Shown here: positions 1 to 64,000 of the stretch, one piece after another
Position numbering within the stretch: position 1 is the stretch's first letter
Layout: every line of letters begins with the position of its first letter
Assembly (NCBI GenBank): GCA_020072765.1
Contig: JAIQGD010000003.1
Location: 1-64,000, forward strand
DNA length: 64,000 nucleotides
Direction of reading: 5' to 3'
Source: Terriglobia bacterium
Lineage (GTDB): Bacteria; Acidobacteriota; Terriglobia; Acidiferrales; UBA7541
Program-made: the position numbers and the translations under genes
The notes under the pieces: generated by a model
What the model was told of the DNA's origin: nothing
Databases searched by the model: none
The model's input: the letters and a program-made list of their open reading frames with translations, nothing else

Positions 1-61
1 TGTTAGAAGTTGATTCCGCAAGACGCCGCGTGCTAAATTGCTCAGCCGAAGAGGGCCATAC

Positions 62-763
62 GTGATCGACAAAACATTGAAGACGTGCAAGGAAGCAGTG
101 GCCTCCGTATTTGACGGGGCCTGCATTATGCTGGGCGGTTTCGGCGATCCCGGCCTGCCGGGGATGCTGCTCGAAGCGCTGCGGGAACAGGGCGCGAAGA
201 ATCTGTGGATCATCCACAACGGCGCGGGCCAGGGCGACTCCTGCCTGGGCGGCCTGATGGGCGACGGGCGCGTGCGCAAGCTGACGTGCTCGTTTCCGAG
301 CCACCCGGGCAACCAGGCATTCGCCGAGCGGTACATGCGCGGCGAAATCGAGCTCGAAATTGTCCCCCAGGGGACACTCGCCGAGCGGATTCGCTCGGCG
401 GGCGCGGGTCTGGGCGGCTTCTTCACGCCGACGGGCGCGGGAACCGAGCTCGCGAAGGGCAAGGAGTCGCGCATGATCAACGGCCGCGAGCACATCTTCG
501 AGACGCCGCTGTTCGCCGATTTCGCGTTCGTGCGCGCCTATCAGGGCGACCGGCTCGGCAACCTGACCTTCCGCATGGCCATGCGCAACTTCAACGTGCC
601 GATGATGACGGCGGCGAAGGTGTCGGTGGCCGAAGTGGACGAGCTGTTGCCCGCCGGCCAGATCGACCCGGCCGATGTGCACGTCCCCGGAATTTTCGTC
701 GACCATGTGGTCCAGGTCGCCCGGCACCCGGTGCTCGCGGCGGTGCAGAAAGTGGGGAGATAA
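62..763 (+). CDS. 3-oxoacid/3-oxoadipate CoA-transferase, subunit A
   Basis: Alpha subunit (233 aa) of a family I CoA-transferase, which moves CoA from succinyl-CoA (or similar) to a 3-oxoacid such as 3-oxoadipate or acetoacetate. The N-terminus has the family's glycine-rich GGFGDPGLPG segment, followed by the typical SCOT/PcaI fold sequence. I chose the GTG at 62 because GAAGAGGG lies 6 bases upstream and translation from it gives the usual (M)IDKT start; a TTG at 38 stays in frame but has no clear ribosome site. The beta subunit starts 6 bases after the stop, so the two are translationally linked. The substrate is not determined by the sequence. The nearby intradiol dioxygenase makes 3-oxoadipate attractive, but acetoacetate remains possible. 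Confidence 0.88.
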   Translation: MIDKTLKTCKEAVASVFDGACIMLGGFGDPGLPGMLLEALREQGAKNLWIIHNGAGQGDSCLGGLMGDGRVRKLTCSFPSHPGNQAFAERYMRGEIELEIVPQGTLAERIRSAGAGLGGFFTPTGAGTELAKGKESRMINGREHIFETPLFADFAFVRAYQGDRLGNLTFRMAMRNFNVPMMTAAKVSVAEVDELLPAGQIDPADVHVPGIFVDHVVQVARHPVLAAVQKVGR

Positions 764-769
764 CCAGTC

Positions 770-1399
770 ATGCTGAATCGCGATGGCATTGCGTACCGAG
801 TGGCCTGCGAGTTGCCCGAGGGAAGTTACGTCAACCTCGGGATTGGGATACCGACTCTGGTCGGCGACTACCTGCCCCAGGGGAAGGACATCTTCCTCCA
901 CAGCGAGAATGGCATCCTGGGCATGGGCCCCGCGCCCGCGCCCGGCAAGGAAGATATCGACTGCATCAACGCGGGCAAGCAGTACGTCACCATGCTGCCC
1001 GGCGGCAGCTTTTTCGATCACCCCACGTCGTTCTCGCTGATTCGCGGCGGACATCTGACGCACGCCATCCTCGGGGCGTTCGAGGTCGCCGCCAACGGCG
1101 ACATGGCCAACTGGCGCAGCCCCGGAGACAAAGTCCCCGGCGTGGGCGGCGCGATGGACCTGGCGTTCGGCGTCAAGAACGTGTGGGTCACCATGACGCA
1201 CGTCACCAACAAGGGCAAACCGAAAACGGACCTGGCGCTGATTGACGTCACGCCGGATGGCCTGGTTCTCCGCGAAGTGGCTCCGGGCATTGATCCAGCC
1301 ACGGTGCAGGCCAAGACGGAAGCGCCCTTGCGCATCGCGCCCGACTGCCGCGAAATGAACGTCCCGGCCAAGTTCGTTGCGTCCCAACTAACCGCCTAA
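770..1399 (+). CDS. 3-oxoacid/3-oxoadipate CoA-transferase, subunit B
   Basis: Beta subunit (209 aa) of the same CoA-transferase. It carries the catalytic motif HSENGILGMGP; Glu46 in the S-E-N-G signature is the residue that forms the glutamyl-CoA thioester in this family. The GIGIPTLV segment at residues 24-31 is also characteristic. It sits directly behind subunit A and 18 bases before the amidohydrolase, so the three probably form one transcript. The length is normal for a PcaJ/ScoB-type subunit. As for subunit A, the choice between 3-oxoadipate and acetoacetate is an inference from context. Confidence 0.9.
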   Translation: MLNRDGIAYRVACELPEGSYVNLGIGIPTLVGDYLPQGKDIFLHSENGILGMGPAPAPGKEDIDCINAGKQYVTMLPGGSFFDHPTSFSLIRGGHLTHAILGAFEVAANGDMANWRSPGDKVPGVGGAMDLAFGVKNVWVTMTHVTNKGKPKTDLALIDVTPDGLVLREVAPGIDPATVQAKTEAPLRIAPDCREMNVPAKFVASQLTA

Positions 1400-1417
1400 A
1401 CCCAGGGGAGGCCTGCT

Positions 1418-2272
1418 GTGCTGCAAGCCATCGACATGCACGCCCATATTCTGACCGGAGACCGCGCCAAGCAGGGCTGGGCTCCGGTGACCAAAGCCGG
1501 CCTGCCCATGAACACCGGCAAGTGGGGCAACAGCCCCGACGAAATGGCCGTGATGTACCAGAGCCTCCAGATGATGGCCGTCATCTTCGACGTGGACGGC
1601 GAAACCCGCACCGGCTTGAAAATCGACAACGGCGAAACCGCCGGCTGGATGAAGAAGTATCCCAAGACGTTCATCGGTTTCGGCAGCGTCGATCCCTGGA
1701 AAGGCAAGGTGGCGGTCGACGAAGTGCAGCGCTGCGCCGACATGGGCCTTCGCGGCATGAAGTTCCAGCAGGCGGGCCAGGGATTTGATCCGACCAATGA
1801 ACGCTTCTTTCCTATGTACGAGGCAATCGTCCGGCTAAACCTCCCTGTTATCTTCCACACGGGCACCACGGCGGTGGCCGCGGGTTCGCCCGGCGGCAAG
1901 GGCATCATTCTCGAGTATTGCAAGCCGATTCCCTACATGGACAACCTGGCGGCGTGGTTTCCCGAGATGCGCATCATCATGGCGCATCCCGCGTGGCCCT
2001 GGCACGACGATCAACTGGCCGTGCTGCGCCACAAGGGCAACACCTACATGGACCTCTCCGGCTGGGCGCCGAAATATTTCCCGGCCTCCACCGTCCACAA
2101 CATCAACACCCTGGTGCAGGACAAGGCTTTCTTCGGCACCGACTTCCCCATGATGACCCCGGAGCGCTGGCTGGCCGAATTCGCGGAACTTCCCCTGAAG
2201 GACTCGGTCCGCCCAAAAATCCTGCTGCACAACGCGGCCAAGCTTTTGGGCATCGATCCCGCCTCGGCCTAG
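1418..2272 (+). CDS. amidohydrolase family 2 (metal-dependent hydrolase/decarboxylase)
   Basis: A 284-aa TIM-barrel amidohydrolase of the amidohydrolase_2 group, which includes ACMSD-type decarboxylases and 4-oxalomesaconate hydratase-like enzymes. Metal-binding features are visible: HAH at residues 8-10 (first strand), the His of VIFHTG, the His of AHPAWPW and the Asp of GTDFP near the C-terminus. The start is GTG with AGGGGAG 7 bases upstream. It follows the CoA-transferase pair in the same direction and probably shares the transcript. That context supports a role on an aromatic ring-cleavage product (hydration, decarboxylation or hydrolysis), but the exact reaction cannot be read from the sequence. 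Confidence 0.82.
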   Translation: MLQAIDMHAHILTGDRAKQGWAPVTKAGLPMNTGKWGNSPDEMAVMYQSLQMMAVIFDVDGETRTGLKIDNGETAGWMKKYPKTFIGFGSVDPWKGKVAVDEVQRCADMGLRGMKFQQAGQGFDPTNERFFPMYEAIVRLNLPVIFHTGTTAVAAGSPGGKGIILEYCKPIPYMDNLAAWFPEMRIIMAHPAWPWHDDQLAVLRHKGNTYMDLSGWAPKYFPASTVHNINTLVQDKAFFGTDFPMMTPERWLAEFAELPLKDSVRPKILLHNAAKLLGIDPASA

Positions 2273-2592
2273 CAGGATATCCAGGCGAACGGGACAGCTT
2301 TGAAAAAAGCCTGTTCCGTCATTCTGAGCGAAGCGAAGAATCCCTCTTCGGCTTAGCTCCAGACAATACGCACACCAAGAGAGATTCCTCGTCGCCCCGG
2401 CAAATACGCCGGGGCGCATACCCCGCGCTTCGCTCCTCGGAATGACAACCGGGTCAACTCAGGGCACAAACGAACGGCGGGCGGATCCAGTCAGCGCACA
2501 AGCGCCCTTCTCTGCGGCCTCTGCGCCTCTGCGGTAAAGTCTTGAAGTGGCCGGCGGACGCGTGCTTGACCACGCGCATGATTGCCGCGCGC
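2273..2592. repeat. gene-free gap with imperfect inverted repeat of the 'HSERSEES' type
   Basis: This stretch between converging genes holds no credible gene. At 2318-2348 is a copy of the short repeat that translates as RHSERSEESLF (GTCATTCTGAGCGAAGCGAA...). It returns in inverted, diverged form at about 2378-2446, so the two arms bracket roughly 130 bases like a small non-autonomous element. Related single arms occur at 37963-37993 and 41744-41780. A second low-complexity piece near 2500-2540 reads CTGCGGCCTCTGCGCCTCTG, a phrase also widespread as an intergenic repeat. ORFs called through these repeats are spurious. Confidence 0.65.
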
Positions 2593-3132
2593 TCACATGA
2601 ACGAGCGCACCGGATCCTTGCCGTCCCAGCCGATGGTGGCGCGGTAGAATCCGCTGAACGCCGGATCAAACGCGGCACCCAATTCAATCAGCTCGACCAT
2701 GCCCGGAAGGTGCGCCGTCGTATCCATGTAGGCCACCCGGCCTCCGGTAGGCACGCGCGCAAAAAAGCCCAGTTCGTAGCCCGCCGCCTGATACTCCGCC
2801 AGGTCGCGGTCGAACTGGTTGGTGGCCACACCCCAGTGATGAAAACCGTAGCCGCGCCGCTCGATGGTCTCCCGATAGACCGACGGCGCGTCGTTGTGCT
2901 GCTGGATCAGCTCGATCATCATGTGGCCGGCGAAACTCATGGCCAGCGACGCATCGGCCTTCGAAGGTTGCCCCCGATAGAGCGGGTCCACTCCCGTAAA
3001 GTGGTCCAGCAGAAACCACGGCCCCACCCTCAGCCTCTTCACCCACTGTTCCATCGCCTGATGGATGTTTTCGACCACGTACGCCATCTGAATGACGCCG
3101 TTATCGGGCTGCCCAAAGATTACGAGACTCAT
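2593..3132 (-). CDS. VOC (glyoxalase-like) superfamily protein
   Basis: A 179-aa single-gene VOC-fold protein. It opens with the typical VVENIHQAMEQW segment after the first strand, includes a GFHHWGV strand with a probable metal-ligand His, and closes with GMVELIEL, whose Glu is the usual C-terminal metal ligand of the fold. The start at 3132 is preceded by GGAGG 8 bases upstream; the longer frame beyond it reads through a dispersed repeat and is not coding. VOC proteins may be dioxygenases, lyases, epimerases or binding proteins, so no reaction is assigned. It converges on the CoA-transferase/amidohydrolase operon. Confidence 0.75.
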   Translation of the reverse strand: MSLVIFGQPDNGVIQMAYVVENIHQAMEQWVKRLRVGPWFLLDHFTGVDPLYRGQPSKADASLAMSFAGHMMIELIQQHNDAPSVYRETIERRGYGFHHWGVATNQFDRDLAEYQAAGYELGFFARVPTGGRVAYMDTTAHLPGMVELIELGAAFDPAFSGFYRATIGWDGKDPVRSFM

Positions 3133-3139
3133 GCGCGCG

Positions 3140-3350
3140 CCTCCGAAGTTCAAATTTTGCGCTGACACCATACACCGCGCCCCAGCCGCTGTCCATCGCC
3201 CGTGCCAACGGCGCGAGCTGGCTTGCTCCCGCTTTCGCCCGGCCCGATGGGCTTCCGCTTCTGCCCGGCGAAGCTTGCTTCGCCGTATCGGCCGCGAGGA
3301 ACAGGCTGCCGGGCGGCAAAGCGGCGGCGAGCCGCCGCACTCCACATGAG
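3140..3350. repeat. dispersed two-hairpin intergenic repeat, copy A
   Basis: This copy contains a perfect GGCGAAGC/GCTTCGCC palindrome at 3267-3284 and, at 3321-3345, a GCGGCGG...CCGCCGC hairpin running into CACTCCAC-type ends. The same two-part layout is found at 54776-54854 (opposite orientation) and 60546-60655. Frames through it translate to a recurrent 'MECGG..PP..' peptide, which is why false ORFs appear here. No gene is supported between the VOC protein start at 3132 and the dehydratase stop at 3442. Confidence 0.7.
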
Positions 3351-3441
3351 GCGCGTGGAATGGGTGCGGATAACTTTAGGGGCGCTGCTGGCTGCGCCCT
3401 GCTCGGCTGCACGATTTACCAGCTACTGCCGGGCCATCACG

Positions 3442-5142
3442 CTAGACCTCGGTCGGCTTGCTATCCAGCACCAGTACCGCGCCCTTCGACATCGGCTGCA
3501 CGGTGCGCTGGTAGATCGATAGGTATCCGGTGGCGTGGGGCAATTGCGGCTCACCCAGACGCGCCCGGCGCGCGGCCAGTTCCGCCGGCGGAACATCGAG
3601 ATCCAGCAAATGATTGTCGACGTCAATCGTGATGCGGTCGCCGTTCTGCACCAGCGAAAGCGGCCCTCCCACAGCCGACTCGGGAGCCACCTCTGCCACG
3701 GTCAATCCTTTGTTGCACAGCCCGGACAACTGGCCGTCGCTGACAAACGCCACCTGCTGCTGCAAATCGGCGGAGTCTAGCGCGAAGACCACCTGCGACG
3801 CCGGGCCCGCCATCCCCGGCCCGCCCTTGACTCCCATCCCGCGCACGACGAGCACGTTTCCGGCTTTGACTTCCCCGTTCGCGATGGCTCGCATCGCCTC
3901 GCCCGCCTCGTCGTACACAATCGCCGGACCGGAAAATCGCGTCTGGCGATCCGGCCCGCGCAGGCCCAGCTTCACGATGGCGCTTTCCGGCGCCAGCGTG
4001 CCGCGCAGCACCACGATCGGCGGCTTGTCGGAAAACGGACGCCCGATCGGGCGAATCACCTGCTCGTTCTGCACGACAACCTCGGCCAGATTCTCCCCCA
4101 CCGTCTTCCCGGTGACCGTCATCGCCTTCAGGTCGAGCCGTGGCGCGAGTTGCTTCATCAGCGCTCGCGCGCCACCCGCCGCTTCGAAATCTTCGATCGA
4201 GTCGTCGCCGTTGGGCCGCACCGCGCTGAGCACCGGAATCTTTCCGCCCAGGTCGTTGAACATCTTGTAGATGTCGACGTCCACCCCGGCCTCCACCGCC
4301 GTGGCCTGCAAGTGCTTGATGCAATTGATCGAGCCGCTCACCGCCAGCACGGCCGCCACGGCGTTATGAAACGCCCCCGGCGTGAGAATGTCGCGCGGCT
4401 TGATGTCTTCCAGCACCAGTTCGACGATGCGCTGGCCGGATCGCCGCGCCATCTCCACCATCCTCGGGCTATTCGCCAGCACTGGCGCGCTGCCCGGCAG
4501 ACTCATGCCCAGCGCCTCGCACACCACGTGCATGGAGTTGGCGGTCGCCATTCCCTGGCACACCCCCGGCCCGGTGATGGCGTTGTCGCACATGGCCCGC
4601 AATTCCTCGCGCGAGAGTTTGCCGAACGATGCCTGGATCGATCCCAGAAACACGTCCTCGATATCGACATGCTTGCCGTTCACCTCGCCGCATGGCTGGT
4701 AGCCGCACATCACCAGAATGGACGGGATGTTGAACCGCCCGGCCGCCATCAAGTGGCCCGGAGGCGTTTTGTCGCACGAGGACAGGCAGATCATGCCGTC
4801 CAGCTGCGCTCCCTCCACCGCGATTTCCATGTCGTTGACGATCAGATCGCGGCTCGGCAGGATGTACCCGCCCGCGTGGCCCGCGCTGATGATGAAATCG
4901 CTCGGCGCCGCCGTGCGAATCTCAAACGGCACGCCACCCGCCGCCCGCACCGCGTCCTTCACAATCTTGGCTACCCCGTCCAGATGGCTGAAGCAGATCG
5001 CGAGTTCCGAGGAACTGTTCACCACGGCGATCTTGGGCTTCTTCATGTCCTCGTCGGTGAGACCCAGCGCGCGCCACTGCGCGCGCCGCGCCGCCTCGCG
5101 CGGCGACCCCGGCGGAAAATTGCTGCGTAGCGCCTTCGTCAT
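3442..5142 (-). CDS. IlvD/Edd family dehydratase (dihydroxy-acid or sugar-acid dehydratase)
   Basis: A 566-aa Fe-S dehydratase that removes water from a 2,3-dihydroxy acid. The three cluster-ligand cysteines expected in the family are present at about Cys50, Cys123 (in the SCDKTPPGH motif) and Cys195 (GPGVCQGMATA). GKHVDIEDVF and SDGQLSGL near the C-terminus are also typical. It lies 48 bases downstream of an aromatic-acid-type MFS carrier in the same direction, which suggests co-transcription. True biosynthetic ilvD usually sits with other branched-chain genes, which are absent here. A catabolic sugar-acid or other hydroxy-acid dehydratase is therefore at least as likely, and I give no symbol. 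Confidence 0.85.
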   Translation of the reverse strand: MTKALRSNFPPGSPREAARRAQWRALGLTDEDMKKPKIAVVNSSSELAICFSHLDGVAKIVKDAVRAAGGVPFEIRTAAPSDFIISAGHAGGYILPSRDLIVNDMEIAVEGAQLDGMICLSSCDKTPPGHLMAAGRFNIPSILVMCGYQPCGEVNGKHVDIEDVFLGSIQASFGKLSREELRAMCDNAITGPGVCQGMATANSMHVVCEALGMSLPGSAPVLANSPRMVEMARRSGQRIVELVLEDIKPRDILTPGAFHNAVAAVLAVSGSINCIKHLQATAVEAGVDVDIYKMFNDLGGKIPVLSAVRPNGDDSIEDFEAAGGARALMKQLAPRLDLKAMTVTGKTVGENLAEVVVQNEQVIRPIGRPFSDKPPIVVLRGTLAPESAIVKLGLRGPDRQTRFSGPAIVYDEAGEAMRAIANGEVKAGNVLVVRGMGVKGGPGMAGPASQVVFALDSADLQQQVAFVSDGQLSGLCNKGLTVAEVAPESAVGGPLSLVQNGDRITIDVDNHLLDLDVPPAELAARRARLGEPQLPHATGYLSIYQRTVQPMSKGAVLVLDSKPTEV

Positions 5143-5190
5143 CTTCGTCCCCCCATGGGTAATTCCACAAAACGATTTGCGAAACGAATG

Positions 5191-6555
5191 CTATTCCGAA
5201 ACCGGCTCCGTCGCGCGGCCTCCCTCGGGCTCCGCGCCGGGCGCCTTCGCCATGACATTCGCCAGCAGGAAAATGATCGCCGCGGTCGCCAGCGTCGGCA
5301 GCGCCGCCAGCAGGAACAGCTGGCTGGGCGCCCACTTCAGCGCCAGCAGCGCCCCCGCAATCGTCGGCCCGATGATTCCGCCGATGCGCCCGATTCCGAT
5401 GGCCCAGCCGCTTCCGGTGGCGCGAGTTCGCGGCGGATAGATGTGGCCCGACATGGCGTTCATGATGTTCTGATCGCCGATCAGAAAGAAGTAGAGGAAC
5501 GCATAGATCGTCAGGAAAGCGGCGTAACTCGAGCCGAATTTTCCCAAGACCAGCAGCAGCGCCGCGCCCAGCGCATAGCCGATGGTCGCCACGCGAAACG
5601 GCTGCCACGATACGATCAATCGCGCCGCGGCAATCGAACCGAGCAAACCGGCTCCCTGCGCCGTCGCCGTAATCGCCACAATTTGTTTCGGAGTAACGCT
5701 CATGCCGGTGAGCAGCGTGGGCAGCCAGTTGGTCAGCGAAAACAGGGTAATCAGGCTGACGAACAGCGCCATCCACAGCAGGCTCGTCCGCCGCGCGTAG
5801 CCTCCCCGAAACAATTCCGGCACCTGATTTTTTTTCTCGTACGCCTGCTCCATGAAAAACCGGCTGCCGGCCGCCGCGTGGTTCCCCGGCGCCAGCCGCG
5901 CGAGGATGCCGGCAATCTCACCGCCGCGCGTCCCGCGCGAGATCAGGTAGTTGAGCGACTCCGGCAGCGCCAGGATCAACACCGGCGCCAGCAGAATCGG
6001 CATCGCCCCGCCGGTGTAGAACACGGTCCGCCAGCCAAACCTCAGGATGTAGGCATTGACGACGCCCGCGAAGACGCCCCCAATCGTGTAGCCGCAATAC
6101 ATCACCATGGTCAGCGCGGCCCGCACGCGCTTGGGGCAATAGTCCGACGCGATCGTAATCGCGATCGGCGCGGCGCCCCCCAGGCCGAGGCCCGCAATCA
6201 GCCGCCAGAAGATCACCATCGAATACGACGAGGAAAGCGCCGTCGCCAGCGTCGCCAGGCCGAAATCCAGCCCGCAGGCGATGAACACCCGCTTGCGCCC
6301 CCAGCGGTCTCCCGCGATCCCGAACACGAGCGCCCCCAGCATCAGGCCCAGCTGTCCCGCCGAGAACACCACGCCCAGCGCGGCTTTCGAAATCGCCAGT
6401 TCCTTGGCCAGCCCCGGCGCCGCGTAGCTGATCGCGTTCAGATCGAACCCCTCGAAGAAAAGCAGGCAGGCGCACAGCCCGACCACGCGGATGTGAAACC
6501 CGTTGAGGCGGCTCTGATCGATCAGTTCGGAGACATTGACGTCCGCTGCGTCCAT
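5191..6555 (-). CDS. MFS transporter, aromatic acid:H+ symporter type
   Basis: A 454-aa inner-membrane carrier with about 12 hydrophobic helices. The N-terminal FFEGFDLNAISYAAPGLAKE stretch matches the AAHS (PcaK/BenK-like) signature, with an acidic residue in helix 1 (EGFD), and the loop 2-3 motif reads GDRWGRKRV. The start at 6555 is chosen over 6594 because AGGGA precedes it and homologues begin near 'VSELID'. It is followed 48 bases later by the IlvD/Edd dehydratase. It probably imports an aromatic or other small organic acid with protons; the substrate is inferred only from family and neighbourhood. Confidence 0.84.
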   Translation of the reverse strand: MDAADVNVSELIDQSRLNGFHIRVVGLCACLLFFEGFDLNAISYAAPGLAKELAISKAALGVVFSAGQLGLMLGALVFGIAGDRWGRKRVFIACGLDFGLATLATALSSSYSMVIFWRLIAGLGLGGAAPIAITIASDYCPKRVRAALTMVMYCGYTIGGVFAGVVNAYILRFGWRTVFYTGGAMPILLAPVLILALPESLNYLISRGTRGGEIAGILARLAPGNHAAAGSRFFMEQAYEKKNQVPELFRGGYARRTSLLWMALFVSLITLFSLTNWLPTLLTGMSVTPKQIVAITATAQGAGLLGSIAAARLIVSWQPFRVATIGYALGAALLLVLGKFGSSYAAFLTIYAFLYFFLIGDQNIMNAMSGHIYPPRTRATGSGWAIGIGRIGGIIGPTIAGALLALKWAPSQLFLLAALPTLATAAIIFLLANVMAKAPGAEPEGGRATEPVSE

Positions 6556-6877
6556 TCCATTCCCTGTTCGTGCGTGCCGGACCCGCGGGCCCATTCAGCT
6601 CACCCGCGTCGCGCAGCGTAGCAAAAAAAAACCAAAAGGGCCAACGTCCGACCGCGCCCGGCATCGCGGCGCGGCGTGTCACTGTGCCGGAACGCCGCGA
6701 ACAACGCTAGGCATCCCGGCAATATTGGAGTTAGAATCCCCCCCAGATAAGCGCGATGGCAAGGCGTTGGGCGGTATTGCAATTGTACTTCGATGCTCCG
6801 CTGCCAGGCGAAGTGGGACGCGGCACCCGGGCATCAACGGTTTGATGCCGTAGAAAGCGACAAGGAGGAAGACAACC
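6556..6877 (+). other. intergenic region between divergent genes; strong ribosome site only
   Basis: This gap of about 320 bases separates the divergent MFS carrier and the selenoprotein candidate. The only clear signal is AAGGAGG at 6862-6868, 9 bases before the ATG at 6878. No convincing sigma-70 promoter, palindrome or RNA structure was seen. Short frames on both strands look like shadows. Confidence 0.5.
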
Positions 6878-8653
6878 ATGAATCGGCGGAAGTTGTTGAC
6901 CCTGCTCGGCGTTTCTCCAGCCTTTTTGACCGCGGCTCCGGCTGGTGCGCAACCGGCCGAAAAAGCCGGCAGCGTTGCGCCTGCGAATAGCACTGGCCTG
7001 CTGACCGCCATGAACCCGGCCATCGCCGGAAAACTGGCGGAGCGGTTTCCTCTGCAACCGCGCCTCAATGCCCTCGACGGCAAGACCATCTACCTGATCG
7101 ACATCCAGTGGGGCGGCCCCGACGCCGCCTACAGCGTTTGGGAGGAAGTGCAGGCGTGGTTCGCCCAAAACATGCCCAGCGTCAAGACCGTCCTGCGGCG
7201 CACCACCGGCAACATGTTCACCGACGACCCCGGCATGCGCAAGGAAATGATCGACCGAAAGGTGGATGCCGCCATTGTCGGCATCGCTGGTTGAAACGGC
7301 TGCGCGTCGGCCGTCGGCCGGCATGCCAAGAAGATCGAGCTCGAGTGCAAGATTCCCACGGTCGCTGCTTCCGCTTCCAACATCGTCCGGTACGCCACCG
7401 GGTATGACTTCCAGTACAACAACGGGATGCCCATCCGCTTTGTCGCCTTCCCGTTCCCCGTCGCCGGCCAGCCCAAGTCCGTGCACAAGCAGTACGTCGC
7501 CGGCAAGGACATGGTCAGCGGAAAGCCCATGATGCAGATGATTGTCGACGGGCTGACCAGACCGCTCACCGAACAGGAACAAATCAAGGGCATGCCGCCG
7601 GGCGCCGTCACCGAACCCCGCCTGCTCGCGCCGGATTCCGAGGACAACCTCCAGCGCCTGTTCAAAGACAAGGAATGGACCGACTACAACCCGATCATTA
7701 TCCCCACCGAAGAGCGCGTGGCGAAAATGCTCCAGGGCACCAGCCACAAGCCCGATGAAGTCGTCGCCAAAATCAACCTGACCGGCGGCGCCAGGCAACT
7801 CACCGTCGAAAAGGTGGCCATCGCCGCGGTGATGGCGGGGGCCAAGCCTGAATACTTCCCGCTCATCCTGGCGATTGCCACCAGGGCGCCCTTCGGCAAC
7901 TCCACCACCTCGATGGCCAACATGATCATCGTGAGTGGACCCATCCGCAAGCAGTTGGGGTTGAATTCCGGCACCAACGCCATGGGCCCCTACAACGAAG
8001 CCAATTCCGTGATCGGCAGAACCTTCACGCTGATGTCCAAGACCGCGGGGGACCTCCGCAATAACGTCGTGGCCTGGGAGTCGCTCGGCAACAACCTCCA
8101 GTACAACAATCTCTGCTTCGCGGAAAATGAGGAAGAGTTGCCCGCCGGCTGGGATCCCCTCAACGTGCAGCTCGGCTACAAGTCCACCGACAACGTGGTC
8201 ACCATCGGCACCGGCTGGAGCTACATTTCCAGTCTGGGCGAGGCCCAGCGCTCCTATCCGCCTCACATGCTGATGGGTGACTACATGAGGGCGCTTTCGG
8301 CCTTCGGATCGGCCGCCACCATCGTCATGGACCCCACCGTCGCCGGACTGCTCAAGGACGTCTACGGCTTCAAGACCAAGGCCCAGTTGAGCGAGTGGTT
8401 CTCGCACAATGTCGAAAAAACGGTCGCCTCCTACTGGGGCAACGGCGTCATCGCCACCACCAACACGGCGCTGGCCATCCAGGGGCTGGAGCCTTTCGCC
8501 AGCTGGAAGAAATTGCCGGGGGACACGCTGATTAAACCGTTCGACAACCCCAAGAGCATCCACGTGGTCGTGGCCGGCGGGAAAATCCAGACCACCTGGT
8601 TCGTCACCGACTTCCGCTTCTCCGACGGCGTGCTCGTGGATAAGTGGACGTAG
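6878..8653 (+). CDS. probable selenoprotein, UGSC family (in-frame TGA = Sec139), Tat-like signal
   Basis: A single frame of 591 residues is interrupted only by TGA at 7292-7294. Upstream lies a twin-arginine-like leader (MNRRKLLTLLG, AGA cleavage site) and an alpha/beta region. Around the TGA the reading is VGIAG-U-NGCASAV, placing Sec139 three residues before Cys142 in a U-x-x-C redox motif. The flanks (DAAIVGI before; HAKKIELE.KIPTV after) resemble the UGSC (seleno)protein family, whose motif is U-G-S-C. A hairpin at 7298-7327 fits a bacterial SECIS. Residues of about 270-590 form a second conserved-looking domain (YNEANSVIGR, FAENEEELPAGW). The ribosome site is strong (AAGGAGG). The alternative is a nonsense mutation; the 453 open codons after the stop and the motif argue against it. 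Function is unknown, presumably redox outside the cytoplasm. Confidence 0.8.
7298..7327 (+). promoter_or_regulatory. candidate bacterial SECIS hairpin
   Basis: Directly after the in-frame TGA the RNA can fold into a lower stem GGCUGC/GCA(U)GCC (7298-7303 with 7321-7327), a GCGU bulge, and an upper stem CGGCC/GGCCG (7308-7312 with 7316-7320) closed by a GUC loop at 7313-7315. The loop starts 18 bases after the TGA and its first base is G. Both points agree with the published bacterial SECIS model (G in the first loop positions, roughly 16-37 bases from the UGA). GC-rich DNA forms hairpins easily, so this is supportive rather than conclusive. Confidence 0.6.
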
Positions 8654-8723
8654 GAAAAAGTGTCATATAATCGTTGAGCAGAGGGCAGCCATCTGCCCCC
8701 TGCGCGCACTTAGAGGTGGAGAA

Positions 8724-9278
8724 ATGAAGTTTCGATTTCTGGCGGGTTCACTGCTGGCCGTAGCGATGCTCGCGCCGTTGCCGGCTGCCTCCCGCGCGCC
8801 GCAACCGGCTCCGCAGCAAAAGACGACTCCTCCGGCCAAGAATGCCGGCGGCCAATCCAGTGCCGCCAAAAGCGCCGCCAAAGAGGAGCAGCCGTATCCC
8901 CAGGTACTCCGGATCACGGCCGAAGAGGTCAAGCGGATGATCGAGCAGAAGGCCGACATCGTGCTGGTGGACACGCGGGATAGCCTCAGCTACGACGACG
9001 GCCATCTCCAGGGCGCCATCAACATCTACTACGATCCGACCGTAGATCCCAGCGAGCGCGAAATGACTCTGGTCGCGCTCCCCATGAACAAGCTCGTCGT
9101 GCTCTACTGCGAGTGCAACAACGAAGAGGATAGCGCCCCGATGATCCTCGAGCTCTGGAAACTCGGCTACGACCACGACAAGGTCAAAGCCTTGCGCGGA
9201 GGCTCGATCCGCTGGCGCGAGCTCGGCTATCCTTTCATCAGCACTCCCACCAATCCCGCCGCGGAAAAGACAAAGTAG
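8724..9278 (+). CDS. exported rhodanese-like protein
   Basis: A 184-aa protein with a cleavable-looking signal peptide (hydrophobic residues 6-20, Ala-Ser-Arg-Ala end) and a Pro/Ala/Lys-rich linker, then a rhodanese domain from about residue 60: VLVDTRDSLSYDDGHLQGAIN and a final RGGSIRWRELGYPF. The active-site loop reads YCECNNEEDSA, so the candidate catalytic Cys129 is followed by an acidic loop instead of the Arg-Ser of classical sulfurtransferases. GAGGTGGAG precedes the ATG. It begins 70 bases after the selenoprotein candidate on the same strand and is probably co-transcribed. It may transfer sulfur or selenium, or only bind; this cannot be decided from the sequence. Confidence 0.82.
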   Translation: MKFRFLAGSLLAVAMLAPLPAASRAPQPAPQQKTTPPAKNAGGQSSAAKSAAKEEQPYPQVLRITAEEVKRMIEQKADIVLVDTRDSLSYDDGHLQGAINIYYDPTVDPSEREMTLVALPMNKLVVLYCECNNEEDSAPMILELWKLGYDHDKVKALRGGSIRWRELGYPFISTPTNPAAEKTK

Positions 9279-9362
9279 CATGCCCGCCGGCCCCATAGTT
9301 CTTGCGTCGGAAAGCGCGCTGAATGACATGAAGCTGTGCCCGCGCCACGGATTCGTCCGCCG

Positions 9363-10406
9363 ATGACCCTGCTCCCCACATCCCTGGTCGGTTCCTATCC
9401 GCAGCCGGATTGGCTGATCGACCGCGAAAAGCTCGGCCACCAGATGCCGCCGCGCGTGCGCGCCGCGGCCCTGTGGCGCGTGGCGCCCGAATGGCTCGAA
9501 CAGGCCCAGGACGACGCCACCCTGCTCGCCATCCGCCACCAGGAACGCGCCGGACTCGACATCCTCACCGACGGCGAGATGCGCCGCGAGAGTTATTCCA
9601 ACCGCTTCGCCACCGCCCTGGACGGCGTGGATCTGGATCGCCCCGGCACCATCGTCAGCCGCAGCGGCGCCTCCGTCTCGGTGCCGCGCGTGGTCGGCAA
9701 AATCCGCCGCAAGCATCCCGTGGAGGTCCGCGATATCCGCTTCCTGCGCGCCAACACGGATCGCCAGGTCAAGATCACCGTGCCCGGCCCCTTCACCATG
9801 TCGCGCCAGGCGCAGAACGATTACTACGCCACCGAAGAAGAAATGGCGCTGGACTACGCCGCGGCCGTCAACGAGGAGATCCGCAATCTATTCGCCGCCG
9901 GCGCGGACGTCGTGCAGATTGATGAGCCCTACATGGAGGCGCAGCCCGACCTGGCGCGCCGCTATGGCCTCGCCGCGCTGCGGCGCGCCCTGGAAGGAGT
10001 TACCGGAACCACCGCCCTGCACATCTGTTTCGGCTACGCCGCCCTGGTCCCCGGCCGTCCGGCGGCCTATTCGTTCCTCGAAAATCTTGCGGATGCGCCC
10101 GTGCGCCAGATCTCGATCGAGACGGCCCAGTGCTCGCTGGATTGTGCGGTGCTCGCGAAGTTGCCCGGAAAAACGATTATTCTCGGCGTGCTCGATCTTT
10201 CCACCCAGCGGGTGGAAACGCCGGAATTGGTGGCGGCGCGGATTCGGCGCGCCCTGCCCTTCGTGAGCCCCGAGCGCCTCGTCGTGGCCCCGGACTGCGG
10301 CATGAAGTACCTGCCCGCCGATGTGGCCTTCGGGAAAATGAAGGCCATGGTCGAAGGCGCGCGTCTCGTGCGCCAGGAATTACAGGGCCGCGCCGCCAGT
10401 CACTGA
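9363..10406 (+). CDS. MetE-like (cobalamin-independent methionine synthase family) protein
   Basis: A 347-aa protein corresponding to the C-terminal catalytic half of MetE. The zinc ligands of that barrel are visible: His220 and Cys222 (LHICFGY), Glu253 (SIETAQ) and Cys312 (DCGMKYLP). The N-terminal half of true MetE is missing, as in the short 'MetE II' proteins often found in catabolic neighbourhoods. ATG at 9363 is preferred to the GTG at 9336, since homologues start just before the S-L-V-G-S-Y-P strand. The role here may be methyl transfer from a methoxylated or methylated substrate, but this is inference from the aromatic-gene context only. Confidence 0.8.
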   Translation: MTLLPTSLVGSYPQPDWLIDREKLGHQMPPRVRAAALWRVAPEWLEQAQDDATLLAIRHQERAGLDILTDGEMRRESYSNRFATALDGVDLDRPGTIVSRSGASVSVPRVVGKIRRKHPVEVRDIRFLRANTDRQVKITVPGPFTMSRQAQNDYYATEEEMALDYAAAVNEEIRNLFAAGADVVQIDEPYMEAQPDLARRYGLAALRRALEGVTGTTALHICFGYAALVPGRPAAYSFLENLADAPVRQISIETAQCSLDCAVLAKLPGKTIILGVLDLSTQRVETPELVAARIRRALPFVSPERLVVAPDCGMKYLPADVAFGKMKAMVEGARLVRQELQGRAASH

Positions 10407-10440
10407 CCGCGCCGCCGCTGCGCCCTCGACCGCCTCTTCC

Positions 10441-11352
10441 TTACCCGCCCCTCTTCGTAATCTGCGATGGATCGGCGCCCACGCGTCCCGAGGCGCGATC
10501 TTGTTGCGCTGCCGTGGCCAGCCGGAAGTCATACCGGATACTGGGCAGCCCCGGCATCGGCGACGCCGGGTCGTTCTGTTTGACCGTGACGACTAGCGGC
10601 TCGCTCACGCCAAACACGGTGTCCGAATCAATATGGTCATCCCCGGCCACATACAGGGCCGTGACCAATTCCTCGTATCCGGGAGCGCCGATCATGAAGT
10701 GAATGTGCGCGGGCCGGTAGCCATGCCGCTTCTGCGCGCGAATCATGTCGCCCACCGGGCCATCCATGGGAATCAGGTAGCCGAGCGGGCAGACCCCGCG
10801 CAGGTAGTAGCGCCCTTCGGCATCGGCGTGAAAACATCCGCGCAAATCCATAATGGACGGATCGTGCTTCTGCAAGTCGTAGTAACCGTTTTCGTCCGTC
10901 TCCCAGACCTGCACCAGCGCGTTGGGAATCCCCTGCCCGGCCGAGTTCACCACCTGGCCGTAATACACGACCTCCGACCCCTTCCCCTGGGAAACAATCG
11001 AGTCCCCCAGCTTCAGCATCGGCGCGTCCTGGCGGTAGAACGGTCCGAGCAGGCTCGACTTGGTGGCGGACTCTTTGATGTGCTTGTCGTGCAGCGCGTT
11101 CACCAGCGCGCTCAGGCCCAGCGTGTCCGAAAGAAGGATGAACTCCTGCCGGTGCGGCGTGCACGTCTGTCCCACCTCCGTCAGAAAGCTGATTCCTTTC
11201 AGCCATTCCTCGGGCTTGAGATCCACTTCCCGCGCGAACGCGTGCAGGTGGCGCACCAGCGCGGCCATGACTTCCTTCAGCCGCGGATCGGGTGTGGGCG
11301 CCATCTGCTCCAGCACCGCCTCCGTGATCGTGTTCTCGTCAATGACTCTCAT
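10441..11352 (-). CDS. intradiol ring-cleavage dioxygenase (hydroxyquinol/catechol 1,2-dioxygenase-like)
   Basis: A 303-aa non-heme Fe(III) dioxygenase that opens catecholic rings between the hydroxyls. An N-terminal dioxygenase helical domain occupies about residues 20-100. The catalytic beta domain shows the Fe ligands: a Tyr in NGYYDLQ (157/158), Tyr192 (LGYLIP), His216 and His218 (RPAHIH), with the usual Arg213 just before. The start at 11352 has GGAGGG 5 bases upstream. Its length and N-terminal domain fit hydroxyquinol or catechol 1,2-dioxygenases better than protocatechuate 3,4-dioxygenase. The product would feed a 3-oxoadipate route, in line with the CoA-transferase at 62-1399. Confidence 0.87.
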   Translation of the reverse strand: MRVIDENTITEAVLEQMAPTPDPRLKEVMAALVRHLHAFAREVDLKPEEWLKGISFLTEVGQTCTPHRQEFILLSDTLGLSALVNALHDKHIKESATKSSLLGPFYRQDAPMLKLGDSIVSQGKGSEVVYYGQVVNSAGQGIPNALVQVWETDENGYYDLQKHDPSIMDLRGCFHADAEGRYYLRGVCPLGYLIPMDGPVGDMIRAQKRHGYRPAHIHFMIGAPGYEELVTALYVAGDDHIDSDTVFGVSEPLVVTVKQNDPASPMPGLPSIRYDFRLATAAQQDRASGRVGADPSQITKRGG

Positions 11353-11485
11353 TGTCCCTCCCTGGCTCGCGGCCCTCGGCCCGGATCGCCGTCCAGCCCC
11401 GGTCTTGCACATAAACGCGCCCGCCATCATAGCCGCTTCGGAGAAATCGCGCTCTTCGTTTTTCCGCGCCGCATGCCTATTCTGT

Positions 11486-11884
11486 TCACCCTATCGCACG
11501 CTTCGCGCGCATCATGCCCCCGCACCACGCCGCCGGCACAATCAGCGCGATCCCCACAATCCAGGACCACAGCGGCGCGTGGCCGGGAAGCGAGATCATC
11601 ACCCCGATGGTCATGGCCGCTTCGATCGCGCCCATGATTACTGCATGCCGCACCGGGGCGCGACGCGCCAGCCAGGCCGTGACGTACCCGCCGGCCGCCA
11701 CGCACAACATCGTGTAGGCCGTCATGAACAGCTTCGCGGCTACATTGTGATTCATCGCCGCCTCATTGGGCAGCGCGCCCGGAAACATGCGCATCAGCAA
11801 CGGATTGGCCACCGCCTCGATCGCAAACGACGTCACCGTCAGCACCACAAGCCCCGCCAGCACCGCCAGCACGCTCCGCATCAT
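11486..11884 (-). CDS. small integral membrane protein, unknown function
   Basis: A 132-aa protein with four hydrophobic segments (about residues 3-25, 50-72, 80-99 and 105-122) separated by short charged loops (WLARRAPVRH, MMRAKRAIG at the C-terminus). AAGGAGG lies 6 bases before the first ATG of a Met-Met start. I do not recognise a functional family; similar four-helix proteins are common in Acidobacteriota as hypothetical genes. It sits 54 bases downstream of the GH3 gene on the same strand and may be the last gene of that transcript. Confidence 0.65.
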   Translation of the reverse strand: MMRSVLAVLAGLVVLTVTSFAIEAVANPLLMRMFPGALPNEAAMNHNVAAKLFMTAYTMLCVAAGGYVTAWLARRAPVRHAVIMGAIEAAMTIGVMISLPGHAPLWSWIVGIALIVPAAWCGGMMRAKRAIG

Positions 11885-11938
11885 AATCGGCCTCCTTGGG
11901 CCACGGTATCCGCTGACCTATGCTCCTTACATACCTGC

Positions 11939-14614
11939 CTACTTCATCCCCTTTTCTCCATGGGCAGACGCATGTCCACGCGATGAAACAAGCCCCGTTT
12001 GGGCCTCCAACTCTGAGGGCTTCATCGTAATGGCGGCCTGGAGCTCAATCTGCTCCACCGAATGGCCCGCGAAGATCGTGAACTCGCCCGCGTCCACACG
12101 CCACGCATGCGCGCCGGTGTCGTAGTAGGAAAAGGCGCGGCGGTCCAGCGGAATCCTCACCCGCTGCGTCGCTCCGGCGCGCAGATTTACTCTCGCAAAG
12201 CCTTTCAATTCCTTCGCCGGACGCGGCACCCGGGGATGCGATTCGCCCACATAGATCTGCGCGACCTCCGCGCCGTCGCGGCTTCCGCTGTTCGTCACGT
12301 CGAACGACACCTCGTAACCCAGACGCGGATTGCGCGAGTCCGCGCCCGTGGGTCCGCCCACGCGACGCACCGACAAGTTGCGATATCGAAAGGTCGTGTA
12401 GGAAAGCCCATAGCCGAACGGAAACAGCGGTTTCACCCCGCTCCGCTCGTATCCTCGATAGCCCGCGAACACTCCCTCTTTGTACACCACGCGCGGGCTG
12501 CCCGCCTCCGGGTAGTAGCTGTCGTGCACCGGATTGTCTTCCCAGCGGCGCTCGAAACTCACCGGCAATCGGCCGGAAGGATTGGCGTCTCCGAACACGA
12601 TTTGCGCCAGCGCCGTGCCGCCTTCCTGGCCGGGATACCAGACCTGCAACAACGCCGGGACGCGATCGATCCAGCCGTTCATATCGACCCCGCCGCCGGC
12701 GATAATCGCCACGATCGTATGCTTGTTGAGGGCGGCCATTTTCTGGATCAGTTCATCTTGCCCCGGCGGCAGCCGGAAGGTGCGATCGGCGCCTTCGCTC
12801 TCGGTGGCCGTGTCGAAACCCACCACCACCACGACCGCTTCCGCCGACGACGCCAGTTTTTCCGCCGCCGCATCCACGTACGAACCCCGGCGCACCATGC
12901 CGAACCGCAGCCTCATGCCCAGCCAGCCGGCCTTCCCGCGATGTTCCACCACGACTTTATGCGCTCCGGCATCCAGCGTGAGCGTCGTGAAGTCCGCGAG
13001 CGCTCGCGCGACACTCCAATCGTCGAGCACCAGCTTCCCATCCACGTACACCCGGGAATAGCCGCCCGCTTCGCCCGTGGACTGCACAAACAGATCGTAT
13101 GCATCGCGAGCCGGTGCGGTGTAGTAACCCGTCCAGCGAGCCGACGACGCATCCGCCGGATAGGGCGGCACAGGGCCGCCGGACTCCGCCGCCGAACCCG
13201 CGCCGAACGCGATGTGCTTCTCGGTGCGCCGGAGGACCGGCTCGCCCATCAAATCTTCGCTGGAAAAATACTCCGCCAGGAGCCCGGAACTGCCTCCCGC
13301 CTCGGCGGTCGAAAAATTCGTGTTCTCCGCTAGCTCGCTCAACTCCGGGATTCCGCGATGGTAGTAGGTGCGCGCGGCCGGCCCGAGCTCGTTGGCCATG
13401 CCTTCCAGAACGCTGACCGCGGCAAACGGCCGCACCCCCGCGCTGCCGCCTCCCACGGGAACCGCGGGATAGGCGTCGGGCCCGATCACCGCGATCGACA
13501 TGAGCTTGTGTTTGTCGAGGGGCAGCAAGTTGGCCTCGTTCTTCAGGAGCACCATGCCTTCCCGCGCAGCCTCCAGTGCCACCGCGCGACCCTGCACGTT
13601 ATACCGGGGGACGGACAAATCCGTCTGATCGCGGTCCAGCCAGTGGGACTCGACGGCCAGGCGCAGAATGCGGCGCACCTTATCGTCGATCGCCGCCACC
13701 GGCACCTTGCCGTCCCGCACCGCAGCAAGCAGAACCTCGCGGTTCATGATCGCCCCGGAAGGCATTTCCAGATCGAGTCCACTATTGGCCGCGGCCACTC
13801 CGTCGTAGGTGGCAAACCAATCGGACATCAGCACGCCCGCGAATCCCCATTCCTTCTTGAGAATTTCAGAGTTGAGCAGGGAGTTCTGCGTCAGGTGGGT
13901 CCCGTTGACAAGATTGTAGGAGTCCATCACCGCGCCCACGTGCGCCTCCTTCACCGCAGCTTCGAACGCGGGCAGATAGATTTCGCGCAGCGTGCGTTCG
14001 TCGATGATCGAATCGGTATTGTGGCGGTCGAATTCCGAGTTGTTGGCCATGAAATGCTTGGCCGTCGCGCTCACGCCCTGGCTCTGCACGCCCTGGATGT
14101 AACCGACGGCCATGCGCGACGCCAGGAAGGGATCTTCCCCGAAATATTCGAAGTTTCGGCCGTTCATCGGCGCCCGGTAGATGTTCAGGCCCGGCCCCAG
14201 CAGAAAATGGACGCCCTTTGCGCGTGCGTCCCGCCCGATTTCCCTGCCCACGCGTTCGGCGAGCGCCGCATCCCACGTGGCGGCAAGATTGATCCCCGCC
14301 GCCATCGCGGTCGCCGGACCGGAATTGCGCACGCCTATCGGGCCGTCCGCCATCCTCAAGCGCGGCACCCCGGCCGCCGGAATGCCGCGAACGAAAAATC
14401 CATCCACGCCACCGAGAAAATCAATCTTCTCCTCCAGCGTCATCCCGCTCAGAATCGCTTCCACGCGCCGCTCGTTGCTCGATGCTACCCGCGGTCCGGA
14501 GTAGAGCGCCGCCGGAACGCCGGCCAGAAGCAGCAGCAGCGACAAGCACGCGAAAGCGCCCCGCCAGCGTCGTCGTGCCGTTCCCCAAAACATCCTGCGT
14601 GACCGATCGTTCAT
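11939..14614 (-). CDS. glycoside hydrolase family 3 beta-glucosidase with PA14 insert
   Basis: An 891-aa exported GH3 enzyme that removes terminal beta-linked sugars. The N-terminus has a basic stretch and one hydrophobic segment (signal peptide or anchor). The (alpha/beta)8 domain includes GVHFLLGPGLNIYR, KHFMANNSE (substrate-binding Lys-His) and the nucleophile Asp265 in VLMSDWFATYDG. A PA14-like domain is inserted at about residues 430-600 (LLAEYFSSEDLMGEP onward), and the C-terminus is a fibronectin-III-like domain (FDVTNSGSRDGAEVAQIYV). The start at 14614 has AGGAGAG upstream. It follows a FucP-type permease by 70 bases, so hydrolysis outside the cytoplasm and uptake of the released sugar are probably coupled. 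Confidence 0.92.
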   Translation of the reverse strand: MNDRSRRMFWGTARRRWRGAFACLSLLLLLAGVPAALYSGPRVASSNERRVEAILSGMTLEEKIDFLGGVDGFFVRGIPAAGVPRLRMADGPIGVRNSGPATAMAAGINLAATWDAALAERVGREIGRDARAKGVHFLLGPGLNIYRAPMNGRNFEYFGEDPFLASRMAVGYIQGVQSQGVSATAKHFMANNSEFDRHNTDSIIDERTLREIYLPAFEAAVKEAHVGAVMDSYNLVNGTHLTQNSLLNSEILKKEWGFAGVLMSDWFATYDGVAAANSGLDLEMPSGAIMNREVLLAAVRDGKVPVAAIDDKVRRILRLAVESHWLDRDQTDLSVPRYNVQGRAVALEAAREGMVLLKNEANLLPLDKHKLMSIAVIGPDAYPAVPVGGGSAGVRPFAAVSVLEGMANELGPAARTYYHRGIPELSELAENTNFSTAEAGGSSGLLAEYFSSEDLMGEPVLRRTEKHIAFGAGSAAESGGPVPPYPADASSARWTGYYTAPARDAYDLFVQSTGEAGGYSRVYVDGKLVLDDWSVARALADFTTLTLDAGAHKVVVEHRGKAGWLGMRLRFGMVRRGSYVDAAAEKLASSAEAVVVVVGFDTATESEGADRTFRLPPGQDELIQKMAALNKHTIVAIIAGGGVDMNGWIDRVPALLQVWYPGQEGGTALAQIVFGDANPSGRLPVSFERRWEDNPVHDSYYPEAGSPRVVYKEGVFAGYRGYERSGVKPLFPFGYGLSYTTFRYRNLSVRRVGGPTGADSRNPRLGYEVSFDVTNSGSRDGAEVAQIYVGESHPRVPRPAKELKGFARVNLRAGATQRVRIPLDRRAFSYYDTGAHAWRVDAGEFTIFAGHSVEQIELQAAITMKPSELEAQTGLVSSRGHASAHGEKGMK

Positions 14615-14684
14615 CGGCTCTCCTCGATTGCGGATTCTCACCGCCCGGCCAAGGTCGAACATCGAAGCCCGCATCTCCCATGCA

Positions 14685-16001
14685 TCATGTGGCGGCAACG
14701 CGCTGTGAACCTCTCACGGCGTAATAAAGAATGTACACATAGCAGATCACAGGCAGAATGAAGGCGTGCTGAATTCCGATGTGGTCGGCCAGCACTCCCT
14801 GGACCACCGGAATGATCGCCCCTCCCACAATCGCCATCACCAATACGCCGGAACCATCTCCGGTCAAGGGCCCCAGCCCCGCCACGCCCAAGGCGAAAAT
14901 GCTCGGAAACATCACCGAATTACAGAACCCCACCAGAATAATGCTCCACATCGCCACCGGCCCGGCGCTCACCATGGAAATCGCCACCAGCAGACCTGCC
15001 CCGATGGCGGCGGCTCCCAGGACCGTCCCGGTGCGCACTCTCTGCAATACCCCCGAGCCGATGAATCGCCCCAGCATGGCGCCGCCCCAATACAAAGATA
15101 CGAAACGCGCCGCGATATTCGGAGAAATGTTGCCGATCGTGGGCAGCCCGAAGTAGTTGACGAGAAAGCTGCCGATGGCCACTTCCGCGCCGACATACAC
15201 GAAAATTCCCACCGCGCCCAGCACCAGATGGCGCTGCCGCCAGACGCTGGCCCCTCCGTCCGGCAGGGCACCGCTCCCGCGCTTCACCGCGTCGGGAATC
15301 GCCGGCAGTTTCATCGCGGCGATGAAGATCCCGAGCAGCACCAGCGCAAGGCTCAGCCCCAGGTAAGGAAGCTTGACCGATGCCGCCTCGTGCAGCCGGT
15401 AGGCGTGCAGCGCCTGCGCCGACATCTGCCGCATTTCCTCGACGCTTTTCGGCGCCGCGCTCAAAATGAACAGGCTTCCAAAGTAGGGCGCCGCCGTGGT
15501 TCCCAGCGAGTTGAACGCCTGCGTCAGATTCAGGCGGCTGGAGGCCGTCTTCCCCGGCCCCAGCGCGGTGACGTAGGGATTCGCGGCCACCTGCAGGGCC
15601 GTGATGCCCGTGGCGAGAATCATCAGCGCCGCCAGAAACAGGGGAAACGAAGGCACTCTCGCCGCCGGCACAAAGAGCAATGCGCCGATCCCCATCGTGA
15701 ACAACCCGGCCACCATGGTCCGTTTGTATCCGATGCGGTCGATCAGCTTCCCGGCCGGAATCGAAAAAATAAAATACGCGGAGAAAAACGAGAATTGGAT
15801 CAGCATGACCTCCGCATAGCGGAGGTCAAAAATCGATTTAAGATGTGGGACCAGGATGTCGTTCAAGCAGGTAAGAAATCCCCACATGAAAAACAACGTG
15901 GTAACGGTCGACAACGCGCCGCGGTGGCTTGTGGCCTCCGGGTTTGCAGCCACTGCGGCAGGATTCGCTGAGATCTCTTTGGGCATCGCAGTTTGAGCCA
16001 C
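14685..16001 (-). CDS. sugar MFS permease, FucP/GluP (fucose/glucose-galactose:H+) type
   Basis: A 438-aa, 12-helix carrier with the hallmark FFMWGFLTCLNDILVPHLK segment in helix 1 and AGKLIDRIGYKR in loop 2-3, both diagnostic of the fucose:H+ symporter family. ALQVAANPYVTALGP in helix 4 is also typical. The first gene of the minus-strand unit permease-GH3-small membrane protein, it starts 59 bases from the divergent hicB-like gene. It probably imports the hexose released by the GH3 enzyme; the exact sugar is not predictable. Confidence 0.9.
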   Translation of the reverse strand: MAQTAMPKEISANPAAVAANPEATSHRGALSTVTTLFFMWGFLTCLNDILVPHLKSIFDLRYAEVMLIQFSFFSAYFIFSIPAGKLIDRIGYKRTMVAGLFTMGIGALLFVPAARVPSFPLFLAALMILATGITALQVAANPYVTALGPGKTASSRLNLTQAFNSLGTTAAPYFGSLFILSAAPKSVEEMRQMSAQALHAYRLHEAASVKLPYLGLSLALVLLGIFIAAMKLPAIPDAVKRGSGALPDGGASVWRQRHLVLGAVGIFVYVGAEVAIGSFLVNYFGLPTIGNISPNIAARFVSLYWGGAMLGRFIGSGVLQRVRTGTVLGAAAIGAGLLVAISMVSAGPVAMWSIILVGFCNSVMFPSIFALGVAGLGPLTGDGSGVLVMAIVGGAIIPVVQGVLADHIGIQHAFILPVICYVYILYYAVRGSQRVAAT

Positions 16002-16059
16002 GCGGCCGGCATCTTACATTGGATTGCTCACAGCCGGTAGCAATTGGTAGTGTATAGGC

Positions 16060-16272
16060 GTGCTGTTCCACGTCACGCTTACCAAGGCCGAAGACGGTTG
16101 GGTCGTTGCGGAATGCCCGGCCTTGCCCGGTTGCGTCTCTCAGGGGAAGGACGATCATGAGGCGCTCGTCAACATTAAGGTAGCCATAGCTGCCTGGCTA
16201 TGGGCCGAAGACCAAAAGGCTATGGCGCAGGCCCCCAGGGCCAGCGCGAAATCCTTGTCACCGTCTAACTGA
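16060..16272 (+). CDS. orphan HicB-like antitoxin domain protein
   Basis: A 70-aa protein matching the HicB fold: beta-strand LFHVTLTKAEDGWVVAECPALPGCVSQG, then a helix EALVNIKVAIAAWLW. HicB proteins neutralise the HicA mRNA interferase and often bind their own promoter through a C-terminal DNA-binding domain. Here only the partial RNase-H-like domain is present, without a ribbon-helix-helix. The start GTG at 16060 has no clear ribosome site, so the true start is uncertain. The stop is directly followed by a short hicA-like remnant (16273-16353), so this is probably the survivor of a broken toxin-antitoxin pair. Confidence 0.65.
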   Translation: MLFHVTLTKAEDGWVVAECPALPGCVSQGKDDHEALVNIKVAIAAWLWAEDQKAMAQAPRASAKSLSPSN

Positions 16273-16353
16273 GTGGTCCCGCTAGCCAACATCTCCGGCA
16301 AGGAAGCGGCCAAGGCCTTCGAGCGAACTCAGCGCCAGGCGCGCGCCGCTCGG
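16273..16353 (+). pseudogene. 5' remnant of a hicA-like toxin gene
   Basis: Immediately after the hicB-like stop, a GTG begins the reading VVPLANISGKEAAKAFER, which resembles the start of HicA toxins (P-x-x-SG+E-x-x-K-A-x-E+). After about 27 codons the resemblance ends; the expected Gly-Ser-His region carrying the catalytic histidine is missing. The frame then runs into the antisense 3' end of the flavoenzyme gene at 16361. The zero-base junction with the hicB-like gene fits a former operon. The match is short, so this is a tentative call. Confidence 0.45.
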
Positions 16354-16360
16354 GCGCTTC

Positions 16361-17941
16361 TTACGCTTTTGCTTTTCTCAGGCGCTTGGGCCACACACCG
16401 GATTTCCCCGGAGAAAGAATTCCGTTGGGATCGACCGCGTCCTTCAACGTTTCGTGCAGGCGCCGCAGCGCGTGATCGTTGAACGAGTAGACGTCCACGA
16501 CATCGTCCATGAACGCGGTGTGCGTGCGATACTCGCCCCAGCCGCGTTCCGCGGCGGCCTTCACCAGCCTGCGGAAAATCGCGCGGCTCTTCTTGTTCCG
16601 TTCGACGTCGTGCTCGATGGGGATCCAGTAGAGGATCACCAGCGCCCGCGCGAAGAACGAAAACAAAGGGACTCCCGGAGGCGCGTCGCTGGGCGAGCCC
16701 AGCTCCCGGTAGGCCTCGTCCAACACGGCATGGGCCTCCAGCACGCCTTCGCCGGTCATGGGGATGATGGGCGAAAAATCCATGTGCCCGTAGCTGTTCG
16801 GGCCTCCGTTATTGAATACGCCTAAACTGGGCACGCCCAGCGGGACGGTATCGGGGATCTTCGCCAGTTGCTCGGCGTTCAGCGGGAAACGGTGCGATTC
16901 CACCTCGCTGAAGTGGACGCCGGGAATGGAGGAGAATTTTTCCTTGGCGTACTCCCACTGCGCCGCCACCACCTTGGCCGGGCCGTAGAAGGGCAGATTG
17001 ATACTCCAGTAGCCCATGCCCCTTTGCGCCAGATAATCTTCCACGGCGGCATGGGCGCCGCTCAGCCGCAAAGCCGCCAACTGCGGATCGGGAGGCGCGA
17101 AACTGGGCATGTCGACGATGCTGGTGGTGCCTTGCACTACGCCAGAATTCACCAAATGCGCGAACGTCTCCACCAAGGCGTGCACATCGTCACGCTTCGG
17201 GACGGTGACGTTGCCGCACAAATAGGCCTCCGGTTCCGGATAGAGCCAGAAGCCCATCTTCGTCACCACGCCGAAGTTGGATTGCGAGAAAATGCCATCC
17301 ACGTAGGGGCCGAATCCGTACTTGTACTGCTGCCAGGTTTCCGCGTTGGGAAGCGCGCCCATCCCGGTGCGCACCACCTCGCCATTGGCCAGCACCACTT
17401 CCATGCCGCAATGCGCGTCGAAGTGGTCGTGCATGGGCGTGAAGCCGGCCCCGCGCTCCAGCGCGTTGCCGACCAGACTTCCCCAGCCCGGATCGGGCGG
17501 GTCGATCCACACTTTGAGGCCCTTCTCTTGAATGTACCGGTAGAGATCGAAGTAGCTCACGCCGGGCTCGACCAGCGCATAGTGATTCTTTTCGTTGACC
17601 TCCAGAATCCGGTTCATGCGCTTGAGATCCAGCACCACGCTGCCCGAAAGCAGCGGCGCCGTACTGCCGTAGCCGAGGTTCTTGCCGGTGGAGATGGTCC
17701 ACAGAGGAATCTGGAACGTGTTGGCGATCCGCACCACCCTCTGCACCTGCTCGACGCTATCCGGCGCGACCGCGGCCGACGGAATCCGCTCTTCCGCTTC
17801 ATGCCAGAAGGGCGAATAAGAGTCGCGATACAGATCCACGTCCTCTTCGCTCGAAAACACCCACTCCTTGCCCACGACTTCTTCAAACTGTCGGAGGGCG
17901 TCGGCAAAATCCTTCGGACTCACACCCGGCGGAACTCTCAT
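16361..17941 (-). CDS. FAD-linked oxidase of the vanillyl-alcohol oxidase/4-cresol dehydrogenase family
   Basis: A 526-aa flavoenzyme that would oxidise a para-substituted phenol at the benzylic position. The FAD-binding PCMH domain covers about residues 50-230 (PDSVEQVQRVVRIAN, STGKNLGYGSTAPL). The signature GMGALPNAETWQQYKYGFGP-YVDGIFSQSNFGVVTKMG closely follows 4-cresol dehydrogenase (PchF) and vanillyl-alcohol oxidase. The C-terminal cap ends in GILSPGKSGVW, where the family ends. The start at 17941 has GAGGAG upstream. No cytochrome subunit gene lies next to it, so an oxidase or a dehydrogenase with a separate acceptor is possible. Lignin-type phenols are the likely substrates by family. 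Confidence 0.86.
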   Translation of the reverse strand: MRVPPGVSPKDFADALRQFEEVVGKEWVFSSEEDVDLYRDSYSPFWHEAEERIPSAAVAPDSVEQVQRVVRIANTFQIPLWTISTGKNLGYGSTAPLLSGSVVLDLKRMNRILEVNEKNHYALVEPGVSYFDLYRYIQEKGLKVWIDPPDPGWGSLVGNALERGAGFTPMHDHFDAHCGMEVVLANGEVVRTGMGALPNAETWQQYKYGFGPYVDGIFSQSNFGVVTKMGFWLYPEPEAYLCGNVTVPKRDDVHALVETFAHLVNSGVVQGTTSIVDMPSFAPPDPQLAALRLSGAHAAVEDYLAQRGMGYWSINLPFYGPAKVVAAQWEYAKEKFSSIPGVHFSEVESHRFPLNAEQLAKIPDTVPLGVPSLGVFNNGGPNSYGHMDFSPIIPMTGEGVLEAHAVLDEAYRELGSPSDAPPGVPLFSFFARALVILYWIPIEHDVERNKKSRAIFRRLVKAAAERGWGEYRTHTAFMDDVVDVYSFNDHALRRLHETLKDAVDPNGILSPGKSGVWPKRLRKAKA

Positions 17942-18052
17942 CCCCTGCTCCTCGCTCTCTCTTGGAATGCTTACGTCGTGCGATGCTTTACGCGCGACTG
18001 ACCGGCGCAAGTACCCAAAAAATCAGCTCGTCCGGGTCGCTCCGGTGTCTGG

Positions 18053-19339
18053 CTACAGTCGCGCTTCCGGAGCCGCCGTTTTTCGAGTCGGCGGAGTCAT
18101 GAACAGCGCAACAACGGCTCCCAGAAAACACAGGATCGCCACGCCGGAAAATACGCGGGTGTAGCTGCCTGAGTGGTCGTAGGCATATCCGGCTTCAAAG
18201 GCCCCGACCGCGCCAGCCAGGGTGGCTACGACCATCATGAGTCCCACCACCAGGGGATAGGCCTTGGTCCCAAAGTAGTTGCCCGGCAGCATCATCATGG
18301 TGGGGAAAGCGATTCCAAATCCAATTCCCAGGAACACCGCATACACGTACAGGCCTGCGGTGCCCGTCGCGTGGAGCACCAGAAGCATCCCCACTGCGTA
18401 AGCGCCCGAGGCCACCGTCCACAGGAAGCGGGGCTCGATATAATCCCCTACAGCGGCCACCACGAGATTGCCGGCCAGCAGCGCCAACAACACGATCGAA
18501 TAGGAGAAGGCGGCTTGACCCGGCGTGTATCCCAGGTCCCTGAGGTGAACCACACCGTGGGCGAGAAACGTCGTGTAGCCCGCGCTGAGTCCCAGAGTGG
18601 CCAGCAAGAGCATCCACCAACTGGGTGAGCGCAAGACTTCCGCCACCGTCCATTCTTCCGAAGTTCGGTAGACGCGTCGCTTCCCTTGCGAGTGAGCGCC
18701 TGGAGATGGATTGACGGGGCCGGACTCCCCATCCGGGAATTGGCCCAGATCGGAAGGTCGCTCTCTCACAAACAACGTCGACAACAGAGCCGCGACCGTG
18801 CTCAACCCGCCGATCAGCCACCATCCCGCTCGCCAATTTCCATGGTAGTGCGCGATCACTCGCTCCAAGACCGGCGGCGCCAGGAACCCGCCGACGGCGG
18901 GGCCCGACAGAAGCAGCGAAATCGCCAGCGCTCTTCTCTTGTCAAACCATCGCGCGATGCCCGACTGGGTGGGCAGGGGTCCGGCGGTGATGGCGCTGGC
19001 GCCGATGATCAGTCCGAACGCTACTTCAAATTGCGTGCTGGTGCGGACGAACAGCGCCATCAGAAGAGCCCCCGCCAGGCCCAGCAAAGCTCCGGCCCGC
19101 AGCGTAAAGCGCACGCCCTTCTTGTTCATGCACAGGGCCACCAGAGGACCCGGCAGGCCGATCATCAATTGGAATACACCAAAGCCGAAGCCCAGCGTGC
19201 TGCGGTCGAAGTGCAGATCCGCCGCCATGTAGGCATTGATCACGCTGCCGCCATACAGGGGAAAGGCCAGGTTCATTACCAGGATCAGCCAAAACACCGC
19301 CAGCAATTTCCAGCCGTAGAATTTCCCCTGCTGCGTCAT
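18053..19339 (-). CDS. MFS transporter, OFA/monocarboxylate-like
   Basis: A 428-aa, 12-helix carrier. The start MTQQGKFYGWKLLAVFW, the FGFGVFQLMIGLPGPL helix and RWFDKRRALAISLLLSG in the central region resemble oxalate/formate antiporter-like and monocarboxylate permeases. The start at 19339 is chosen for AGAGG about 8 bases upstream and homologue length; an in-frame ATG further up at 19414 is less likely. It stands 111 bases upstream of the vanillyl-alcohol-oxidase-like gene in the same direction, so it may import that enzyme's substrate or export a product. Confidence 0.82.
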   Translation of the reverse strand: MTQQGKFYGWKLLAVFWLILVMNLAFPLYGGSVINAYMAADLHFDRSTLGFGFGVFQLMIGLPGPLVALCMNKKGVRFTLRAGALLGLAGALLMALFVRTSTQFEVAFGLIIGASAITAGPLPTQSGIARWFDKRRALAISLLLSGPAVGGFLAPPVLERVIAHYHGNWRAGWWLIGGLSTVAALLSTLFVRERPSDLGQFPDGESGPVNPSPGAHSQGKRRVYRTSEEWTVAEVLRSPSWWMLLLATLGLSAGYTTFLAHGVVHLRDLGYTPGQAAFSYSIVLLALLAGNLVVAAVGDYIEPRFLWTVASGAYAVGMLLVLHATGTAGLYVYAVFLGIGFGIAFPTMMMLPGNYFGTKAYPLVVGLMMVVATLAGAVGAFEAGYAYDHSGSYTRVFSGVAILCFLGAVVALFMTPPTRKTAAPEARL

Positions 19340-19586
19340 GGGGTATCCTCTTACATCATCTCCATGAGCAGGCGCAACCATATTCGTGCTGCGCACAAAG
19401 ATCACCCGCATCACACCCGACCCTGGCGGCAGTGACCCGCTACGGCACTACCGCTTCGGTGGCGCGTGGTTCTGCACGAGGCGATCTCAACGCCGCCGAT
19501 TGCAACACGCTCGAAGCCCACGGCCTCCCGCATGAAAGCCAGGCACAACGCGACCCTCAAGCCGAAAGAAGCGGAACTTTGCGGGG

Positions 19587-19751
19587 TTACAGCCGGCGTT
19601 GCCAGGCACGGATCGGGTATCCGTCTGTTCTCCTGGATTTCCCGGCGGGAGTGAACTTCACCACAATGTCCGGCTGGTCGGCAATCGCGGCCATCACTAA
19701 CTCGCGCATCAGGCGCGGCCGATTTCCCACCAGAACCCCGATGGGCTTCAT
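19587..19751 (-). pseudogene. truncated receiver-domain remnant
   Basis: A 54-codon frame with a good ribosome site (GGAGAAG 6 bases before the ATG at 19751). Residues 1-31 (MKPIGVLVGNRPRLMRELVM, then ATIADQPDIVV-like sequence) look like strand 1 and helix 1 of a NarL-type receiver domain. After that the sequence (KFTPAGKSRRTDGYP) loses all resemblance and ends. A normal NarL-type regulator has about 210 residues, so about 85% is missing. It lies just downstream of a full-length regulator with a degenerate receiver (19909-20655). Probably a decayed paralogue; whether it is still made is unknown. Confidence 0.45.
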
Positions 19752-19908
19752 GGAATCTTCTCCACGAGGACGAGTATCCGAAAAAAACGGTACCGCGGGA
19801 ACCGATTCAATCTGGTTTCCAGAAAAGGCGCGAGGAAGGGGTTCCTTGGCCCGTTGCCACGCCGGCTGCCGTACGGAGTACTCCCGAGGACAAGGGAACC
19901 GATCGTAC

Positions 19909-20655
19909 CTACGCGGCGTGACCGGCACTCTTGGTATTCCCGCCGGGCTGGCGATTCTGGCAGGCTTCCCACACACTCGAACGATCCGCGACGCCCACTT
20001 TGCGGAGAATGCGGTGGATGTGATTCTTCACCGTCTGTTCCGACAACCCGAAGTGGCTGGCGATTTCCTTATTGCTGAGCCCGCGCCCGATCAGGGGAAT
20101 CAGTTGCTGTTCGCGGCGCGTCAGCCCGGAGGGCATGCGTTTCCGGCTGCTGGGAAACTCGACCGCCTGCTGGGCCACTTGCTCGAACAGAACTCGCACG
20201 TAGCGGGGCGGACACACCACGTCTCCGGCCGCCACGGTTCGAATTGCCGAGACCACATCCAAGGCCGAGGCCTCCTGCAATACGTATCCCAGCGCGCCGT
20301 GCCGAATAGCCGCCAGGAAGTGGTCGTGGTTGTCGTCCATGGCAACCAGAACGCTCCTCATCAAACGGTTCTTGGCGCCGGTTCCGGAGGACGGAATGGG
20401 CGCATCGAGAAAGAACTCCAGTGAATCAAGGATGAGTGTGTTGGCGCCGGAGTCAGCGACTTCGTTGCGTGTTGTGGAACAGATCGCTTGTGCCGCAACG
20501 ATCTCGAAGTCCGTCTTCTTGGCCAAGACTCGCGCGATCGATTCCCTCAGCAGGCGATTGCAGGAAGCTATGAAAACCTTGGCCTTGCTTTCCATCGATT
20601 TATCTTCGCGCTTCGCCCAATGCCTGCCACGTTGATCTTTAGAGTAAGAGTACAT
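19909..20655 (-). CDS. LuxR/NarL-type response regulator with degenerate receiver domain
   Basis: A 248-aa transcriptional regulator. The receiver-like domain spans about residues 24-150 and the LuxR helix-turn-helix is complete near the C-terminus (LTRREQQLIPLIGRGLSNKE, then IASHFGLSEQTVKNHIHRIL). Asp77 sits where the phosphoacceptor should be, but the acidic pair after strand 1 is Ser31-Cys32 and the conserved lysine after strand 5 is Gln127 (GYVLQEAS). This suggests a pseudo-receiver that is not switched by ordinary phosphorylation. ATG 20655 has TAGGAG 5 bases upstream; ATG 20595 would give the more usual N-terminus but has a weak ribosome site. No partner kinase is adjacent. Confidence 0.83.
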   Translation of the reverse strand: MYSYSKDQRGRHWAKREDKSMESKAKVFIASCNRLLRESIARVLAKKTDFEIVAAQAICSTTRNEVADSGANTLILDSLEFFLDAPIPSSGTGAKNRLMRSVLVAMDDNHDHFLAAIRHGALGYVLQEASALDVVSAIRTVAAGDVVCPPRYVRVLFEQVAQQAVEFPSSRKRMPSGLTRREQQLIPLIGRGLSNKEIASHFGLSEQTVKNHIHRILRKVGVADRSSVWEACQNRQPGGNTKSAGHAA

Positions 20656-20887
20656 CTATACTCCTACGCGTGCCCATGATGCAAGTACTACGTAGTTTAC
20701 TGTCGGTACCCATATATATTCGTAAACGTAGTGACGGATCCCGCATCGGCATCCCCCCAGCAGTTCCGTGTTGCTCGGCGTGCCTCCTTCGCCGGCGCGG
20801 CCCGCGCATGGCTCGGCTTCTGGGCGCGCCGCATCGGAGCGGCGCGATACCGCGCCCGGCACCGTGGCGGAGGATCGTTTTACCGGG

Positions 20888-21121
20888 CGGTGCATCCGTT
20901 GCGACACCTGTGGGCACGCCTGCCCGGCGAAAATCAAAAGAATGTGACGCGTGCAAGCGCTCCTATCCGTATCAGGCAATCAAAATCACATGGGACGAGG
21001 AACAGTACTACCCCGTAATCGCCCCCTCAAAAGTGCAACGGCTGCGGAGCGTGTGAAGTCGTGTGCCCGACCACCGATCACCCCCATCACGGCCATCCAC
21101 GACCACGAATAAGTGGTCTTC
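20888..21121 (+). pseudogene. decayed polyferredoxin (4Fe-4S) gene, motifs in three frames
   Basis: Three ferredoxin-type cysteine motifs follow each other within 180 bases, each in a different frame. RCIRCDTCGHACP is encoded at 20888-20926. ECDACKRSYPYQAIKI starts at about 20940; its last Cys positions are replaced. KCNGCGACEVVCP is at 21031-21069. A continuation, AITAIHDHE-stop-VVFA, resumes in the first frame at about 21086. The order and spacing match a multi-cluster ferredoxin of the NapG/MauM kind, disrupted by at least three frameshifts and a stop. No intact frame covers them, so the gene is dead, or the assembled sequence has several indels here. Confidence 0.6.
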
Positions 21122-21913
21122 GCACAGCTATAACATGTTGGTTCTTCACATATTGTCGCGGATGTTGATGCAGTCTGATTGCCAAACCAGGCGGGCATCA
21201 GGCGAATCCCTCTTGGGAATACGCTCGGACAGCGATGATGAACTCTTTTGTTTTCTGTCCCCTAGTACAGAGCCTCCCCCGGCTCACAATCCATCGATCG
21301 CACCTCAAAGACCAGCTATCTACCAATATGGGAATCGCCAATCAAAACTGGTACCGCCAGCTTCATGGAACTGGTCAATATTCCCCCAAAACTGTGCCTG
21401 CGCTATGCCCGACTGGCTGAAGCCAAGGGCGGTACTTTAGCGGGCGGTTCTAGAAGCTTCTCTCCGCCCCCGTAGGGCAACCCCCTCTCCAGAAAACCAA
21501 CGCAGGAGGCCTTCGGACCTCTCGCATCTCTAGCGAAAGGCACGACCCTGCCTGTCTCAATTGGAAGGGAGTACTACAAATCCATGCCTGCGAGGGGACT
21601 AGGGCAGGAGTTTCTCCGTCGAGATCACAAGCACAGCATCCATTGTGAGATGTTTGTGGGATCAGAACGCTGGATATATAGCCATTGCGAACCCAGGGGC
21701 AGGGGCGAATCCACCCGGCATGGACCTTGTAAAGGAACCCTGTTCCGGGAAAAAGGGCGAGCGCGGCGATCCTCCACGGCGGAGACGCAACGGACGCGGC
21801 GGGCCAATGGCAAAGCGGCAGGATAGGGGCAAAGAGGCGCAGAAACCACGGCCACCCGCTACCGTGCCCGCGACGGCGATTCTGCCAAGTGCCCGTAACC
21901 TATTGAAAAGAAG
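21122..21913. other. gene-poor stretch next to tRNA-Lys
   Basis: No frame here has family resemblance, good coding character or a convincing ribosome site. Local base composition is lower in GC than the neighbouring genes up to about 21.4 kb, then returns to normal. A short phrase near 21775-21840 (GGCGGAGACGCAACGGACGC) resembles a widespread intergenic repeat. The piece lies between the ferredoxin remnant and the 3' end of tRNA-Lys and may be old accessory DNA, but no integrase or direct repeat was found. Confidence 0.4.
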
Positions 21914-21988
<75 letters not shown>

Positions 21989-22055
21989 ACAAAAACAATC
22001 TATTTTAACACGACCGGATCGATTTCCCACGCAGGCGGAGACATCCTGGCCCACA

Positions 22056-23009
22056 TCACTGGCGCAGGAACGCGGCAATTTCCTTGGCCACCTGGCGTGC
22101 CCGCACCAGGTCCCCCGGACCCAGCGAAATGGCCGCCACCCGCGGGTGCCCTCCGCCGCCGTATTTTTCGCACAGCGTGGCCAGATTCACTTCGGCGGAC
22201 GCTTCCTTCCACGGATTGCTCCCCACGGACACCTTCGCGCGCACCGGCGAGGAGCTGATGCCCACCGAATACAGCGCGTCCGGATGCAAATAGTACGGCA
22301 CGAACTTGTTATACCCCTCGAAGTCCAGATCACTGACGTCGAAATAAATGACGCCGTCGCGGGCCTCGGCGCGCTCCCGCAGGACGTCGATCGAGCGGCG
22401 GTGCCGTTCCAGTAGACGCGTCAAATGATGCTTCACCCACGGCAACTGGATCATCTCGGCCAGCGGCAGCGCCGCTAGATCCGGGATCAGCCGCGAAACC
22501 AGGTTCGGTTCGGCCGCCGCCTCGATCACCAGCGCCAGCTGCATGGCCGGCGTGGCCAGTCCCACAGCCTCCTCGGGCGACGCGAATTGCGCCCCGTCGA
22601 TGATGTCGCCCCAGTGAATCAGTTCCGCCAGCGGCTTGGCGTCGAATCCGAACTTCTCCGCCGCGATGGTGGCGATGAATTTTGTGCACGACTTGTACGA
22701 CGGATCGTAAAACTTCCTGCCCGAACGGTCCTGCCGGAAATGCTCGGCATCCTCCGGCTTCAGAAAGGCGCTCTGGTGATGGTCGAACCACCACGTCAGC
22801 AGCGGCGAGCTGGAGTACTTGAAGTCCACGATGACGTTTTCATCGCCGTCGAACAAACCATCCTCAAACGGTTGCGACGCCTTGTGCGTCATCCCCGTGT
22901 ACAGGAATTCCGCGCCGGGATTGATCCGCTCGCGATAAAACCGCGAAAAAATCGCCGCCGACGACGCCCCGTCGAAACATTTGTCGTGAAAACAGACGCG
23001 GACTCTCAC
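22056..23009 (-). CDS. DHH/DHHA1-family phosphohydrolase
   Basis: A 317-aa protein of the DHH superfamily (exopolyphosphatase, NrnA/RecJ-like phosphoesterases). Motifs in order are HDKCFDGASSAA (metal-binding Asp), VDF, WWFDHHQS (the DHH signature), HWGDIIDGA, and YGGGGHPRVAAISL, the glycine-rich DHHA1 substrate motif near the C-terminus. The start is GTG at 23009 with AGAGGGG just before; the longer frame upstream has no family resemblance. The gene stands alone between tRNA-Lys and the CWC protein. The substrate (short oligonucleotides, cyclic dinucleotide product, polyphosphate) is not predictable. Confidence 0.82.
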   Translation of the reverse strand: MRVRVCFHDKCFDGASSAAIFSRFYRERINPGAEFLYTGMTHKASQPFEDGLFDGDENVIVDFKYSSSPLLTWWFDHHQSAFLKPEDAEHFRQDRSGRKFYDPSYKSCTKFIATIAAEKFGFDAKPLAELIHWGDIIDGAQFASPEEAVGLATPAMQLALVIEAAAEPNLVSRLIPDLAALPLAEMIQLPWVKHHLTRLLERHRRSIDVLRERAEARDGVIYFDVSDLDFEGYNKFVPYYLHPDALYSVGISSSPVRAKVSVGSNPWKEASAEVNLATLCEKYGGGGHPRVAAISLGPGDLVRARQVAKEIAAFLRQ

Positions 23010-23194
23010 ATCCCCTCTCCCGCTCCCCCGTGCTACCAGACCAAAATCCCTTGCTGGGTAAAGCCAACTAAGATGGCCGCTCCCTCCGGTGTTGTCAAGA
23101 GGGATCGCCGCACACTCCTGCCCCGCCCACACGTGCCCCTTACCGTACTTCCTCGGGGTTCACCACTCGCCGGAGAGAAACGCGGCGCCGCCGG

Positions 23195-23392
23195 CTACGG
23201 CTTGTTGGTCGGCAGACTCGCCCGCACTTGGCCCTCGCGCGGCAGGCAGCGCGGACACAAGCAGTCCTGAAACCGTTCCCGCAACTCCGCCAGCGCGCCG
23301 CCGCTCAGCTCCACGTCCGCGCACCAGCATCCCGCGCCGGAAGCGGAACAGCTAAATGTCGCGCCACACGCCTCGCAGGTCTTCTGTTTCAC
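23195..23392 (-). CDS. cysteine-rich CWC-family protein
   Basis: A 65-aa protein rich in cysteine: KTCEACGATFSCSASGAGCWCADV and CLCPRCL match the CWC family, short soluble proteins with a C-x-x-C...C-W-C...C-x-C-x-x-C layout that probably binds zinc or iron. GTG at 23392 is preceded by GAGGG; the longer frame extends 39 residues further but has no family match. The function of the family is unknown. Confidence 0.7.
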   Translation of the reverse strand: MKQKTCEACGATFSCSASGAGCWCADVELSGGALAELRERFQDCLCPRCLPREGQVRASLPTNKP

Positions 23393-23529
23393 TGCGCCCT
23401 CGCGGATCGCATTCCTGGATCGCCCGCTGCCACCACCAACCGGATTCTTTCGAACTCCCGGCTCACAGACATGCTCCGGCCCCGCCGTCGCGGCAACCCT
23501 GCCGGTCATGTGGGATGCAACCGCCCGGA

Positions 23530-23862
23530 TTAAATATGGCGCTCGAGGACCTTGACGATCTGATCTTTCGGCACCGCGCCCACGATCTGGTCGGCCACTT
23601 CCCCGCCTTTGAAGACCAGCAGCGTCGGGATGCCGCGGATATTGAACCGGCCCGGAACATTCATATTCTCATCGACGTTGAGCTTCACCACCTTGACCTT
23701 GCCCGCCTGTTCGCGCGCGATTTCCTCCACCGTGGGCGTCAACATATGGCACGGGCGGCACCAGTCCGCCCAGAAGTCCACCATCACCGGCTGGGTCTTG
23801 CTGGCCTCGATCACATCGCTTTGAAAGCTTGCATCACTCACAGCTTGAATCGTGTCTCCCAT
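23530..23862 (-). CDS. trxA: thioredoxin with WCRPC active site
   Basis: A 110-aa cytoplasmic thioredoxin that reduces protein disulfides. The fold is complete: FWADWCRPCHMLTP (active-site Cys35 and Cys38), KLNVDENMNVPGRFNIRGIP with the cis-proline at IRGIPT, and a final FKGGEVADQIVGA. The usual glycine of WCGPC is Arg here, a change that tends to alter redox potential in thioredoxin-like proteins. The length is normal and there is no signal peptide. It lies between glgA and the CWC gene on the same strand, 52 bases after the glgA stop. Confidence 0.9.
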   Translation of the reverse strand: MGDTIQAVSDASFQSDVIEASKTQPVMVDFWADWCRPCHMLTPTVEEIAREQAGKVKVVKLNVDENMNVPGRFNIRGIPTLLVFKGGEVADQIVGAVPKDQIVKVLERHI

Positions 23863-23914
23863 GGTTTCCCCTTGTGGCGCCGGCCCGGTGGAACGCCGCG
23901 GCCTGCGCCTCTAT

Positions 23915-25381
23915 TTATTTCGATGATTTCGCCGTCCGCTGGATGCGCGCCTGCTTCGCCATCTTGTACAGCACGGCGTACTCCTTCGCCGAACTCCGCC
24001 ACGAAAAGTCCCTGGCCATGCCGTGGGCCTGCAGCGCTCGCCATGCCTTCGGCTCATGGTACGTCTTCAGTGCGGCGCGGATGCACTCTAGCAGCGACTC
24101 GCCGTCGTACTCCTGGAACTTGAACCCCGTCCCCTGCTGGGTCCTCAAATTATAGTTTTCTATCGTATCATCAAGTCCGCCTGTTGCGCGCACCACCGGA
24201 ACCGTCCCGTACCGCAGGCTGTAGATCTGGTTCAGCCCGCACGGCTCGTACCGCGACGGCATCAGGAACAGGTCCGCCCCAGCCTCGATCTTGTGCGCGA
24301 GCCCGTTATCGTAACCGATCTTCACCCCCACCCGCCCCGAATATTTCTCCCCCAGCTTCTGGAACAACTTCTCGTATTCCGGCTGGCCCGTGCCCAGCGC
24401 CACGATCGCCACATCTTCCTTCATCAGCTCGTCCGAAATCTCGGCGATCAAATCGAAGCCCTTCTGGTCCGCGAACCGCGACACAATTCCCACCAGCGGC
24501 CGCTCCAGATCTTCCTCCCGCAGCCCGAACGCCGCCAGCAGATCCTTCTTACAGATCTTCTTCCCGCTGAGATCCTTGGCGGAATATGGCTGCGCGATAA
24601 GCGTGTCCTTCTCCGGGCTCCAGACCGCGTAGTCCACTCCATTCAAAATCCCCACCAGGCGTTCGCCCCGGTTGCGAATCACACCCTCGAGCCCGCAACC
24701 GTATTCCGGCGTCTGGATTTCCTTGGCGTACCGCCGGCTCACCGTGGTCAGGTAGTCGGCGTAGATCAGCCCCCCTTTGAGGAAGTTCACCTTGCCGTAA
24801 AACTCCAGCGAGTCCATCGTGAACATCCGGTCGGGCAGGCCGATCCTGCGCAGATCGGTCTGCGGAAACAATCCCTGATAGCCCAGGTTGTGAATCGTCA
24901 GCACCACCGGCAGCGCCTGCACCGCCGGATCATCGGCGTGCTGCGTGCGCAGCAGCACCGGAACCAGCGCCGATTGCCAGTCGTGGCAATGAATCACGTC
25001 CGGCATCCACACGCGCTTCACCAGCTCGATCGCCGCCCGCGAAAATTCCGCGAACCGCTCCGCGTTGTCCGGATAATCGCCCTTCTGATCCCCGTACAGC
25101 TGCGCCCGGTCGAAGAAGGCCGGATCGTCCACAAAAAAATACCGGACGCCTTCCACCGCCTGCCCCTCCCCGATCGCCGGAAACCGCAATCGGTCGCCCA
25201 GCGCCACCGTAACGCTCGCAATCAGCGTGGAACGAATCTGGTTCTCCCGATACCGCGGCAATAGAACCGCCACCTCGTGGCCCATTTCCACCAGCGCCTT
25301 GGGCAGCGCCTGGACCACGTCCGCAAGTCCGCCTGTCTTTGAATACGGTAGCCCTTCGGGGGAGACGAACAGGATCTTCAT
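23915..25381 (-). CDS. glgA: glycogen synthase (ADP-glucose type)
   Basis: A 488-aa GT5 glycosyltransferase that extends alpha-1,4-glucan chains from ADP-glucose. The N-terminal MKILFVSPEGLPYSKTGGLADV holds the K-T-G-G-L motif that binds the ADP-glucose phosphates. HNLGYQG and the C-terminal nucleotide-binding region MPSRYEPCGLNQIYSLRYGT are also diagnostic, with the retaining Glu in EPCGL. Length and ends are normal. No other glycogen gene lies next to it. It is divergent from rsmA, with about 115 bases between the two starts. Confidence 0.95.
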   Translation of the reverse strand: MKILFVSPEGLPYSKTGGLADVVQALPKALVEMGHEVAVLLPRYRENQIRSTLIASVTVALGDRLRFPAIGEGQAVEGVRYFFVDDPAFFDRAQLYGDQKGDYPDNAERFAEFSRAAIELVKRVWMPDVIHCHDWQSALVPVLLRTQHADDPAVQALPVVLTIHNLGYQGLFPQTDLRRIGLPDRMFTMDSLEFYGKVNFLKGGLIYADYLTTVSRRYAKEIQTPEYGCGLEGVIRNRGERLVGILNGVDYAVWSPEKDTLIAQPYSAKDLSGKKICKKDLLAAFGLREEDLERPLVGIVSRFADQKGFDLIAEISDELMKEDVAIVALGTGQPEYEKLFQKLGEKYSGRVGVKIGYDNGLAHKIEAGADLFLMPSRYEPCGLNQIYSLRYGTVPVVRATGGLDDTIENYNLRTQQGTGFKFQEYDGESLLECIRAALKTYHEPKAWRALQAHGMARDFSWRSSAKEYAVLYKMAKQARIQRTAKSSK

Positions 25382-25496
25382 GGTTGGTTAGCCGAAAGAA
25401 AAACGGTAGCGGAAGCCCGGTGGACTCGTCAAGACAAACTCCGCCTCCACGCTGCATTTGTTACTACTGTCCCGGATTGCTACACTCCCCTTCGCC

Positions 25497-26291
25497 ATGG
25501 CCCGTCAGCGATTGGGACAACACTTCCTGGGCGACCCGAACTGGCAGAAGCGAATTCTCGCTACCCTGCCGCTCGGCTCCGATAACGTCTGGGTGGAAGT
25601 CGGACCGGGCCATGGGGAAATGACGCGACTCCTGGCCGCTCCGGGCCGCCGTCTGGTCGCCGTCGAAGCCGACGTGCGGCTGGCCGAGGCGCTCCTGCAG
25701 CAGGTGCGCTCTTCCCCCCAGGAATGGCCCGGCGTCGAAGTCGTGACTGGAGACGTCCTGAAAACCGATCTCGGGCAATTAGCCGGCGGGAGGTTCCGCG
25801 TCTACGGCAACCTCCCCTACTACATCACCTCGCCCATCCTCCATCACCTGTTTGGCTATGCCGCCCAGATCGCCTCAATTCACATCGTCGTACAACTGGA
25901 AGTCGCCGCGCGCATCGCCGCGCTCCCCGGCCGCCGCGAATACGGCTACCTGTCGGCCATCTGCCAGTTTTACACGCGGCCCGAACTCGTGTTCCGGATT
26001 CCCCCCGGCGCGTTTCGCCCTCCCCCGCGCGTCGACTCAGCACTGCTGCGCATGACTCTCCCGGGCCAACGCGCCGCGCTGGAAATTCCTGTTTCCGATG
26101 AGCCGCGCTTCCTCGAATTCATCCAGCTCTGTTTCAGCCACAAGCGCAAAACGCTGCGCAACAATTTACGCGCACTCGCGCCGGATACCCGCATCCACGA
26201 AGCCCTCGCCGCCGCAGGCCTTCGCCCCGATGCCCGCGCCGAACAGCTCTCGCTCCCGCAATTCGCCGCGCTGTTTGCCGCAATCCTTTAG
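25497..26291 (+). CDS. rsmA: 16S rRNA (adenine1518-N6/adenine1519-N6)-dimethyltransferase
   Basis: A 264-aa rRNA methyltransferase (KsgA) that dimethylates two adjacent adenines near the 3' end of 16S rRNA. The N-terminal RQRLGQHFLGDPN is the family signature. SAM motif I is VEVGPGHGEMT, and the catalytic motif IV is NLPYYITSPIL. The C-terminal helical domain includes FIQLCFSHKRKTLRNNL, typical of KsgA. ATG at 25497 is selected because the RQRLGQHF start is conserved. It ends close to the converging GDPD gene, with a small palindromic repeat between them. Confidence 0.95.
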   Translation: MARQRLGQHFLGDPNWQKRILATLPLGSDNVWVEVGPGHGEMTRLLAAPGRRLVAVEADVRLAEALLQQVRSSPQEWPGVEVVTGDVLKTDLGQLAGGRFRVYGNLPYYITSPILHHLFGYAAQIASIHIVVQLEVAARIAALPGRREYGYLSAICQFYTRPELVFRIPPGAFRPPPRVDSALLRMTLPGQRAALEIPVSDEPRFLEFIQLCFSHKRKTLRNNLRALAPDTRIHEALAAAGLRPDARAEQLSLPQFAALFAAIL

Positions 26292-26302
26292 ACACGGGCA
26301 GC

Positions 26303-26331
26303 CATGACGAATCCGCCTTGGATTCGTCGTG
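26303..26331. repeat. ACGACGAA-type palindromic repeat, copy 1
   Basis: The sequence ATGACGAATCC-GCCTT-GGATTCGTCGT forms a hairpin with one mismatch between the converging rsmA and GDPD genes. Related palindromes occur at 38842-38870 and 62015-62076. There is no T-run, so it is not a classical terminator. Confidence 0.6.
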
Positions 26332-26384
26332 GGATGGTTTGCCGCATAGGAAAAGACCTGAGGAGGGGAGAACCCGCTCGGAGC

Positions 26385-27110
26385 CTACTTGCCCTCGATG
26401 ACCGCCCGGAGCCGGTCGGGAAAATCGGTCATGATGCCGTTCACGCCCGCGTCAACCAAACGGCGCATTTCCGCCGGGTCATTGACCGTCCAGGTGACCA
26501 CTTGCATATCCGCATGCTTGGCCTGCTCGACCAGCTCCGGCGTCACCAGATCCGATCGCGGACATAGTTGCCGCGCCCCGGCATCCCGGGCCCGGTCAAC
26601 CAGATTCCCGTCCGCCTTCTCCACCAGCAATCCCAGCATGATAAATGGATTCAGACGCCGCAAGGCCAGCAGCGTATCCGTCTCGAACGAAATCACGATC
26701 GTCCGCGCCGCATTCTCCGGCTTCTGCAGAGCCGCCGCCAGCGCATGATGCATGCCCCACGCCGTCTGGTATTTGATGTCCAGATAGAACACCACGTCGT
26801 GCTCCTGCCCAAACGCCAGAATCTCCTCCAGCGTCGGAATGCGTTGCTCGGCGAACTCCGCACCGAACCACCGGCCCGCATCCAGCTTGCGCAGCTCCGG
26901 CAGCGTGAACTCTCGCACCACTCCGTGCCCATCGGTCGTCCGCTCCAGCCGGTCGTCATGGATGGTGACGAACCGCGCGTCGCGCGTCAGATGCACGTCC
27001 GTTTCGATGAACACCGCGCCCATCTCCACAGCCTTTTTGAACGCCGCCAGGGTGTTCTCCGGAGCATGCCCGGAAGCTCCGCGATGCGCGATGATCCAAG
27101 GGGTTGGCAT
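26385..27110 (-). CDS. glycerophosphodiester phosphodiesterase
   Basis: A 241-aa TIM-barrel GDPD that splits glycerophosphodiesters into glycerol-3-phosphate and an alcohol. Catalytic and metal-site motifs are clear: IAHRGASGHAPENTLAAF (His9 and Arg10), FIETDVHLTRD (Glu/Asp metal ligands), VTIHDDRLERTT (second catalytic His), and the final VNGIMTDFPDRL. The ATG at 27110 places the conserved I-A-H-R-G at residue 7; the longer frame upstream adds 16 unconserved residues. There is no signal peptide, so it is probably cytoplasmic. It stands alone. Confidence 0.9.
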   Translation of the reverse strand: MPTPWIIAHRGASGHAPENTLAAFKKAVEMGAVFIETDVHLTRDARFVTIHDDRLERTTDGHGVVREFTLPELRKLDAGRWFGAEFAEQRIPTLEEILAFGQEHDVVFYLDIKYQTAWGMHHALAAALQKPENAARTIVISFETDTLLALRRLNPFIMLGLLVEKADGNLVDRARDAGARQLCPRSDLVTPELVEQAKHADMQVVTWTVNDPAEMRRLVDAGVNGIMTDFPDRLRAVIEGK

Positions 27111-27570
27111 GTGTCCGTTTATCCTAACAGATTCCTTGCCCTTGCCTGCTTCCGACACCCCATCGGTTGTGAGAACCGCAACGAATCGTTTCCGCCCTCA
27201 GCTACGTACTACAACACAGCCCTACAACGTATAGGACCACAGCTCCTTCCCTCTGTCTGCAAAACATTTCTCCAATTCACCGGCGCCGAACCCGCTCCGC
27301 TCCGTCCCACCTCTCGGCCCAAAGTGAACCGCCGCGCGAATCACGACCCAAGTGATAGCACCGCGAGGACTTTGCCGTCGTTCGACTCGGGCAGCGTTTC
27401 GGGCGCCCTCACCGGCCCCTTTGGTAGCGCAATTGCCCCATTGGAGACGTCTCTCGAGAGGCTAAGTTGTGGCAACGATATCTTTTACGGAATTTGCTTC
27501 GTCCGTGGCATCATATGCTCGGCGCGCCTGTCTTTCTTCGCGCGCTAATATTATCGCCAGGACGAATTCG
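27111..27570 (+). promoter_or_regulatory. leader of the glyoxylate-shunt genes with two adjoining palindromes
   Basis: A 460-base gap between the divergent GDPD gene and aceB. It contains two adjoining perfect palindromes, GAGACGTCTC (27444-27453) and CTCTCGAGAG (27451-27460), about 110 bases before the aceB start. They could be an operator for carbon-source control, but this is inference from position. Upstream frames that extend aceB to 27469 cross this zone and are not used. No other gene or RNA was seen. Confidence 0.4.
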
Positions 27571-29142
27571 ATGACCACTTCTTACCGCACTCTTCAACCC
27601 ATGAATACGGCTCCTGCAGGTTTTGATCCGGCTCGCGATCTCCCTTCCGGCTTCCTGGAATTTCTGCTTCCGCTGCATCGCGCCTTTACTCCTCGCCAGG
27701 CGCAACTTGTCGAAAAGCGGGCCGCCGCCCTCGCCGCCGCGCATCAGGGCCGGCTCCCCGACTATCTCCCGCCTTCTCCCGCCACCCAGGAGAACTGGCA
27801 AATCGAGCTGCCCGCCTGGTGCCAGGACCAGCGCAACCAGATGACTGGCCCGGCCGACGACGCTGAACTCGTCGTCAAGATGCTCAATTCCGGCGCACCG
27901 GGCGTGATGCTCGACCTAGAAGACTCCATTGCGAACTCCTGGCCGCATCTGATGCAGGGTGTCTCGAATATCCTCGCGGCCTTGCGCGGCGAGCTCACCT
28001 ATTTCGACCGCAAGCGCAACCGAACCGTCTCCATTCAACCGAGCAAGGCGGTCATCATGCTCCGCGCTCGCGGCCTGCACCTCCACCAGGCCGGCGTGCT
28101 CGCCGGAGAAATCCTTTCGGCGTCACTCTTTGACGTGGCTCTGCTCACGTTTCAAGTGAATGCGGCGGAGCAGAAGCATCCGCTCACCTTCTACATCCCG
28201 AAGACGGAATCTGCCGAGGAGGCCCTGTGGTGGCGCGACCTCTTCCAGGCCATCGCCCAGGCCAAAGGCTGGCCGAAGAATTACATCAAGTGTATGGCGC
28301 TGGTGGAGTCCCATCCCCTCGCCTACCAGATGGAGGAGTTCGCCTACAACCTCCGCGAACATATCCTCGCCCTGAATCTCGGCCGCTGGGATTACATGGC
28401 CAGCCTCATTCATTTCAATCTGGCCGACCCGCGCTGGGTGCTGCCCGACCGCAACACCATTCCCCACGACGTGGCCTTCTTCCAGAATCTGCGCAACCGC
28501 ATCCCGGAGATTTGCCACAAACATGGCCTGCTCGCCATCGGCGGCATGACCGCGCTCTACCCCAGCCGCGAGGATGCCGAACTCAATGCCCGCGCTCTCG
28601 CCATCCTCGAGAAGGACAAGAAGAACGAGGCCATGTCCCTGATGGACGGGGCCTGGACCGGCCACCCCGATCAGAACGACATCGCCGTCAAGCAGTTCCC
28701 TGCTCCCAACCAGCTCAAGGCCCGCCCGGCCAATCCCGACCCGCGCCCCAATCTGCGGCCCGTGCCCGCCGGTGTCGGCAAGCAAACGCTCGCCGGCACA
28801 CGCGCCGCCGTGCGCACCGTGATCCGCTATCGCCAGGGCGTGCTGGCCGGCCGCGGCGCCAGTCTGCTGGACGGCTACATGGAGGATCTGGCCACCGATC
28901 GCATCTATCGCTTGATGATTGCGCAGCGCGTCCGCCATCGCGATGCCGTTACCGTCGTCGACGACAATGGCCAGCCTGTCCTTCATATGCCCGAGCGCAT
29001 CACCGCGCTGTTCGACGAAGAGCTCGCCCGCATTCTCCGCGAACTCCCGCAGGGCACGCCCGCGGAAACGTCCCAGCAGTTCCAGCAAGCCCGCGCCATC
29101 AGCGAACAGATGATCGTCACGGGCGATTTCAACCCGGTATGA
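27571..29142 (+). CDS. aceB: malate synthase (type A)
   Basis: A 523-aa malate synthase that condenses glyoxylate and acetyl-CoA to malate, the second glyoxylate-shunt step. Conserved regions include [20 protein letters not shown] (with the D-x-E-D metal-site motif), [18 protein letters not shown], the Arg-containing [12 protein letters not shown] segment, and [11 protein letters not shown] near the C-terminus. ATG at 27571 has AGGA 8 bases upstream; ATG at 27601 is an alternative 10 codons later. The isocitrate lyase gene starts 44 bases downstream. Together they let the cell grow on acetyl-CoA-yielding substrates such as aromatic or fatty acids. Confidence 0.95.
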
Positions 29143-29186
29143 CGGCGCAATCCAAGTCGCGCCCACATAACCAAGGAGACCTTCGA

Positions 29187-30524
29187 ATGGCAGGCAACGG
29201 CACCGTACTTCAGGCGATCTGGCAGACCGACCCCCGCTGGGAAGGGATCGAGCGTCCCTACTCGGCCGGCGACGTCGAACGCCTGCGCGGCACGATGCAC
29301 GTTGAACATTCCCTGGCCCGCGCTGGCGCCGAGCGCCTCTGGAAACTTCTCCAGTCCCGCGCCTACGTCCCGGCCCTCGGCGCCATGACCGGCAATCAGG
29401 CCGTCGAACAGATCTCCGCCGGGCTTTCCGCCATCTACGTCAGCGGCTGGCAAATCGCCGCAGACGCCAACAGTTCCGGCGACATGTATCCGGACCAGGG
29501 CCTGTACGCCGCCGATAGCGTCCCGCGCATCGTCCGCAACATCAACCGCGCTCTCCTGCGCGCCGATCAGATCGACTACGCCGAAGGCAGAAACGGCACG
29601 CACTGGTTCGCCCCTCTGGTCGCCGATGGCGACGCCGGTTTCGGAGGCACCCTCAACACCTTCGAGCTGATGAAGGCCATGATCGAGGCCGGCGCCGCCG
29701 CCGTCCACTTCGAAGACCAGCTGGCCTCCGCGAAAAAGTGCGGCCACCTCGGCGGAAAAGTCGTCGTCCCGATCAGCGAGTTCATCAGCAAGCTGGTGGC
29801 CGCCCGTCTGGCCGCCGACGTCATGGGTGTTCCGACGCTCATCGTCGCCCGCACCGACGCCGAGAGCGCCGGCCTGATCCGCAGCGATATCGACGACCGC
29901 GACCGCCCCTTCCTCACCGGTGAGCGCACCTCCGAAGGCGACTTCGTCTTTCGCGGGGGTCTCGACGCCGCCATTGTCCGCGGCCTCGCCTACGCGCCCT
30001 ATGCCGATCTGCTCTGGTGTGAGACCTCCACTCCCGACCTCGACGAGGCCCGGCGCTTCGCCGAAGCCATCCACGCCAAATTCCCTGGCAAATGGCTCGC
30101 CTATAACTGCTCGCCATCGTTCCACTGGAAACAGCAGCTCGACGACGCCGCGCTGGCGCGCTTCCAGGAAGAACTCGCCGCCCTGGGCTTCAAATTCCAA
30201 TTCGTCACCCTGGCCGGCTTTCACACCTTGAATATGTCCATGTTCGATCTCGCCCGCGGCTATCGCCGCAGCGGCATGCTCGCCTATTCCCGGCTGCAGG
30301 AACATGAATTCGAGGCCGCCGCCGAACACGGCTATCGCGCCGTCAAGCACCAGCGTTTTGCCGGCACCGGATATTTCGACGACGTCGCGCAGGTCATCGC
30401 CGGGGGAAAGTCCGCGGTGACCGCCCTGAAGGGTTCGACCGAAGAAACACAGTTCAAGATTGAAACCGTGGAGGTGTCCTCCGGAACCGCCAAGTCGCAC
30501 CAGGCTCGTGCGGTTCCGTGCTGA
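29187..30524 (+). CDS. aceA: isocitrate lyase
   Basis: A 445-aa isocitrate lyase that splits isocitrate into glyoxylate and succinate. The catalytic loop KKCGHLGGK has Cys185, the general acid of the family. [32 protein letters not shown] and CSPSFHW (substrate-binding) are all present. AAGGAGACC precedes the ATG at 29187. The reading frame stays open far upstream inside aceB, but the ribosome site and homology fix this start. It is the second gene of the glyoxylate-shunt operon. Confidence 0.96.
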
Positions 30525-30570
30525 GGACGTGATTCCCGGGCATCGGTGGGGGCACTAGATCGGGGGATAT

Positions 30571-30930
30571 ATGGGGCTGTTTGTCTTAATTGTCGTGGGG
30601 CTGGTGGTCGCGCAAACCTGGCTCGACTGGCGCGAAACACGAAAACATTGGATCATCCCGGAATGGGCAAAAGGGGCGGCGCTCGCCGGCGTCCTGGCCG
30701 TTTCGCTGGCCTCGGCAGCGTCCTTTGCCTCCGCGTGGATGCAAGACGTCACCGGCCAATGGACCGCCGGCTTTTCTTCCCGGTTCTTCTGGCCCGAACT
30801 CGCCTTTCTCCTGGCCATGCTGGCCCTCATCGTCTTCGCCGCGCGCCGGAAGAAGAATCTGCGCCTGGCGCTCCTGCTGGCCGGCTGCTTCCTCGCCATC
30901 GCCTGCCTCGGCGTGGCGATCTTCTCCTAA
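30571..30930 (+). CDS. small membrane protein, unknown function
   Basis: A 119-aa protein with four hydrophobic segments (about residues 2-15, 34-55, 73-90 and 97-118) and a short RRKKN cytoplasmic loop. A GGGGG stretch lies a few bases before the ATG. I do not recognise a family. It follows aceA by 46 bases on the same strand but shows no functional link to it; it may belong with the membrane proteins that follow. Confidence 0.6.
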   Translation: MGLFVLIVVGLVVAQTWLDWRETRKHWIIPEWAKGAALAGVLAVSLASAASFASAWMQDVTGQWTAGFSSRFFWPELAFLLAMLALIVFAARRKKNLRLALLLAGCFLAIACLGVAIFS

Positions 30931-31075
30931 TCCGGCGCCGCCGCCGGATAGACGCCCCGGGTCCGCCATTCGCCGGTAGTTAGCCGCCATCCGCCGAAAA
31001 GCCCACGACACCGCATCTCTCTCGCCCTATTCTCTCGCCATGGACAGCGGGCCACATCATCCGGGAGACGATACG

Positions 31076-31402
31076 ATGACACATGCAAACCGCCAGTTCC
31101 CCATTCACAGGTCGGGCTACGGGACGGCCACCACGGTCGTGGCCGGCACTCTGATTCTCGCCGGTATTGTGTTTCAATGGGGCGAGATCAGCGGCGCTCA
31201 CCCCAACGTCGACAATCTCTGGTACATTTCGGTGATTCTCAATACCATTGGGAGAACATTGCAGATGTGCTTCACTTCTGCCCTGCTGCAAGACGCATTC
31301 AAGATTTGGCCGCTGGCTCTCGTCACCGCGGGCGTGGCGATGCTACTGTCTGCGAAACGCACCGGGAGTCCGCGCGTCCCGGATGGAGAACACAATGCGT
31401 GA
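31076..31402 (+). CDS. small membrane protein preceding liaF-like gene
   Basis: A 108-aa protein with two or three hydrophobic segments (about residues 20-36 and 75-92). GGGAG lies 7-8 bases before the ATG at 31076. The stop overlaps the start of the LiaF-like gene by 8 bases, so the two are translationally coupled. No family is recognised; the coupling suggests that it works with the LiaF-like protein and the two-component pair after it. Confidence 0.6.
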   Translation: MTHANRQFPIHRSGYGTATTVVAGTLILAGIVFQWGEISGAHPNVDNLWYISVILNTIGRTLQMCFTSALLQDAFKIWPLALVTAGVAMLLSAKRTGSPRVPDGEHNA

Positions 31403-32195
31403 TGGCCGGAGGCGGCGAGGCGGCCCGCCCAACATCTTCTTCGGGCTGGTGATCGTCGCACTGGGCGTGATCTTCTTTCTCGACCAGCAGGGGATTTTCC
31501 CGGCGCACGAGGCGTTCCGCTTCTTCTGGGGTGCCATCATCATCTTCTGGGGGGTCAAGATCGTTGTCCACGCCCACGGTGGCAGCGGCCAGATCTGGGG
31601 TGCCCTTGTAATTTTCGTGGGCGCCACCTCCGTGGCGAACGAGCTGGGTCTCCTTCACATACACATCGCCTCGCTTTGGCCGCTCGGGTTGATTGCCTTT
31701 GGCGTGTGGAAGCTGCTTGATGCGACCGGAAGTATCCCCCCCGGCCCTCGCCCGTCCGAGGGGCAAGACTGGGGCGAAAAAGTTCGTTCCTCGTTCAACC
31801 CGGCCGAGGGCCAAGCCCCCTCGGAGCCCGCAGTGCCAGCCGCGGAAGTCGGCGATTCCGAGTTCAATCAGACGGTGATTCTCAGCGCTTTTAAGCGCCG
31901 CGTCACCTCCCAGCATTTCAAATATGCGAAGGTAGGCGTTGTGCTGGGAGGGTTCAATATCGACCTGACCGGCGCGAATATGGACGGCGACCGGGCCGTG
32001 ATCCATGTGGACTCCGTGTTCGGGGGAGGTGAAATCCGGGTCCCCGACACATGGAAAGTTACGCTCGAAGCAGGCGCTGTCGGCGGCGCCTTCGTGGATG
32101 AGACCTACCCCCGACCCGCCGATGCTTCCGCCCCGGTCAAGCAGTTGATCGTGCGTGGCGCCGTGGTTTTCGGAGGCGTCATCATCAAGAACTGA
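31395..32195 (+). CDS. LiaF-like membrane protein (DUF5668 plus cell-wall-active C-terminal domain)
   Basis: A 266-aa protein. The N-terminal part has four short hydrophobic segments (FFGLVIVALGVIFFLDQQG, FFWGAIIIFWGVKIV, IWGALVIFVGATSV, LWPLGLIAFGVWKL), typical of LiaF transmembrane domains. A linker rich in Pro/Ala leads to the C-terminal beta-repeat domain (VILSAFKRRV, VGVVLGGFNIDLTGA, FGGGEIRVPDTWKV), as in LiaF/VraT regulators of envelope stress. GGAG sits 5 bases before ATG 31395; ATG 31383 is an alternative. It directly precedes a LytS-type kinase and LytTR regulator, so it may modulate that pair. Confidence 0.78.
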   Translation: MRDGRRRRGGPPNIFFGLVIVALGVIFFLDQQGIFPAHEAFRFFWGAIIIFWGVKIVVHAHGGSGQIWGALVIFVGATSVANELGLLHIHIASLWPLGLIAFGVWKLLDATGSIPPGPRPSEGQDWGEKVRSSFNPAEGQAPSEPAVPAAEVGDSEFNQTVILSAFKRRVTSQHFKYAKVGVVLGGFNIDLTGANMDGDRAVIHVDSVFGGGEIRVPDTWKVTLEAGAVGGAFVDETYPRPADASAPVKQLIVRGAVVFGGVIIKN

Positions 32196-32202
32196 AGCCC
32201 TT

Positions 32203-33270
32203 ATGCATCCCATCTTTGGCCAACTTCGGCGGCTCGCCCTCTATCTCGCGGCATGGATTCCGGTTGCCGCGCTCCTAGCCTACCTGCTTTCCGACACTCA
32301 CCGGATCACGTTCACCGAGGCCGTCGTGCTTTCGGTGCCGCTGTGCCTCGTCTACGCCTTTGTTTGTCTCGCGGCCTGGTATCCCTGCCGCATCACTCCT
32401 TTGGACCGCACCCCGCTCGACAAACTGGTGGTGACGCACGCGAGCGCCGCGGTGGTTCGCGCCCTGCTCTGGGTCATAGCCGCATGGATTTTGGCCTGGC
32501 TGCTCTCCTCAAACGTCTCCGAGTTCCGCGGCCTCGATACTCGCCTGGAGTTGCCGGTCATTTTCGGCGCCGGAGTGCTGCTCTATTCTTTGTCGGTCTT
32601 CTTCTTCTACACGCTCATCGCCGTCGAGGCCTCCAAGGAAGCCGAAGCCCGCGTGCTCGAAGTGGGCATGCTCGCGCGCGAGGCGGAATTGAAGGCTTTG
32701 AAGGCCCAGGTGAATCCGCACTTCCTCTTCAACAGTCTCAACTCGATCAGCGCGCTCACGACCTCGGACCCGCCCAAGGCGCGCGAAATGTGCATCCTTT
32801 TGGGCGACTTCTTGCGGCGGACCCTCGGCCTCGGCGAAAAGTCCGCCATTACGCTCCAGGAAGAGATGTCTCTGATTCATGCCTTCCTTTCCGTGGAAAA
32901 GATTCGCTTCGGCGCGCGCCTCCGGATAGAAGAAGAGATCGCGCCGGAAGCTTTCGGTATCGACGTCCCGCCGCTGCTGCTGCAGCCGCTGGTGGAGAAC
33001 GCCGTCGTCCATGGAATTGCAAACTGCGTCGCAGGCGGCTGGATCCGGCTCGGCATCCGGTGCGAAGACGGCAGGCTCTCCATCGTGGTGGAAAATCAGT
33101 TTGATCCCGAGGCGCCCTCGCGCCGCCGAAATGGCGTGGGCCTGGTGAACGTCCGCCAACGCCTCGAAGCCCGCTATGGAAATCGCGCGAGTTTCGGCGT
33201 CACGAACGAGGGAGACTGTTTTCGCGTGGGGATCACGCTCCCTGCCGAAAAGGGAGGCCCGGCATCATGA
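32203..33270 (+). CDS. LytS/YehU-type sensor histidine kinase
   Basis: A 355-aa membrane kinase. Four hydrophobic segments fill about residues 10-140. The His_kinase domain has the phosphoacceptor His173 in NPHFLFNSLNSI, followed by LGDFLRRTLG and EIRFGAR-like sequence. The ATPase N-box reads PPLLLQPLVENAVVHGI, and the G-box NGVGLVNVRQRLEARYG. The start lies 7 bases after the LiaF-like stop. The stop overlaps the regulator start (ATGA). No extracellular sensor domain is obvious, so it may sense through its membrane part or through the LiaF-like protein. Confidence 0.9.
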   Translation: MHPIFGQLRRLALYLAAWIPVAALLAYLLSDTHRITFTEAVVLSVPLCLVYAFVCLAAWYPCRITPLDRTPLDKLVVTHASAAVVRALLWVIAAWILAWLLSSNVSEFRGLDTRLELPVIFGAGVLLYSLSVFFFYTLIAVEASKEAEARVLEVGMLAREAELKALKAQVNPHFLFNSLNSISALTTSDPPKAREMCILLGDFLRRTLGLGEKSAITLQEEMSLIHAFLSVEKIRFGARLRIEEEIAPEAFGIDVPPLLLQPLVENAVVHGIANCVAGGWIRLGIRCEDGRLSIVVENQFDPEAPSRRRNGVGLVNVRQRLEARYGNRASFGVTNEGDCFRVGITLPAEKGGPAS

Positions 33271-34040
33271 GTCGCGACGCGGCCGGCAAAATTCGGGTGA
33301 TGATTGTCGACGACGAGGACCTCGCGCGGCAGGTGCTTCGCGAATACCTCTCGGCCCACCCCGAAGTCGAGGTGATCGCCGAATGCTCGAATGGTTTCGA
33401 CGCCGTGAAAGCGGTCGCGGAATTGAAACCGGACCTGGTCCTCCTCGACATCCAGATGCCGAAGCTCGATGGCTTCGAAGTGCTCGACTTGATCGGCGCG
33501 GACGCCTTGGCCGTGATTTTCGTCACCGCGCACGATAGCCACGCCATCCGCGCGTTCGAGGTTCACGCCGTGGACTACCTGTTGAAGCCTGTCGCCGCGG
33601 CTCGCTTCGAGGCCGCGCTCGCCCATGCCAAGGAGCGCCTCGAGGGCAAGGTGCTGCCGGCCGCTCCGGCCCCGGCTCAGCTGGCCGCCGCCGCGCGCCC
33701 GCCCTCGCAATTCCTCGACCGCATTCCGGTGCGCAACGGCTCCAGCGTTTTCATCGTCCCGGTCGCCAAGCTCGACTACGTCGAAGCACAGGACGATTAC
33801 GTCGCGCTGGCGTCGCAGGGAACGAAGCACCTGAAGCAACAGACCATCGCGGCGCTCGAAGCGGCACTTGATCCTGCGCGCTTTCTCCGCATCCACCGGT
33901 CCTACATCGTGAATCTTGAACGCGTCGTGAAGGTCGAGCCGTACGGCAAGGACAGCCATGTGGCCGTGCTGACCAGCGGCGTGCAGCTTCCGGTAAGCCG
34001 CGCGGGCTACGCGCGTCTCCGCGCCTTCCTCGACCGCTGA
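33267..34040 (+). CDS. LytTR-family response regulator
   Basis: A 257-aa regulator. The receiver domain (about residues 9-125) is complete: VDDED acidic pocket, phosphoacceptor Asp61 (LLDIQMP), the Thr/Ser region VTAHD and Lys of DYLLKP. An Ala/Pro linker joins it to a LytTR DNA-binding domain (VEAQDDYVALAS, FLRIHRSYIVNLERV). The ATGA overlap with the kinase gene shows coupled translation. LytTR proteins bind direct repeats upstream of envelope or secreted-product genes; targets are not visible here. Confidence 0.92.
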   Translation: MSRDAAGKIRVMIVDDEDLARQVLREYLSAHPEVEVIAECSNGFDAVKAVAELKPDLVLLDIQMPKLDGFEVLDLIGADALAVIFVTAHDSHAIRAFEVHAVDYLLKPVAAARFEAALAHAKERLEGKVLPAAPAPAQLAAAARPPSQFLDRIPVRNGSSVFIVPVAKLDYVEAQDDYVALASQGTKHLKQQTIAALEAALDPARFLRIHRSYIVNLERVVKVEPYGKDSHVAVLTSGVQLPVSRAGYARLRAFLDR

Positions 34041-34122
34041 TTTCCCGGCGCTGCTGACTAACCCAACAACCCGGCGCCATATAGAATTGCCCGCCCGGCA
34101 GCCCGGCGCGATACTCGAAGAC

Positions 34123-35001
34123 ATGAAACGGGGCATCCGATTCCTGGGAACGGGCGCGCTGCTCGCGCCGCTGGCCGCCTCCGTCCTCCTGCTGCCGGAT
34201 GCGCTGCGCGCCGACGAGCTGAAACTCAAGGACGGCTCGAAAATCTCCGGCACCATCGTTGGATTCGAGGACAATTCCTTCAAGGTCAAGACCGCCTACG
34301 GCTACGCGGTCGTGCAAAGAGACCTGGTCACCTCCATCAGCATCGCCGACGCGGCCCAGCACGCCGCCGCGGAAAAGAAACCTGCGGCTGCCGCGTCCCC
34401 ACCTGCTCCAGCACCGGCAAGCAAGCCTGCGGCAGCGGTCGCGGCCACCAACACCGCGCCTACACCTGTCGCCCCTGCGTCGGCTCCCGTGGCCGACGCC
34501 GCGCCCCGGACAGCAGTCGGGGCCGCGCCCGAGCCCATTCGCGAGGCGGTCTCCGGCAACCTCTACACCAACGAGACGTACCGCTTCCAGATGTACAAAC
34601 CGCCGGGCTGGCAGGTGATCGACGGAGCGCGCGGCGTTCTGCCGGGCGCGATTGCCGCCATGGGAACTTCCGACGAAACGACCTACCTGCTCATCGGGCA
34701 GGAAGCCGCCGGAAAATCCCTGGCCGCCGACATCGAAGCGGCGGAGCGGCGGCTGCGCGAGGTCATGGAGAATTTCCGCCCGCTGGGAGAACAACACGTC
34801 ACGGTGTCCGGGATTGCGGCCACGGAGCGGCGGTTTCGCGGCAGCGTGGATCGCCACGACTGGTCCGGCGTGGTGGCCTTCGTGCCGCGCGGCAACCGCC
34901 TGTACACCATCTTCGGCATGACCCGCGCCGACGACGACCTGGTGCAGATCCAGGAGAACGTCATCGCCCGCGCAATTACCAGCCTCCAGTTCACGCCCTA
35001 A
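34123..35001 (+). CDS. exported two-domain protein with Ala/Pro linker, unknown function
   Basis: A 292-aa protein with a signal peptide (hydrophobic residues 8-25 ending ALRA). Residues 29-85 form a small beta domain (LKLKDGSKISGTIVGFEDNSFKV, like the SH3-like domain often seen in exported Acidobacteriota and Myxococcota proteins). A low-complexity Ala/Pro linker follows (about residues 85-145). The C-terminal domain (YRFQMYKPPGWQV..., ending AITSLQF) resembles PsbP-like or DUF1795-type lipid/protein-binding folds. It follows the LytTR regulator by about 80 bases and converges on tldE. Function unknown. Confidence 0.65.
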   Translation: MKRGIRFLGTGALLAPLAASVLLLPDALRADELKLKDGSKISGTIVGFEDNSFKVKTAYGYAVVQRDLVTSISIADAAQHAAAEKKPAAAASPPAPAPASKPAAAVAATNTAPTPVAPASAPVADAAPRTAVGAAPEPIREAVSGNLYTNETYRFQMYKPPGWQVIDGARGVLPGAIAAMGTSDETTYLLIGQEAAGKSLAADIEAAERRLREVMENFRPLGEQHVTVSGIAATERRFRGSVDRHDWSGVVAFVPRGNRLYTIFGMTRADDDLVQIQENVIARAITSLQFTP

Positions 35002-35016
35002 CCGCGCGGCCCGTTC

Positions 35017-36369
35017 TCAGAATTTCGTCACTTCGCTGAAGTGGAAGTCGCGGACCTTCATCGCCGGCACCACCATCTCGAACGACTCCTCGCCGGCGGC
35101 GCGCACCGCGGGGCCCAGCATCTCGGCCTTGGACAACATCTCCAAAATGCTCTGGTTGAAGCGGAAATTGCGGAGGCCTCCGGTGACGCGGCCGTCCTCG
35201 ACCAGGAACGTGCCGTCGCGCGTCATGCCCGTGAGGATCTTTTCATAGGGATCGACTTCGCGGATGTACCACAAGCGCGTGACCAGGATGCCGCGCTCGG
35301 TCGTGCGCACCATTTCGTCCACCGATTTATCGCCCCCCGCGAACACCAGGTTCATGGGCGCTTCGCCGTAGTCGTTGGGCAGCGAGAAGCCGTGGCCGGT
35401 CGGCTTGGCTTTCATCTTCTTGGCCGTGGCCCGCGCGTAGACCAGATTCTTCGGCACGCCGCGATCCACCAGCAGCACCTTCTGCCGCGGTAGGCCTTCC
35501 CCGTCGTAGGGCGCGCCGGTCTGCAGCGCGTGATAGGCGTCGTCCCACAGCGTGATGTTCTCGCCGAACACCTGCTGGCCCATGCGGCCCGTGAAGCAGG
35601 AGCGCTTGTCCAGCACGGCCGTGCCCGCGAAATCGTAAAAGAGAAAACCGACCAGATCGAGCACGGCGGGCGGCTCGAGGATCGCCGTGTAGCGCCCCGG
35701 AGCGATTTCGCGCGGTGCGCGCGACCCGGCCGCCTTGCGGCTGGCGCTTTCGGCCAGGGCCTCGGGATCGATCGCGCGAAGATCGGGCGAATTGGCCTTG
35801 GCCCAGCCCGAGGAATCCTTTTCCAGGATGGTGACCGAAAATTCCGAGCGCGTCTGCTGGTAGCGCGCGAACAGCCCCCGGGAATTCGCCAGCAGAGAGT
35901 GCGACCCGCCGGTGGAAAAAATTCCCGCGGCCGTCTGACGGTTCTTGTCCGCCATGCGGCAGACGCGCGTGACCTCCCGGGCGCGGTCCTGGGGAGTGGC
36001 CTCCGCCGTGGCCGGGAAAAATCGCGACACCTTCTGGTATTTCTGGCCGCGCAGCATGGGCAGTAAATCGGGATTGCGAGGCTGGTTGCGCGCCAGGCTC
36101 ACCGCCGCCGCGGCGGCGCGCCGGAGCGATTCCTCGTCCGTTTTGTTGGTGGTGGCGCGGGCCGTGCGGCCGTCCACGACGGCGCGAACGGAAATCGCCA
36201 GGGTGTGCTCGGCGACATTCTGGTGAATGGTGTTGTTGGCGAAGCGCGTGAGCGCGTCGGTGGTCACGCCGATGTCGACTTCGGTCTCGTCGGCCTCGCT
36301 GAATTTCAAAATCCGCTCGGCGATGCGCTCCAGCTCGGCGGCGGTCAGGTGAACGTTTTTGGTGGCCAT
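35017..36369 (-). CDS. tldE: metalloprotease-related protein TldE/PmbA
   Basis: A 450-aa PmbA/TldE protein, the subunit that lacks the metal site and pairs with TldD to form a protease that trims unfolded or small modified peptides. Conserved stretches: an N-terminal helical domain, EVDIGVTTDALTRFANNTIHQN, SRKAAGSRAPREIAPGRYTAILEP, and the C-terminal GILVTRLWYIREVDPYEKILTGMTRDGTFLVEDGRV. TldD lies 10 bases upstream on the same strand, so they form an operon. No candidate peptide substrate gene is visible nearby. Confidence 0.92.
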   Translation of the reverse strand: MATKNVHLTAAELERIAERILKFSEADETEVDIGVTTDALTRFANNTIHQNVAEHTLAISVRAVVDGRTARATTNKTDEESLRRAAAAAVSLARNQPRNPDLLPMLRGQKYQKVSRFFPATAEATPQDRAREVTRVCRMADKNRQTAAGIFSTGGSHSLLANSRGLFARYQQTRSEFSVTILEKDSSGWAKANSPDLRAIDPEALAESASRKAAGSRAPREIAPGRYTAILEPPAVLDLVGFLFYDFAGTAVLDKRSCFTGRMGQQVFGENITLWDDAYHALQTGAPYDGEGLPRQKVLLVDRGVPKNLVYARATAKKMKAKPTGHGFSLPNDYGEAPMNLVFAGGDKSVDEMVRTTERGILVTRLWYIREVDPYEKILTGMTRDGTFLVEDGRVTGGLRNFRFNQSILEMLSKAEMLGPAVRAAGEESFEMVVPAMKVRDFHFSEVTKF

Positions 36370-36379
36370 GGGGGTCCGG

Positions 36380-37840
36380 TTATTTCGCGAAGGCGACGCC
36401 GACTTTGACGTTGCGGAAGCGCGCCGGGGCGGCTCCGTGGCCCGTGCCCATGGTCTGCTGGGGCTGGCCCTTGCCGCAGTTCGGCGTGCCCCACAGCGTC
36501 CAATGTTCGCGCGAGCAGATGGCGTCGCAACTGTTCCAGAATTCGGTGGTGATCCCGCTGTAGCTGGGATTCTTGATCATGCGCGTCTTTTTTCCGCCCT
36601 TGATTTCCCAGCCGATTTCCGTGGAGAACTGAAAGTGGTAGCGGCGGTCGTCGATGGACCACGAGCGGTTGGTATCCATCAGGATCGCGGCGTCGGTGTC
36701 GGCGACGAGATCGTCGAACTTCCACGTGCCGGGGTTGATGCTGATATTGGTCATGCGGATCATCGGCAGGCGGTTCCAGCTTTCGGTGCGCATCGTGCCG
36801 CCGGAGCGCTTTTCGCCGATGGACGACGCCGTCTCGCGGCTGCTCAGGTAGCCGGTGAACAGCCCGTTGGTGATGATCGGCGTGCATTGCGCCGGCACCC
36901 CTTCGTCGTCGTAGGCGAACGTCCCCAGGCCGGGGCCATGCTCGAGCCGCGCGTCGGCCACCACGTTGACGATGTTCGAACCGTACTTCAGCTTGCGCAG
37001 CTTTTCCGTGGTGAGAAAACTCATGCCCGCGAAATTCGCTTCCATGCCCAGCACGCGGTCCAGCTCGATGGGATGGCCGATCGATTCGTGAATCTGCAGG
37101 CCGAGCTGCGAGCTGCCGAGGATGATGGTGCGCGCGCCTTCCGGGCACTGCGCGGCCGAATGCAGCGCCACGCACTCTTCCGCGATGCGCGGCGCGTTGG
37201 CCACCAGGTCGAGCGATTCGACCAGCTCGTAGCCCTGCAGCATGTGCTGGCCGCCGAAGCTGTTGGGATACGACCGCTTCTGAATCTCGCTCCCCGCGAA
37301 ACTCGTCGCCACGATCCCCGCGCCGGATTGCATCTTGATCTGATGGATGGACGAGCCCGCGCTGGAAACAAAAAGCTGTTCGATGCGCCGGAACGTCATC
37401 GAACCTTCGGCCACCGTCACGCCCTTGATGCGCCGCATTTCCTTGTCCGCCGCGAGCAGCAGGTCGATTTGCCGCTCGACCGGAATGCGAAAGGGGTCTT
37501 TCAGGAACGGGTTTTGCCACGTGTCCACATAGGCCTGCTCGGGAGCGAGCGCGACATCCTCGCGCTTGGCCAGCGCCGAGGCCCGGGCAATTTCGACCGC
37601 TTCGGCGGCGCACGCCTGCACGCCCTCGCGCGTCAGCCGGTCGGTGGACGCAAATCCCCAGGCGCCGCCGGCGATCACGCGGATGCCAATGCCCAGCGAT
37701 TCCGACTCGGCCAGCGTGCCCACCTCGCCGTTCTTGGTGGAGATGTCGCGCTGGCGGATGTCCATCACGCGCGCGTCGGCATAGGAAGCGCCGCGGCGCT
37801 TGGCAGTTTCAATCGCCCCGCCGGCCCATTCCTGCATCAT
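36380..37840 (-). CDS. tldD: zinc metalloprotease TldD
   Basis: A 486-aa TldD protein, the catalytic subunit. The zinc motif HESIGHPIELDRVLG (H-E-x-x-x-H) is present, as is the C-terminal CGKGQPQQTMGTGHGAAPARF segment, whose Cys/His region completes the active site. The start at 37840 (Met-Met) has GAGGAT about 8 bases upstream; the longer frame to 38023 reads through a dispersed repeat (VILSEAKNLSS) and is rejected. It is the first gene of the tldD-tldE pair. Confidence 0.92.
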   Translation of the reverse strand: MMQEWAGGAIETAKRRGASYADARVMDIRQRDISTKNGEVGTLAESESLGIGIRVIAGGAWGFASTDRLTREGVQACAAEAVEIARASALAKREDVALAPEQAYVDTWQNPFLKDPFRIPVERQIDLLLAADKEMRRIKGVTVAEGSMTFRRIEQLFVSSAGSSIHQIKMQSGAGIVATSFAGSEIQKRSYPNSFGGQHMLQGYELVESLDLVANAPRIAEECVALHSAAQCPEGARTIILGSSQLGLQIHESIGHPIELDRVLGMEANFAGMSFLTTEKLRKLKYGSNIVNVVADARLEHGPGLGTFAYDDEGVPAQCTPIITNGLFTGYLSSRETASSIGEKRSGGTMRTESWNRLPMIRMTNISINPGTWKFDDLVADTDAAILMDTNRSWSIDDRRYHFQFSTEIGWEIKGGKKTRMIKNPSYSGITTEFWNSCDAICSREHWTLWGTPNCGKGQPQQTMGTGHGAAPARFRNVKVGVAFAK

Positions 37841-37962
37841 CGGTGATCCTCGCGACAGCGTGCGATTAATTTGCAAGAAACATTCACACACCCATCTTAG
37901 TGAAAAATCGCCGCAGCGCAAGGGGATGGTGCGGTGGACACGCGGAGGCGGAGAGAAAACCG

Positions 37963-37993
37963 AAGAGAGATTCTTCGCTTCGCTCAGAATGAC
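37963..37993. repeat. 'HSERSEES'-type repeat arm
   Basis: The sequence AAGAGAGATTCTTCGCTTCG and the following CTCAGAATGAC match, in inverted sense, the arm at 2318-2348. It lies in the 237-base gap between tldD and the DUF882 gene, which contains no gene. It extends the tldD frame falsely upstream. Confidence 0.65.
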
Positions 37994-38077
37994 GGCGCTA
38001 TGGCTCTGGGATGACAGTAGCAATCAGCAGGACGCTGCGCTGGATCGGGCCTCGGACCAAGGCGTTCCTTATCGGCG

Positions 38078-38725
38078 CTAGTCGCCGCTGCTCCCATTCA
38101 TGGCGCAACCGAGGCACCATTGCCGGACCCGCCCGATGTCCACGTGGATGAAATCAGAGCCGGGATAATACCCGACTCCACCGCGATGGAGTGAGACCGC
38201 CGCCCGGCGCAATTTGTAGGTATTCACACCGGGCATGCGGAGGTCAATCGCTTCCGCCTGCACGTGCAGGCTGTGCTCGGCGACTCCCGCCGTGTGGCGC
38301 CGCAGAAATTCGTTGCTCCAGGGGGAGCGATACCCGCATACGATGTCGATTTCCCCTGTCGGATAACCAGCCGCCTTGGCAAGATCCTCGAGCACGTCGT
38401 ACAGCCGTGGATCGAAGTGGTGGACATCGCCGGTGCGGTGGTCCCGCAGGAAATAATCGAGCTTCGCAAGCGCCCCGGGAAGATATGCGTCCCCAGCTCG
38501 GTAGACGATGTCGAGACTCTCGCCCGTATGCAAATGATAAAGCCTCAGGCGATACTCCGGAGGCCGTGGCGCGACGGGCGCGGATTGGGCTCCCAATCGC
38601 GCCGCGAAACCCATCGTCAGGGCGGCGACAACGCCGAGCACTCGCAAAGTGTTTAGGACTGGTTGCACGTAGAAGAACAAGCCTCTTGCCAACGGCGAGG
38701 ATCTCACGCCCTTCTGAGTCTCCAA
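38078..38725 (-). CDS. YcbK/DUF882 (peptidase M15-like) exported protein
   Basis: A 215-aa protein with a signal peptide or N-terminal anchor (hydrophobic about residues 28-44, ending in Ala). The C-terminal domain resembles the YcbK/DUF882 group of the M15/VanY-like zinc peptidases: CGYRSPWSNEFLRR, the metal-site H-x(6)-D pattern in SLHVQAEAIDLRMPG, and FIHVDIGRVRQW, whose His is the third ligand. It would act on peptidoglycan in the periplasm. It is a single gene, with converging repeats on both sides. Confidence 0.82.
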   Translation of the reverse strand: METQKGVRSSPLARGLFFYVQPVLNTLRVLGVVAALTMGFAARLGAQSAPVAPRPPEYRLRLYHLHTGESLDIVYRAGDAYLPGALAKLDYFLRDHRTGDVHHFDPRLYDVLEDLAKAAGYPTGEIDIVCGYRSPWSNEFLRRHTAGVAEHSLHVQAEAIDLRMPGVNTYKLRRAAVSLHRGGVGYYPGSDFIHVDIGRVRQWCLGCAMNGSSGD

Positions 38726-38841
38726 CCAATCCCCTGGCGTCGTGAGTCTCTATATTACCTGCTCCCGAGAAGCATGCCTATCGGAATTGCGCCCGTGACT
38801 CAACGGACAGGAGGGGGAGCGAGAGCACTGCTAGAAAGGCG

Positions 38842-38870
38842 CACGACGAACCGGTGGCAGGTTCGTCGTG
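38842..38870. repeat. ACGACGAA-type palindromic repeat, copy 2
   Basis: A perfect 11-base inverted repeat, CACGACGAACC/GGTTCGTCGTG, with a 7-base loop lies between the DUF882 gene and ahcY. It matches the copies at 26303-26331 and 62015-62076. Confidence 0.65.
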
Positions 38871-38886
38871 GCTACCAGAGCGGCAC

Positions 38887-38927
38887 AAAAGAAAATCGGG
38901 TGGCGGGGCTGATCTCCCGGCCACCCG
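38887..38927 (-). terminator. intrinsic terminator after ahcY
   Basis: On the minus strand, 42 bases after the ahcY stop, CGGGTGGC pairs with GCCACCCG (38920-38927 with 38897-38904), followed by the T-rich run ATTTTCTTTT (38896 down to 38887). The position and form suit the end of the metK-ahcY unit. Confidence 0.75.
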
Positions 38928-38968
38928 GTTTTCCATTTTCCAGTTTCGCTTTTCGAACGCTGTTGTGT

Positions 38969-41476
<2,508 letters not shown>

Positions 41477-41856
41477 AACAGTGTCCTCCAGAAGCTTGAA
41501 AGGCCGGCGGTCCAAACTGCCGCGCCTTCGTGATTATCCGAATTGGCGAGGCTAACATGCGCCCTCGGCCGCGTCAATCTTATGCATTGAAAGGCTGAAT
41601 TCCCGGTTGAATGGCGTATTCCGCCCGTTCAAAGGCGCCGCATCGGCCTGGGCGGCGGCCCCGGAAACTCGTCCTGGCCGCCACTACTGGCGATGCTCCC
41701 TCGCCCGCATCTTCAACCGCTAGTGGAAAAACTCCTTCGGCTTGTCATTCCGAGGAGCGGAGCGACGAGGAATCTCTCTTCTTACTGGCTTCTGGCCACG
41801 ACAGAGCCCTCACGGCTCCTGCCACTGCAAGTTCCGAGCCTTGTTTCAACAACCCG
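41477..41856. repeat. gap with 'HSERSEES'-type repeat
   Basis: No gene is supported between prfB and metK. At 41744-41780 there is GTCATTCCGAGGAGCGGAGC followed by GACGAGGAATCTCTCTT, a repeat arm of the family at 2318-2348 and 37963-37993 that translates as HSEERSDEESLF. The metK leader (41477-41600) shows no recognisable SAM riboswitch. Confidence 0.6.
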
Positions 41857-42982
41857 CTACGCCGCCTCGCGGCGGTGCAGCAGATAGGCGCGGATGAACG
41901 GGTCGAGGTCGCCATTGAGTACCTTCTCGACGTCGCCCCGCTCCAGCTTGGTGCGATGGTCCTTGATCATCTGGTAGGGCTGCATCACATAGGACCGGAT
42001 CTGGCTGCCGAAGCTGATTTCCGGCTTCGCAGCGTCCGCCTTGTGAGCCGCTTCGGCGCGCTTCTCCAGCTCCAATTCGTACAGGTGGGAGCGCAACAGC
42101 TTCATGGCCGTTTCCCGGTTCTTGTGCTGGCTGCGCTCGCTCTGGCACTGCACGACCACTCCCGTGGGCTCGTGGGTGATGCGCACCGCCGTCTCGACCT
42201 TGTTGACGTTCTGCCCGCCCTTGCCGCCCGAGCGGTACGTGTCGATCCGCAAGTCGTCGGGATTGATCACCACCTCGATGCGGTCGTCAATTTCCGGGAT
42301 GACGAACACCGAAGCGAACGACGTGTGCCGCCGCGCCTGCTGGTCGAACGGCGAGATGCGCACCAGGCGGTGCACCCCGCTCTCCCCCACCAGCATCCCG
42401 TAGGCGTTTTCGCCCTGCACCTGCAGCGTCGCGGACTTGATCCCCGCCTCTTCGCCGGGGCTGGAATCGAGCACCGTGGCTTTCATGCCCTTGGCTTCGG
42501 CCCAGCGCAGATACATCCGCAAAAGCATCTCGGCCCAATCCTGTGATTCAGTGCCGCCCGCGCCGGATTTGACGGTGAGGATGGCGTTGAGGCGGTCGTT
42601 TTCGCCGGCCATCAGCGTCTTGGTCTCCAGCTCGCCCACATAGGCGTCCGCCGCTTCGAGTTCCTTGGCCAGGTCCACGAGCAGCACATCGCGCGAGTCG
42701 CTGGAGGTCTCTTCCTCAGCCATATGAAAATAGGTTTCGATGTCGCTCATCTTGCTGTCGAGCGACTTGGCGGCGTTCACGCGCTCTTCGAGCTGCTTGC
42801 GCTCCTGCAGGACCGCCTGGGCCTTCTCCTGATCCTGCCAGAAATCGGGCGCGCTGCTTTTTTCCTCCAGGGCCGTGAGCCGGGGCTGCGCGGTGGCAAC
42901 GTCAAAGATAGCTCCGCACGAGCGAGATGCGCTTCCTCAACTCGTCGTAGCGGTGCTGGAGATCTTCTATATGTTCAGCCAT
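41857..42982 (-). CDS. prfB: peptide chain release factor 2, with programmed +1 frameshift
   Basis: RF2 ends translation at UGA and UAA. The coding sequence is in two frames: ATG 42982 starts 26 codons ending LVRSYL, then TGA (42904-42902); skipping one base continues as DVATAQPRL and runs open to 41857, for a 374-aa product. The shift site CTT-TGA-C is preceded by TAT and a GGAG, as in the classical autoregulated prfB site. The second part holds the tripeptide SPF (RISPFDQQ), which reads the stop codon, and GGQ ([11 protein letters not shown]), which triggers hydrolysis. The part downstream of 42780 alone would be a false truncated call. It follows lnt by 86 bases. Confidence 0.96.
42901..42916 (-). 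promoter_or_regulatory. programmed +1 ribosomal frameshift site of prfB
   Basis: The minus-strand sequence is CGGAGC-TAT-CTT-TGA-C. CTT is the slippery codon, TGA the RF2 stop and GGAG the internal anti-Shine-Dalgarno pairing element 4 bases before the CTT. This matches the E. coli prfB element in order and spacing. When RF2 is scarce the ribosome slips to TTT/GAC and makes full-length RF2. Confidence 0.95.
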
Positions 42983-43068
42983 CTAAAAGTCCTTAAGTCG
43001 AAATTGGAGAAGAGAAAATAGAAAACAGGGTCTGCGCGAGCCGCTCGACCGGCTACGGTGTCCCATTT

Positions 43069-44637
43069 TCAATTTTCCCTTTTCCATTTTCCATTCCCTC
43101 GCAGCGCCAGCGCGAGCAGCGCCGCGCCCGCGATCACGCATAGCCAGGCGAACCAGTCGCCGAAACGCGCGTAGGGCGTCAGGCCGCCGCGAAAATCGTA
43201 GGGGGCGTCGAGCTGCCCCCGGACGTCGGTGGCCAGCGCGGCGGCGATGCGCCCGTAGGGGTCCACGGAAACCGTAAAGCCGTTGTTGGTGTCGCGCAGC
43301 AGCCAGCGCCGGTTCTCGACGGCCCTCACACGCGCCATCATCACGTGCTGCGCGGGAGCCGCCGACCGCCCGAACCATCCGTCGTTCGAGATGTTGATCA
43401 GCAGCTCGGCGCCGCCCACCGTGAACCGGCGCACCGCTTCGGGAAACACGGCTTCGAAACAGATGAACGCGCCGAACTTCTCATCCACGGGACGCCCGGC
43501 CGGCAAGCGATCGGGCAAATGGCCAACTCGGTAATCCGACCCCGGCGTGAAATCCGCGATGTCCGCCGTCAGCCGGCCCGCGAATTTCAGCCAGCGGCGC
43601 AGCGGGACATACTCCCCAAACGGCACTAGATGTATTTTATCATAAGTAAAAACATGCTGGCCGGACGGGTCGAACAGCACCGCGCTGTTGGTGGCGATCC
43701 AGTTCCCCGCGGCGTCCTTCCGCCAGTCCTCGACGCCGACCAGAAAATCGCTGTGCGCATTGCGGGCGATCCGCTGGGCGCGCCCGGCGAAATCCGCTTC
43801 CTGCAGGTTGAACGGCGCCGGGACTTCCGGCCACACGACCAGCGAAGGCAGGTCCGGCGTCCGGCCCGCCCCGTCCACGCTGATGCGCTCGAGTTCATCG
43901 AGTTCGCCCGCGTGCGCCTGCATCCAATCGGCGGGATAGCTCTCCGACTGCGGAAAATTCGTCTGCACCAGGTGCGCGACGTGATGCGGCGTCGCCACCG
44001 GCACGAACCGCGGCCCGCCCACGGCGATCACCACCAGCGCGCCCGTGACCACGATCGCCGTCTTCCAGCCGCGCTGCGTCCCGGCCAGCACCGCGTAGGC
44101 CGCGAGCGCTCCGTAGGCCGCCACCATGAAACTCAGCCCGTGAATCCCCGCGAGCGCCGTGAGCTGAACCAGCGCCAGATTGCCGCTGGCCGCGTAGCCA
44201 ATCAGGTTCCACGGAAACGCAAAGATGGGCAGATGCGAGCGGCCAAACTCCAGCGCCACCCACAGGAACGGAGCCAGCGCGCACGCGTATCCCTTCCCCC
44301 GCCGCGACGCCACCGCCACGCCCCAGGAAAACACCGCGCCGATGATTCCGCCCGCGATCCCCACCAGCCCCAGCACGCCCGCCGAGATCCACGGGTCCAC
44401 ATTGCCGTACTGCCGCATGACCACATCCATCCACGGCAGCGAAACAGGATAGAACACCAGCCCGTGGAGCAGCCCGTAAAGCGGCGCCAGCGCCGGCCGC
44501 GCCCCGCACGACGCCAGCACCAGCAGCCCCACCGACACCCAGGCCAGCAGCGTGAGATTGTAGTTGGGAAAGGAAAGGGCCAGGGCCGCGCCGCTCGCCA
44601 GCGCCAGCAGCAGGCGCGTATGCCAGGAGAAACTCAT
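43069..44637 (-). CDS. lnt: apolipoprotein N-acyltransferase
   Basis: A 522-aa inner-membrane enzyme that adds the third acyl chain to lipoproteins. About seven hydrophobic helices surround a periplasmic nitrilase domain with the catalytic triad Glu271 (VVWPEVPAP), Lys334 (YDKIHLVPFGEYVPLR) and Cys393 (FICFEAVFPE). NISNDGWFGRSAAPAQH is a further family motif. The start abuts the SPOR gene stop with no gap, so they are co-transcribed. Presence of lnt supports a diderm envelope with sorted lipoproteins. Confidence 0.95.
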   Translation of the reverse strand: MSFSWHTRLLLALASGAALALSFPNYNLTLLAWVSVGLLVLASCGARPALAPLYGLLHGLVFYPVSLPWMDVVMRQYGNVDPWISAGVLGLVGIAGGIIGAVFSWGVAVASRRGKGYACALAPFLWVALEFGRSHLPIFAFPWNLIGYAASGNLALVQLTALAGIHGLSFMVAAYGALAAYAVLAGTQRGWKTAIVVTGALVVIAVGGPRFVPVATPHHVAHLVQTNFPQSESYPADWMQAHAGELDELERISVDGAGRTPDLPSLVVWPEVPAPFNLQEADFAGRAQRIARNAHSDFLVGVEDWRKDAAGNWIATNSAVLFDPSGQHVFTYDKIHLVPFGEYVPLRRWLKFAGRLTADIADFTPGSDYRVGHLPDRLPAGRPVDEKFGAFICFEAVFPEAVRRFTVGGAELLINISNDGWFGRSAAPAQHVMMARVRAVENRRWLLRDTNNGFTVSVDPYGRIAAALATDVRGQLDAPYDFRGGLTPYARFGDWFAWLCVIAGAALLALALRGNGKWKREN

Positions 44638-45291
44638 TCAGCGCTTGACGATCGACTTGAAGCCGGCACGCTCCAGCGCGCTGCGGGCGGATTGCGCGGC
44701 GTGTTCGTCCGGATACGGCCCCACCTGCACGCGGTAGAAATTATCCGAGGTGGGCGTCACGACAAACGACGGGAACTTTTTCCGCTGCAGCGCGTCGGCC
44801 ATGGCCAGCGCGTCGCTCTGGCGCGTCAGCGCCGCCACCTGGAGGATCAGCGCTCCCTTGAGCATCCGGGGCGGACCGAACCGCGCGGCGGCGGCAGTGG
44901 GCTTGGCGGACGTCACCGGCGCCTTCACCGTCGTGGTGGTCGCCACCGGCGCAGCGCTCGCGGCGGGCGGAGCGGGCTTCGCGGCCGGCTCCAGATGATC
45001 GTTATCCTTCTTGGTGTAGAAGTCCCATTCCGCATTGGCGGGAGCGGGCGCCGGAACGGCTGCGGGCGCCTCCGCCGGCTGGGGTTTCTCCGGCGTGCGA
45101 TCCGCAATCGCGGGATTGTCGCGCGTGGCGGCGGCATGCACGGCCGCCGAGCCATATTGCGTCCGGCCCATGACGTAGCCCAGCGTGAAAAAGACGCCGC
45201 ACAGGACCACCACGCCCAGAAACAGTCCTGCCAGATGCCGGCTTTCCAGCACCCGGTCGCCCCCTCCGCGTTGTCCGCTTCCCCTGGCCAT
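44638..45291 (-). CDS. SPOR-domain membrane protein
   Basis: A 217-aa protein with one transmembrane segment (about residues 21-41, HLAGLFLGVVVLCGVFFTLG), a long Pro/Ala-rich periplasmic linker, and a C-terminal SPOR domain (GALILQVAALTRQSDALAMA, then FYRVQVGPYPDEHAAQSA). SPOR domains bind glycan strands lacking stem peptides at division sites. It starts 6 bases after the slipin stop and is coupled with lnt, within an envelope gene cluster. Confidence 0.87.
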   Translation of the reverse strand: MARGSGQRGGGDRVLESRHLAGLFLGVVVLCGVFFTLGYVMGRTQYGSAAVHAAATRDNPAIADRTPEKPQPAEAPAAVPAPAPANAEWDFYTKKDNDHLEPAAKPAPPAASAAPVATTTTVKAPVTSAKPTAAAARFGPPRMLKGALILQVAALTRQSDALAMADALQRKKFPSFVVTPTSDNFYRVQVGPYPDEHAAQSARSALERAGFKSIVKR

Positions 45292-45297
45292 GCCCGC

Positions 45298-46065
45298 TTA
45301 CTTATTTCCCCCGGCTGACTTGATCCACTGCGAGATGATGTCCACCGGCAGCGGAAACACGATGGTCGTATTCTTCTCCACGCCGATTTCGGTCAGCGTC
45401 TGCAAATACCGGAGCTGGATCGCGGCCGGCTGCTTTTCGAGGATTTCCGCGGCCTGGGCCAGCTTGGCCGAGGCCTCGAATTCGCCCTCGGCGTGAATGA
45501 TTTTCGCCCGGCGTTCGCGCTCGGCCTCCGCCTGCTTGGCGATGGCGCGCTGCATCGACTCCGGAATATCGACCTGCTTGACCTCCACCTTCGTTACCTT
45601 GATACCCCAGGGCTCGGTATCCTGGTCAAGGATTAGTTGCAGCCTGGAGTTTACCTTTTCGCGCTCCGAGAGAATGGCGTCCAGCTCGAACTGCCCTACC
45701 AGGCTGCGCAGCGTGGTCTGGGCCAGCTGCGAGGTGGCGTAGAGATAATTCTGCACCTGCGAAAGCGCGCGGTTGGCGTCCACCACGCGGAAATAGCAGA
45801 CCGCGTTGACCTTCACCGACACGTTGTCGCGCGTGATCACGTCCTGCGGCGGCACGTCCAGCGTCTCGATGCGCAGCGACATCCGCGTCAGCTTGTCGAT
45901 GGGATAAAACACCAGCCGCAGCCCCGCTTCCTTGGCTTCCGGCAGCATCCGCCCCAGACGCAGCACCACCCCCCGCTCCCATTCCTTGATGACGTACACG
46001 GAATTGGAAAACCAGACCAGGAACAACAGTACGGCGATTGCCAATCCCATCATCCCCACGCCCAT
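45298..46065 (-). CDS. SPFH/Band 7 protein (slipin, stomatin-like)
   Basis: A 255-aa membrane-anchored SPFH protein. An N-terminal hydrophobic segment (residues 5-22) is followed by the Band 7 domain: VIKEWERGVVLRLGRMLPEA, ETLDVPPQDVITRDNVSVKV, and a coiled-coil stretch rich in Ala/Glu (AEAERERRAKIIHAEGEFEA). AAGGAGG lies before ATG 46065. It follows the NfeD gene by 110 bases, the classical NfeD-slipin pair in which the protease cuts the stomatin C-terminus. Confidence 0.92.
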   Translation of the reverse strand: MGVGMMGLAIAVLLFLVWFSNSVYVIKEWERGVVLRLGRMLPEAKEAGLRLVFYPIDKLTRMSLRIETLDVPPQDVITRDNVSVKVNAVCYFRVVDANRALSQVQNYLYATSQLAQTTLRSLVGQFELDAILSEREKVNSRLQLILDQDTEPWGIKVTKVEVKQVDIPESMQRAIAKQAEAERERRAKIIHAEGEFEASAKLAQAAEILEKQPAAIQLRYLQTLTEIGVEKNTTIVFPLPVDIISQWIKSAGGNK

Positions 46066-46175
46066 CGCTGCCTCCTTCGCTGCTTCGCCCTGGAAACGCC
46101 ACACCGCAAACCGGGTCTCACCCCGGCGGCCAAAACCCCACGACGAGAAATACCCTCGCCCTGGCTATCTACTTA

Positions 46176-47528
46176 TTACGATGGCGGCTTCACCGCCTCC
46201 ACTTCCAGCAGCAGTCCCTCGACGCTCTTCACGCGCACCCGCGCGCCCCTCGGAATATTCTCACGGACGCATGCCGCGCGCCACAACTCCCCGTGCACCC
46301 GCACCATTCCCGTCCCGGCCGCCCGATCCACCGCCTCGGTCACCTCGCCCTCCTGGCCGATCATCTCTTCCTTGCCGGTGGCTGGCTTCCACGTGCGCGA
46401 CCGCAGCACCAGCCGCATCAGGATGACGACGATCACCGCGAACGGCACCGCCACCCCCAGCGCCGTCCCCAGGCTCACTCCCCCGCCCGTCAGCGGCGAA
46501 CGGATCAGCATCAGCGCGCCCAGTATCATGGCGATCACGCCTCCCACCCCCAGCACACCGTGCGTCGGAAACTTCGCTTCCAGCACGAACAGCCCCATGG
46601 CCAGAACGATCAGCAGCAGCCCGGCGAAATTCACGGGCAGCATGTGCATGGCAAACAGCGCCAGCACCAGCGCGATCCCGCCGATCACCCCGGGCGCAAA
46701 CATCCCCGGATGCGTGAACTCGATATACAGCCCCAGCGCGCCCGCGATCAGCAGAATAAAGAAGACGTCCGGCTGCACGATCCGCGAAAGGAATCGTTCG
46801 CGCGCCGTCATCTCCCGCGGCACGATCGCCGGGTTGGCCAGCGCCAGCCGCACCGTCGTGCCGTCGAACCGCGTCAGCGTACGCCCGTCGAGCTTCGCCA
46901 GCAACTCCTCGGGCGACGCCGCCGCCAGATCGATCAGCTTTCCGTCGAGCGCTTCCTGCTGGCTGAAGGCTTTCGCCTCCGTCACCGCCGTGGCCGCCAG
47001 GTCCGTATTCCTCCCGCGCTGGCTGACGTAGCTGCGCAGATACGCGGTGGCCTCATTCACGATCTTCTTGTGCAGCGTTTCGTCAATCTGTACGGGCTGC
47101 CCGCCAATGACCATGATGGGCGAGGCCGCTCCGGTATCCGTGCCCGGAGCCATGGCGGCGATATCCGCCGAAAGCAGCACGAAAAATCCGGCCGACGCCG
47201 CGCGCGAGCCCATGGGGGATACGTACACCGCCACCGGCACCGGCGAACGCAGGATCGCCTGAACGATCGACCGCATCGAGGTGTCCAGCCCGCCGGGCGT
47301 GTTCAGCGTGATCAGAACCAGGCTGGCGCGCGCGCGCCCCGCCGCCGCGATTCCGTTCACAATATATTCGGCCAGGACCGGTTCGATTTCGCCGTCAATC
47401 CGCAGTTGGACCACCGTGGCGGAGGCAGGGGAGTCGGCGGGCGCGGCCGCGCGCGCAACAAAGGCCAGCGACATCGCGGCGACCACGGAAACACTCAGCA
47501 AGATGCGCCGTAATGACTGGAAAGTCAT
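46176..47528 (-). CDS. NfeD-family membrane serine protease
   Basis: A 450-aa long-form NfeD. It has a signal segment (residues 8-27), then a ClpP-like protease domain with LITLNTPGGLDTSMR and the nucleophile region MGSRAASAGFF (Ser in A-S-A-G); the Lys of the Ser-Lys dyad would lie in the following KKIVNEA region. About five transmembrane helices follow, and the C-terminal OB-fold NfeD domain (MIGQEGEVTEAV, VRVHGELWRA, ARVRVKSVEGLLLEVE). Partner of the slipin encoded just downstream. Confidence 0.92.
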   Translation of the reverse strand: MTFQSLRRILLSVSVVAAMSLAFVARAAAPADSPASATVVQLRIDGEIEPVLAEYIVNGIAAAGRARASLVLITLNTPGGLDTSMRSIVQAILRSPVPVAVYVSPMGSRAASAGFFVLLSADIAAMAPGTDTGAASPIMVIGGQPVQIDETLHKKIVNEATAYLRSYVSQRGRNTDLAATAVTEAKAFSQQEALDGKLIDLAAASPEELLAKLDGRTLTRFDGTTVRLALANPAIVPREMTARERFLSRIVQPDVFFILLIAGALGLYIEFTHPGMFAPGVIGGIALVLALFAMHMLPVNFAGLLLIVLAMGLFVLEAKFPTHGVLGVGGVIAMILGALMLIRSPLTGGGVSLGTALGVAVPFAVIVVILMRLVLRSRTWKPATGKEEMIGQEGEVTEAVDRAAGTGMVRVHGELWRAACVRENIPRGARVRVKSVEGLLLEVEAVKPPS

Positions 47529-47584
47529 GTTGGGCCGGTATTATAGCAACAGATTCGCCGGAAACCGCTCCGACTTTCTAGGAC

Positions 47585-48415
47585 TCACTTCGGAGCCGGC
47601 CCGCCCGGCTGGGGGGCGTAGGGCGGCTGGAAGCGCAACACTTCCTGCACGCGCCGGTCGTCAATCACGCGCGCGAAGTCGGGGTCCTTCTGCACCGCGC
47701 CCAACTTCTTGTATCCGTTGTCGCGCGCCTGCTTCAGGTACCGCGCGGCATGCTCGGCGTCGCCCGCCTTCGCATAGGAGCGCGCCACGGTAAAATACAC
47801 CGATCCCAGATCGTCGGCCTGCCGCTGCTGCACGATCGCGCCCACCCCTCCCTTGCGCTCGAAAATCTCCGGATCGAGCGCCAGGGCCTTGCTGAACGCT
47901 TCCATAGCGCGCGGATAATCCTTGATTCCGCAGTAGGCGTAGCCCAGGTTGCTGTACACCCCGGCTTCCTCGCCCTTCAGCAGCAGCGCCTTCTTGAAGG
48001 ACTTGATGGCCTTGCTATAACGCTTCTCCGTGTAATCCAGCGTGCCGAGGTTATTGATGGCGCTGGCATACTTCTTGTCCGCTTTGGTCGCCCGCTGATA
48101 ATACTGGCGGGCGCGGCCGAGGTCGCCCAGCTGCTGGTAGCAAATCCCGATTTTGTTGAGCAGGGGGGCGTTCCGGGGATCCTTCTGGAGAATCTCTTCG
48201 TAGGTTTTGATCGCCAGGGCGTAGTCTTTGCGCGCCACCAGGATGTCGCCGCGCGTTTCGGGGGTGAGCTGAGGCGCCACGGGCTGGTTGTCCCCAGCTT
48301 GCGGGGCGGTTTGACGGGAAGGCGCAACATCCACCGGCGGGTTCGGCTCTTGCTGCGCGCGCATGGTTCCCACGGCAAGCACGAACACGATGACGAAGAG
48401 GGCCCGGCACTTCAT
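47585..48415 (-). CDS. exported TPR-repeat protein
   Basis: A 276-aa protein with a signal peptide (residues 5-20) and at least four tetratricopeptide repeats from about residue 55 (DYALAIKTYEEILQKDPRN, LGDLGRARQYYQRATK, EKRYSKAIKSFKKAL, IKDYPRAMEAFSKALALDP), a scaffold for protein contacts. The C-terminus ends in a Pro-rich tail. It lies between the PBP and the NfeD gene with gaps of 45 and 56 bases, so it may serve periplasmic assembly. The specific partner is unknown. Confidence 0.83.
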   Translation of the reverse strand: MKCRALFVIVFVLAVGTMRAQQEPNPPVDVAPSRQTAPQAGDNQPVAPQLTPETRGDILVARKDYALAIKTYEEILQKDPRNAPLLNKIGICYQQLGDLGRARQYYQRATKADKKYASAINNLGTLDYTEKRYSKAIKSFKKALLLKGEEAGVYSNLGYAYCGIKDYPRAMEAFSKALALDPEIFERKGGVGAIVQQRQADDLGSVYFTVARSYAKAGDAEHAARYLKQARDNGYKKLGAVQKDPDFARVIDDRRVQEVLRFQPPYAPQPGGPAPK

Positions 48416-48460
48416 TGCCCTGCTCCTTGGCGCGACGTTGCCCGAGCGCCCGGCCCCGCG

Positions 48461-51061
48461 TTACGGCTTCGAATTTTCCGCGGGCCGCTTACCGCCCCCA
48501 AAGATATCAAAGATCCGGTCCAGAAAGCCCTTTTTCTTCTCCGGCGGGCTGGCCGGAGCAGGCGCGGGTTTGGTGACCGGCGTGGTGGCGGGCCGCCGCT
48601 TCTTGATAGCCCCGGCCGGAGGCGCGTTCGCCGCGGGTGCGCCGCTCGATGTCCCGGGAGACACCGGGGCCACGGGCTGCGGCGCCGTCGCCGGCGGACT
48701 CTCCTGCTTGCCGAACAAATGCGTGAGCCACGATCCCGGCGCCGACCGCGCCAACTGCCCGCCGTGGAATTCGCAGAACTGCGTCGGCTCGCTGCCGGCG
48801 ATGAAGTACTCGACTTCGCTCTGCGGGCACGACGCCGTGGCCAGCTCTCCCGACTGCGGATCGATGGATTGTTGCACGATCCCCTCGGGGGGATCGAACA
48901 TCCGCGTGTTGCGGTACATCGGCAGGGTCACTGCGCGCTTCATCATCTCCGCCCAGATCGGCGCGGCCGCCTGGCTGCCGGATAATTCCAGATCGCGGTT
49001 GTCATCAAACCCGATCCACACGACGCAGAGCAGGTTCGACGTGTAGCCCGCGAACCACCCGTCGCGCGACGTCCCCGTCTTCCCCGCCGCCGGCTCCGTG
49101 AATCCCAGCGCGCGCACCGAATAGCCCGTGCCGTGGTTGACCACGTCTTCCATCAGGCTGGTCACCAGAAACGCCACGCGCGGATCGAGCACCGTGCGCG
49201 GCTGCGGCCCGAGCGTCTCCTCGACGCCTCCGTCGGCCGCCACCACGCTGCGCAAAAATAGCGGCTCGGCGCGCACGCCGCCGGAGGCAAACGCCGTGTA
49301 GCCCGCCGCAACGTCAATCGGCGTCATCTCGTAGGCGCCCAGCGCCACCGCCGGCGTGGCCTGAATGTTCGAGCCCAGCCCCATCTGCCGCGCCAGCTCG
49401 ACCACGCGAGGGTAACCGATCATCTCCGCCACCTTCACCGTGGCCACGTTGAGAGAATGGATCAGCGCGTCGCGCACCGTCACCGGCCCGTAGAATTGCT
49501 CGCCGTAGTTGTTCGGCGTGTATTCCTGGCCGTCGAATTGGAACGTGGTGGGCTCATCGGCCACCATCGTCACCGGCGTGACCACCGGCTGCAAACCCTC
49601 CACCGCGTTATCGAACGCCGCGGCATACACAAACGGCTTGAATACCGAGCCCGGCTGGCGGCGCGCCAGGGCATGGTTGAGCTGGCTCGTGCCGTAATCG
49701 CGCCCGCCCACCAGCGCGCGAATCTCGCCCGTGTGCGGGTCCAGCGCCACCACCGCCACCTGCGCCTGCGGCACCGCCTGGCCCTTCTTCTTCCACGCGG
49801 CGTAGCGGCGCGCCAGCAGCTTATCCACCTGCTGCATGCCGGCATGGACCGCGTCGTTGGCCGCGCGCTCCAGCTCCAGATCCAGCGTCGTATAGATGCG
49901 GTAGCTCTGCGAGGTCAGGTCGCTCTCGGAAAATTTCTCGAGCAGATGGTCCTTCACCATGTCGGCGAAGTACGGCGCGGCGCTGCTCTCCAGGCCGCCG
50001 CTGGTAAAGTTCAACCGCGCCTTGCGCGCCGCCGCTTCCTGCTCGGCGGTGAGGAAGCCGTTGTCGCGCATCTGCGCCAGCACGCGGTTGCGCGCCTCAT
50101 CGGCGCGGTCCAGGTGCCGCTCGGCCGCCGAGTAGTAGTTGGGCGCGCGAATGATGCCGGCCAAAAACGCGGATTCGCCCACGCTCAGCTCGCGGACGTC
50201 CTTGCCGAAATAGGCCTGCGCCGCCTCGCCGAACCCGCGAATGGCGAAGCTGCCGCGATTGCCCAGATAGATGTCGTTGGCGTACAGCTCGAAGACCTGC
50301 TGCTTGGAAAAGCGCTCGTCGATCTCGGCGGCCATCAGGATTTCCTTCAGCTTGCGCCGCCAGTCGCGCTGGCGCGTGAAGAAAAACGTGCGCGCCACCT
50401 GCATGTCGATCGTGCTGGCGCCCTGCGCCTTCCGCCCCAGCCGCACATCGGCCAGCGCCGCGCCCAGCACGCGCACCAGGTCCAGCGCGCCGTGCTCGAA
50501 AAACCGCTTGTCCTCCGCCGACAGCACCGCGTGCACCAGCGCCGGAGGCAGATCGTCAAACCGGACCACCCGCCGCTTCTCCCGCGAGCTGTCGAACAGG
50601 CTGGTGATCAGCTGCGGCTCGATCTCCGCGGCCTCGCGCTCCCCGCCGCCCGGCAGCGCCACGATCCGCGCGATCTGCCCGCCGGAAAAATCCACGCGCA
50701 GCGAGTTGTGCCCCTGGAAGTACGATTCCTCCGATGGCTCGATCTCCACCCGCGAGTTGGTTATGTGAAACTCGCCGGGCGCTCCGGCCACCTCGCCCTC
50801 CTGATACCCCGCGCGCAGCAGGTAACTCCCCAGGTCGGTGGCGCGCAGCGATTCGCCCGTGAAAATGTGCCCGGGAGCGGAATAGATGCGCGAGGTATTC
50901 TGAAAAACCTGCCCGGTGAGCTGCTGGTCAATCAGCCGGCCAAACTCGATGTAGAAATAGACCACCACGCCCGTGCCGCCCAGCAATGCCGCCAGCGCCA
51001 CGCCCAGCAGCGCCATGCCGAATCGAGATGTCCAAAAACCCCGCGCCATGCGAATCCGCAA
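48461..51061 (-). CDS. bifunctional class A penicillin-binding protein (PBP1B-like)
   Basis: An 866-aa peptidoglycan synthase. After one N-terminal transmembrane segment, a UB2H-like domain (RIYSAPGHIFTGESLRATDL) precedes the GT51 glycosyltransferase with catalytic Glu183 (AEDKRFFEH), GASTIDMQ and RRKLKEILMA. The transpeptidase has S472-V-F-K, S536-L-N and K661-T-G-T, all intact. The C-terminus is a Pro/Ala-rich tail ending in basic residues. The start TTG (51061) has GGAG 7 bases upstream; ATG 51049 is an in-frame alternative. First gene of the envelope cluster running down to prfB. Confidence 0.94.
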   Translation of the reverse strand: MRIRMARGFWTSRFGMALLGVALAALLGGTGVVVYFYIEFGRLIDQQLTGQVFQNTSRIYSAPGHIFTGESLRATDLGSYLLRAGYQEGEVAGAPGEFHITNSRVEIEPSEESYFQGHNSLRVDFSGGQIARIVALPGGGEREAAEIEPQLITSLFDSSREKRRVVRFDDLPPALVHAVLSAEDKRFFEHGALDLVRVLGAALADVRLGRKAQGASTIDMQVARTFFFTRQRDWRRKLKEILMAAEIDERFSKQQVFELYANDIYLGNRGSFAIRGFGEAAQAYFGKDVRELSVGESAFLAGIIRAPNYYSAAERHLDRADEARNRVLAQMRDNGFLTAEQEAAARKARLNFTSGGLESSAAPYFADMVKDHLLEKFSESDLTSQSYRIYTTLDLELERAANDAVHAGMQQVDKLLARRYAAWKKKGQAVPQAQVAVVALDPHTGEIRALVGGRDYGTSQLNHALARRQPGSVFKPFVYAAAFDNAVEGLQPVVTPVTMVADEPTTFQFDGQEYTPNNYGEQFYGPVTVRDALIHSLNVATVKVAEMIGYPRVVELARQMGLGSNIQATPAVALGAYEMTPIDVAAGYTAFASGGVRAEPLFLRSVVAADGGVEETLGPQPRTVLDPRVAFLVTSLMEDVVNHGTGYSVRALGFTEPAAGKTGTSRDGWFAGYTSNLLCVVWIGFDDNRDLELSGSQAAAPIWAEMMKRAVTLPMYRNTRMFDPPEGIVQQSIDPQSGELATASCPQSEVEYFIAGSEPTQFCEFHGGQLARSAPGSWLTHLFGKQESPPATAPQPVAPVSPGTSSGAPAANAPPAGAIKKRRPATTPVTKPAPAPASPPEKKKGFLDRIFDIFGGGKRPAENSKP

Positions 51062-51355
51062 TGCCTGTCTCCGATGTATCTAGGATGCCGCTTGCTGCTT
51101 ACGTGCGCGCCGGAAGCCGCGACTGGGGGAGCGCGCCGCCGGGGCTGCACGCCCTCGAGGTCACGTCGAGGCCGGTCGGCGGCGAATTTCAATTCTAGCA
51201 GGGTTGCTATAAACGGGAGAAGCCGGATTGAAACAGAAGCGGTTGATTCCACGCAGTAGAGACTTGGGACAAGAGCCCCACCTCCAAAACCGAGCGTAGG
51301 GCACGCGACAGATCAAACGCTAAGGGCCGGGCTGCGCGTGAACCCAAGTGGGAGC

Positions 51356-53119
51356 CTATAGCCTCTCAATCTTTAACGCGCTGAATTCGTGTTCGAGGCC
51401 GGCGACGAGTCGCTTGAATTCAGGCTTCTGATGCAGGCTCTCAAGGTGTGGATCCAGTCGGAAGAAAGGCCAACAGGTGAAACCAGTGTCTACGCTGCTT
51501 TCCAGCCACGCCATTGCCTTCTGAGTTTCACCCAATACGGCGTAGACACAGGCGATTTGATAGTAAGTGTGGTGGGTATGGCCGAAGGAACGCGGAAAAT
51601 CCAACGCCCTACGAGCACACTGTCGCGCGAGGTCGGTCTGGTGGCGTCGAGCGTGCAGTAGGCCTTGAAGGCTGACGACCAACGGCTCGTCCGCGAGTTG
51701 GCTTACGGCTTCCGCCAGTCGTTGATCCGCCAAATCCAAATCTCCGGTCAAGAGTGCCGGTTGAGGACGGAACCAGAGAGCATACTTGTTCCCGGGGCTT
51801 TCCTGAAGCCAGGCGTCCGCTCCCTCTTGCGCGCGAGCGAAATCCCCGCTATAGAGATGGACAAAGTTGATGTTATGGCTCAGAAGATTCTTCGGATTCG
51901 ACCGCTGCCCCTGCTCGTAGGCTGCATGCGCTTCCTTCAAGCGTCCGATGTGCAACAGAATCGTGCCGAGCCGGTTGTGGGCCCGCTCGAGATTGGGTTG
52001 CAAGGTGAGGACCTTTTCCAGTGCCTCGATGGCTTCAGCGTGCTGGAAATTCTTTGCCGGGCTCCACAGGCTATACGCGCGGGCGAAATGTCCCTCGGGC
52101 AGGTCCGGGTCGAGCGCAAGCGCCCGTTTGCCGTGGTGTTCGGCCCTTTCCAGCCATGTGCGGTGCGCATCGAACGTGAAATGCAGGTTCATGCAGACAT
52201 AGGAGAGCGTGGCATGCGACAAAGCAAATGCAGGATCGTACGCAACGGCCCTCGATAAATGCTCGATGGCGCTTTTGGCTGACTCTGGCCGGTCCGAGTA
52301 GCTTTCGCGGAGACCCGAAATAAATTCGTCATAGGCCTGCGGGTTGCTGGAGTACCGGTCGCGAGACTTTCGCACGGCGAATGGAAATTGATTGTGGAGC
52401 GATTCAACGAGGCGCCGCCCGATTTCATCCTGAATCTCAAATGTGTTCTCCGTTGTGAAGTCGTATTTGTCGGAAAAGACGATCTTTTGCACTACGGCAT
52501 CGAAGAGTTGGATCGAAACACGCCATTGCTCGCCCAGCTTCTGGATGTGGCCCTGCAAGATATGACGGACGCCCAGATCGCGGCACACGCCACCCGGGTC
52601 CGTGCCGCCAGGATAATTCAGAACGGCCGATGTGGGGAGCACGGCAACGTCCGGAAGGTTGCCGAGCACGGTAATCAAGGCATCGGCAAAACCCAGTGAG
52701 AGCGAACGTGGTTCGTCAACGTCGCTCAAGAAAACAAAGGGCAATATGGCGATCGATGTGGGAGGGTTCGAGCTTGCCGGGACGCGCTCGACCCGCGCGA
52801 TGAAACGATAGCCGCGACGCGAAAGAGTCTCGATAAAACGGGGCTTTTCCGATGAATCGCGCAGGGCCTCGCGCAGTTTTGTGATCGCGGTGTACAGACC
52901 GTGGTCAAAATCCACAAAGGTGTCGATAGGCCATATCCTGGCGCGCAGTTCCTCTCGAGTGACAACCTCTCCCGGATTCGCCAGCAAGACTCGGAGAATT
53001 TGGAAGGGCTGTTCCTGTAACTTTAATTTCGCGCCCTTCTTGCGTAGCTCTCCCGCGCGCAGATCTGCCTCGAATGCGCCAAAGCGAATGCGCCCCGCCG
53101 GTGCTTTGCCTTGTTCCAT
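51356..53119 (-). CDS. winged-helix (OmpR/CadC-type) regulator with TPR repeats
   Basis: A 587-aa regulator. Residues 10-105 are a Trans_reg_C winged helix (LKLQEQPFQILRVLLANPGE, then FVDFDHGLYTAITKLREAL, RYIETLSRRGYRFIARV-like end). The middle (IAILPFVFLSDVD...LGVRHILQGHIQKLGEQWRV) is a TolB/FlgO-like domain, and the C-terminal half contains about six TPR-like repeats. There is no phosphoacceptor and no clear transmembrane helix. This architecture is very common in Acidobacteriota. It is divergent from the small secreted protein gene at 53424, a possible target. Confidence 0.85.
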   Translation of the reverse strand: MEQGKAPAGRIRFGAFEADLRAGELRKKGAKLKLQEQPFQILRVLLANPGEVVTREELRARIWPIDTFVDFDHGLYTAITKLREALRDSSEKPRFIETLSRRGYRFIARVERVPASSNPPTSIAILPFVFLSDVDEPRSLSLGFADALITVLGNLPDVAVLPTSAVLNYPGGTDPGGVCRDLGVRHILQGHIQKLGEQWRVSIQLFDAVVQKIVFSDKYDFTTENTFEIQDEIGRRLVESLHNQFPFAVRKSRDRYSSNPQAYDEFISGLRESYSDRPESAKSAIEHLSRAVAYDPAFALSHATLSYVCMNLHFTFDAHRTWLERAEHHGKRALALDPDLPEGHFARAYSLWSPAKNFQHAEAIEALEKVLTLQPNLERAHNRLGTILLHIGRLKEAHAAYEQGQRSNPKNLLSHNINFVHLYSGDFARAQEGADAWLQESPGNKYALWFRPQPALLTGDLDLADQRLAEAVSQLADEPLVVSLQGLLHARRHQTDLARQCARRALDFPRSFGHTHHTYYQIACVYAVLGETQKAMAWLESSVDTGFTCWPFFRLDPHLESLHQKPEFKRLVAGLEHEFSALKIERL

Positions 53120-53423
53120 GCCTGCTCGTCCCGGGAAAAACTAGTGGGAAATTACCACATAACTAGACAGGAATCCACTGTAAGGGCAGCAGCCTCAAGG
53201 AAATAGCTCACCTGCTGCAACTGCGAAAGAGATGTGATGCGGTGTATTGCTCCTCATATTTCACCGTGTTAAGAATCGCGTGCTATGCCACAGATTCTAA
53301 CCGAATTGAACTACGGGGAAGTAGAAGGCATGGCGTAACAGCTCACGGGTCCGCTGGGCGCCCCCTTCGGAGCCTCCAGCAACACCCTACCCAAATCAGA
53401 AGATCACAGGAAAGGAAACGACA
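53120..53423. other. divergent intergenic region
   Basis: A gap of about 300 bases between the winged-helix/TPR regulator and the secreted-protein gene. The AGGAAAGGAAAC stretch at 53408-53420 is the ribosome site of the latter. Both promoters should lie here, but no clear -35/-10 pair or operator palindrome was identified. Confidence 0.4.
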
Positions 53424-53897
53424 ATGAAATTCAAAGTTATGACCACAATATCCGTCCTCGTCCTGGCCGCGGGCTTTCTAGCCCTGACTCTCTCACTGTA
53501 CCCCGGAGCAGCTTCGGTATCGGCGTCCGACGCGCGAAACGGAGTTCTCCAAGTGACGAAGGAATGCTCGAAGTACACGGGCGCCGCCGGTGACTACTGC
53601 ACGATCACGTCCTCAAATCTCGATGCGATCGCGGTCGGCTCGAAGGTCTTCTATGATCAGGCGGCTAATACTCCGGCGGGCTTACTGGACAGTGATATCG
53701 TCCTCGACGCCGGGACGGGGAACAGGGCGGTCGGCCATTGCACGCTTGATTTGGGGAACTACCTCGGACTATGCACGTTCTCGGACGGGACCGGGCAGTT
53801 GACCGGGTTCTCTGCCCGTGTCGTTGTTTCGCCTACGGGCGGACCAAATTTCAACTGGGACGGGACGTACAGATTCAGCCCGCAGCCTCCTAGATAG
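53424..53897 (+). CDS. small secreted beta-barrel-like protein, unknown function
   Basis: A 157-aa protein with a signal peptide (hydrophobic residues 7-28, about A-S-V-S-A cleavage). The mature part has four cysteines in two pairs (ECSKYTGAAGDYC and HCTLDLGNYLGLC) and a strand-rich pattern with repeated Gly/Asp turns (DSDIVLDAGTGN, FSDGTGQLTGFSARVVVS, NFNWDGTYRF). It resembles short secreted proteins with an allene-oxide-cyclase/dirigent-like barrel seen in actinobacteria and acidobacteria, but I cannot name a function. It is divergent from the winged-helix/TPR regulator. Confidence 0.7.
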   Translation: MKFKVMTTISVLVLAAGFLALTLSLYPGAASVSASDARNGVLQVTKECSKYTGAAGDYCTITSSNLDAIAVGSKVFYDQAANTPAGLLDSDIVLDAGTGNRAVGHCTLDLGNYLGLCTFSDGTGQLTGFSARVVVSPTGGPNFNWDGTYRFSPQPPR

Positions 53898-53937
53898 GGA
53901 GCTGCCGATCATAGTCCCTGTGCCATGAGGAGCATCG

Positions 53938-53968
53938 GCAGGGGTGCACGCACAACGTGCGCCCCTGC
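53938..53968. repeat. 13-bp hairpin after the secreted-protein gene
   Basis: GCAGGGGTGCACG and CGTGCGCCCCTGC pair (one G-T wobble) around a CACAA loop, 41 bases after the stop at 53897. There is no T-run, so it may be a dispersed repeat or a weak, factor-assisted terminator. The rest of 53898-54213 shows no gene. Confidence 0.55.
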
Positions 53969-54213
53969 TGCCCATGAGGCCGTCGAGTACAGATCGCAGC
54001 GCGGGCGGCGCGTGGGCCAGGCTTTGGTGCCTAGAAACACCATCCCGCCCCTGAACGTCTCAGCGCATGACACCGTCGCCACACTTCACTCGAGAGTATG
54101 TGATGGGTGCATCTCGATAAGAGCGAAGGGCACCTGATAGATCAAAAGCCTCAGGGCCGGGTTATCGCCCGTTCCCGGCAGGCCATTGTTTGGAAACACG
54201 CAGGCCACTCGGG

Positions 54214-54594
54214 CTAGATGGTGTGGTTGTCCGCGTGGGGATGAAAGGGGATCCGGAACTGATACACCGCGAGATCAATGGGCACGGAATAATCGAGCGA
54301 GATTTCCACGACGCCGTTTACAACGCTGACCTTGATGTCCTCCCGCTTCCCCGGGACTTCGAGCTCCTTCATCTTTGTCCAGATGTCCTCGCGAATTTCG
54401 TCCTCGCCCTTCTTGGGATAGGCGGCCAGAGCAAAGCGCGATTCGGTCTCCATGGCATCCTGGAGCTGATAATTCGCAAAGTAGGGAGGAATCATCCTCC
54501 AGGCGCTGAAGATCATGAAGCCCATCACGGCGAGCGCGAACAACAGCTTCAGCTTCGAGCCGCCCCGCTCCCCAGTACGTTCAGGCTGGCACAT
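54214..54594 (-). CDS. single-pass membrane protein (DUF4845-like), unknown function
   Basis: A 126-aa protein with one transmembrane segment (about residues 16-32, LLFALAVMGFMIFSAWRM) followed by an extracytoplasmic domain of about 90 residues (IPPYFANYQLQDAMETESRF, VSVVNGVVEISLDYSVPIDL). This layout resembles DUF4845-type proteins. The start is uncertain: ATG 54594 or ATG 54603, both behind a GGGGGA stretch. No functional context is visible. Confidence 0.6.
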   Translation of the reverse strand: MCQPERTGERGGSKLKLLFALAVMGFMIFSAWRMIPPYFANYQLQDAMETESRFALAAYPKKGEDEIREDIWTKMKELEVPGKREDIKVSVVNGVVEISLDYSVPIDLAVYQFRIPFHPHADNHTI

Positions 54595-54775
54595 CGACGC
54601 CATATCCCCCGCAGGTGAGTTGCAGAAGCCCCATAGCACACTCAACCTAGCACGGCGGCAGGCAGGCATTCAACGGGCCGCGCCGCCGTTGTTTGCGATG
54701 AGTAACCGCGAGGCGTCCCTGCAGACCCCGGCGCGTGCGGCCACTCAGAAAACCGTCGCCCCCCGGGAGCACCCT

Positions 54776-54854
54776 GTGGAGTGCGGCGGCTTGCCGCCGC
54801 TTTGCCACGCGCCGGCCTCCTCCGAGGTCTATCCCCGGCGAAGCGCGCTGCGCC
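54776..54854. repeat. dispersed two-hairpin intergenic repeat, copy C
   Basis: Reads GTGGAGTGCGGCGGCTTGCC-GCCGC, a spacer, then GGCGAAGC-GC-GCTGCGCC (54837-54854). It is the same pair of hairpins as at 3267-3345 and 60546-60655, in the opposite orientation to those copies. Confidence 0.7.
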
Positions 54855-54898
54855 GGCCCCCAGCCCAAGCCAACTGGCGCACTTCCCAGCCGCTAATT

Positions 54899-55020
54899 AG
54901 GATGCTGAAAAACGCCGGGAGCCTTGTGGGTCGCGGCTTTAGCCGCGACATAGAGCCCACGAAATAAGAGCGGCTTTAGCCGCTGAAGTTCCCCGCAGCG
55001 CCTTTTTCAGCACCCTGCTA
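54899..55020. repeat. REP/MITE-like element ending in the proS stop codon
   Basis: Outer inverted ends AGGATGCTGAAAAACGCC (54899-54916) and CGCCTTTTTCAGCACCCT bracket about 85 bases with two internal hairpins built on GCGGCTTTAGCCGC. The right edge reaches the proS stop (CTA at 55018-55020). A weaker relative with AGGGGTTTTAACCCCT lies at about 60915-61040. It may serve as the proS transcription end, since the hairpins follow the gene directly. Confidence 0.65.
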
Positions 55021-56487
55021 ATACGCCCGCGCGAAGATGGCCTTCTCCTGCGCCGCCGCACCGCAGTAGATGCACTTGGCCGCGCCGCCCGCCTGCGGCG
55101 CACTCTGGCCGCTGATCGGGTCCTCGGCCGGGATGCAGCGCATGGTGGCCTTGGTCTCGTCCTTAATCTTTTCCTCGCACCCCGCGCCGCCGCACCACCA
55201 CGAATACGCAAAGCCCTTCTCGACGGCCTGCTTGAACGCGGCGTAATCGGCCGGGTCCGCCGTGTTGGCCTGGCGAAACGCCAGCGCGCGCTCGTACAGC
55301 GCCTTCTGAATCTCCTCGAGCGCCTGCGCCACCGCCGCCGCGATTCCCTGCTGCGGGACGAACGACTTCCCTTCCCGCCCCGGCCGGTCCCGCCGCGCCA
55401 GCACCACCGACCCCTTGGCCACGTCCTTCGGCCCCAGCTCCATCCGCAGCGGCACGCCGCGCATCTCCCAGTCGTTGAATTTGAATCCCGGGCTCATCCC
55501 TTCGCGCTCGTCCAACTTCACGCGGATGCCCGCATCCACCAACTCGCGCCGCAGCCGCTGCGCCGTCTCCAGCACGCTCGCCTTCTCCTCGTCCGTCTTG
55601 TAGATGGGCACGATGACAATCTGATACGGCGCCAGCCGCGGCGGCAGGATCAGCCCCTGATCGTCGCCGTGCACCATGATGATCGCGCCGATAAACCGCG
55701 TCGAAAGCCCCCACGAAGTCGTCCAGCAGTGCTGCAGCACGCCGGTTTTATCGAGGTAGCGGATCTCGAACGCCTTGGCGAAATTCTGCCCCAGGTTGTG
55801 CGACGTCCCGGCCTGCAACGCCTTCCCGTCGCCCATCATGGCCTCGATGGAATAGGTCTGCTCGGCCCCGGCGAAGCGTTCGGCGGCCGACTTGCGCCCC
55901 GGAATGACCGGAACGGCGGCTTCGCGCACCGCGAAATCCGTGTAGACGTCGAGCATCTGGCGCGTCTCGGCCTCGGCTTCCTCGGCCGTGGCGTGAGCCG
56001 TGTGGCCCTCCTGCCAGAAAAATTCCAGCGTGCGCAGAAACAGCTTCGTGCGCAATTCCCAGCGCACCACGCTGTTCCATTGATTGATCAGCAGCGGCAG
56101 GTCGCGGTACGACTGAATCCACTTCGAATAGGCGTGCCCGATGATCGTCTCCGACGTCGGCCGGATCACCAGCGGTTCCTCGAGCTCCTCGCCCCCGCCG
56201 TGCGTCACCACGGCCAGCTCGGGCGAAAATCCCTCCACGTGCGACTTTTCCTTCTCGATGAAGCTCCGCGGGATCAGCAGCGGAAACGCCGCGTTGACGT
56301 GCCCGGTCGCCTTGAACCGCCGGTCCAGCGCCGCCGTGATGTTTTCCCACACCGCCCAGCCGTACGGCCGCACGATCATGCAGCCGCGCACCGGCGCGTA
56401 GTCCGCCAGCTCCGCCCGCAGCACCAGCTGGTTGTACCACTCCGAAAAATCTTCGCTGCGCTTGGGCAGCTTCATCTCTTCCGACAT
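55018..56487 (-). CDS. proS: prolyl-tRNA synthetase (archaeal/eukaryotic-type, no editing insert)
   Basis: A 489-aa class II synthetase that charges tRNA-Pro. Motif 2 and 3 regions are clear (VIRPTSETIIGHAYSKWI, QEGHTAHAT, SHNLGQNFAKAFEI, SWGLSTRFIGAIIMVHGDDQG). There is no INS editing domain. The C-terminal domain has four cysteines in CGGAGC...C...CIYCG and ends in Tyr, as in archaeal-type ProRS. The start at 56487 has GGGAAGA upstream. It ends inside a REP-like repeat and is divergent from the TonB-dependent receptor gene. Confidence 0.95.
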   Translation of the reverse strand: MSEEMKLPKRSEDFSEWYNQLVLRAELADYAPVRGCMIVRPYGWAVWENITAALDRRFKATGHVNAAFPLLIPRSFIEKEKSHVEGFSPELAVVTHGGGEELEEPLVIRPTSETIIGHAYSKWIQSYRDLPLLINQWNSVVRWELRTKLFLRTLEFFWQEGHTAHATAEEAEAETRQMLDVYTDFAVREAAVPVIPGRKSAAERFAGAEQTYSIEAMMGDGKALQAGTSHNLGQNFAKAFEIRYLDKTGVLQHCWTTSWGLSTRFIGAIIMVHGDDQGLILPPRLAPYQIVIVPIYKTDEEKASVLETAQRLRRELVDAGIRVKLDEREGMSPGFKFNDWEMRGVPLRMELGPKDVAKGSVVLARRDRPGREGKSFVPQQGIAAAVAQALEEIQKALYERALAFRQANTADPADYAAFKQAVEKGFAYSWWCGGAGCEEKIKDETKATMRCIPAEDPISGQSAPQAGGAAKCIYCGAAAQEKAIFARAY

Positions 56488-56600
56488 TCTTCCCACTCTC
56501 TTCCGCCGCCCGATAACGCTCTCGGTCTCCCACAAACCGCGGCGGCTATGTGAACGTGTTAGGTTAGGAAAGTCCCCCACCGAAGTCAATCAAGCGACTA

Positions 56601-56641
56601 GGAATTAATTCCCCTTGACAGAGACTCGATTTCGATAGTAC
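56601..56641 (+). promoter_or_regulatory. candidate promoter with upstream palindrome, TonB-receptor gene
   Basis: A perfect 12-base palindrome GGAATTAATTCC (56601-56612) is followed by a consensus -35 TTGACA (56615-56620) and a weak -10-like TAGTAC about 15 bases on. It would drive the receptor gene at 56837 with a leader of about 190 bases. The -10 match is poor, so this is tentative. The palindrome could bind a regulator of either divergent gene. Confidence 0.35.
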
Positions 56642-56836
56642 AAGCCGCGCCAATACGGGGACTGGGTGGTGAAACTCAGACCAGGACCTGCGGATCGGCA
56701 AAGACTTCGTGGCGCGCATCGAATGCCGTGCCGCAGTGTGATGCAAGTGGTCTTGAGTTCCAACCCGGATTCCGAGGGAACCGCTCGGCACGCCATTCGC
56801 ATGTGCATCGCGGACCCAAACACAGGGGGGAACACA

Positions 56837-59800
56837 ATGTCCTTGACCGACAGGCTTTCGAGTCGTCGCAGCGCAGGGTTTTCGTCGCGAGTGCTTCGCG
56901 CCGCGTTTCTGGCAGTGCTGGCCATACCTTTCTTGAGCCTCCTTCTTGTTGGCAACTTATATGCCCAGGCGGAAAAAGCTACACTTTCCGGAACCGTCAT
57001 CGATGCCAGCGGCGCGGTCATAGTCGGCGCCAAGGTCGAGGCGAAGAACGTCAACACCGGCACCACCTATTCCGGCGCTACCGACGGCCAGGGACGTTAC
57101 GTTCTCCCAGACATGCAGGTTGGCAGCTACGATGTTTCGGCCCAGCAGGCCGGCTTCCAGAAGATGGTGCAAACCGGCGTCGTGCTGACTGTCGGCGCGC
57201 GGCCGATCCTGGACTTCAAACTGCAAGTGGGCCAAAGCGAGCAAGTCGTCACGGTGGAGAGCCAAGCCTCCAGAGTCGATACCGAAACCTCTGCCGTGGG
57301 CCAACTGGTTTCGTCCAATCAAATGGAAAATCTGCCGATCAACGGACGCAATTTCGCGAGCCTCATCAGCATGGCGCCGGGCGTGGCGTCGGTGCCTCCC
57401 AGCGCCGGTGGCGGCGGCCAGTCGTCCACCGTCTACGGCAACCAAACCAACTACTCAGTTTCCGGTTCGCGCCCAGCGGGAATGGCCTACATGCTGGATA
57501 ACCAGGACATCCGCGACTGGCTGGATCATGGCGCGGGCGTCAGCATAATGGGAACTTCCCTCGGCATGGAGGCCATCCAGGAATTCAAAATTCTGACCAG
57601 CACGTACAGCGCGGAATTCGGCGGTACCGGCTCGGCCGTCAACGCGGTCACCAAGTCGGGCACCAACGGCCTGCACGGCTCGCTCTATGAATACGTCCGC
57701 AACAGCGCACTGGACGCCATGAACTACTTCGACGTCCCCGGGCATAAACCGAGTTTTTCGAGGAACCAATTCGGCGGCTCGGTCGGAGGACCCATCAAGA
57801 AGGATAAAGCATTCTTCTTCTTCAACTACGAGGGCCTGCGGGCGACTGACGCCACCACCACGCGCGCCGTGGTTCCCACATCGTTGGCGGCTTTGTATGC
57901 GGCTGGCGGCTTTGCGTGGAACGGCACCACGTACGTAGGCACTTACGGGCCGATAAATCCGGTGTCGAACGCTATATTCGGCCTGTATCCGCTTGCCCAG
58001 AGCGCGTCCCAATGCCCCAATGTAACCGGTCAACAGTTTTTCCCGGGCACCGGCCTCTACTGCTCAGCTAGTCCCCAGACCGGCAGCGAGGACTATGTGC
58101 TGGGGCGTGTGGACTACACCCTGGGCGCGAAGGATAGTTTGTTAGGCCGTTACGTCAGGGAGAGTGCTTATCAGCTTGTCCCGTACGCGTATACTCAAGT
58201 CCCGGGATACCCGGAAGCCGATTACGAGCGCAACCAGTACCTCGCCATCGAAGAGCGGCATATGTTCTCGCCCAAGGTTCTCAATGAAGTTCGTGGCGGG
58301 TACATGCGGGGATTCATGCAGACGGCGAACCCTGGCTCTGCCTCCAACTCAGGTCCTTTGGTGCAGGTTGCCGGCAGACAGGCTATGGCCTTTATTCCCG
58401 GCTGGGGGCTATCAAACCTTGGTCCCTCGCCTTCGAGTCCAAGCCAGCCGGTCGTCAACCGGTTCAGCGTCGGAGACGATGTCATCATGTCGCTGGGCGC
58501 GCATAGCCTCCGCTTCGGGGCCACTCTCACCCGGGCGCAGTTGAACCAGCGCTGGAACCAATATTCCGGCGGCGCGTGGATCTTCGCAAACCTGAACGGC
58601 GGATTGTTCCCCTGGGCCCCGGAGGCTGGCGGCGTGTTGTACGGCCAGGCATTGCTGTGCGTGTGCGCGGCAGCCCCCAGTTACAGCTATACGGCGCCCG
58701 GTGGGACCTCCTATCCCTTCAGCGACCGCGCCTACTGGCGTCAGACTTGGCTCGATCCGTACATCCAAGACGACTGGAAAATCAATAAGAGACTTACCTT
58801 GAATATCGGCCTGCGCTACGCGTGGGCTAGCAACCCGACGACGGTCGGTCAGCCCATCTTCGTGATCCCCAACTTGACCACGACGGCGACCCAACATGAC
58901 TTCGTTACCGCGCCGCATCCCTTTACGAAGAATCCCAATAGGATGAACTTCGATCCGCGCATCGGCATCGCTTGGGATCCCTTCGGAGATCACAAGACGT
59001 CGGTCCGCGCGGGCTTCGCCATGTACCACGAGCCCGTCACGGCGCGCACCTACGCCCTCGACAACACGTCCATGCGCCCGAATGAGCCGTTGTTCTTCCT
59101 TTTCTTTTCGTCTCTTTTCCCCAATCTGCCTACCAGTCCCACGCAAGCCGTCAACACGGCCTTCGGTCCTACCTTGGCAGAGAACACGATCGCGTGGTAC
59201 TACGCCATCCTGCAGGATGTGGACACATCGCCGTACGTCATGCAGTACAACCTGAACGTGCAGCGCGAACTGGGGAAGGGGACGGTGCTCACGGTGGCCT
59301 ACAACGGTTCCTCGGGAAACCACCTCTTCTACTGGATTGACGCCAATCCTCCGCTTGCGTTTAGCGATCTCAGCCCTGCGCAACAAACCGCGGTAGCGCC
59401 CACCTACGCCGGCACTGGCGCCAATGGGACGGGAGCGCGGGGCACGGTGACCAACCCATTTGTGAACATGCACAAGAATCCGAACTTCGGGGCGGTGGAA
59501 GCGGTGAAACCCGAGGCACACTCGAGCTACCACTCCTTGCAGGTTACCGTGGGCCGCCAGTTTGCCAAGGCGCTGGTCGGCAATGCCGGCTTCACTTGGT
59601 CCAAGTGCCTGGATAACGCCTCGGCCACGATCAGCACCGAGCAGGGCGAGTGGGCCATCCTCAATTCCTGGAACCCCGGCTACGATCGCGGACCTTGCAG
59701 CTTCAGCTCGAACAAGGTGTTTACCGCCAATGCCATTTATCGCCTGCCGTTCAATCGCAACCGGTGGGTGGACGGCTGGCAAGTCAGTCCGATCGTCAAC

Positions 59801-60385
59801 TACTCTGAAGGTCTGCCCTTTAACGTCCAGAACCAGTTCGGGGGCCAATATCAGTCCCAAACGGGAGGCGCCACCGAAGCCGAACGTCCGAATCGCCTCC
59901 CCGGCTGCAACCCCATGGTTAGAAAGCGCACGCAGTGGTGGAATGCACAGTGTTTCGTGTTCGCGCCCTACGGCACCCTGGGCAATACGGGCCGTGACTC
60001 CCTCAATAACCCCAATTACTCCAACATTGACTTTGCGGTCTTCAAGGACACGAAGCTGACCGAGAGACTCACCATGCAGATCCGGGCGGAGTTCTTCGAC
60101 GTCCTGAACCACCCCAACTTCATCGTGGGGCCGCAGGTTTACTTGATGAGCGTCTCCGGCACCGTCGCACCCACGAATCCGAACTATTCGCAACTTAACA
60201 ATCCGGCTGCGTATGTGTCCCCGACCCTCACCACCGCCGGTGGCATACTCTGCAACCCGACCGGGATAATCAACGGTCCGGCCATTGGCCCCTGCTACAC
60301 CCCCGGGACCGGACTGCAAGCGACCGTGCCGGGAGATAAGGGCGGCCAACGCCAGATTCAATTCGCTGTGAGGCTTAAGTTCTAG
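56837..60385 (+). CDS. TonB-dependent receptor with carboxypeptidase-regulatory-like domain (Oar-like)
   Basis: A 1182-aa outer-membrane protein. After a signal peptide (about residues 18-45, ending Y-A-Q-A) comes a CarboxypepD_reg-like domain (LSGTVIDASGAVIVGAKVEA, GRYVLPDMQVGSYDVS). The plug follows (ENLPINGRNFASLISMAPGV; AEFGGTGSAVNAVTKSGTNG), then a beta-barrel with many aromatic strands, ending in QIQFAVRLKF, a typical outer-membrane C-terminal Phe. ATG 56837 has GGGGGG 6 bases before it. These receptors are expanded in Acidobacteriota and take up large or unusual substrates; no ligand can be named. Confidence 0.92.
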   Translation: MSLTDRLSSRRSAGFSSRVLRAAFLAVLAIPFLSLLLVGNLYAQAEKATLSGTVIDASGAVIVGAKVEAKNVNTGTTYSGATDGQGRYVLPDMQVGSYDVSAQQAGFQKMVQTGVVLTVGARPILDFKLQVGQSEQVVTVESQASRVDTETSAVGQLVSSNQMENLPINGRNFASLISMAPGVASVPPSAGGGGQSSTVYGNQTNYSVSGSRPAGMAYMLDNQDIRDWLDHGAGVSIMGTSLGMEAIQEFKILTSTYSAEFGGTGSAVNAVTKSGTNGLHGSLYEYVRNSALDAMNYFDVPGHKPSFSRNQFGGSVGGPIKKDKAFFFFNYEGLRATDATTTRAVVPTSLAALYAAGGFAWNGTTYVGTYGPINPVSNAIFGLYPLAQSASQCPNVTGQQFFPGTGLYCSASPQTGSEDYVLGRVDYTLGAKDSLLGRYVRESAYQLVPYAYTQVPGYPEADYERNQYLAIEERHMFSPKVLNEVRGGYMRGFMQTANPGSASNSGPLVQVAGRQAMAFIPGWGLSNLGPSPSSPSQPVVNRFSVGDDVIMSLGAHSLRFGATLTRAQLNQRWNQYSGGAWIFANLNGGLFPWAPEAGGVLYGQALLCVCAAAPSYSYTAPGGTSYPFSDRAYWRQTWLDPYIQDDWKINKRLTLNIGLRYAWASNPTTVGQPIFVIPNLTTTATQHDFVTAPHPFTKNPNRMNFDPRIGIAWDPFGDHKTSVRAGFAMYHEPVTARTYALDNTSMRPNEPLFFLFFSSLFPNLPTSPTQAVNTAFGPTLAENTIAWYYAILQDVDTSPYVMQYNLNVQRELGKGTVLTVAYNGSSGNHLFYWIDANPPLAFSDLSPAQQTAVAPTYAGTGANGTGARGTVTNPFVNMHKNPNFGAVEAVKPEAHSSYHSLQVTVGRQFAKALVGNAGFTWSKCLDNASATISTEQGEWAILNSWNPGYDRGPCSFSSNKVFTANAIYRLPFNRNRWVDGWQVSPIVNYSEGLPFNVQNQFGGQYQSQTGGATEAERPNRLPGCNPMVRKRTQWWNAQCFVFAPYGTLGNTGRDSLNNPNYSNIDFAVFKDTKLTERLTMQIRAEFFDVLNHPNFIVGPQVYLMSVSGTVAPTNPNYSQLNNPAAYVSPTLTTAGGILCNPTGIINGPAIGPCYTPGTGLQATVPGDKGGQRQIQFAVRLKF

Positions 60386-60434
60386 GCAATCCACGCGCGG
60401 CGAAGCTGCCGCGCGCGACAACAATCCTCACCCC

Positions 60435-60475
60435 GCGGCTGGCGCAACCAAACGGTTCCGCCAGCCGCTTTTTTT
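60435..60475 (+). terminator. intrinsic terminator of the TonB-receptor gene
   Basis: A 10-bp stem GCGGCTGGCG/CGCCAGCCGC (60435-60444 and 60459-60468), extended inward by AACC/GGTT, is followed by seven Ts (60469-60475). It lies 50 bases after the receptor stop and is a textbook rho-independent terminator. Confidence 0.92.
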
Positions 60476-60545
60476 CGCCCGCACCCCCGCCCGGCCAGCG
60501 GGTGGCCCGCGCCACGAATCACTCATACACAACGGAAGTATCTTT

Positions 60546-60655
60546 GGAGTGCGAAAGCTTGCTTTCGCTTTTGCCCGGCGAAGCTTGCTTCGCCCTTCGA
60601 CCCGCGAGGATGCTTCTACGGCGCGGCCAACCGGCGGCCAGCCGCCGCACTCCAC
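60546..60655. repeat. dispersed two-hairpin intergenic repeat, copy B
   Basis: Contains GCGAAAGC/GCTTTCGC (60551-60568), GGCGAAGC/GCTTCGCC (60577-60594) and a terminal GGCGGCCAGCCGCCGC hairpin running into CACTCCAC at 60655. Bounded by GGAGTGCG and CGCACTCC, it resembles copies A and C. The following 60656-61069 holds a diverged REP-like element (AGGGGTTTTAACCCCTGAAG at about 60985-61005) and no gene. Confidence 0.7.
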
Positions 60656-61069
60656 ACCCTGCGATCCTGCGGAGTGCGTGGCACCGTCAGTTTCGCGCCA
60701 AGGCGAGGCTGCCTACCCTGCCCGCCACAAGGGACCAAGCGCGGCACTGCTTCCCAAACACCACACTTCGCAGTCATGGCCTCGCCTTTGTAGCGGCCGG
60801 TCGGGCCGTATCCGACCGGGCATCTTCGCTTTGATGATTCCCACGCTGCCACCCGCCTTCCGCGCATGAAATCGCACGCGAACAGGTGTACTCTGTGGGC
60901 GGGAGCCGCCCTCTAGCAGGAGGCTGAAAGATGCTTCGGGACGGAAGGGCGGGGTTTCAACCCCGCCGCCAGTCGCCTGCTTTCTTCAGGGGTTTTAACC
61001 CCTGAAGCCTGGTGCCGACTTTTTCCGCAGGCTGCGAGCAGGCGCGCGTCCAAGGAACGGCAGCGTCTT

Positions 61070-61996
61070 ATGCCTACACGCCACGCAATCGCATCGCTCG
61101 CCACTCTCCTCGCCATCCTGGTGCTCTCGCCGGCAGCCCGCGCGCAATCCCCTGCCGCCGGCCCGCCCGACCGCTCAAAACAGCCGGCACCCCAGACATC
61201 GATACTCTCGTCGTCTGTCATCTCCGGTTTCGGGAGTCCGATGGACTCCACCGGAGCCCTGAAATCGGACCCGAACCCGGCCGCGCCCTTTGCGGACGCG
61301 GGTGAGGGATCTGCTTTCTCTTCATCCGTCGACCCGCCCAACCGCCCCGAGGCGCGTGCCTCCATGCATCCACCGCGCAGCGACGACGAGCTTTCCCCGC
61401 CCTACCATCGCCCCACCGAAAAACAAAAGCTCCGCACCTTCGCCTTCGACGCCTTCGGCCCCTTCGCCTTTGCCAACGCGGCCTTCTCCGCCGGCCTCGG
61501 ACAGGCGCGCAATTCTCCGCGCGAGTGGGGCCAGGGCGCCGACGCCTTCGGCGTTCGGCTCGCCAGCGACTTCGGCGTCTCCCTGGTGACCACCACGGCG
61601 CACTACGCCCTCGCCGAAGTCCTCCGGGAGGACACCGCCTACTATCGCTGTCAATGCTCCGGCGTGTTCCCGCGCACAGAACACGCCCTCGTTTCCACAC
61701 TGATGGCCCGCCGCGGCAACGACGGCCACGCCGCCTTCTCCTTTTCCGATCTCGCCGCGCCCTACGCCGGCACCTTGACCGCCACCGCCGCTTGGTATCC
61801 CCGCCGCTTCTCTCTCAGCGACGGCTTCCGCGGCGGCAACTATGCCCTGCTCGGACAGGGCGTTCAAAATATGCTCCTGGAGTTCGTCTACGGCGGCCCC
61901 CACACCCTGCTCGGCCGCCTCCGCTTCCCCGGCCTCTCCGGCCGCCGAAAACACGCGAAGTCTTCCCCGCCCGATCCCAGCCCGTCCCCGCCGTAA
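61070..61996 (+). CDS. exported protein of unknown function
   Basis: A 308-aa protein with a signal peptide (residues 8-25, ending ARAQS), then a low-complexity Ser/Pro/Asp-rich region to about residue 115. A more conserved-looking part follows (KLRTFAFDAFGPFAFANAAF, ASDFGVSLVTTTAHYALAEV, EDTAYYRCQCSG, NMLLEFVYGGPHTLLGRL). The second half has amphipathic/hydrophobic stretches that could be membrane-inserted or an outer-membrane fold. I do not recognise a family. Similar hypothetical proteins appear in Acidobacteriota. Confidence 0.6.
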   Translation: MPTRHAIASLATLLAILVLSPAARAQSPAAGPPDRSKQPAPQTSILSSSVISGFGSPMDSTGALKSDPNPAAPFADAGEGSAFSSSVDPPNRPEARASMHPPRSDDELSPPYHRPTEKQKLRTFAFDAFGPFAFANAAFSAGLGQARNSPREWGQGADAFGVRLASDFGVSLVTTTAHYALAEVLREDTAYYRCQCSGVFPRTEHALVSTLMARRGNDGHAAFSFSDLAAPYAGTLTATAAWYPRRFSLSDGFRGGNYALLGQGVQNMLLEFVYGGPHTLLGRLRFPGLSGRRKHAKSSPPDPSPSPP

Positions 61997-62592
61997 TTGC
62001 CGTTTTCTTGGTAGCCACGACGAACCGCAGTGTCCAGCGTCCCGGACAGCAGTCGGGACGGGTTTGTTCGTCGTGGGATACTCGCGGCATCCCTTCCCGC
62101 CGTGATTTCCTCCCACACAGGTGTATACCATCGCGATGTTTTACTAAGGAGCAGGTTTGTCGGGTGCCCCATCCTTCGCGCCGTATGCGAAGGGTGGGGC
62201 CTTTCGCTCCGGTCCGTGGCTGAGTCCACACCAACTACCCCCTTGCGATTCCGCACACTTCTAATAAGATGGGATGTGTGAACGAATTTTTCACAACCCG
62301 TGCGCGCTCGGCCCACCCCGGAAAACGCTGCGCAACCCGCATAGCAGCCGCCGGCCCAACGCTGGATTGCCCGGGCCGCCCGGTTTCTAATCGCAACACT
62401 GCCGGAAACAGAAATCGCGCTAACTCGCTGAAAATAAAGAACGGCAACCCGTTCTAATCGCAGCACTATGCAAGGGGACACCACAACGAAAAAGCTGCCC
62501 AGTTCAGAATTCGCAGCCGCATCCGAATCCAACTTCTCCCTGCACCACCCGATGCGCGCTGCGAAAAAAACGCTGGCGCCTGGAGCCACACG
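61997..62592. repeat. repeat-rich leader upstream of glyA
   Basis: A gap of about 600 bases. It contains ACGACGAA-type palindrome copy 3 with arms CCACGACGAAC (62015-62025) and GTTCGTCGTGG (62066-62076), and inside it a hairpin CGTCCCG/CGGGACG (62038-62044, 62054-62060). Another hairpin, 14 bp, pairs 62165-62178 with 62186-62199 (GCCCCATCCTTCGC). A short phrase TTCTAATCGCA(A/G)CAC is duplicated near 62387 and 62453. No glycine riboswitch was recognised. The glyA ribosome site GGAG lies at about 62580. Confidence 0.6.
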
Positions 62593-63912
62593 ATGACGCT
62601 GGAAACACCCGAACTCCGCCGGATGAGCCGTTCGCTTGAGGTCACCGACCCCGAGGTCGCCGAGGCGCTGCACGAGGAAGTCCGCCGCGAGGCCACCGGC
62701 CTCGAATTGATCCCCTCGGAAAATCTCGTCTCCGAAGCGGTGCTCGAAGCCATGGGCTCGGTCTTCACCAACAAGTACGCCGAAGGCTATCCGGGAAAGC
62801 GCTACTACGGCGGCTGCGAATTCGCCGACCGCGTCGAGCAGCTCACCATCGACCGGGCCAAGGCGCTCTTCGGCGCCGACCATGCCAACGTCCAGCCGCA
62901 CTCCGGCACGCAAGCCAACATCGCCGTCTACATGACCGTGCTCGATCCGGGCGACACCGTGCTGGGAATGAACCTGGCCCACGGCGGCCATCTGACGCAC
63001 GGCAATCCCCTGAATTTTTCCGGCAAGACCTACAAATTCGTGCCCTACGGCGTCTCCAAAGAAACCGAAACGATCGACTACGACGAGATCGCGCGCCTGG
63101 CCCGCGAGCATCATCCGAAAATGATCGTGGCCGGCGCGAGCGCCTATCCGCGCATTATTGATTTTCCGCGCCTGGCCGAAATCGCGAAGGCGTCCGGCGC
63201 GATGCTCTTCGTCGACATGGCCCACATCGCCGGGCTGATCGCCGCGGGCGTTCATCCCAGCCCCGTGCCCTACGCCGATTTCGTCTCCACCACTACGCAC
63301 AAGACGTTGCGCGGCCCGCGCGGCGGCCTGGTTCTCTGCCGCGAAAAATACGCCAAGGCCCTCGACCGCGCCACGTTCCCCGGAATCCAGGGCGGCCCGC
63401 TCATGCACATCATCGCGGCCAAGGCCGTCTGCCTGAAGGAAGCCGCCGAGCCGGGCTTCCGCGAATACCAACAGCAGACCGTAGCCAACGCCAAGACCCT
63501 CGCCGCCGGCATCGCACGCCGCGGCTACCGCATCGTCAGCGGCGGCACGGACAATCATCTCTTGCTCATCGACATCTACTCGCGCGGCCTGTTTGGCGCC
63601 GACGCCCAGCCGGCCTTCGACCGCGCCGGCATCACCATCAACAAAAACTCCATCCCCTTCGATCCGCTCCCGCCCATGAAGGCCAGCGGCATCCGCGCCG
63701 GCACGCCCGCCGTGACCACGCGCGGCATGCGCGAACCCGAAATGGAAAAGATCGCCACGTGGATGGCCGACGTCCTCGATCACCTCGGCGACGCCGCCAC
63801 CGAACGCCGCGTCCGCGCCGAAGTCGCCGCGCTCGCCGCGCAATTTCCGGTCTACACGCGCAGGCTCGAAGCCGCCGACGCCGCGCTCGCCCGCGCCCAT
63901 CGCGCCCGCTGA
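62593..63912 (+). CDS. glyA: serine hydroxymethyltransferase
   Basis: A 439-aa PLP enzyme that interconverts serine and glycine with tetrahydrofolate, feeding one-carbon units. Motifs: [47 protein letters not shown], and the PLP-lysine Lys237 in [28 protein letters not shown] near the C-terminus is also typical. ATG 62593 has GGAG about 8 bases upstream; ATG 62623 is an alternative start. It is the last complete gene; the remaining 88 bases to the window end show no feature. Confidence 0.96.
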
Positions 63913-64000
63913 CCGCTTCCGCCCGCGCCGCGCCATCAGTGCTTCGTCGGAGGCGTTTCAAGGGCGCGCGCGTTTCGCATCGGAACAGCGCCTCGAAATC

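Follow-up and report, generated by a model that had tools for sequence, protein, structure and literature searches.

UGSC/"Unknown_1" fusion selenoproteins were reported in 2008 (PMC2398784), and in the same Global Ocean Sampling (GOS) paper the UGSC domain was proposed to be thioredoxin-like. Selenoprotein status, the UGSC family and the UGSC fusion are accordingly already known, and the two-domain architecture of the GOS fusions (Figure S1A of that paper), which came from aquatic metagenome fragments and, in the relevant passages, lack data on genomic context, copy number, kinship and partners, is probably the same as that of the gene described here. Among about 5,200 organisms surveyed, 33 UGSC proteins were counted in 26, i.e. 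~1.3 per genome (PMC5029168, ISME J), and large selenoproteomes are, according to reviews, mainly a feature of anaerobes (PMC13188914). Other comparable systems are selenoprotein B of glycine/sarcosine/betaine reductase and D-proline reductase PrdB (PF07355), as well as Tat-exported selenoproteins, of which Escherichia coli formate dehydrogenase FdnG is an example.

The protein of the present locus is alike the UGSC family (PF24696, NF041046, GOS "UGSC-containing") in its UxxC motif with Sec or Cys at the same column, but has N-G instead of G-S in the middle of the motif, a fused C-terminal domain, and a Tat-like leader. With GrdB/PrdB it has a homologous Sec-bearing region in common, whereas its second domain is different. 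A leader of the twin-arginine type, by which the protein would be sent out of the cytoplasm, is a further likeness to FdnG, although the FdnG protein and cofactor are unrelated. Copy number, GrdB kinship, a partner gene, and an exported PQQ-linked form were not found for the family in the open-access literature searched.

The window analysed was a 64,000-nucleotide stretch of a Terriglobia bacterium (Acidobacteriota), located on contig JAIQGD010000003.1 (C133) of a 3.78-Mb assembly with a completeness of 96.6% and a contamination of 0.23%. The features of the locus are collected in Table 1. The residues around the in-frame TGA are VGIAG-U-NGCASAVGRHAKKIELE, and thus the literal U-G-S-C motif is not met by this U-N-G-C protein. 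A preliminary description, made from sequence alone, had proposed a selenoprotein encoded by a single frame broken only by TGA, with a ribosome site at the first ATG, a twin-arginine-like leader, and a second conserved domain of about 320 residues, which standard annotation would report as two broken genes or as a 610-codon antisense frame. The frame and the ribosome site were confirmed, and the split ORFs (138 and 408 amino acids) and the antisense frame of 610 codons were all present in the window as described. The second domain was confirmed and is conserved, with a length of ~370 residues, and the leader held as a motif typical of the genus, export itself being inferred.

Table 1. Features of the UGSC-fusion locus (positions in the window)
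Feature	Position	Strand	Basis
Ribosome-binding site AAGGAGGA ahead of the ATG	6862..6869	+	Sequence read directly
UGSC-fusion selenoprotein gene	6878..8653	+	591 residues with Sec139 (Sec reading very likely); frame 6878-8650, stop TAG 8651-8653
Twin-arginine-type leader MNRRKLLTLLGVSPAFLTAAPAGAQ	6878..6952	+	Sequence; pattern match only
UGSC domain, residues 47-207	7016..7498	+	Pfam PF24696, structure model, hhalign, weak NCBIfam matches
Single in-frame TGA (codon 139), very probably read as selenocysteine; U-N-G-C motif completed by Cys142	7292..7294	+	
bSECIS-type hairpin GCGCGTCGGCC-GTC-GGCCGGCATGC	7302..7326	+	Score 23.6, z 4.1 against synonymous shuffles
C-terminal domain, residues 222-591	7541..8650	+	Conserved (alignments A3, A4), structure model, Foldseek
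Rhodanese-like protein with leader, 70 nt downstream of the selenoprotein gene	8724..9278	+	NCBIfam

Searching the genome with the window protein identified 15 family genes including the window copy, each with one in-frame TGA, and located on C133, C72, C140 (two), C49 (two), C96 (four), C12, C16, C36, C78 and C106. The motifs among these paralogues were UNGC, UHGC, UPGC, UDGC, USTC, UGGC and UGSC. Among 147 distinct homologues, the aligned Sec column was TGA in 119, Cys in 19, and another residue in nine, of which some are misread fragment ends. Since the TGA occupies the same column in 15 genes of one genome and in 119 of the 147 homologues, with conserved sequence on both sides, the frame is not a product of chance. 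In four pairs compared on both sides of the TGA, 0.19–0.33 of the nonsynonymous sites were changed against 0.50–0.63 of the synonymous sites, which demonstrates purifying selection on both sides (pN well below pS), with the reservation that dS was near saturation. The family tree requires five Sec/Cys changes, and a full-length Cys form is found in Neorhizobium plasmids. Five loci had Leu, Asn, Met, Ser, Ala or Gly at the Sec column (L088, L100, L130, L146, L207), and another activity is possible for these.

A rival view takes the gene for an ordinary Cys gene in decay, into which a nonsense mutation or a fault of assembly has brought the TGA, and it is in accordance with the two pieces given by a standard gene caller. 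Against it stand the TGA column common to fifteen paralogues in one genome and to more than 100 homologues of several phyla, the pN values well below pS on both sides, and the retained SECIS hairpin; the shared TGA column already refutes this view, which can practically be ruled out. A reading as two separate genes was likewise rejected, as the two-gene form of haloarchaea is split behind the UGSC domain and not at the TGA.

In the second alternative, TGA would be translated as a residue other than Sec, by codon reassignment or general read-through, and indeed a frame that is open under TGA recoding does not name the inserted residue. However, TGA is also a stop in this genome, because five of the 15 paralogues terminate with it, most relatives without TGA have Cys in the column, and the Sec machinery is present, so that this alternative is very improbable. 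The machinery comprised a tRNA-Sec with anticodon TCA (69 bits, in agreement with ARAGORN), SelB matched over 578 of 581 positions and above the curated cut-off, and SelD and SelA, both above their curated cut-offs. Taken alone the machinery is necessary but weak evidence, because the majority of the class has SelA regardless of the family's presence, and its distribution does not track that of the family. In four genomes of the set (G007, G009, G018, G022), SelA was matched in two adjacent pieces of one frame near position 160.

Decoding of the window TGA as selenocysteine is in consequence regarded as very likely on sequence evidence, with no experiment showing Sec incorporation. The selenoprotein interpretation of the preliminary description was supported as a whole, and the two checks it had proposed, the Sec machinery in the genome and the TGA column in homologues, were both positive, the latter showing Sec or Cys in almost every relative. 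The 15 paralogues, the SECIS hairpin, the GrdB/PrdB kinship, and the neighbouring genes had been beyond its sight.

The hairpin of the window gene has a 3-nt loop starting 18 nt behind the TGA, with GU as its first bases, and all 15 copies of the genome are able to form a hairpin behind the TGA. In the Sec members, a hairpin of the bacterial SECIS type starts 16–23 nt behind the TGA, and is kept beyond what synonymous codon choice would give. Scored on the published bSECIS loop-and-distance model (PMC13188914), 115 Sec members had a mean of 16.0 against 9.4 for synonymous shuffles, whereas for 19 Cys members the mean was 6.0 against 6.6. These averages include member sequences that are related to one another. 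As the choice of loop window followed inspection of the genome's own 15 hairpins, the fair test is given by the position control and the outside-genus set: the mean z at the TGA was 2.47 within and 1.68 outside the genus, against values near zero at −90, −60, +60, +90 and +120 nt and in Cys members outside the genus. With relatedness removed, five independent Sec/Cys contrasts remained, and the hairpin followed in four (sign test p 0.125). By free energy alone behind the TGA, Sec members differed no more from synonymous shuffles than Cys members, and an Rfam search of the window gene returned no SECIS family. A tandem array on an Acidobacteria contig (L114; 185-1924, 2063-3820, 4005-5729) contains two Cys copies and one Sec copy, with weak hairpin scores of 2 and 7 for the Cys copies against 17 for the adjacent Sec copy.

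The UGSC membership claimed for the protein held in Pfam, where PF24696 was matched with 32.8 bits (cut-off 25), but failed for the NCBIfam UGSC equivalog NF041046 (21.7 bits, cut-off 125), and this wide miss of the cut-off is one reason why annotation may fail. All 88 members of the family alignment A2 matched PF24696 at E ≤0.1. Family members also had weak NCBIfam matches to GrdB, PrdB, GrdF and GrdH. When aligned by hhalign with eight GrdB-like Acidobacteriota selenoproteins, a probability of 91 (P 1e-6) was obtained, with Sec falling on Sec and Cys on Cys. By sequence, the UGSC domain is hence a distant homologue of the GrdB/PrdB selenoprotein B, a kinship that is new here. The GrdB/PrdB family model PF07355 gave no match in the window protein by Pfam search and none in its genome. 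The short GrdB-like Acidobacteriota proteins with a U-P-x-C motif running through TGA (L161, L163, L167, L168, L171, L173, L175, L176) resemble a further group of selenoproteins that would be truncated in annotation.

The full-length structure model (pLDDT 91.4, pTM 0.88) predicts an alpha/beta UGSC domain, with Sec139 between a strand at 131–137 and a helix at 140–157. The plausible PDB neighbours of this model in Foldseek were lumazine synthases, presumably of the UGSC domain. Together with the order of strands and helices they point to a Rossmann/lumazine-synthase-like domain, the aligned regions not being given. SHMT and fumarase, as top Foldseek matches of both models, were set aside due to TM-scores of ≤0.25 by query length. 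In the C-terminal domain (model pLDDT 92.4), the residues D269, T277, T288, T309, N363, N376, R381, E416 and W425 are near-invariant. The domain is without a Pfam family, its model had no convincing PDB match in Foldseek (TM-scores ≤0.28) and gave no functional hint, and sequence searches of the PDB found nothing. In haloarchaea, the UGSC and C-terminal domains are encoded by neighbouring genes.

The structural data bear on a further rival, in which the protein would be an antioxidant thiol oxidoreductase resembling thioredoxin or peroxiredoxin, and not a catabolic reductase. In favour of it are the UxxC motif, the thioredoxin-like nature proposed for UGSC (PMC2398784), and a thioredoxin-reductase-like neighbour in other phyla. 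On the other side, Sec139 is placed in a parallel-looking alpha/beta domain with lumazine synthase-like neighbours, no thioredoxin was among the 50 best PDB neighbours of the full-length model, the kinship is with GrdB/PrdB, and a large second domain together with 15 to 20 diverged paralogues better suits substrate diversity. An antioxidant function is consequently considered unlikely.

The family is also expanded elsewhere in the phylum. TGA-bearing members were found in most of the 19 congeners searched, in many of them ten or more, and PF24696 was matched in 13 of 20 genomes of the genus. In a second Acidobacteriota genus, two genomes had 20 and 18 TGA-bearing matches, respectively, and all 30 readable matches of this genus had the TGA at one column. 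The 15 Sec copies here and the 18–20 in two genomes of the second genus, against ~1.3 per genome surveyed, are a new finding, and such a large gene set is easily split or left out by annotation.

A Tat-like leader was matched, by pattern only, in 33 of 53 family members within the genus and in none outside it. Export of the folded window protein through its twin-arginine-type leader is likely, as inferred from the sequence. PQQ dehydrogenases adjoin seven of the 15 own copies (C72, the four on C96, C12, C16), at a distance of 18 nt on one strand at C16 and interleaved with the family genes at C96. A further PQQ dehydrogenase is within about 4 kb of the copy on C106, whereas none was found near the copies on C140, C49, C36 and C78 or near the window copy. 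This combination of Tat-like leaders with neighbouring PQQ dehydrogenases in the genus is shown by sequence and is new here. Outside the genus, hardly any PQQ dehydrogenases were near family members, and instead a thioredoxin-reductase-like (TrxR-like) gene was present at 24 of 70 loci. In most cases it shares the strand of the family gene at a distance of 0–74 nt, and it accompanies Sec and Cys forms alike. This conserved neighbour with its invariant CxxC, in other phyla, is likewise shown and new. No TrxR-like gene was found near the 15 own copies.

The copy on C36 adjoins a DesA/LigM-type O-demethylase, and that on C78 adjoins CofE. Behind the window copy, the rhodanese-like gene is followed by a MetE-like gene, and CoA-transferase, IlvD, MFS (by reading of the sequence) and catechol-dioxygenase-like genes are nearby. 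Relatives of the rhodanese-like gene were found near family copies at three other loci (L064, L073, L128), and at L064 the family copy has beside it a PQQ dehydrogenase with a rhodanese domain fused at the C-terminal end (3389-5833). MetE-like neighbours as the mark of a thiol-conjugate pathway were left aside as too weak, being found at few loci.

The PQQ neighbours allow a rival in which the copies of the genus are accessory to the adjacent dehydrogenases (maturation, redox protection, periplasmic product removal), and not independent enzymes. It rests on the seven adjoining copies and on the close or interleaved arrangement at C16 and C96. Against this, few PQQ dehydrogenases are found outside the genus, where leaderless forms adjoin TrxR-like genes, and eight own copies are without a directly adjacent PQQ dehydrogenase, leaving an accessory role improbable.

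On the whole, the protein is best explained as a UGSC-fusion selenoenzyme, probably exported and most likely acting in catabolism as a reductase or reductive lyase. This reading is likely, with the recoding signature, machinery, hairpin, kinship and gene neighbours shown by sequence, and with export, chemistry, partners and substrates inferred. In the proposed mechanism, SelB and tRNA-Sec would decode the UGA as directed by the hairpin directly behind it, and the predicted product would be a UGSC domain distantly related to Sec-bearing B subunits, joined to the ~370-residue C-terminal domain. Sec139 may attack or reduce an electrophilic substrate of unknown identity held by the C-terminal domain, and Cys142, inferred to form the redox pair, would resolve the Sec139 intermediate to a selenenyl sulfide, to be re-reduced thereafter. 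In many other phyla, the product of the adjacent gene, the TrxR-like flavoprotein, would probably act as the reductant. In this genus the electron donor is unidentified, since no TrxR-like gene is near the own copies and PQQ dehydrogenases are missing at several. Divergence within the genus has given some 15 paralogues, often beside PQQ dehydrogenases, which by inference probably serve different compounds of plant or lignin origin. GrdB-like chemistry for the family is an inference that we hold with some doubt, the balance being slightly against it.

The GrdB/PrdB kinship and the TrxR-like neighbour are the first mechanistic handle found for the family, its function not being known before in the literature searched, and by inference the family probably performs selenium-dependent chemistry outside the cytoplasm. 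A bolder reading, which is possible but not more, is that soil Acidobacteriota have a selenium-dependent periplasmic catabolic system. Each genome would encode 15–20 selenoenzymes related to GrdB, with a separate substrate for each and export of many, and these enzymes would cooperate with PQQ dehydrogenases and contain a C-terminal fold not described before. If true, this would represent a new class of reductive selenoenzymes acting on small molecules in presumably oxygen-exposed bacteria. The present soil-type MAGs with PQQ dehydrogenases would test the rule that large selenoproteomes are mostly found in anaerobes.

Two leaderless copies of the genome (L066) have terminal C-x4-C tails (CSEGTCGLP and CADGSCGLP). 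The closest named relative (L078), at 69% over its best segment, comes from a MAG carrying the title Gammaproteobacteria SJ34, and either transfer or a mislabelled bin is possible. The conjugative IncP plasmid p2-T1 of Acidovorax sp. T1 (L063) also carries a UGSC-fusion gene whose motif contains TGA, and no gene is annotated beneath the match (6001-6624).
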